DNA of 27,566 nt from a virus. The DNA is taken from IMG/VR virus record IMGVR_UViG_3300030116_002459, positions 1,211 through 28,776 of that record. The stretch is one strand, 5' to 3'. A program made the translations under genes and the position numbers. Positions 1-27,566 of the stretch are shown here, in pieces; within the stretch, counting starts at the first letter, position 1; each line of letters starts with the position of its first letter. Below the pieces are notes generated by a model that made no database searches, was not told the origin of the DNA, and saw only the letters and a program-made list of their open reading frames with translations.

Positions 1-121
1 CCGCCGCCACATGAGATGTTACATCTATTACCGCATCAACAAAGTATTCATCTCCTGAAACTCTAGGAGCAGTTGAACCTTTGTGGTCTGTTAATATTGT
101 TACTGTAAACGCTAAAGCCAA
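1..121 (-). CDS. Start of an unknown gene downstream of the capsid gene (partial)
   Basis: This is the first 40 codons of a gene that continues past the left edge. The start is a TTG at 121-119. It lies 4 nt after a strong GAGGTGAT ribosome binding site (133-126) that overlaps the capsid stop codon. The alternative TTG at 125 reads into a stop within about 20 codons, whereas this frame stays open to the edge. The predicted N-terminus begins ALAFTVTILTDHKG and looks like a beta-rich soluble protein. Position directly after the major capsid gene suggests a head decoration, head-completion or connector protein. That is inference from gene order; I recognise no family. Confidence 0.6.
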   Translation of the reverse strand, partial: MALAFTVTILTDHKGSTAPRVSGDEYFVDAVIDVTSHVAA

Positions 122-131
122 TCAAATCACC

Positions 132-1490
132 TCATTTTAGGTTGGTGATTTTTCCTTGTCCTCTAAAGAAAGTACAACCAGTTTCACCCATTGTTCTGTA
201 AAGTCCTCTGTTTCCAAGTACACCAACACCGAATGGGTTTCCATGATTGATACCATCTTCGAAGTATTGGGTTGGCTTCATAGTTGCAAACCATAAGTGG
301 TTAGTATCTAATAATAACATATCAGATAAACCGCTTGATGCTGAACCAGTCTTAGGCATATCCTTACAAGGAATTAGTGGAATGTCGTAGTATGTTGCTA
401 CTCTGAATCCGACTTCTTGACCTTTTACACCTTTTACACCGTTATGTGTAGGTATGATTTCTTTAGCATCCATGAATCTTTCTTGGCTTTGTAGCAAGTC
501 AGATAATGCTTGGATTGTATCATATCCTGTTAAGATAACATTTGGAGTTCCACCGTTCAATCGTAGGTTTTGGATAACATCATTGATTATACTTAATGTT
601 AAAACTCTACCTGCTGTTGCATATGATGAACCGTAGTTAACTACTGAATCCATGAATGATGCTCCGCTTGCTCTTGATGTGTTACCATAAAGAGTTGTTA
701 CATCAGCATCTAAATCAGCAATAGCAGATGAAACACTTGAAAGTCTATCAAGTTCACCACCGCTGTCTGATAATTCATCATTACTACTAACAATCTTCAA
801 TAGAGAAGTATAGTTTTCACGAATTCTTCCGCTTGAAGTATCTGCTCCAAGTGTATCATAGTTTTCAAGAGGCATTACTAGCATAACTGATTGAGATTCT
901 GCATGGAATTTACCCATATCTTCACGAATAAGTTTTCTAATATCTCCAACACCGTCATCAATCTTTGCCATTTCTGCCGCTAATTCACTGTAGTCAAACA
1001 TGTGAGCAACAATTTTTGGATTCATGTATAGAGTTGTATATTCAGGAGCCAATGCTTTCAGTTGTGTACTGTCTAATGCTTCATTTTCTCCAACACCACC
1101 AATTAAGTCACCATCAGGACTTGCCGCACCTTGAGCGCCAGTTCCAGTTGTAGCACCAACGGAGAATGCCGCCGCTGAACCACCTTGAGGTCTGTTAGTC
1201 ATTACTCTCCATCCACTTGATGTGTATGGCCTTTTAGGTAGAATAGATAATGGGTTTATTTCTTGGTTAATCATTGACCAAACTTTTTGTCCATATACTA
1301 TGTTGTAAAGTGCAGTTAGGTTATTACCTGCTGTACCGTTTAATGTTAATGCTGTGTCACTAGAACCAGTAAATCCACTGTTAATAGAACCAACAATACC
1401 AGCACTTTTCAACAATCCATTCCCAGTACCACCTATGTTACCATAAGTAGCCGCTTCTAAATCTCTTATTGTGTTTATGTATTTTGTCAT
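132..1490 (-). CDS. Major capsid protein, HK97 fold (probable)
   Basis: This 452-aa protein is the probable shell subunit of the virus head. It follows the protease-scaffold gene by 14 nt, the usual order in HK97-type head modules. Its composition is capsid-like: rich in Gly, Ala, Ser, Thr and Asn, without Cys-rich or enzymatic motifs. A helical stretch around residues 175-205 (IREDMGKFHAESQSVM) resembles the spine-helix region. The C-terminal third (NVILTGYDTIQAL through FFRGQGKITNLK) contains the stretch that typically runs from the P domain back into the A domain. The start is chosen at the ATG at 1490, because GGAAGTGA lies just upstream. A GTG three codons earlier overlaps that site. It lacks the W-E-D-I-L-K tag found on many neighbours. 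Identification rests on context and general resemblance, since HK97 capsid sequences diverge strongly. Confidence 0.85.
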   Translation of the reverse strand: MTKYINTIRDLEAATYGNIGGTGNGLLKSAGIVGSINSGFTGSSDTALTLNGTAGNNLTALYNIVYGQKVWSMINQEINPLSILPKRPYTSSGWRVMTNRPQGGSAAAFSVGATTGTGAQGAASPDGDLIGGVGENEALDSTQLKALAPEYTTLYMNPKIVAHMFDYSELAAEMAKIDDGVGDIRKLIREDMGKFHAESQSVMLVMPLENYDTLGADTSSGRIRENYTSLLKIVSSNDELSDSGGELDRLSSVSSAIADLDADVTTLYGNTSRASGASFMDSVVNYGSSYATAGRVLTLSIINDVIQNLRLNGGTPNVILTGYDTIQALSDLLQSQERFMDAKEIIPTHNGVKGVKGQEVGFRVATYYDIPLIPCKDMPKTGSASSGLSDMLLLDTNHLWFATMKPTQYFEDGINHGNPFGVGVLGNRGLYRTMGETGCTFFRGQGKITNLK

Positions 1491-1504
1491 TTTATTCACT
1501 TCCT

Positions 1505-2155
1505 TTAAATTTGGCCCTCCAGCCTTTCAACTAGAGCATTTATATCGCTCCAATCCATTTTAGCGATTTCATCGCCTGATGGAATATTAAGTTCTGCAAC
1601 TACTTCTTCTTGTTTCCTAATTACAGTTTCTTTTTCTTCTTTTAATGATTTTAAAAGGGAACTAAATTGTTCTTTTAATTCTGCTACTTCTGCTTTAGCA
1701 TCGTAGTTTGCCTTTTCAATTTCTTCAGTCTTTGCTACCATCTCAGCATCGAATCTTGTTTGGAACTGATTTTTAACTGCTTCATAAGCCGCTTTTTCCA
1801 ATTGTTCTGCTTTAAATTCTGCATAAGCCTTTTCTAAGTTTTCAGGGGATAAATCTAATGTAGACTGGTCATCGAACTTAGCCATGTATTTACCGTCTAA
1901 TTGAGGATGAGGGTCATCCACATATTCTCCAGCGTTTCCAGCATCTATATGTCCTGTAGCCAAATCGGGTCTTGATTTTGCTTCCATGTCATCATCAGCC
2001 TTTTCTGAATGCATTCCTTTTTCATCCATAGCCTTTTCTTCCATGTCTTCTTTTTCGTGCATCATTCCATGACCTTTATCTTCCATGTCTTCTTTTTCTT
2101 CATCCATGTTGTATTGCATGTTTTCTTCCATTTCTTCTTTCTCTAGGTTTGACAT
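1505..2155 (-). CDS. Scaffold protein from an internal in-frame start
   Basis: An ATG at codon 235 of the protease-scaffold gene is preceded by AAGGAGGAA, seven bases upstream of the start, one of the strongest ribosome binding sites in the window. Translation from here would give a 216-aa protein starting MSNLEKEEMEEN. It would contain the acidic Met-rich segment, the coiled coil and the C-terminal module, but no protease. Nested protease/scaffold pairs of this kind are known from lambda (C and Nu3). Such a nested start supplies scaffold in excess over protease. What is seen is the site and the frame; that it is used is inference. The site also encodes Glu-Gly-Gly-Thr-Glu, so it could be fortuitous, but the domain boundary falls exactly here. 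Confidence 0.6.
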   Translation of the reverse strand: MSNLEKEEMEENMQYNMDEEKEDMEDKGHGMMHEKEDMEEKAMDEKGMHSEKADDDMEAKSRPDLATGHIDAGNAGEYVDDPHPQLDGKYMAKFDDQSTLDLSPENLEKAYAEFKAEQLEKAAYEAVKNQFQTRFDAEMVAKTEEIEKANYDAKAEVAELKEQFSSLLKSLKEEKETVIRKQEEVVAELNIPSGDEIAKMDWSDINALVERLEGQI

Positions 2156-2857
2156 CTCTGTTCCTCCTTCTGATAAAGCAACGTTTTTCATCATCTTCTT
2201 TATATGCTTTTCCGTTATTTCTGGATTTTGGGATAAAATTTCACCTTTAGTTTCATCTCCGTTTATCCTTTCTAAAGTTTTATTGAGTTCACCTATGGCT
2301 TTCTCTAAATCATTAATTTTATTTTCTTTATCCATTTTAAGAATATCAAACTTGGCTTCAGGGTTTATTCCCTTTTCACAAATAGTTACTTCATGAAGTT
2401 CCAATTTAGAAATTTCATTATAGTCACCATATTCTTCATGTTTCTTTTTTCTCTTTTCTAGTGCTTGACCACCTATACTAAAAGAACGTAGACTTCCATT
2501 TCTTATTTCACGACCAACTTCTTTAGCCTTTTCAATGTCTTCTCTCATTTTAATAACTACAAAAAAACCTACATCATCCACTTGTGTCTTCCAAAGTTTT
2601 CCTGTCTTATCCCTGTAACTGGGAATAACTTCTCCAACCTGAACATTAGAATGGTTTGTCATTACGTTTCTAAATTTTGTAATTTTCATATATTTACCTA
2701 CGGCTTCTCCTAGTGCTTCTAAAGTGATTAAATCGTTTTGTTTATCAACCATTTCAATAGAAGCATATCCACCTATAACTAAGTTATCAGATTTTAAAAT
2801 ACTAAAAGAATCATTCCTAATAGGATTAACTGATTTAAATACAGCGGTTGCACTCAT
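1505..2857 (-). CDS. Prohead serine protease (XkdF/S78-like) fused to scaffold
   Basis: This 450-aa protein combines a maturation protease with a scaffold. Residues 25-175 look like a herpesvirus/HK97-type prohead protease. His69 in VMTNHSNVQVGE, Ser127 (or Ser125) in GSLRSFSIGG and Glu156 in LHEVTIC are the probable catalytic residues. The following INPEAKFDI matches the usual Asn-Pro-x-Ala end of the fold. Residues 180-230 are a helical linker. Residues 235-293 are extremely rich in Met, Glu, Asp and Lys, with EKEDMEDK/EKEDMEEK repeats. Residues 335-422 are predicted coiled coil, as in delta-domain scaffolds. The last 26 residues (425-450) are nearly repeated at the end of the 78-aa protein at 5560-5796 and resemble the cargo tag. 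Known for the family: the protease cleaves scaffold and capsid after procapsid assembly and then itself. A second internal start probably makes the scaffold alone. Confidence 0.88.
   Translation of the reverse strand: MSATAVFKSVNPIRNDSFSILKSDNLVIGGYASIEMVDKQNDLITLEALGEAVGKYMKITKFRNVMTNHSNVQVGEVIPSYRDKTGKLWKTQVDDVGFFVVIKMREDIEKAKEVGREIRNGSLRSFSIGGQALEKRKKKHEEYGDYNEISKLELHEVTICEKGINPEAKFDILKMDKENKINDLEKAIGELNKTLERINGDETKGEILSQNPEITEKHIKKMMKNVALSEGGTEMSNLEKEEMEENMQYNMDEEKEDMEDKGHGMMHEKEDMEEKAMDEKGMHSEKADDDMEAKSRPDLATGHIDAGNAGEYVDDPHPQLDGKYMAKFDDQSTLDLSPENLEKAYAEFKAEQLEKAAYEAVKNQFQTRFDAEMVAKTEEIEKANYDAKAEVAELKEQFSSLLKSLKEEKETVIRKQEEVVAELNIPSGDEIAKMDWSDINALVERLEGQI
1508..1585 (-). other. Scaffold C-terminal module related to the cargo tag
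   Basis: This encodes residues 425-450 of the protease-scaffold. The pattern I-P-x-x-D-x-I-A-K-M-x-W-x-D-I-N-x-L-V-x-R-L is shared with the C-terminus of the 78-aa protein (5563-5637). Its centre, M-D-W-S-D-I-N, resembles the M-S-W-E-D-I-L start of the tagged proteins. In HK97- and P22-type viruses the scaffold C-terminus commonly contacts the capsid protein, so this may be a shell-binding tail (inference). Confidence 0.6.
2161..2169 (-). promoter_or_regulatory. Internal ribosome binding site for the scaffold
   Basis: The minus strand reads AAGGAGGAA here, with GGAGG seven bases upstream of the in-frame ATG at 2155-2153. Full complementarity to the CCTCC of 16S rRNA inside a coding region, at the protease/scaffold boundary, supports an independent scaffold start. 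Confidence 0.55.
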
Positions 2858-2884
2858 GTTTATTACTTCTTAGAAGGAACTATA

Positions 2885-5353
2885 TTAATTGTTTCCTAAT
2901 TCAGAATACTTATCTTCTCTTATATCCCATTTACCATCGTCTGTTTTAGGGTCAACAGGTTCAGTCTCTACTCCAGTCCAAGCGAGCCATTTACTTTCAC
3001 CCTTAACAGGTATAACTCTTACATGGAATTTAGTTTCAAACTTATTTCCCTCTAACATGTATTCATGGTAGCCATCCCTTTGAACTCCTAACTTAACTTT
3101 ACCTGAATCAATTAATTTTCCCTTTCTAAATTTAGTTTCGACTTTAGCGGGGAACTTTCCAGATTTACCAAACAGGGAAAAAATATCATCCTCTTCTTCT
3201 ATATCTATTTCCCAACCAATAAGTTCTTTATCTAATTTAAACATTATAGATAAGTTATCATCTTCTTTACGATATACTTTAAATTCACCCTCTCTATATT
3301 GTTTAGGTGTTTCATATTTTTCTATCATATCATATTCTGGAAAAAACTTATTCTCTTCTTTATCATAAGTTATATCTTCTAAATTTTTCATCCAATTTTG
3401 AAGGTCTTTAGATTTAGAATTAAAAATATTATTGAATTCCTTTAGATGTTCCCGTTTAACATATTCTTCTATTTTAGAAAAAGAAAGACCATCTTTATGT
3501 TTCATTAAGAAGTTTTTAATCGCAACTCTAAATTTAGCCTTTTGAGTCTTCAACATATCTTGTATTTGTTCTTTCCAAATATCAATATCCAGTGCGGCAT
3601 TTTTAGCCATTAAATTATTTTCTTCAAAAGTATAAGAGGTAAAACCATCTAATTCAGATTTTAATATAGTAGCACTACCATGAATAGTATCAGTAATCGA
3701 ATAACCTTTTTCTAAAGCCTCTATAGTATAATTGAGGGATTTATCAGTATCATTTGCTAAGAACTCTAAAGTAATTATTTTGTCTGGAAGTTTAACTTCA
3801 GGTATCTCTATTACTTCAGCAGATATTACTTTATATCCATTACTATCTTTTTTAACCTCACTAATTTTTACTCTTACTATATCTCCAATATCGACATTAG
3901 TATTAGTTGGTTTAGTTTTACCAACATTAATATATTCTCTATCATCTACAGTTTTTGTATTTTTAAAATCATCTTTATCGGTTAAAGGACCAGCACCTAA
4001 CTCATAAACAGATTTATTTGACTTAGCAGTTTTATTTAACACTATTAAATCTAAATCTACAAACTTTTTCCATTTAACCCACTTTGGATTTTTCTTAGTT
4101 CCTATAAAGTAAGTAGATGTTTTATCCTTAATAACAACTCCTTCCGCTGTTGGTATCTTCATAATTTCTTCAGCATACTCTTTTACTTCTTTAATAGAAT
4201 CAGCATATCTAGTATCTTTTTTAGAAGGAAATGCTAAGAGTTCATCTGAATGTGTTGAATAATTATTGAACAAAATGGTCATTCTTTCTTCTAATTCTGC
4301 TTCATGTAATTCTTTATCTTCATGCCTCATAATATCAAACACATGCGCTCTTAAAATTAACTCCTCTTTTTTATCGCCTTTAATATATTCAATCACCTTT
4401 GCTCTAGGTAAATGATTTTCCTTATTGAATAATAACAATTCACCATCAAGAATACAATCACCGAAATGTTTTGCTTTCATTATCTTAACTTGTTCGGGGC
4501 ATTTACTGGTTATATCGTCACCCTCAAAGGAATAAATTTTAACCTGTTCATCTATTTTATGAATCTGTATTCTCATACCATCATATTTTTCTTGAACAAC
4601 CCACTCACCAGTAAACCCTAAAAGTTCTTTTAAATCATCTATTTCAAAAATACGATACATCGGTTTGTTAGGAACTAAGAAATGAGAATCAGCCTTTTCT
4701 GCTTTTTGCAAACTAACTAAGTTATCCCAATTTTTCGAACTATGGTGAGAAATATATATTTTTTCTAATAACTTTTTAGCGCCTTTATATTTTCCTTCTA
4801 TTCTTTTAGTATCTTTACCATCACCATAATGCTCTACAATAAAATCTATTACATCTTTTTCTTCTAAGTTTAGTCCCTTTATCCCTGCACTAATAGTATC
4901 GGGTTCAATATCATGCTCTTTCCAAGCATCTTCACTTAACTCTTTATCATGTATTCTGATAGCCCAATGAATAAACTTAGCAAATAAACTTTCATCTTCC
5001 ATCAATTTATCTAGTAATTCATCTTTATACTTTTTAACAAATGGGTCTTTTACCATTTCAGAAGAATATCTTAATTCTTTTATTTGTTCGTATATTTTTC
5101 TAGCGTCATTACTTTCAGGGTCTTCAGCCTCATTAGAAAATAAATCTTTTTCGTTAATAGTTCGTTTTATTTCTTTAGAGAAATCATCTATGTCATCCCA
5201 TTGTTTCCTTAAAGTTTTAATTTCACTTACCCATTTTTTACCATAAGTTTTCTTATCCGATAAAGCAGATAAGTATGACATTCTCATTTTTTCAAAAAAT
5301 TGAATTATTCTTACCGTCAAAACATCTTTATCTTTTTGAAGTAAGAGAGGCAC
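2885..5353 (-). CDS. ATP-dependent DNA ligase with long C-terminal extension
   Basis: This 822-aa enzyme should seal nicks in duplex DNA using ATP. The nucleotidyltransferase core is intact: motif I EKYDGMR with catalytic Lys256, LDGELL at 302-307, motif III HVFDIM at 337-342, motif IV AEGVVIKD at 403-410 with Glu404, and motif V KWVKWKK at 424-430. Residues 85-225 resemble the N-terminal DNA-binding domain of archaeal/eukaryal LigI-type ligases. Residues 431-520 form the OB domain (VDIGDIVRVKISEV). About 300 extra residues follow. The last part (690-795; FKVYRKEDDN through KWLAWTG) recalls the LigD 3'-phosphoesterase fold, but the His-x-Asp-x-Arg metal motif is not visible. The start is a GTG five bases after GGTGAT. 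Its place between head genes, not in a replication module, is unusual. It carries no cargo tag. Confidence 0.92.
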   Translation of the reverse strand: MPLLLQKDKDVLTVRIIQFFEKMRMSYLSALSDKKTYGKKWVSEIKTLRKQWDDIDDFSKEIKRTINEKDLFSNEAEDPESNDARKIYEQIKELRYSSEMVKDPFVKKYKDELLDKLMEDESLFAKFIHWAIRIHDKELSEDAWKEHDIEPDTISAGIKGLNLEEKDVIDFIVEHYGDGKDTKRIEGKYKGAKKLLEKIYISHHSSKNWDNLVSLQKAEKADSHFLVPNKPMYRIFEIDDLKELLGFTGEWVVQEKYDGMRIQIHKIDEQVKIYSFEGDDITSKCPEQVKIMKAKHFGDCILDGELLLFNKENHLPRAKVIEYIKGDKKEELILRAHVFDIMRHEDKELHEAELEERMTILFNNYSTHSDELLAFPSKKDTRYADSIKEVKEYAEEIMKIPTAEGVVIKDKTSTYFIGTKKNPKWVKWKKFVDLDLIVLNKTAKSNKSVYELGAGPLTDKDDFKNTKTVDDREYINVGKTKPTNTNVDIGDIVRVKISEVKKDSNGYKVISAEVIEIPEVKLPDKIITLEFLANDTDKSLNYTIEALEKGYSITDTIHGSATILKSELDGFTSYTFEENNLMAKNAALDIDIWKEQIQDMLKTQKAKFRVAIKNFLMKHKDGLSFSKIEEYVKREHLKEFNNIFNSKSKDLQNWMKNLEDITYDKEENKFFPEYDMIEKYETPKQYREGEFKVYRKEDDNLSIMFKLDKELIGWEIDIEEEDDIFSLFGKSGKFPAKVETKFRKGKLIDSGKVKLGVQRDGYHEYMLEGNKFETKFHVRVIPVKGESKWLAWTGVETEPVDPKTDDGKWDIREDKYSELGNN

Positions 5354-5363
5354 ACGTAATCAC

Positions 5364-5558
5364 CTACTTTTTCTTATTAGCACCAGCGTAAACTCTTTCT
5401 CCAGCCTTTACATCTTGTCCCTTTTCTTCTTCAGAAAGATGTCCAACACCTAATTCTTTAGGTTTGGCCTTTTCACCCTTAGTTCTTTTTACTTTCATTT
5501 CTTCGCCAATGACGAATTTTTTTAGTTCTTCCATATATTCTTGTGTGTATCTACTCAT
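5364..5558 (-). CDS. Small basic protein, unknown
   Basis: This 64-aa soluble protein begins MSRYTQEYMEELKKF, a short amphipathic helix, followed by a Lys/Glu-rich disordered-looking tail ending in NKKK. The ATG at 5558 is preferred. AGGTGG lies 7 nt upstream, overlapping the preceding stop region, while an upstream GTG is part of that site itself. It sits between the scaffold-tailed 78-aa gene and the DNA ligase, in the head operon. I recognise no family, and no cargo tag is present. It might be a small internal head protein, by context only. Confidence 0.7.
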   Translation of the reverse strand: MSRYTQEYMEELKKFVIGEEMKVKRTKGEKAKPKELGVGHLSEEEKGQDVKAGERVYAGANKKK

Positions 5559-5559
5559 T

Positions 5560-5796
5560 TTAATTACCACCTAATCTGTCTACTAAATCATTTATATCAT
5601 CCCAACTCATCTTAGCAATTGTATCTGAATCTGGAATATCAGACCTTTTACCCATTGCTGGAACTGGAGTATTACTTGTAACCATTCCTGATTTCATTAA
5701 AATATTATCATTATTATAAACAGTCCTTTCTATTTCTTTTACTCTACTTACTAATTCTTTTAGTAAGTCCATCATTTCATTATTTTCCTCTGTCAT
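5560..5796 (-). CDS. Small protein carrying the scaffold C-terminal module
   Basis: This 78-aa protein has three parts. Residues 4-30 form a helical coiled-coil-like segment (MMDLLKELVSRVKEIERTV). A Pro/Gly-containing linker follows. Residues 54-78 match the last 26 residues of the protease-scaffold at 14 or more positions (I-P, D, I-A-K-M, W, D-I-N, L-V, R-L). It behaves like a minimal second scaffold or a scaffold-competing assembly factor that would dock at the same site as the main scaffold. That is inference from the shared tail. It overlaps the upstream gene by 4 nt and has GGAGGATG before its ATG. It lies four genes upstream of the capsid gene. No known family is recognised. Confidence 0.85.
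   Translation of the reverse strand: MTEENNEMMDLLKELVSRVKEIERTVYNNDNILMKSGMVTSNTPVPAMGKRSDIPDSDTIAKMSWDDINDLVDRLGGN
5563..5637 (-). other. Second copy of the scaffold-type C-terminal module
   Basis: This encodes residues 54-78 of the small protein. It aligns without gaps to residues 425-446 of the protease-scaffold through I-P-x-x-D-x-I-A-K-M-x-W-x-D-I-N-x-L-V-x-R-L. Confidence 0.65.
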
Positions 5797-6137
5797 TTTT
5801 CATCCTCCCTTAAACTACCAGCACTCTTTGGATATACTATTTTTCTTACTTGACGATACAGTTGTTCATACTGCTTACGGAGTTTGCTCGCAGTAGCGAC
5901 CATATCAACGTTTTGCTCATTAATAGATTTCATTCGCTTTTTCATCTTATCATCATCTTTAACCAAATCAAGTTCTTCCATCATACTAATCAAATCCCCT
6001 AACTGTGTAAAGTCTTGACCGAAATACTCAGAAGGTTCTGCCGCTTGAAGTGTTTTCTTTAATCTCTTTTTTTGTTTAGAATCTAAAGCATTAAGAATTT
6101 TACTTTCCTCTTTAATTAACACATATTCCCATGTCAT
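5793..6137 (-). CDS. Tagged helical protein, unknown
   Basis: This 114-aa protein starts MTWEYVLIKEE, a variant of the recurring tag. The rest is almost entirely helical and highly charged: a basic patch KQKKRLKKTLQ near residues 22-32, then a long helix rich in Met, Lys and Asp, then KLRKQYEQLYRQVRKIV. No Cys, membrane segment or enzyme motif is seen. It overlaps its neighbours on both sides by 4 nt (ATGA), so translation is probably coupled. A ribosome site GGAGAGGAAATG precedes the start. The function is unknown; the tag suggests it joins the same compartment or structure as the other tagged proteins. Confidence 0.85.
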   Translation of the reverse strand: MTWEYVLIKEESKILNALDSKQKKRLKKTLQAAEPSEYFGQDFTQLGDLISMMEELDLVKDDDKMKKRMKSINEQNVDMVATASKLRKQYEQLYRQVRKIVYPKSAGSLREDEK

Positions 6138-6427
6138 ACCATTTCCTCTCCATCTTCAGTAATTATCATCTCATCTCCATCCTCATCATCATAAGTAATC
6201 GACCACATGTAACCCCCGTATTCAATCTCTTTAGGTTCGCCGTCAAGACCTTCTTCTGCTTCATCCATTAATTTTTCAGCCATTTTTATAGCCCCTTCTT
6301 TGGTGTCCATAATTTCTTCTTCGATATTCATTGGCGGATAAGGTCTACCACTTTTAGTATAGAAAGTTAGTAATATGTTAAATTTTTGTATTTTAACATC
6401 TCGTTTCAATATATCTTCCCAAGTCAT
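6134..6427 (-). CDS. Tagged acidic protein, unknown
   Basis: This 97-aa protein opens with the perfect tag MTWEDILK. A beta-like stretch (KIQKFNILLTFYTK) and a helix (IKMAEKLMDEAEEG) follow. The C-terminal half is strongly acidic, with short strands (YGGYMWSITYDDEDG, EMIITEDGEEM). It overlaps both neighbours by 4 nt. I recognise no family. The alternating strand/helix pattern suggests a small folded alpha/beta domain attached to the tag. It belongs to a run of four tagged genes (5793-7103) between the 1152-aa protein and the scaffold-tailed protein. Confidence 0.85.
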   Translation of the reverse strand: MTWEDILKRDVKIQKFNILLTFYTKSGRPYPPMNIEEEIMDTKEGAIKMAEKLMDEAEEGLDGEPKEIEYGGYMWSITYDDEDGDEMIITEDGEEMV

Positions 6428-6822
6428 TGTAATCTCTCCGTTAGTTCATCTTTATCTTCATATAAAGCAGATGTTAATCTATCAAAATACATCGTTGGCT
6501 GTGGCGGCTCCATAGAGTGCGCATCCATAAATGCGATTCGGCCCGCAATAGACTCATCTAAACTTTTAATTACTTCATTTATATATTTATTATATTTATT
6601 ATTTTTATCGGCCATTAGTACAGGAAATTTATCAAGTTCTTTTCTAAACTCTCTTAACATGTCATCATCTTCCTCCACTATTTTCTCTACTCTAACTGCA
6701 TAATCATACATCAAAGACTCATATTTTTTTGTCAATGAAAAAAGTTTATTGATTTCTTTTAGCCTAGTTTGCGCATCTTTTTTTTGTTGAGGTATATCCT
6801 TTAATATATCTTCCCAAGTCAT
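6424..6822 (-). CDS. Tagged helical protein, unknown
   Basis: This 132-aa protein starts with the perfect tag MTWEDILK. Two long predicted helices follow (residues 15-70), such as KKYESLMYDYAVRVEKIVEE. A third helix (KYNKYINEVIKSLDESI) and a short tail with PPQPTMYF come next. It looks like a helical bundle or coiled coil. ATGA overlaps join it to both neighbours, and GGGGAGGAAGT lies upstream of the start. No family is recognised. The DNA over the tag is nearly identical to the tag DNA of the genes at 24219 and 24613. Confidence 0.85.
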   Translation of the reverse strand: MTWEDILKDIPQQKKDAQTRLKEINKLFSLTKKYESLMYDYAVRVEKIVEEDDDMLREFRKELDKFPVLMADKNNKYNKYINEVIKSLDESIAGRIAFMDAHSMEPPQPTMYFDRLTSALYEDKDELTERLQ

Positions 6823-7103
6823 AGTACTTCCTCCCCATTTTGGTTTTTTGCCAATCTTCCCATTCCAAATTGTCGTGTCGCCTCATGGCCGATTGCAGGT
6901 TGAGGGGCCGAAGTGACGGACCTACCCACACCATACCTTTCTTTTAATTGACTTATTAATCTATTAATGTTAATACTTGCTCCCATTGGGCTATTAATTC
7001 TACTTGAAAATTCTCTAATCGCTCTTTCAGGTAAACCTCTTAAAGCGGGGTATGTTCTTATTAGACCTTGAATATCTATTTTTAGTATATCTTCCCAACC
7101 CAT
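6819..7103 (-). CDS. Tagged small protein, unknown
   Basis: This 94-aa protein begins MGWEDILKIDIQGL. After the tag it has short helices (GLPERAIREFSSRI, NRLISQLKERY), then a Gly/Ala/Pro/Gln-rich flexible tail (SAPQPAIGHEATRQFGMGRL). The start has GGTGAAC seven bases upstream and follows the 1152-aa gene, whose stop it directly abuts. It is the first of the tagged run 7103-5793. No family is recognised. Flexible Gly/Ala tails are frequent in internal virion proteins, but this is only suggestive. Confidence 0.85.
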   Translation of the reverse strand: MGWEDILKIDIQGLIRTYPALRGLPERAIREFSSRINSPMGASININRLISQLKERYGVGRSVTSAPQPAIGHEATRQFGMGRLAKNQNGEEVL

Positions 7104-10100
7104 TTAGTTCACCTTCAATATCTCACGCCATGTTACCCTTTGATTTGTAGTTTTCGACATTTTCTTAACTTCTTTACGTTTAGGGCGTGTTCTACTCATT
7201 ACCCCACCAACACCTTCTGAAATTTGCTTATCCCCAGTAATCTTGGCTCCCTTCTTTCTTTGATAATGAGGTTTAACTGCTTTTATAGGTTTAATTTTTG
7301 GCTTTTTACTTTCCCAATCTTTAAACATTTTATCTATTAGTGGTTTTCTTTTATCAATTTCTTTCTGAACCATATTCTGCCACTCAGCAGGTGTGACCTT
7401 TTTATCTCCAGTTGTTAAAAGAGTTTTTCTTTCTCTTTCTGTAAAAGCATTATCGACTATCTTTTTCCATTCTTCTCTAGTAATATCAAAATCTTTTGGT
7501 GGGTCTAATATTTTATTAAAGGTCTTAGAAAATTCTTTACTGAATTTACCTACATTTTTTCTACCCAAAAGAATATTTCTTACTTTAGGTCTACCTTCAG
7601 GGTCATCTCTTAATGGTGTAGTTCTTTTTTCACCGCTTTCTAATTCTTCCTCATAAAAAGCACTAACAGGTTGTTTTCTTTTTTCTTTTTGAAGTTCTTT
7701 AAGTTCAGACATTAAGTGTAATAATTCATATTCTGCCTCTATTATTTCTTGGGGGTAATCTTCTTCCCATTTCTTTTTGGCTTTTTTATAATCATCTGTT
7801 TCTTTAGTTTTAGGTTGTTTAACTAACTCCCACATTTGTTCAAAGTCTTCTCCATTAACTTTTATCATTTTATAATTAGGTTTTCCCGTTCCTTTTACAG
7901 TCTTGTAAGTTACAATTGGTTTATCTTTGGACTCCTCTACTTTTATTTTATCAGTGTCTATTCTTATTTCTTTAACACCAGCAAAATTTACAGTTCCATT
8001 TTCTCTCCAAGTATCCCACATTCTTTTACCATTTTTTAACCAAGCAGTTTTATCCCCTTTTATTGAAGGGTCATGAGGCCATGCTCTCGCCATTAAATCT
8101 CGTGCTACTTTTGCAGTTGCTCTAGTTTCAGGTTCACCTATCAGGTCTTTTAATTTAAAACCTTTAAGTTTCTCTGGAAACTCCTCTAACAACTGTTCTT
8201 GTCCCTCTCTATCAAGGCTATTCCAAAGTTTTAACTGAAGATTTTCTTCTATTATTTTTTCAGTTTCCTTACGCTTTTCTCGATAGAACTCCATTCGGTC
8301 TTTGAATAACTTTTCAAAATTAGGGTCAGTCATTTTTACAGGTTCACCAGTGTGAGCGCCTGTAACTATTTCAAGAATAACTCCTCTTTCTAATGCCCCC
8401 AACAAAGGTACGCTCATACTTTTACCCCTAAAGGCGCTTTTTAATTCAAATTTCTTTTTAAAACCTGCAATTAATTCATCAACACTTTTCTTATTTAAGA
8501 TAGTATCAAACTCAAGTTTAAATTCAATTTTAGGTATTACTGTACGCTCGGTTGTAAGTACTTTTAATTGTTTGATTTCTACTCGACCTTCACCTAAAGA
8601 CGCTCTCATCTCTTTTTCAGGTAACTTATCTTTCTCAATTGTAAATTTAAAACTATATGTTTTAGCATTACCCGCTTCTGAAACAGATTGCATAAAGTTT
8701 TTGAAAAATTTTGATGCTGTATCTGCTTCTTTCATATTAAATAATTTCTTTGTAGTTCTTAATTCACTAACAACATACTCAATAACTTCTAAGAAATCAT
8801 TAGCCCTCTTACCATCTAAAGTTGGAAAACCTTCTTTCAATGGTTCATTCAATAAATTATATATATCTACACTTAATTGAACTATACCTAAATCATTTTT
8901 ATCTATTACAAATATAGGAGATTGAGCAGAACCTTCTCCCCTTTTTTTGTAACCAAACTCTTTATTATCCCTATCCATCCCTGTTAAATGTATAGTGGGT
9001 TCAACTTCTAGCCATTTTTTATAATCCTTTTCTCTATGTTTAACATAAGCCAAAAATAAAGGAACCTTTTCTATTTCAGAGTCTTCACGCCCAACTTCTC
9101 TACCAAAACGACTATATTTTATCTTTCCACTTACAGTTACTTTTTTACCATCGGGATGTTCTGAAGAATAAGTAGATTCCAAATCTTTAGCAAAATTCTT
9201 TTTTTCTTCAGTAGTTAAATTATCATAATCATCATATTTTTTCTGAAAACTCCTTAACATTTTTCTATCAGACATATCTCTCATAAAAGTCTTGGCTGGA
9301 AATGACATGTCAAATCCCATATCTATCATTTCTTTAATAGCAGGGATTGTATTCGTTAGTTCTTGCATTTGGAATTGCTGTCCCACTCCTAAAATCTCAT
9401 TAAAGTCGTCCGCTAGTTTAGCATACCATTGACCTTTAAGATAAGTATCAATTTCTTTTTTATATTTCTCTCTATTTTTCTTTTCACCTAAATTAGCGTG
9501 TATGCCAGCATCATCTTTTAATTGCCTTAATTGTCGTAAAATTTTATTGCCCGCTTTAGGTTTATCTAACCCTAGTTTTCTAAGTGGATTTTCTATATTT
9601 TTTTGTAAATAAGTAAAACCTTCGCCATCTGTTATACCCTTAAAATTATCTAACTCTGTTTTTAATGCAACTAACGCTTTATAATTTTTACTAGATATAG
9701 CCTTTCTAGCATTGCCTATTTTTTCACCAACACCTTCACCAGTTGTTTCGGCCTCACTTTCATATGCGGAAACTTTTCTTTGTGTTTCTTCTAAATCTTC
9801 AGTCGTTTTTTCCCCATCTTTTGTCATACCAGTTATATGTTCTTGTATTGCTTCAAATGCTTTTATTAAATTATTAATTAAACCAGTATCACCTTTATCT
9901 TTTATTTCTTTCTTTATATCATTTAAAATCTTAATAAAATTTCTAACATTAACTTGTCTATTATTACCAGTTACACCAAGAGGTTTACCTTCATTTCTCG
10001 CTGGATAGGCTTCCCAACCAGTAGTTTTTTCTTTTGCGGACACCTTATATTCATTCTCTTGACCTACACGTTTACCTTGTGAACCAGTAGCAGTTCTACC

Positions 10101-10562
10101 TTGTTCATCAACATAAATCCGAGTAGAACTTAACCATGAATTATCTACCCCTTTAAATGGCTCTGTTTCACCTATTCCTAAAGAAGCAAAGTTTAAATTT
10201 TTTGAAGTTACATCTTCGTTAAATTTCTTTTCTAGTGCTTTTAATTTATTTTTAATATCCGCTTTTTCTTTGGTTGATAAGTTTCTCTTAGGTAATCCAG
10301 AGATTTTTTTCCTATCTTTATCATACTTTTCTTTAAGTGTTTTATATTGTTTAACCTTTGCACTACTCATCATAGATTTTAGTTCTTCAATATCTTTTTT
10401 TAATTTAGTATTCCAATCTTTAATGTTTGTTAAACTTTTATCATCAATAATAGCCTGTAAAAAAGAATTGGTATCCGCCTTTAAAATGGAATCAGTATAA
10501 TCAAAAAACATTTCTACTGGGTCATCTGTATTTTTCAGATAAGCCTTTAGAAGCGTTCCCAT
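7104..10562 (-). CDS. Very large protein with C-terminal cargo tag, unknown
   Basis: This 1152-aa soluble protein is not one I recognise. The N-terminal 130 residues are charged and helical (TKLKKDIEELKSMMSSAKVK). Mixed alpha/beta and helical regions follow. Around residues 640-740 there are beta-rich stretches such as TYSFKFTIEKDKL and IEFKLEFDTIL. The last 200 residues are very basic. The final residues read RVTWREILKVN, a C-terminal version of the tag that elsewhere begins proteins; its N-terminus (MGTLLKAYLKN) has none. No transmembrane segment, signal peptide or Walker motif is visible. The ATG follows GTGATATAA. Size, position between portal and scaffold, and the tag suggest a large internal head or ejected protein, comparable in role to phage internal core proteins. 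This is inference. Confidence 0.88.
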   Translation of the reverse strand: MGTLLKAYLKNTDDPVEMFFDYTDSILKADTNSFLQAIIDDKSLTNIKDWNTKLKKDIEELKSMMSSAKVKQYKTLKEKYDKDRKKISGLPKRNLSTKEKADIKNKLKALEKKFNEDVTSKNLNFASLGIGETEPFKGVDNSWLSSTRIYVDEQGRTATGSQGKRVGQENEYKVSAKEKTTGWEAYPARNEGKPLGVTGNNRQVNVRNFIKILNDIKKEIKDKGDTGLINNLIKAFEAIQEHITGMTKDGEKTTEDLEETQRKVSAYESEAETTGEGVGEKIGNARKAISSKNYKALVALKTELDNFKGITDGEGFTYLQKNIENPLRKLGLDKPKAGNKILRQLRQLKDDAGIHANLGEKKNREKYKKEIDTYLKGQWYAKLADDFNEILGVGQQFQMQELTNTIPAIKEMIDMGFDMSFPAKTFMRDMSDRKMLRSFQKKYDDYDNLTTEEKKNFAKDLESTYSSEHPDGKKVTVSGKIKYSRFGREVGREDSEIEKVPLFLAYVKHREKDYKKWLEVEPTIHLTGMDRDNKEFGYKKRGEGSAQSPIFVIDKNDLGIVQLSVDIYNLLNEPLKEGFPTLDGKRANDFLEVIEYVVSELRTTKKLFNMKEADTASKFFKNFMQSVSEAGNAKTYSFKFTIEKDKLPEKEMRASLGEGRVEIKQLKVLTTERTVIPKIEFKLEFDTILNKKSVDELIAGFKKKFELKSAFRGKSMSVPLLGALERGVILEIVTGAHTGEPVKMTDPNFEKLFKDRMEFYREKRKETEKIIEENLQLKLWNSLDREGQEQLLEEFPEKLKGFKLKDLIGEPETRATAKVARDLMARAWPHDPSIKGDKTAWLKNGKRMWDTWRENGTVNFAGVKEIRIDTDKIKVEESKDKPIVTYKTVKGTGKPNYKMIKVNGEDFEQMWELVKQPKTKETDDYKKAKKKWEEDYPQEIIEAEYELLHLMSELKELQKEKRKQPVSAFYEEELESGEKRTTPLRDDPEGRPKVRNILLGRKNVGKFSKEFSKTFNKILDPPKDFDITREEWKKIVDNAFTERERKTLLTTGDKKVTPAEWQNMVQKEIDKRKPLIDKMFKDWESKKPKIKPIKAVKPHYQRKKGAKITGDKQISEGVGGVMSRTRPKRKEVKKMSKTTNQRVTWREILKVN

Positions 10563-10572
10563 TTATATCACT

Positions 10573-10794
10573 TTAAAAAAACGGTATATTTTCTTTCTTT
10601 TGTCTTTTTCTTTTAGGCAAATGAATTACGTTAGGTACACCATTAGTTTTAGGTTCGGGTCTATCCTTTTCCTTCTTTAACTGCATTGGCATATAATTTG
10701 GTTTAGGCGCTTTAAGTTTTTCTTGTTGTGCTAAAATCCTTTCAGCCCTAACTAATTCTTTTCTCATTTTTATTGTATCTTCTCTTGTTGTCAT
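10573..10794 (-). CDS. Small basic protein, unknown
   Basis: This 73-aa protein has a helical N-terminus (REDTIKMRKELVRAERILA) and a basic, Pro-rich tail (PKRKRQKKENIPFF). The start MTTREDTIK vaguely recalls the tag but lacks the tryptophan, so I do not count it. GAGGAATAAAT precedes the ATG. It lies 2 nt after the previous gene and 10 nt before the 1152-aa gene. A nucleic-acid-binding role is possible from charge alone; no family is recognised. Confidence 0.75.
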   Translation of the reverse strand: MTTREDTIKMRKELVRAERILAQQEKLKAPKPNYMPMQLKKEKDRPEPKTNGVPNVIHLPKRKRQKKENIPFF

Positions 10795-10796
10795 AT

Positions 10797-11111
10797 TTAT
10801 TCCTCTGTTATTTCGACTCCGAATTTTCCCCTAGAACGAACTAATAAATTCATTACATCCTTTTTATCCATTGATTCTATTTGTGAATTTAACATCTCTC
10901 GTAATTCTTCAACAGTTTTATCTGCTAATATTTGTTCATAATCGGGCATTGGTTTATCTTTTCTTGCTTCAAGTTTAGGGTCATCCATTGCACCTACTAA
11001 TGGAACTCCACGTTTAGGTCCACGATACTGTTCCGATGGATGCAATCTACCCCTTCTAATTTTTCTACTAGTATGTGCTTTACTTCTTTTCAATATATTT
11101 GTCCATTCCAT
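10797..11111 (-). CDS. Tagged small basic protein, unknown
   Basis: This 104-aa protein starts MEWTNILKRSK, a tag variant, followed at once by a strongly basic segment (SRKIRRGRLH). A Gly/Pro linker (RGPKRGVPLVGAMDD) and two acidic helices (DKTVEELREMLNSQIESM, DKKDVMNLLVRS) come next. The start has GAGATGATAAT upstream. It lies between the portal-adjacent 70-aa gene and a basic 73-aa gene. No family is recognised. The tag plus basic segment layout recurs in several proteins of the window. Confidence 0.82.
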   Translation of the reverse strand: MEWTNILKRSKAHTSRKIRRGRLHPSEQYRGPKRGVPLVGAMDDPKLEARKDKPMPDYEQILADKTVEELREMLNSQIESMDKKDVMNLLVRSRGKFGVEITEE

Positions 11112-11115
11112 ATTA

Positions 11116-11328
11116 TCATCTCACTCTTTGTTCCCAAACAACAGGGCCATAATTATCAGCCCTAAAAGTATCTCTTTTCATCATAACTGTAAACTTTCCA
11201 TCTTTTTCCCTAATAACATGAGGAACAGCAAAAGACCACTGGAATGCTAATCTTCTTGCTTTATCAAAATCATCAAATGTTTTCCTAGAACCCATTTCTC
11301 CTAATTTTAAAACTGAAACCCAACTCAT
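11116..11328 (-). CDS. Tagged small protein after the portal, unknown
   Basis: This 70-aa protein starts MSWVSVLKLGE, a tag variant. The remainder forms a small alpha/beta unit: helix DFDKARRLAFQWSF, then strands PHVIREKDGKFTVMMKR and PVVWEQRV. Its ATG overlaps the end of the portal gene and is preceded by GAGGTGGG. It could be a portal-associated or connector-region factor because of its place, but no family is recognised. Confidence 0.8.
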   Translation of the reverse strand: MSWVSVLKLGEMGSRKTFDDFDKARRLAFQWSFAVPHVIREKDGKFTVMMKRDTFRADNYGPVVWEQRVR

Positions 11329-12974
11329 TATATCCCACCTCTTTCAGTTCTTCTATCTACGTTATTATTAGCGGCATCTCTTGGTAAACCTTTACTACGA
11401 TTAGGTGGCCCTACGCTCATCTTGGGTTTAGACTTTACTTTTTCAGGCTGTCCCGCTTCTGTTGCTGTGGGTCTAGTTCCCGCTTCCATCATTTGTCCTA
11501 GTTGTGATTGGTCAATATCAGTTCCAGCATAAGGGTCAGATTCAATAGGTTTATCTTCTTCACCCTCTACGCCTTCTTGCTCTTTAGGTTCGGGTTTCTT
11601 AAATGTAAAATTACCTTCATCATCCATATCAACTTCAAATCCTAAATTCTTTATTTGACCAGCAATATTAACTTCTATCTCTCTTTTACGCATAACCGCT
11701 ATTTCGTCTTCTTCTTCGGATGGAGGGAGAACTAATTTCCAATCAGTTATACCAAATTGTTTTACTAGGAACGGGAATACATATTTATTGTAAACATTTT
11801 GTGCCATTTCTACAGCCCTATTTGTTACAAGTATTTGCATACCTTCATTATTTAAACCACCACTAGCAGAGTTATCAGCCATAAAGATTTTACTTACACC
11901 ATAGAAAGCGGCTACTCTATCTCTTAAATCCTCCTTAACAGAGATATAATCCATTTCTTTTAGGCTATCCATAAACTTAACCCATTCTACAGAACCTCTA
12001 CCGTTTTCTGCCTCTATTCCCATAACAGGAATAAAGTGAGCATCTTGCTCCATCTTTTCTTTTACTCCTCTCCAGAAAGTTTTCATTGATTCTATATTTC
12101 TAGTTTGAACAGCCAATAACCCTTTTGGCATTCTTGCTTTTGTATATGCTTGGTTGATATAATTCTCCATAGCAATTAAAGTTGTTAAATGATTCCATAG
12201 TGTTATTACTGGGCTTGTACCATATAACCTACTAGGTGAATACTTACTAAAATGGAGAACTTCTCCCTTGATGAAATTCTGTTCATAACCATGCGCCCTA
12301 TTTACATAGTGAACAGGATACATATCCCCACCGCATTCCTCACATTTTTCATGAGGTTCTGTAGTAACTATATCTCTATGATGAAGACATGTGTAAGCAT
12401 TTCCACCCTTATTACCTTCATCGTCACAAACTATAGCCATAGTTACTGGGTCTGCTCTATAAATTTCTTTTATTTTATGCGCTCTAATATTACCATTACC
12501 ATCAATAAAATATTCCTTAACTAATACAATATATGCATCGTCCATAATATTTAGGTCATCCTCTAATTCCTTTAAAACATCAATAAACATTTGCTCTGAT
12601 TCATTAATATATTCAGCATTCATAAATTTATTAGCATACATTTTTTGATTTTTATCAGGTTTTCTAAGATTAGTAGAATCACACTCAGAACATCTATCTA
12701 CACTCTGTTCATGCTCTTTACCACAATCAACACATTTAACTGCAAATTTAGGTTTCCATTCATAACCTCTTCTAAATATTTCATTTTTTAATTGAGTTAT
12801 ACAAGTTCTAAGAATGACAGAACTATCTGCAACATGATAAACTATAGGGCCAGTCATCATCAAAGGATGATGTCTTTCTTGTATTCCCATTTGATAAACT
12901 TCTCTATCAGCAGGGATAGGTGTTGACTTCCTAAAGAAATTAGCAATCCTAAATCTTAATTTTTCTCTAGCCAT
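11328..12974 (-). CDS. Portal protein with zinc-ribbon-like insertions
   Basis: This 548-aa protein should form the dodecameric portal ring through which DNA is packaged and ejected. Portal-like features are GEVLHFSKYSPSRLYGTSP (237-255) followed by a long helix (NHLTTLIAMENYINQAY), then the FYGVSKIFMADNSA region (357-370) and helix NRAVEMAQNVYNKYVFPFL near 385-403. Two Cys-rich knuckles interrupt the N-terminal half. The first is C81-x2-C84 with C95-x2-C98. The second is C196 plus nearby His198/199 with C211-x2-C214. Each looks like a zinc ribbon. The C-terminal 90 residues are acidic, then Pro/Gly-rich and disordered. GAGGAG precedes the ATG, and the gene abuts the LAGLIDADG gene. No cargo tag is present. 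Confidence 0.9.
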   Translation of the reverse strand: MAREKLRFRIANFFRKSTPIPADREVYQMGIQERHHPLMMTGPIVYHVADSSVILRTCITQLKNEIFRRGYEWKPKFAVKCVDCGKEHEQSVDRCSECDSTNLRKPDKNQKMYANKFMNAEYINESEQMFIDVLKELEDDLNIMDDAYIVLVKEYFIDGNGNIRAHKIKEIYRADPVTMAIVCDDEGNKGGNAYTCLHHRDIVTTEPHEKCEECGGDMYPVHYVNRAHGYEQNFIKGEVLHFSKYSPSRLYGTSPVITLWNHLTTLIAMENYINQAYTKARMPKGLLAVQTRNIESMKTFWRGVKEKMEQDAHFIPVMGIEAENGRGSVEWVKFMDSLKEMDYISVKEDLRDRVAAFYGVSKIFMADNSASGGLNNEGMQILVTNRAVEMAQNVYNKYVFPFLVKQFGITDWKLVLPPSEEEDEIAVMRKREIEVNIAGQIKNLGFEVDMDDEGNFTFKKPEPKEQEGVEGEEDKPIESDPYAGTDIDQSQLGQMMEAGTRPTATEAGQPEKVKSKPKMSVGPPNRSKGLPRDAANNNVDRRTERGGI

Positions 12975-14323
12975 TATACAACAACTCCTCTTTCTAACTC
13001 ATCCATAACACTCATTTTATTATTCCCCTTATACTTTGCAATGTCCTCTTCGTAAATACCATCCTTAGAAAAGTCATAATTTACGTGGTCTGCGTGGTTG
13101 GCCCATTTCATCAACTTAAATAATTCTTGCATTCTTTCTTTAGCCCAAGATGCTTTTTTATGGTTTTTCTTTATACGAATTAACTCAGTGAGAATATCAG
13201 CATTATCGCCTTTCATTCTAAAATAAGGACGACATTTACTTAATAATTTAGTAATGTCATCTTGAGAATAAAAGTTTAATCTTTGTACTGCTCTAGTTGC
13301 TTGTGGGGATTTTTGGTCTAAGTGTAATTTACCACAACCTAGTTCTTTATGTAATTCAGTTACAAATGCTTTACCTCTATTACCTGTGGCAATGATTCCA
13401 ATTCTAGGATTAAAGTTTCTATCCATAGTAATATACCCATCTGAATCTATAAAAGCCGCAGTATAAGCGTGTAAATCTTTTTTAATTTCCATAGGTAATT
13501 TATAATATTCTCCATCAATATTAGTAATATCCATTTTATCTGCTATTTTGCAAATTATTTGAGGGGAAGCCCGCCTATGTAATTTATTAGGTAATCTATC
13601 ATATATTTGTCTAGCAGATATACCTTGTTCATTACATACTGATTTAAGAACAAAATCATTTAATTGTTCTGTTATGTTTGATTTAACAGGAGCAATATTT
13701 TTTATTATTTTATTGAATTCCTTTTTGGCATTAGTCATATTTTTAGAACAAGAAGAATAGTTAGAATTGTATTCATCCCCTCGGTGTAAAGAAGATTCCC
13801 AATATTTACATAAAACATCTATAACTTCTCTTCTAGTATCTACATCTTTTATAGAATGTAATTTTTTTAAATCTGATTCTGAATATGTCATTTGTTTTAA
13901 AGGAATTTCATATGGTGATAACCAATAAATAGATTTTATACAATCATCCAAATGACTTGAGTATGCAAAAATTAAATTTTCTATATTTTTAGTTAAGGCT
14001 GTTCTATCTTGTCCTTTTATTCCCCTTCTATATTTTCTCAAATCTTTAACTATATCAGGAATAGTTTTATCAGATATTACATATTGTTTAGGAAAAGAAT
14101 CTAATTGTGATTTTGCCTCAGTAATATTCATATTATACTGTTTAGAAACACTTAATGCTACTTCATAATCACTCATAAGAGGTAAAGTTGAAACCCATTT
14201 ATCAACTGTTTCTAACTGGTCTTTTATTTCTTGTTCTCTATCTTTTAATTCTGCCAATTCACTAACTCTTTGTGCTTCTTCACGAAGTTTATCTCCTTCT
14301 TCACTTTTAGAAATTAAGTCCAA
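12974..14323 (-). CDS. LAGLIDADG-type endonuclease-domain protein
   Basis: This protein of about 449 aa joins a long helical N-terminal region, a winged-helix-like segment and a LAGLIDADG homing-endonuclease-like domain. Numbered from the upstream GTG at 14332, the wHTH is near residues 218-278 (NEQGISARQIYDRL, then a wing ITNIDGEYYKL). The LAGLIDADG helix is at 287-300 (LHAYTAAFIDSDGY, acidic Asp296/Asp298). It is followed by beta strands (RIGIIATGN) and ELHKELGCGKL. Only one such motif is present, so it would act as a homodimer. The start is taken as TTG at 14323, seven bases after GGAGGT; the GTG at 14332 overlaps that site. It overlaps the large terminase end and abuts the portal. It is not inside an intron or intein that I can see. 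A domesticated DNA-binding or packaging role is possible. Confidence 0.82.
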   Translation of the reverse strand: MDLISKSEEGDKLREEAQRVSELAELKDREQEIKDQLETVDKWVSTLPLMSDYEVALSVSKQYNMNITEAKSQLDSFPKQYVISDKTIPDIVKDLRKYRRGIKGQDRTALTKNIENLIFAYSSHLDDCIKSIYWLSPYEIPLKQMTYSESDLKKLHSIKDVDTRREVIDVLCKYWESSLHRGDEYNSNYSSCSKNMTNAKKEFNKIIKNIAPVKSNITEQLNDFVLKSVCNEQGISARQIYDRLPNKLHRRASPQIICKIADKMDITNIDGEYYKLPMEIKKDLHAYTAAFIDSDGYITMDRNFNPRIGIIATGNRGKAFVTELHKELGCGKLHLDQKSPQATRAVQRLNFYSQDDITKLLSKCRPYFRMKGDNADILTELIRIKKNHKKASWAKERMQELFKLMKWANHADHVNYDFSKDGIYEEDIAKYKGNNKMSVMDELERGVVV

Positions 14324-15776
14324 ACATGCCACCTCCTATACTGAGCGCCTGTGGTTGCTCGTTATCAAATATTGCCATATCATCTAATAAAACAATTGAT
14401 TCTAACATATCATGTGTAGCGGAATTAGCAAGAGCGAGTCCCATAACTAAGTCATCGTGCGCACCCACCCCTTCAAACTTTCCACTGTCAGTAATACTAA
14501 ACATGGATAATTCCTCTATAATATTATCAGTCACTTTTCTTGATTCATCATTTCCTCTAGGGAATATAATCTTAGCGTTTTCTATATTCATTTGTAAATT
14601 AAGAATAATTTCTTCTTTCTTTCTACGAGTCATGGTAACATCTCTAATGTTTAAATCAGTTTCATTTCGCAACTCTTGAGTAAAAGATTTAGCAAATGTA
14701 TTTGTTTCAAAATAGATTACATCAGGCTCAAATAATTGAGCAACCATTTTTATTTTATTTATGTTATCTCTAAACTCTACATTCTTTTGCCTATCAACAT
14801 AAATGATTCTTTTATTTCTTTGTTCATCTACTTCTAAAACCATAATAACATTATAATCACCATCAGTAGAAATAGCAGGGTCAACCCCTACATAGTAATT
14901 ATACCCCGAATCCTTTCTATGTCTTAATCGTAGAATATCTTTTTTACCTGCTTCTCTACATGCATCTATATGTTCTTGAGCGAATAAAGCAGTTCCAGTA
15001 GATATAGGAATACATAGATATTCTCTTGTAAATTTCAATGAACCTACTTCCTTTTTTCTTTGCATTAGAGAATCATAATCCCAACGAGAAGGCCATAAAG
15101 GTTCATTGTTTTGATTTAGACATGGGTAATTTCTAACAGTATAAACCTCTGAATATTCTTCACTGGCTAATAAACTAAAAATATCTGTATAAGTAAAGGG
15201 TGTACCTATCATTCTTAGACTAGCAGTATGGTGAAGCGTAGGAATCATATCCCCAAAAAACCAATCTGTAACTTTTTTAATAGCAGTTAAACTGAATTCT
15301 TTTAAGGGGTCATCAATGATTATTTCTTGAGGATGAAGTCCTCTAATCTGAGAACCTACTGAACGTTCTAAAATTGAATTACCATTAGTGAGAGTAATAT
15401 TTCCTACAGCCCATCCTCTTGACGGCCTAAAATGAGCAATGGTAGGGTTGTTAAATATTTTATCTATATCTCTCATATGAACCATAGTCTGTTTATGATT
15501 AGATGAAATGTATAACATTTGATATGGTGGGGGCTGAAAGCATAACTGCCATACTGCCCACGAATGCATGAATACGGATTTTCCGTGGTCACGACTACAG
15601 ATAACAACAGTTCTATCAGTTGTATTCATTAAGTCTAACCATTCTTGGTGAAAAGCAGTAAACTCAAAACCTAAAACTTCTGTAAAGAAATAAGGAAAAG
15701 AATTTTTAGATAACTCTAAATCCATATTTCTACTAAAGTCTAAATTCTCTATACTAATCTTAATTCCTCCATCCAA
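14307..15776 (-). CDS. Terminase large subunit
   Basis: This 489-aa protein is the ATP-driven packaging motor and genome nuclease. The ATPase has a Walker A variant CSRDHGKS (60-67) with Lys66, Walker B EIIIDDP (151-157), and a coupling motif IGTP (190-193). The RNase H-like nuclease has Asp299 in VGVDPA, Glu357 in YFETN and Asp441/Asp442 in HDDLVMG. All are intact, so it should be functional. Length is normal for the family. The start is uncertain. The frame opens with a TTG at 15776 that lacks a ribosome site. GGAGG lies inside the next codons, and Met18 (NMDLELSKNSFPYFF) is an alternative close to where the family homology begins. It overlaps the genes on both sides and lies about 7.8 kb downstream of the probable small subunit. 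Confidence 0.95.
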   Translation of the reverse strand: MDGGIKISIENLDFSRNMDLELSKNSFPYFFTEVLGFEFTAFHQEWLDLMNTTDRTVVICSRDHGKSVFMHSWAVWQLCFQPPPYQMLYISSNHKQTMVHMRDIDKIFNNPTIAHFRPSRGWAVGNITLTNGNSILERSVGSQIRGLHPQEIIIDDPLKEFSLTAIKKVTDWFFGDMIPTLHHTASLRMIGTPFTYTDIFSLLASEEYSEVYTVRNYPCLNQNNEPLWPSRWDYDSLMQRKKEVGSLKFTREYLCIPISTGTALFAQEHIDACREAGKKDILRLRHRKDSGYNYYVGVDPAISTDGDYNVIMVLEVDEQRNKRIIYVDRQKNVEFRDNINKIKMVAQLFEPDVIYFETNTFAKSFTQELRNETDLNIRDVTMTRRKKEEIILNLQMNIENAKIIFPRGNDESRKVTDNIIEELSMFSITDSGKFEGVGAHDDLVMGLALANSATHDMLESIVLLDDMAIFDNEQPQALSIGGGMFGLNF

Positions 15777-16357
15777 GATTTATTTATTTTTGGACCCATC
15801 AAAGTCCACCTTTTACCATAAGTTTCTTCAAAAAATCTAATAACATCATCTGGAATAACATCATGAGTATCAACTTTAATATTATTCCTTTTACTACCTA
15901 ATTTACTCCACCCTTCAGCAGAGTAGCCCGCTATTTGATTATGAGGATTGTCAACAGTCATTGCCCCAGTTCTAGCACCCAATACTAATTTAACGGCTTT
16001 TGAACCGTTAATTCTAATAGTTCCACCCTTATAATCTTCAGAGACTTTAGTTCCACCAAGATAAGCAAATTGTTTACCTTCTTTTCCATCTCTCTCTGCA
16101 AACCCACTTATGGCGACTAATCTATCTTTATCTCCCTCTTTAGTTACTAAACCAAACCACCTATCTATAGGGTATTTAGTAGTTCTAGGATTAGCATCTC
16201 TCATATATCTGTCTTTAGGGTTACTAGCATTCCACAAAACTTTAACTTTATTTTCATCGTTACCAAAATCTTTGATAAGAAAAGTTTTACCTTGAGCCTC
16301 TTTATCCATGATTCTATTCAACTCTGGATGAAACTTTAAAGCATCAAACCAATCCAA
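15749..16357 (-). CDS. Tagged GNAT-like protein
   Basis: The start is set at a TTG (16357), four bases after GGTGAT. The protein then begins MDWFDALKFHPE, a tag variant nearly identical to that of the next gene upstream. The resulting 202-aa protein has a central alpha/beta region (RWFGLVTKEGDKDRLVAISG, FAYLGGTKVSEDYKGG) that resembles N-acetyltransferase (GNAT) folds in order of strands. The usual Arg/Gly acetyl-CoA loop is not clear. The end (HDVIPDDVIRFFEETYG, then NKSWMEELRLV) recalls marine phage GNAT-like proteins and ends in another tag-like SW-x-E-E-L. It overlaps the large terminase start by 28 nt. The fold assignment is tentative; acetyltransferase activity should not be assumed. 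Confidence 0.8.
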   Translation of the reverse strand: MDWFDALKFHPELNRIMDKEAQGKTFLIKDFGNDENKVKVLWNASNPKDRYMRDANPRTTKYPIDRWFGLVTKEGDKDRLVAISGFAERDGKEGKQFAYLGGTKVSEDYKGGTIRINGSKAVKLVLGARTGAMTVDNPHNQIAGYSAEGWSKLGSKRNNIKVDTHDVIPDDVIRFFEETYGKRWTLMGPKINKSWMEELRLV

Positions 16358-16362
16358 ATAAA

Positions 16363-16650
16363 TCACCACAACTTCTTACATGCTAAACATTTAGGAGTTG
16401 TGATTTTACCTTTACATTGGTCGCAGTTATGTCTTGCTCTAAAGTTGGCTCTACGTTTACTACTTCTATGAGTTCCGCCACCACGATTTTTACCTTTACG
16501 CTTATAATTACCATAACCCTTTGCGCCAGCATGAATCTTTTTACCTTCATGTGTTAACATCATTATTTTTTTACCTTCTCTATCGCTAGGATAAACTCGA
16601 CCTACTCTCATATCTTTTTTATCTTTTTTAAGTAAGTCGAACCAGTCCAT
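16363..16650 (-). CDS. Tagged basic protein with Cys cluster, marine-phage type module
   Basis: From the ATG at 16650 (GTGAT just upstream) this is 95 aa beginning MDWFDLLKKDKKD. The middle is basic and Gly-rich (KRKGKNRGGGTHRSSKRR). The end holds FRARHNC (70-76) and four cysteines (C76, C79, C88, C91) that could bind zinc. The pattern HAGAKG, then F-R-A-R-H-N-C, then C-K-x-L-W is one I remember from small virion modules of marine tailed phages. This is recollection, not a search. It is probably a DNA- or RNA-contacting internal protein. It forms part of a row of eight small genes upstream of the large terminase. Confidence 0.85.
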   Translation of the reverse strand: MDWFDLLKKDKKDMRVGRVYPSDREGKKIMMLTHEGKKIHAGAKGYGNYKRKGKNRGGGTHRSSKRRANFRARHNCDQCKGKITTPKCLACKKLW

Positions 16651-16654
16651 AATA

Positions 16655-16993
16655 TCACAGTCCATCCATTAAAATGATGTCGCCGTCTTTATGTGTTTTT
16701 ATGTTGTCCATTGAATCAAGCACCGCTTTGCATTCTTTTTTAGATAACCCAGTCGCTTTACATAAAACATCTAATCCAGCGGCCCCACCTTCTTTCTTTA
16801 GAGTTCTAATGATAATTGGTTTTGGGTCAGCCTTTTTTTCTCTTAGTTGTCTAAAGTCTTCCCCAGTTATTTTACCATCACCATCAGCATCTATTCTTTT
16901 TTGGTTGCCGACTAATGCTTTCGTTTCTTCCTCGTCTTCATTATCTACTTTGTGTGTTCCACAGTGTATCTTCAATACTTCTTCCCATGTCAT
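16655..16993 (-). CDS. Tagged EF-hand plus winged-helix protein
   Basis: This 112-aa protein starts MTWEEVLKIHC at 16993, eight bases after GAGGTGA; an upstream in-frame extension is rejected. Residues 35-46 (DADGDGKITGED) form an EF-hand/dockerin-type calcium loop with Asp at 1, 3 and 5, Gly at 6 and Ile at 8. Asp replaces the usual Glu at 12. Residues 58-112 (IIRTLKKEGGAAGLDVLCKATGL, then LDSMDNIKTHKDGDIILM) look like a winged helix. Tag, calcium loop and DNA-binding fold in one small protein is an unusual combination. It may sense or be stabilised by calcium, which is plausible for seawater virions, but this is inference. Confidence 0.85.
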   Translation of the reverse strand: MTWEEVLKIHCGTHKVDNEDEEETKALVGNQKRIDADGDGKITGEDFRQLREKKADPKPIIIRTLKKEGGAAGLDVLCKATGLSKKECKAVLDSMDNIKTHKDGDIILMDGL

Positions 16994-16994
16994 T

Positions 16995-17396
16995 TTATTG
17001 TTCACCTCTTTCTTGATTTTCCTTTGAGCGCTTATCGTCTGTAATTGGTCCACCCTTAGCCCATGTATAACATGTTCTAGCGGAATGGCACTTGAAATGG
17101 TGCATCCAGCAATAACCTAGACGACCATCATCATCTAACTCTAAAGGCATACATTCTTCCATTCTAGGAGAAATATCGAATGCAACACAGTTACTACAGT
17201 TAGATTTCTTTGCTACTTCAGCAGTAGTATTCCACCTTGCCGCATACCTTTCCCAGTATTCCTCATCATCTAAGTTTAAAGGGCCATATTGAATATGTTC
17301 GGCTTTAACAGCACTATCTCTATTTTTAGTGTTTAACTCTAAATCTTGAGTCGCTCTAGGACAAGCCATTTCTTTTAATATTATTTCCCAACTCAT
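16995..17396 (-). CDS. Tagged Cys-rich protein, possible Fe-S (HiPIP-like)
   Basis: This 133-aa protein starts MSWEIILKEMACPR. Seven cysteines are present: C12, C67, C70, C82, C96, C103 and C109. The block C-S-N-C-V-A-F-D ... E-C-M-P ... GYCWMHHFKCHSARTC resembles high-potential iron-sulfur protein spacing (CxxC, then C, then G-x-C). It also recalls Cys-rich proteins of marine phages. Whether it holds a 4Fe-4S cluster or zinc cannot be told from sequence. It overlaps the upstream gene by ATGA and has GAGGATGA before its ATG. As a tagged protein it might be carried in the particle. Confidence 0.85.
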   Translation of the reverse strand: MSWEIILKEMACPRATQDLELNTKNRDSAVKAEHIQYGPLNLDDEEYWERYAARWNTTAEVAKKSNCSNCVAFDISPRMEECMPLELDDDGRLGYCWMHHFKCHSARTCYTWAKGGPITDDKRSKENQERGEQ

Positions 17397-17848
17397 GCTT
17401 TCATCCTCTGTGTTTTTCTCTTGCTAGACTCCTTTCGGGATAGAGCAACCTTATGAGCCGCATTTAATCTCTTTTTCGCTTCAGGGTCTTTAGCCCTTTT
17501 AGCCGCAACTCTCGCTCTTTGCTCTACTAAGTTAATGATTTGTGATTGTCTTTTATGTGGTTTATTCTTAAACGCAGAACTAGAAAACGTTTCTCTAACA
17601 TCTTGCGCTGTTCTAAATTTTACAGGTACAGTATCTTTTGGATTCTCATCAGTGTATAACCTTCTAGTAGAACCTTTGGGTTTTTTACCTGTTCCTTTTC
17701 TTGGTTCTTTTTTTAGAATAGTTTTCCAACCTTTCTTAACATAACCACTAGCATAAGCCGCTTGAGCAACTTCTTGTGCCTTTTTCTTAGTTTTGAATGG
17801 ACCCTTAGAACCCCAGTAATATCCATTCTTTCTTTTTGTTATTGGCAT
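17393..17848 (-). CDS. Two-module basic protein with internal tag
   Basis: This 151-aa basic protein starts at the ATG at 17848, with AGTGAT upstream. Residues 1-36 (KNGYYWGSKGPFKTKKKAQE, AAYASGY) are a small module common in marine phage proteins. Residues 40-47 (GWKTILKK) are an internal copy of the tag. Residues 75-150 (VPVKFRTAQDVRETF, HKRQSQIINLVEQRARVA) are a second module that I also remember from marine tailed phage virion genes. The tag therefore sits at the junction of two domains. The high Lys/Arg content suggests nucleic-acid contact. Family recollection is unverified. Confidence 0.85.
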   Translation of the reverse strand: MPITKRKNGYYWGSKGPFKTKKKAQEVAQAAYASGYVKKGWKTILKKEPRKGTGKKPKGSTRRLYTDENPKDTVPVKFRTAQDVRETFSSSAFKNKPHKRQSQIINLVEQRARVAAKRAKDPEAKKRLNAAHKVALSRKESSKRKTQRMKA

Positions 17849-17853
17849 AATAA

Positions 17854-18048
17854 TCACTTAGCAGTATACAACTCCCCTTCTTTGACAATTTTTCCTTTAT
17901 GTATTAATATTTTCAAATAACCACTTAAATAGGCTTTAGGCATTCTCGGAAGTGCGGCTCTTAATGTCGCATCAGTCCTAGCCTTGTTTTCTTTTATTAG
18001 CCTGTAAATCAACATTTCTTGATTTTTTAAAATATCTTCCCAACTCAT
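17854..18048 (-). CDS. Tagged small winged-helix protein
   Basis: This 64-aa protein starts at ATG 18048 with GTGAT three bases upstream. It reads MSWEDILKNQEM, a perfect tag. The remaining 50 residues have the helix-helix-helix-wing order of a winged helix (MLIYRLIKENKARTDATLRA, KAYLSGYLKILIHKGKIVKE). It may bind DNA inside the particle or act as a regulator. The tag directly before a minimal DNA-binding fold is the clearest tag-plus-one-domain design in the window. Confidence 0.85.
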   Translation of the reverse strand: MSWEDILKNQEMLIYRLIKENKARTDATLRAALPRMPKAYLSGYLKILIHKGKIVKEGELYTAK

Positions 18049-18053
18049 AATAA

Positions 18054-18326
18054 TCACTTTTGGCTAAATTTCTTCCCTGTTGGTATATGTTGTTTACCTT
18101 GTTTTCTTCCCTTTCTTTTCTTTCTATCTTGATAATCTAAAGTCTTTTTAGGAGTTCTTTGATATGTTGCTTTTGGCATATATCTTCCCTTTGTTTTAGA
18201 AGGCACTTTTTTCCCTTTGGCTTTCGCTCTATGTTGTTCTTGGCTACCCCACTCTTCATCAGTCCAAGTGGATAAGTCTTGTTGCCTTTTTGTTTTGGCT
18301 TTCAAGACTTCTTGCCATTTAATCAC
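18054..18326 (-). CDS. Tagged basic protein, marine-phage type module
   Basis: The best start is GTG at 18326, overlapping the stop of the previous gene, with GGGTGG upstream. This gives 90 aa beginning MIKWQEVLKAKTKR, a tag variant. The longer open frame upstream lies inside the previous gene and is rejected. The module DLSTWTDEEWGSQEQH, then basic GRYMPKATYQ, then KQGKQHIP matches a small basic module I recall from marine phages (W-T-x-E-x-W ... G-x-R-Y-x-P). It is very rich in Lys, Arg and Gln, and probably binds nucleic acid. Confidence 0.75.
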   Translation of the reverse strand: MIKWQEVLKAKTKRQQDLSTWTDEEWGSQEQHRAKAKGKKVPSKTKGRYMPKATYQRTPKKTLDYQDRKKRKGRKQGKQHIPTGKKFSQK

Positions 18327-18528
18327 GATAGCCGCCACCCGCTTTCTTGTAGGCTTGAGCCAACATTTGTGCTTTTCTTGCAGACCATTTACCAGCAGGG
18401 CCACCTTTACTACCTGCCTTTATGCGATTAAAAATTCTTTTACGCATAGTAGGTTTAGTATAATTACCAGCCTGATTAACAGTAGATTTTTTCTTTTTCT
18501 TTTTCTTTAATACTTCTTCCCAGTTCAT
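18319..18528 (-). CDS. Tagged basic protein with SARKAQ-type module
   Basis: This 69-aa protein starts MNWEEVLKKKKKKKST after GGTGAT. The tag is followed by a run of seven or more lysines and the module GNYTKPTMRKRIFNRIKAGS, then KGGPAGKWSARKAQMLAQ, then YKKAGGGYR. I remember the latter (W-S-A-R-K-A-Q ... Y-K-K-x-G-G-G-Y) as frequent in marine tailed phages, often fused to other modules. Here it stands alone behind a tag. Charge suggests DNA binding or condensation. The A-run in the lysine stretch is in frame and flanked by good coding sequence. Confidence 0.87.
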   Translation of the reverse strand: MNWEEVLKKKKKKKSTVNQAGNYTKPTMRKRIFNRIKAGSKGGPAGKWSARKAQMLAQAYKKAGGGYRD

Positions 18529-18532
18529 TTTA

Positions 18533-21433
18533 TCACCTAAACATTGCTTTAACTGTATAAATTACATCTTCATTCACGCCAAAATTCTTAGCAAGAGATT
18601 CATAAGAGGAAACAGATTTAACTATACTGTCTATTTCCATAGCGGTTATATCCATTTTATGTTCATTTTCTATTTTAGTAATAATAATGTCCATATGTTC
18701 TATATTATCTGTATCCAAATAAGAATCATATACAGGTTTATTACTCATTTTTCGTATGGCATCATGAGCAGATAAAAGCGCTTTTTCTGCTTTTCTCATT
18801 TCATCAATGTCCATATCTTTAGTAATAGATTTAATATTCAATCTCTCTAATAGTTCTTTCAGTTCTAATAAAGCCTCTATTCTTTTTTGTTCACCCTTAG
18901 AATAATAATCAAGAGTCATATCCCCTCGTTGCTTGAAATCTTTAGCACTACCTCTACGCATATCACCTAAACCTAAAGATTCAGCAAGTTGAGTTTCAAA
19001 TATATTAGATAGAGTGTATAATGGCGCTTTTGATAAATCCGCTTTATTATGACCTTCTGTTAATTCTTCTAAGTTACCCCAAAAACGTTTTAGAGTTCTA
19101 GGTGCTTTTTCAGGTAAAAATCTTTTACCATATCTGTTGTAAGTTAAATTAAAAACAGAATACTTATTTAAATCGTTATATTGTTCCCCATACATTTTAT
19201 TTAATAACCTAACAAATTTTCTAGCGTCTTTATAAGCCTTAACTATATCGTCACCTTTATCTGCTTCATAAGAAAGTTTAGATAATTGCTGTATTAAGAA
19301 ATTAGTATCTTTTAGTTCTATAGTTTGTAGCGTCTTTCTAGCCTGTAATGCCCCAAGAGGAACATCTTTTTGTTTTTCTATTTTAATAACTGTAGATGCA
19401 TGTTCAGTCACCCATCTAGGTTTTTCTCTATCATCTACAAAGTTTGGCGAATTCATAGGTATGATATAATAATCAGTTACAGCATCTAATAGATTTTCCC
19501 ATGATTTTGTTAACTTTTCAGGAATAAATCTTTTTTCTCCTTTTGAACCTATTAAATTTATAGCCTGTAACGTTGAATATGTTTCTCCTGTTTGTGTAGT
19601 TTTTGGAATAGAAACATTAAACATAGTTTGTATTTCCTCAATAGTTTTAGCAATCAATTCTAAAAACTCTGATGTAGACTCATTTACGTTCTCTAATTTA
19701 TCTATGGTTAAATCCCATTCTTTCTGAATACCTTTACTTGCTTCAGCCCATTCTATATTCGCTTGTTCTTTTTCTTTGTTTGAATAAGCCTCTGCTAAAG
19801 TTTTATCTTTTCCTTGAAATTGAGCAACAGTCATAACTTTAGTAGGTCTATTTTTTGTAGCCAAAAATAATAACTTTCTTTTCATCATATCTGGTGTAAG
19901 TGTTATATCTTTTTTACGTCCTACTTTCTTAGGTAGAGGTCTTCCTACTCCTTTGAATGGTTTACCTGTTTCTCGAATAAACCCAATCTTACCCCTTTTC
20001 ATAAATTCAAGTTGGTCTTCACTCGGTTCAATTGGTTTACCATACATAGGGATTTCTATCTTATCCCATCCACCTTTAAGTCTATCGAGTTCACTTTCTT
20101 GTTTAGCAACATAATCCTTTTCTATAAAATTAGAAATAGGTAAGTAAAACGGTCCTTTCATTTCATTTTGTTGTTTAGTAAAGTCTTCAAACCAGTCTTC
20201 AAAATCATTTACACTTTCTCCAAAATTGTCTTTTAACTGTACCTTAACACCATTAACTCCGTTAATAACTTTTAAAACTCCCTCTAATTTATCTTTTGGA
20301 ATAGTTACTTTATCATAATCATCATTATACTTATACCAGTATAGAGGGTCTACTTGAGTAATGTGATTTCTATCAGCCTTTATATCGGGAATATCAACAT
20401 CATCAAATTCAGAATCTTTGATTTCTATTTCGGCAGTAGGCGCTTCTCCTTCTTTAAACTGAGTACGAGGAGATTTAGCACCTTCGTCATATGCCTCATC
20501 TTCTCCATAATCATCTTCTTTTGGCGCACCTTCGTCTGTCTCATAACTATCAGAAGTTTTTCTTTGCTCAGTCATACCTTTCATCATTAGATATTGTTTC
20601 AATATCATAAATGCTATCGGCATTGAATCTGGAACTTTAAGATTAAAGGTATCTAATTGTAAAATATAGTTAGGAATTATAACATCCCCTTCCTCATTTA
20701 AGAATTTTTTAAATTTCTTTGCTTGTTGTTGAAACTTTTTATCTTTTGGAGATTTACTAGGTTCAAATTCCGTCACTTCATCATAGAATTTTTTGAACGC
20801 TTTAACTAAATCTTCGTGCTTTCCATGCACCTTTTCCCAATAATCATATACTTTTCTTCTTTCACTGGGATTTCCTAAATCGGGTAGAGATATTTCTTTG
20901 TAAAAAGAAAAATCTGTTTTAACGTTAAACCTACCAACTTTACCTCTTAAATCACCTCTTCCAGTTCCCTCAAATAAGCGCTCAAAAAAATCTTGCACAA
21001 CTTTATAATTAGTTGTAAACGTAGGGTCGTCTTCATTAAGAGCCTGTAATGCTTCATTCAATTCATTTATTTGTTGTCTAGTAATAACCTCAACTTTTTT
21101 AGTTATAAGATTAGGGTCTATAACTTCATCTCTTAACATATTAAATGTTAATCTTCTATTTTTATATTTGATTAATTTATTTAATGCCTTTTCAAAATCC
21201 TTTCTTACAACACTAGTTGTTTCTTTTTTACTTCCTAATAGTTTTTCTTTTAATTGGTCTTCTACCTCTTCAACCATAGTTTTTGCTTCTTTTATAGGAG
21301 TTCCTTTTCTTCTTTCTTCTCTTAAGATTTTCCTTGAAAATTTATTCCATTCTTTACTATTAAATATATCATCTCCTTGAAATTTAATAGGTTCTAATAA
21401 CTGATAAGCCTCATCAAAATATTCTTGTACCAT
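18533..21433 (-). CDS. Large helical protein, unknown
   Basis: This 966-aa soluble protein is not one I recognise. It is mostly helical and highly charged. An acidic low-complexity stretch lies near residues 297-330 (DEGAPKEDDYGEDEAYDEG). KRFIPEK at 634-640 and KRFLPEK at 770-776 suggest a weak internal duplication of about 130 residues. Each is followed by a helix with Trp and Leu (SWENLLDAV; FWGNLEELT). There is no clear terminal tag, though SWENLLDAV is a possible internal variant. GGGGTGATTTAA precedes the ATG. It lies between the 703-aa tagged protein and the small tagged modules, upstream of the large terminase. An internal or ejected virion protein is a reasonable guess. Confidence 0.87.
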   Translation of the reverse strand: MVQEYFDEAYQLLEPIKFQGDDIFNSKEWNKFSRKILREERRKGTPIKEAKTMVEEVEDQLKEKLLGSKKETTSVVRKDFEKALNKLIKYKNRRLTFNMLRDEVIDPNLITKKVEVITRQQINELNEALQALNEDDPTFTTNYKVVQDFFERLFEGTGRGDLRGKVGRFNVKTDFSFYKEISLPDLGNPSERRKVYDYWEKVHGKHEDLVKAFKKFYDEVTEFEPSKSPKDKKFQQQAKKFKKFLNEEGDVIIPNYILQLDTFNLKVPDSMPIAFMILKQYLMMKGMTEQRKTSDSYETDEGAPKEDDYGEDEAYDEGAKSPRTQFKEGEAPTAEIEIKDSEFDDVDIPDIKADRNHITQVDPLYWYKYNDDYDKVTIPKDKLEGVLKVINGVNGVKVQLKDNFGESVNDFEDWFEDFTKQQNEMKGPFYLPISNFIEKDYVAKQESELDRLKGGWDKIEIPMYGKPIEPSEDQLEFMKRGKIGFIRETGKPFKGVGRPLPKKVGRKKDITLTPDMMKRKLLFLATKNRPTKVMTVAQFQGKDKTLAEAYSNKEKEQANIEWAEASKGIQKEWDLTIDKLENVNESTSEFLELIAKTIEEIQTMFNVSIPKTTQTGETYSTLQAINLIGSKGEKRFIPEKLTKSWENLLDAVTDYYIIPMNSPNFVDDREKPRWVTEHASTVIKIEKQKDVPLGALQARKTLQTIELKDTNFLIQQLSKLSYEADKGDDIVKAYKDARKFVRLLNKMYGEQYNDLNKYSVFNLTYNRYGKRFLPEKAPRTLKRFWGNLEELTEGHNKADLSKAPLYTLSNIFETQLAESLGLGDMRRGSAKDFKQRGDMTLDYYSKGEQKRIEALLELKELLERLNIKSITKDMDIDEMRKAEKALLSAHDAIRKMSNKPVYDSYLDTDNIEHMDIIITKIENEHKMDITAMEIDSIVKSVSSYESLAKNFGVNEDVIYTVKAMFR

Positions 21434-21438
21434 TTAAA

Positions 21439-23550
21439 TCACCCCACTATTAACCCCTTATTTTTTAGTCTATCTAAAGTAGTTTGCATTTCTTTAGTAG
21501 TTAACTCTCTTCTTCTTTTCCACGCACCTAACTTTTTCTTTTGTTCATCAGTTAATTTATCACGGTCTTCTCGAAGAGCGGGAGGTCTTTCACCAACAAA
21601 GGTTCTCGAACCAGCGGCTTTTTTCGCTATATCTTTTATTTCTTTTTCTAAATAAGCAGATGGATTTTGTAAAATTTCCTCTACATGTTCTTTTGCTGAG
21701 TTGATTAAATGCTCTTGAAGTTTAGGTAAAACAGTTTTTAACCCATCTGCTAATCTTTTAATTCTAGCAAACTCATATGGTTTTTCTCCCATTAAATTAA
21801 TATCATCAGATGCTTCAAAATGGTTAATATCATTAATATAATTAGCGGGAACAATTTGATAAAAAGCGCCACCCAACTCATAAAGAACTTTTAAAATATC
21901 AGAAATATCAAATGTTATACTCATATTACCATTTTGAAAAGTTTCCTCTAAATCCAAACCACCAAGTAAAGAGGAATAAATATATTCTGCTAACTTTTTC
22001 TCTAACTTATCAAAACCCTCTAAGTTATATTCTAGTTCAGCAGGTTCCGAAGATGACTGAACTTCGGATTTAGAATCAGATTCTAAAAGAGAGTTAAAAT
22101 CATCAATCTCATCCTCCTCTAAATCTTCTTTGCTATCTAAAACTTCTTGTTTCAATTCATTAAATAAGTCATAATTCTTTTTACTAATCATAATAATAAT
22201 ACCATCTTTCTCTCTAAAAAGATTACCTGTTACAACTTTTCCAAAATTAGATACCTTATCAGCAAGCACGTCATAATTAAACGCTTCTAAAAGTTCAAAT
22301 AAATCACTTACCTTTTCTTTACTCAAAGACTCTATAAACTCTTTTTCCTCTTTAGTTATACTTCTAATTTCTTTTAGTGATGGTAAAAAATTTTTATAAT
22401 CTACAGCGATACCTTTTTCTTGGCCCTTAAAAGGTGATTTAATTAATCTTTTTAATTTCTCTTTGGAACCACCTATCTCTGTCTTTTCATCCTCAGTAAG
22501 TTTTAATTTAACTCCACCCAAGTTAAATTCACCCTTATCTAATAAAACATCAACAATCTGATTTAGGAGTTTTTCTTCATCCTTTACAACACTCTCTTCA
22601 CCTTTCTCAATTAAATCCATTAAAGTAGTGTCTGTAATTTCTAAAGTTAATAATTTTAAAACATCACCGTTCATTAAATCATCTACACTTAATCTACTAA
22701 ATCCTTCACCTTTTGGTTTTAAAGGACTAGTAGCCGATTTATCTTTTGACATAATTAGTTTGTAATATATTTTAGCATCGTTTCCATCAAACGATTCCTT
22801 TACTTTAAAGTTCTTGAATTCATCCATTTTATTTTTTAGGATTTCTTTTTCGGATAAACCCTCAGCGAATTTTCTTCCTGTGCCTTCTAGTTGGCCTGTT
22901 TTTTTCTTAAGTTTTATACCCGATTTTTTACTAATCGGAGATTTATTACTAAAAGTCCCATCTTCAATTAATTCAAGTAATATATCATCTGCTTCATTTG
23001 TAATCATCCACTGTTTTAATTTTGGCTCGACCTTCATTTGTGGAAGTATTGGTAAATTTTTATCCACAAATTGTAATAACTTTTTACCATTATTTTTATT
23101 AAAATTACTATCTTCTAAATATCTAATAACGTCATCAATTTTACGAAATTCATAAACCTTATTACCAACCTTTGTTTGTTTAGTAGGGTTAGGTAATTGT
23201 TCTCTACGTTGTGTTTCTTTTCGTTTTTCTTTTAACTTAGGTAAAACCCTAATAGTAAATTGAGATATAATCTCTCTCATTTTTTCATCTGATAATAATT
23301 TATCATCACGAACTAAAGACAATAAAGCAGAAAATGTTCTATACCTTCTAGGTGATTGTTTCCAATCTTCTAAAACTTCAATAGTTTTTACAATCCCAGT
23401 AGTTTCAAAATCATCATCCTCTATTTTATCTATAAAAGCAGTATTGTTATTCAAAACCATAGAAGTAATTATGTTAGCCCAAGCCTCTCCACTTCTAGCA
23501 GGTAAGTTAGCAGGGCCACTCTGCTTTCTTAAAGTCATTAACCAACTCAT
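21439..23550 (-). CDS. Large tagged helical protein, unknown
   Basis: This 703-aa protein starts MSWLMTLRKQSG, a tag variant (M-S-W-x-x-x-L-R-K), and ends with a basic helical segment (KLGAWKRRRELTTKEMQ). The rest is mainly helical with many Lys/Glu/Asp residues. An acidic Ser-rich segment lies near residue 480 (EDEIDDFNSLLESDSKSE). No catalytic motif or membrane span is visible. It overlaps the small terminase gene by 4 nt, with GGAGGATAA upstream of the ATG. Size and lack of family resemblance parallel the 966- and 1152-aa proteins. Together they make up about a third of the coding capacity of the window. Confidence 0.88.
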   Translation of the reverse strand: MSWLMTLRKQSGPANLPARSGEAWANIITSMVLNNNTAFIDKIEDDDFETTGIVKTIEVLEDWKQSPRRYRTFSALLSLVRDDKLLSDEKMREIISQFTIRVLPKLKEKRKETQRREQLPNPTKQTKVGNKVYEFRKIDDVIRYLEDSNFNKNNGKKLLQFVDKNLPILPQMKVEPKLKQWMITNEADDILLELIEDGTFSNKSPISKKSGIKLKKKTGQLEGTGRKFAEGLSEKEILKNKMDEFKNFKVKESFDGNDAKIYYKLIMSKDKSATSPLKPKGEGFSRLSVDDLMNGDVLKLLTLEITDTTLMDLIEKGEESVVKDEEKLLNQIVDVLLDKGEFNLGGVKLKLTEDEKTEIGGSKEKLKRLIKSPFKGQEKGIAVDYKNFLPSLKEIRSITKEEKEFIESLSKEKVSDLFELLEAFNYDVLADKVSNFGKVVTGNLFREKDGIIIMISKKNYDLFNELKQEVLDSKEDLEEDEIDDFNSLLESDSKSEVQSSSEPAELEYNLEGFDKLEKKLAEYIYSSLLGGLDLEETFQNGNMSITFDISDILKVLYELGGAFYQIVPANYINDINHFEASDDINLMGEKPYEFARIKRLADGLKTVLPKLQEHLINSAKEHVEEILQNPSAYLEKEIKDIAKKAAGSRTFVGERPPALREDRDKLTDEQKKKLGAWKRRRELTTKEMQTTLDRLKNKGLIVG

Positions 23551-24209
23551 GCTAACTTATCCTCCATTTGTTTTTTAATGTCCAACCAAACTTGGGGATG
23601 TTGTTGTGCTAGTACTTCTTGGACTACTTGCATTTGAGCGACAATAATTGTATCTTGTCTTTTGTGAACAAGTTGCCCCTTAAACTCTAACATGTATTTG
23701 AGGGATTCACGGATTTCTTTTGCAAGTTTGGTCAGACTATCAATGTATTTAGGATTAAGGTCATCTTCTGCAAACAACAACTCAATCTTTTCTTCTAAAC
23801 GATGAATATTATCAGAAAGCATATCTACTTCATTTAACTCTCTTTTTGCTATTTCCATTGCCGCAGACTTTTGCACAATAGGTTTCAAATGTTTATTCAT
23901 ATGTTTCATTACTTGTTGGCGAGTTATACCTAAATCAGCCGCAACAGTTGTAGGGGATATTTCTCCTTCATGAATGGCTATCTCTAATTCTTGTCTTTGT
24001 GGACTAGTGCATAATGCACATCTAGGATTTGACTGGTCAGTATATTCTGTATCCATGTGATTTCTTAAGTGTCTAGCAGAAACACCACTAGGCCATTGCA
24101 TCTCAACATCTAGTTCATCGGGAGTAATTTGTAAAGAAGTTAACCTTTCTTCTAATTGCTCTCTATCAGGATGTTGACAGAACCTACAGCGTTTTCTTGT
24201 TTTAGCCAT
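23547..24209 (-). CDS. Probable terminase small subunit with duplicated zinc/HTH repeat
   Basis: This 220-aa protein contains two copies of C-x2-C-x35-H-x3-H. The first is C8, C11, H47, H51 and the second is C64, C67, H103, H107, with exactly equal spacing. The second repeat holds a clear helix-turn-helix (SPTTVAADLGITRQQVMKHM). The C-terminal half is a long helical region (MLSDNIHRLEEKIELLF, LTKLAKEIRESLKYM) suited to ring or oligomer formation. This domain order fits small terminases or zinc-HTH regulators of tailed viruses. Location upstream of the large terminase supports the terminase role, although about 7.8 kb intervenes. GGGTGATTAA lies before the ATG. A transcription regulator remains possible. 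It has no cargo tag. Confidence 0.85.
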   Translation of the reverse strand: MAKTRKRCRFCQHPDREQLEERLTSLQITPDELDVEMQWPSGVSARHLRNHMDTEYTDQSNPRCALCTSPQRQELEIAIHEGEISPTTVAADLGITRQQVMKHMNKHLKPIVQKSAAMEIAKRELNEVDMLSDNIHRLEEKIELLFAEDDLNPKYIDSLTKLAKEIRESLKYMLEFKGQLVHKRQDTIIVAQMQVVQEVLAQQHPQVWLDIKKQMEDKLA

Positions 24210-24218
24210 TTAATCACC

Positions 24219-24599
24219 CTATGCAAATTGAAACGAAGAAGGACTCCTAGATTCTCTTTCTTTTTCTTTATCAACTAATTTGAGTGTCATATTAACTATG
24301 TCTTCAATTTCTTTTTTAGTTTTATTATAGGCTATACCATCATGGTTGAAACCTAAATCTATTAACTGATTCAACAGATTATCGTCAACTCTCATATAAA
24401 TTTCATATGCTGTATATGCCATAGGGTCCGATAAATTATCTCTAGGAGTAGAATAAAAACCAGTTCCAGCGATAATACTTATATATAAACCATTTTTAAA
24501 TTCTTTAGTAAACATCCATCCTTCGGGGTCCTTAAAATGACGCTTGAATACAATGTCGTTAAATCTAAATTCTGCCTTTAATATATCTTCCCATGTCAT
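24219..24599 (-). CDS. Tagged small protein, unknown
   Basis: This 126-aa protein opens with the perfect tag MTWEDILKAEF. An alpha/beta domain follows, with strands FNDIVFKRHF, GWMFTKEFKNGLYISIIAG and aromatic residues, then helices NLLNQLIDLGF and IEDIVNMTLKLVDKEK. The end is Ser/Arg-rich. GGAGATGATTAA precedes the start. The DNA across site, start and tag is identical over 30 bp to that of the next gene upstream, although the proteins behind the tags are unrelated. I recognise no family. Confidence 0.85.
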   Translation of the reverse strand: MTWEDILKAEFRFNDIVFKRHFKDPEGWMFTKEFKNGLYISIIAGTGFYSTPRDNLSDPMAYTAYEIYMRVDDNLLNQLIDLGFNHDGIAYNKTKKEIEDIVNMTLKLVDKEKERESRSPSSFQFA

Positions 24600-24606
24600 T
24601 TAATCA
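24577..24606 (-). repeat. Tag/start cassette, copy A of a perfect 30-bp direct repeat
   Basis: These 30 bases cover the GAT of the ribosome site, the spacer, the ATG and the first seven tag codons of the gene ending at 24219. They are identical to 24962-24991. Downstream protein sequences are unrelated, so conservation is confined to the cassette. Confidence 0.85.
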
Positions 24607-24612
24607 TCTCCA

Positions 24613-24984
24613 TTAATATCTTTCTGATAATTCGTAATCCCCACGCATTTGTCTTAATTTACCTTCGCCTGTATCTGCTTCTGTAGTATCAGGGCGATAG
24701 TTAGAAGAAGGGGGCTTTTCCCCTTTTGGAGTAATAATATAAAATAAAATATTACCAGCCAACCTTTCAAAGATACCTGTGTCTTCATCCATTTCTACAA
24801 TTTTTCCTTCTTTACCACTACCCACTAATGTCATTCCTACTTGAGAAAACATGTTTCTCAAATAAGTTAATGCCGCTTCTCTACTACCATGCTCTGAACC
24901 ATCAGTTGCATAATCATCAGGTCTGTCAGCATTCTTAGCATAAATAATAAATTTATTTTCTTTTAATATATCTTCCCATGTCAT
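24613..24984 (-). CDS. Tagged small protein, unknown
   Basis: This 123-aa protein opens with MTWEDILKENKF. The body has short strands (FIIYAKNAD, GNILFYIITPKG) around a helix (REAALTYLRNMFSQVGM). The tail is Pro/Ser/Thr- and charged-rich, probably disordered (KPPSSNYRPDTTEADTGEG). ACGTGATTAA precedes the ATG. The alpha/beta order would fit a small ferredoxin-like fold, but no family is recognised. It lies 4 nt after the 445-aa gene. Confidence 0.85.
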   Translation of the reverse strand: MTWEDILKENKFIIYAKNADRPDDYATDGSEHGSREAALTYLRNMFSQVGMTLVGSGKEGKIVEMDEDTGIFERLAGNILFYIITPKGEKPPSSNYRPDTTEADTGEGKLRQMRGDYELSERY

Positions 24985-24991
24985 TTAATCA
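24962..24991 (-). repeat. Tag/start cassette, copy B of a perfect 30-bp direct repeat
   Basis: This copy lies at the start of the gene ending at 24613, 385 bp from copy A, in the same orientation and the same position relative to the start codon. Confidence 0.85.
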
Positions 24992-26326
24992 CGTCCATAA
25001 CATATCCGACCAACTTTTCTTAACTTCTTTTTTAGGTTTAGCGGCTTCCATTAATCTGTTAAATTCGGGAACCCAACTACCCTTTCTTCCATCACCTGCG
25101 GAAGATAAAATGAATGGGAATTTAGAATTAGGCGCTAACAAGTTATTACCACCTTTAGACCTAATAATTTTATTAATTGTTCTATTCATGATAGCGGCAG
25201 TAATTCTAAACTTAACAGTTTTCAAAAATTTTATACCTTCTATTTTCTCACCATCTCTTTCTAAACTACCAGCAAATTTGATAATAGCAGGTATATCTTT
25301 TTTAGAAACATTAAATGTCATAGAGTTTATAGCGCCTAATAATTTACCAGTATTCACATAATTATTTCTCTTAAATCTATCTTTCTTAAAATACATTTCA
25401 TTTTTCATCATATTTTGTAATTCAGAAACATAGGGTCCAAAAGAAGACAGATTATCTGCTTTCCCTTCTCTAAGTGATTTACTACCTAAACCAGTAACAT
25501 CAATATCTAAATGAGTAATTTTAGGGTCTAGCATTTTTTCAAATTCTTCTACTATTCCTAGTAAACCTTTACCACCAACTAAATCAGATGTTGCATTATC
25601 TTTAGATGAACCAGCAAACATAGCCAAATACATAGGAGGTTTTGCCGTATCTTGTGATTCGCTATACCAAGAACTAGGAACCGCTTTAGATTCTTTAGTT
25701 CCTTTCATCCTCTTTCTAGCATTAACATATTCAGGAGTTCGGTAATGACCATATACTGTTTTTTCTCCAGTAATTTTATATTTTCCTGTTTTTTTATCCT
25801 TTTTAGTACCAGTAGGAACTTTAAAGGGAATATTTCTAGGATTAGCACTTAAACCTCTTTCATCTTTTTGGTCCCAAAATTCTAATAAATCTTCTTTGAA
25901 TTCTTTTAACTCTTTAATATCTTCTTCTGTAACTAAGTCAGGTGTATCAACACCCAAAATTTCTTTAAAACGCTTCATGTTTCTTTTGAAGTTATCAGCG
26001 CTTCCTTTACCTTTTCTAGCGTGTGAAGAAGTAACATGGTTTTCCAAATGAGATAATAGGTCTTCTTCAAATGACTTATCAGGTGGTCTATTTGTTTTTG
26101 TGTAGCCCGCTCCTCCAGTAACTCCTATATCCGCTTTTTTTAACCCTTTACATTTATTTTCCCAATTAATATAATCTTTTTTGATTGCCTCATGTGCTTC
26201 TCCTATCTCTTGAAAAACCCTAACAGTTGTACCATCTTCTGCTGTAAAAGTTACAGCATCTTTTTTAGTAATTTTTTTAGCCTTTAGAATTGGCTCCCTT
26301 TTCCATAGTTGATTTGTCCAACTCAT
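24989..26326 (-). CDS. Protein with tag-like sequences at both ends, unknown
   Basis: This 445-aa protein starts MSWTNQLWKREPILKAKK and ends EVKKSWSDMLWT. Both ends therefore carry an S-W-x-x-x-L-W variant of the tag. Between them are a short beta segment (DAVTFTAEDGTTVRVFQ), a helical region (residues 100-150) and basic loops (GTKKDKKTGKYKITGEK). A C-terminal alpha/beta domain follows (LGAINSMTFNVSKKDIPAII, KFRITAAIMNRTINKII). No catalytic motif is recognised. It overlaps the upstream gene by 4 nt. The double tagging could let it bridge two docking sites (inference). Confidence 0.87.
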   Translation of the reverse strand: MSWTNQLWKREPILKAKKITKKDAVTFTAEDGTTVRVFQEIGEAHEAIKKDYINWENKCKGLKKADIGVTGGAGYTKTNRPPDKSFEEDLLSHLENHVTSSHARKGKGSADNFKRNMKRFKEILGVDTPDLVTEEDIKELKEFKEDLLEFWDQKDERGLSANPRNIPFKVPTGTKKDKKTGKYKITGEKTVYGHYRTPEYVNARKRMKGTKESKAVPSSWYSESQDTAKPPMYLAMFAGSSKDNATSDLVGGKGLLGIVEEFEKMLDPKITHLDIDVTGLGSKSLREGKADNLSSFGPYVSELQNMMKNEMYFKKDRFKRNNYVNTGKLLGAINSMTFNVSKKDIPAIIKFAGSLERDGEKIEGIKFLKTVKFRITAAIMNRTINKIIRSKGGNNLLAPNSKFPFILSSAGDGRKGSWVPEFNRLMEAAKPKKEVKKSWSDMLWT

Positions 26327-26619
26327 TCCTCATCATCCTCTTTTTTCTTTTTCTTTTTTCCGTATATAGGTTTACTTTCAATTCCAGCAGTTGTACTAGT
26401 AACTGCACCTGCAACTTTTAACATTCTCTTCCAACTACCTATTCCTTGTTTACCACTTAACTTTGATAAAATAGGTAAACGATATTTCTTAGCAACTTTA
26501 AGTTCTGCTTCGGGCTGGTCGAGATTTTTAAATTTCATTTCTTCTTTCATCTCTGTAACATATTGTGGATAGTCTCTTACAAACTCAGTTTCGATAATAG
26601 CCTTATTTAATTTAAACAT
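26323..26619 (-). CDS. Small basic protein with internal tag-like motif
   Basis: This 98-aa protein has an N-terminal helical region (IIETEFVRDYPQYVTEMKEE, then LDQPEAELKVAKKYRLPILS). An internal GSWKRMLKVAG resembles the tag. It ends with a Lys-rich then acidic tail (KKKKKKEDDEE). GGTGGATTAA precedes the ATG; the TAA in it is the stop of the 34-aa minigene. The internal tag followed by a short tail gives the reverse layout of the N-tagged proteins. No family is recognised. Confidence 0.82.
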   Translation of the reverse strand: MFKLNKAIIETEFVRDYPQYVTEMKEEMKFKNLDQPEAELKVAKKYRLPILSKLSGKQGIGSWKRMLKVAGAVTSTTAGIESKPIYGKKKKKKEDDEE

Positions 26620-26724
26620 TTAATCCACCTGTGTAAACGCACTTCTTCTACGTCTTTTTTCTTTATCGTCCTTATCTTCTTTAGGCTTTTTGGGTTTCTT
26701 TTTTAATACTTCTTCCCAACCCAT
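26620..26724 (-). CDS. 34-aa minigene: tag plus charged tail
   Basis: An ATG at 26724, three bases after GGGTGAT, opens a 34-codon frame reading MGWEEVLKKKPKKPKEDKDD and then KEKRRRRSAFTQVD. It consists of the tag and a highly charged tail only. Support comes from the tag, the strong ribosome site, and its stop being embedded in the ribosome site of the next gene. An in-frame ATG 12 codons upstream lacks a site. It may be a small DNA-neutralising internal peptide. It is short enough to be missed by routine gene calling. Confidence 0.75.
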   Translation of the reverse strand: MGWEEVLKKKPKKPKEDKDDKEKRRRRSAFTQVD

Positions 26725-26808
26725 GTTATCACCCAATGTCCAATCGTAACTATATCTCATTTAATACCATTTCTTTTTAAGTTAGAATATAATTCACTTT
26801 TCGTTTAT
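26725..26808. other. Largest intergenic gap (84 bp), possible promoter
   Basis: This is the only non-coding gap above 15 bp in the window. On the minus strand it is very A/T-rich and contains AGTGAATTATATTC (about 26798-26785). That could be a weak archaeal BRE/TATA element about 60 bp upstream of the 34-aa minigene start. No hairpin followed by a T-run is visible. A promoter refreshing transcription of the downstream operon is possible but weakly supported. Confidence 0.25.
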
Positions 26809-27324
26809 TCATTTTACCCGCCTCTTTGTGGGAAAGGGATTAAAATCTTCTTTACTCCTTCCGTATATTTGTCCTCTATGATGCGGGTTTTTACGTTTAT
26901 CTTTCCAAATATTTACAAAATTAGTGGGGGATAACCCCTTTATATTTGGGCCAAAGGATTGAAACGTTTGAAAAGTAATTGTCCCTTTACCCGCTAATTT
27001 AAACATTATAGTGTCTAAATTACTTTTATCTTTGAATCTCCATGCCCAAAAATTACCACTTCTACCCCACTTATCAGAGTCTTTTATTGCATCCACCCAA
27101 GTTTCCATTTCATTTGTATTTTTTGTTTTACCTCTTTTAGTGGCATTAAACAGATAATGAGGACTAACATTAACATTACCAACTTTATCTCTCATCCCTA
27201 TGTTTTTACCCCATCCTCTTGTATGGGCAACCTCTCTTCTAAAGGTAGTTCTTCTTGGTTCGGGCATAGGATGTGGTTCATAATACTCAGGGGGAAATAA
27301 CTTCAGAACATCTTCCCAACTCAT
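26809..27324 (-). CDS. Tagged protein, unknown
   Basis: This 171-aa protein starts MSWEDVLKLFPPEYYEPHPM. After the tag come a Pro/Tyr/His-rich linker and a basic, aromatic-rich domain (WVDAIKDSDKWGRSGNFWAW, then TIMFKLAGKGTITFQTFQSF). A basic tail follows (KNPHHRGQIYGRSK). The ATG overlaps the stop of the HMG-CoA lyase-like gene by 4 nt (ATGA), with AGATGATT upstream. I recognise no family. It is the first tagged gene in transcription order in this window. Confidence 0.86.
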   Translation of the reverse strand: MSWEDVLKLFPPEYYEPHPMPEPRRTTFRREVAHTRGWGKNIGMRDKVGNVNVSPHYLFNATKRGKTKNTNEMETWVDAIKDSDKWGRSGNFWAWRFKDKSNLDTIMFKLAGKGTITFQTFQSFGPNIKGLSPTNFVNIWKDKRKNPHHRGQIYGRSKEDFNPFPTKRRVK

Positions 27325-27566
27325 ACAATCATCTCTGGAACTTTACCTTTTAGCCAATAAGCCAATTTGTCAATAGCCGCCAAATCAACTCCCGTCTGAT
27401 AACCTCGACTATCTGCCCAACTAATCAATTTATTCGTTGAAAGGTTATTTCCGCTATTCGGCATAAAAGGACATCCACCTAAACCAGCAATACTACCATC
27501 AAAAGTAGTTATACCCCATTCTACCGCCGCATCAACGCTCCTAAACATATCATTTTTACCTTCATG
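27321..27566 (-). CDS. Hydroxymethylglutaryl-CoA lyase-like protein, C-terminal part
   Basis: The reading frame stays open to the right edge, so this is the last 81 residues of a longer protein; the ATG at 27548 is internal. The segment GITTFDGSIAGLGGCPFMP followed by NNLSTNKLISWADSRGYQTG and VDL matches the C-terminal signature of HMG-CoA lyases (S-V/I-A-G-L-G-G-C-P-Y/F, then G-N-x-A/S-T, then G-x-x-T-G-V/I-D). It includes the active-site loop cysteine. HMG-CoA lyase splits HMG-CoA to acetyl-CoA and acetoacetate in the DRE-TIM metallolyase family. The frame reaches ATGA overlap with a tagged virus gene, so it belongs to the viral operon. A related aldolase with another acyl-CoA substrate is possible, because the N-terminal catalytic half is outside the window. 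Confidence 0.85.
   Translation of the reverse strand, partial: HEGKNDMFRSVDAAVEWGITTFDGSIAGLGGCPFMPNSGNNLSTNKLISWADSRGYQTGVDLAAIDKLAYWLKGKVPEMIV

Follow-up and report, generated by a model that had tools for sequence, protein, structure and literature searches.

A likely HMG-CoA lyase gene carried alongside the structural genes of a putative magrovirus

The window (the whole 27,566-nucleotide stretch of viral DNA analyzed here) encodes viral structural proteins and, at its right edge, the 3' part of a gene of the HMG-CoA lyase family (Table 1). This edge is also the end of the record (G000:C1:1211-28776 of 28776), so the 5' part of the frame is cut off and the N-terminal two thirds of the protein are absent from the window copy. 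Re-reading of the letters confirmed the initial annotation of an 81-residue frame that shares an ATGA with a tagged gene: the fragment, on the minus strand, contains SIAGLGGCPFMPNSGNNLSTN (SIAGLGGCPF) and TGVD, and it holds the second metal His, the GLGGCPF loop with the catalytic Cys, and the metal-ligand Asn. The fragment matched NCBIfam NF004283 (HMG-CoA lyase) with an E value of 2.8e-15 over profile positions 211-284, and a structure-sequence search matched it to solved HMG-CoA lyases with E values down to 1.5e-11, thus the resemblance is not due to chance.

Table 1 Features of the window used in this analysis.
Feature	Position	Strand	Remarks
Major capsid protein	132..1499	minus	Nearest GenBank phages are the haloviruses HCTV-1 and HVTV-1
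Portal protein	11328..12974	minus	Nearest GenBank phages are the haloviruses HCTV-5 and HVTV-1
Terminase large subunit	14307..15776	minus	Transcribed in the direction of the lyase; used to place the virus
Next gene of the operon (171 aa)	26809..27324	minus	Tagged, starts MSWEDVLK; no Pfam family
ATGA overlap	27321..27324	minus	Stop codon (TGA) of the lyase and ATG of the next gene
HMG-CoA lyase-family gene, C-terminal 81 codons and stop	27321..27566	minus	Cut by the contig end

Complete versions of the gene were found in related viruses. A scan of viral contigs yielded eight records with a lyase gene, and in five of them (L002-L006) a complete protein of 274-279 aa, 74-80% identical to the fragment, is encoded at the matching position; in all five, the start of the downstream gene overlaps the lyase stop as ATGA or GTGA, much as in the window. 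A second scan using the alignment raised the set to 14 records, and four further lyase-bearing records were found among the capsid or terminase relatives. The viral lyases start with EVGPRDGLQN or close variants, which is the D-R-E region. The N-terminal D-R-E motif, the TIM-barrel half and the metal His residues expected from the initial annotation are therefore all present in the full-length viral copies, and these copies group with HMG-CoA lyases rather than with another aldolase or synthase.

The full-length proteins of the relatives matched NF004283 (PRK05692) over their entire length with E values of about 1e-69, and the human HMG-CoA lyase with an E value of 2.2e-48. R41, D42, E72, D204, H233, H235, C266 and N275 (human numbering), which we take to be the catalytic and metal-binding residues of the human enzyme, are invariant across the 14 full-length viral copies in the alignment; the window fragment covers H235, C266 and N275 and keeps all three. 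An AlphaFold model of the L004 copy (pLDDT 91.7) aligned to eight HMG-CoA lyase entries with Z scores of 35.5-37.0 (37.0 for the human enzyme), and to other DRE-TIM enzymes with Z scores of 27.6 or less. It is very improbable that the gene encodes one of these other enzymes, i.e., isopropylmalate synthase, homocitrate synthase or 4-hydroxy-2-oxovalerate aldolase. They have the barrel fold in common with it and gave weak secondary profile matches, but the HMG-CoA lyase profile was ahead by about 175 bits or more and the HMG-CoA lyase structures by 9 Z units, and the GLGGCPF loop is present. With at best 56 bits against about 232 for HMG-CoA lyase, this assignment was rejected.

The viral copies also depart from cellular enzymes at residues that are usually fixed there. 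All 14 viral copies have V at S201, most have E-G at D236-T237, the pair that follows the second metal His, and G239 is lost. Against the curated naming cut-off of NF004283 (246 bits), the close relatives of the window, whose own copy is a fragment, scored just below at about 232-235 bits, and two viral copies scored above (G003, 251; G004, 259.2). Taking the conserved residues and the model together with these changes and scores, HMG-CoA is the likely substrate, short of proof. The main rival reading is that of a changed acyl-CoA specificity, in which the viral clade would cleave a related 3-hydroxy acyl-CoA (e.g., a methylmalyl- or citramalyl-type CoA ester) instead of HMG-CoA. A long stem branch of the viral clade, S201V together with D236E/T237G (the latter adjoining a metal His), the location of some family homologues next to CoA-transferase genes rather than leucine-degradation genes, and a family member (6nds) solved with CoA and 3-methylmalate are all in keeping with such a change. 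We nevertheless consider it unlikely, as every catalytic and metal residue is kept and the viral copies branch apart from the CoA-transferase-linked sequences.

To place the virus, we relied on the terminase, portal and capsid proteins. The HCTV and HVTV haloviruses, to which the window's portal and capsid proteins are nearest, are published relatives of magroviruses (PMC10768690). The window terminase is 91% identical to that of G019, whose PolB is split in two and which also encodes an ATP-dependent DNA ligase, an RFC-like clamp loader and a GroEL-like chaperonin, in a region absent from the 28.8-kb window record. At 87.65 kb, G019 is also in line with the genome length of about 90 kb expected for this group. 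Such replication and chaperonin genes, with HMG-CoA lyase as an auxiliary gene, are described in the ICTV profile of the Aoguangviridae (PMC10768690). Based on the halovirus-like portal and capsid, the gene set of G019 and the ICTV description, the window most likely represents part of the genome of an aoguangvirid or a near relative in the order Magrovirales. The host, Poseidoniales (Marine Group II), is taken from the literature on the virus group (PMC10768690) and would apply to the window through this placement.

Several other features of these genomes were recorded. In a 72.8-kb relative, the PolB match (L243, G020:C1:8362-9405) crosses five in-frame stops (three TGA and two TAA), which may reflect the interval separating the pieces of a split PolB, or else a broken gene. 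Amid its structural genes, the window encodes a protein of 822 aa (2885-5353, minus strand) that includes an ATP-dependent DNA ligase domain; in a relative, a separate full DNA ligase is found in the replication region (L246:4428-5963). A 452-aa ORF between the terminase and portal genes (12974-14332, minus strand) has FIDSDGYI, which by eye resembles LAGLIDADG homing enzymes; it matched no Pfam family at an E value of 0.001. An ORF of close to this length comes after the terminase in L016 and L022.

The lyase is patchily distributed. It was found in 4 of 43 records selected for their similarity in capsid or terminase and in 3 of the 18 related records of 80 kb or longer, and none was seen in two long relatives whose terminases are 87-89% identical (G020 and G022). 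This agrees with the report that magrovirus auxiliary genes are sporadic (PMC10160649). Where present, the lyase is on the same strand as the terminase (19/19 lyase-bearing records), at or near the head of the structural gene row in the window's group, and between the terminase and a portal-like gene (portal likeness by eye) in G003, G008 and G017. Together, the profile match and the full-length relatives bear out that an archaeal virus carries an HMG-CoA lyase-family gene within its structural operon. The lyase is without the N-terminal MSWEDILK-type tag seen on its neighbors, which suggests that it is not a virion component. A search of 17 viral records with the lyase gave no thiolase match, and hence no neighboring CoA-pathway step was seen; the enzyme would thus probably work on host metabolites.

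The tag itself is widespread. At least ten minus-strand ORFs of the window (e.g., 27324, 24984, 24599, 17396, 7103 and 6822) start with M(S/T/G/E/N)WxxxLK, and in the distant lyase-bearing viruses L007, L009 and L023 many genes start with AFDxAWxLLK or PMDIAMRLLK instead, which suggests a putative common N-terminal signal in the virus group.

Among close relatives, the lyase showed dN of 0.02-0.18 and dS of 0.18-1.4 (dN/dS roughly 0.1-0.2); with dN far below dS, purifying selection acts on the viral lyase. When placed in a tree with 20 non-magrovirus sequences (bacterial, two phage-labelled contigs and human), the viral copies formed one clade apart from all 20 (support 100/100), on a stem of about 1.0 change per column, and the window fragment joined the G013 copy (98/91). 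A scan of genome contigs for cellular homologues returned three bacterial sequences (32-35% identity) and zero archaeal ones. These data bear on whether the window gene might be mis-assembled host DNA, or a decaying passenger without function. The fragment is at the very end of a contig and the gene is patchy, but homologues occupy the matching place with the same type of overlap on five separate contigs, the lyase is present inside viral records of 87-109 kb, dN/dS is well below 1, and there is one viral clade, which together make an artifact or a decaying gene highly improbable.

A separate observation concerns CAKLQH020000001.1, labelled "Acinetobacter phage MD-2021a" (L061), in which an HMG-CoA lyase-like gene is annotated as leuA. 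Its neighbors are CoA-transferase, transporter and catalase genes, and the stretch looks bacterial-chromosomal rather than phage.

Exchange of the lyase between related viruses was considered. Grouping by capsid identity was rejected by the lyase data (AU p 5e-5), and the lyases of G000 and G002 are 73% identical although their capsids are identical, whereas a single inheritance of the lyase within the terminase-defined clade was not rejected (p 0.25). Such exchange may thus have taken place. The window, G002 and G014 encode the same major capsid protein (100% identity) but differ in their terminases (98%) and lyases (72-73%), which points to genome mosaicism or strongly unequal rates.

Overall, we consider it about 75% probable that the 3' gene end in the window comes from an auxiliary metabolic gene of a magrovirus, one of the tailed viruses of Marine Group II (Poseidoniales), and that this gene encodes a catalytically intact HMG-CoA lyase. 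Weighed against this reading were the long viral stem, the virus-specific residue changes, the scores under the cut-off, the lack of a thiolase and the patchy occurrence. The protein is a metal-dependent TIM barrel. Judging by its conserved residues, it most likely cleaves HMG-CoA to acetyl-CoA and acetoacetate with the help of an Arg-Asp pair, the Cys of the GLGGCPF loop, and a metal surrounded by two His and an Asn. Its position and strand among the structural genes suggest that it is read with them, probably late, and the untagged protein would probably act in soluble form inside the infected cell. The virus would likely benefit by drawing HMG-CoA off the mevalonate and membrane lipid route and returning acetyl-CoA late in infection; alternatively, the enzyme may complete leucine breakdown, also yielding acetyl-CoA. 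A more speculative reading, to which we give little weight, is that the viral lyases form an ancient branch confined to viruses and, with the rim of the active site shifted, act on another CoA ester or are tuned for the diversion of HMG-CoA from archaeal membrane-lipid synthesis. To our knowledge, the take-over of lipid precursors has been shown for no archaeal virus.

In archaea, lipid synthesis and catabolism diverge at HMG-CoA, and for this reason a viral enzyme acting on it could reprogram an abundant uncultured archaeon of the ocean. The initial annotation regarded the lyase as unfamiliar among virus-borne metabolic genes, which does not hold, since HMG-CoA lyase was already named in 2023 as a magrovirus auxiliary gene (Xu et al. 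2023, PMC10160649); it is also named as an auxiliary gene of the Aoguangviridae in the ICTV profile (PMC10768690). In the literature on Marine Group II together with leucine degradation or HMG-CoA lyase, we found the magrovirus paper only. A virus-borne HMG-CoA lyase is therefore largely known, and the enzyme assignment is well supported; what is added here is support for an intact enzyme, for selection, for one viral lineage and for carriage with structural genes.

The comparison with known systems covers viruses and cells. The split PolB, GroEL-like chaperonin, RFC-like clamp loader and DNA ligase of G019, the close relative of the window, are likewise those of the Aoguangviridae and magroviruses, and the window terminase shares about 69% identity with its counterpart in the aoguangvirid-like G003 (92.8 kb). 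With the cellular HMG-CoA lyases of human (2cw6) and B. subtilis (1ydo), the viral proteins share the full-length barrel and all catalytic and metal residues at about 30-36% identity over the whole chain; unlike them, they carry S201V and, following the HxH motif, mostly E-G where the cellular enzymes have D-T, and they form a separate clade. An HMGL-like protein of matching fold (TM 0.90, 29% identity) is also virus-encoded in Klosneuvirus KNV1 (A0A1V0SKU2), which we take to be a giant virus of eukaryotes.
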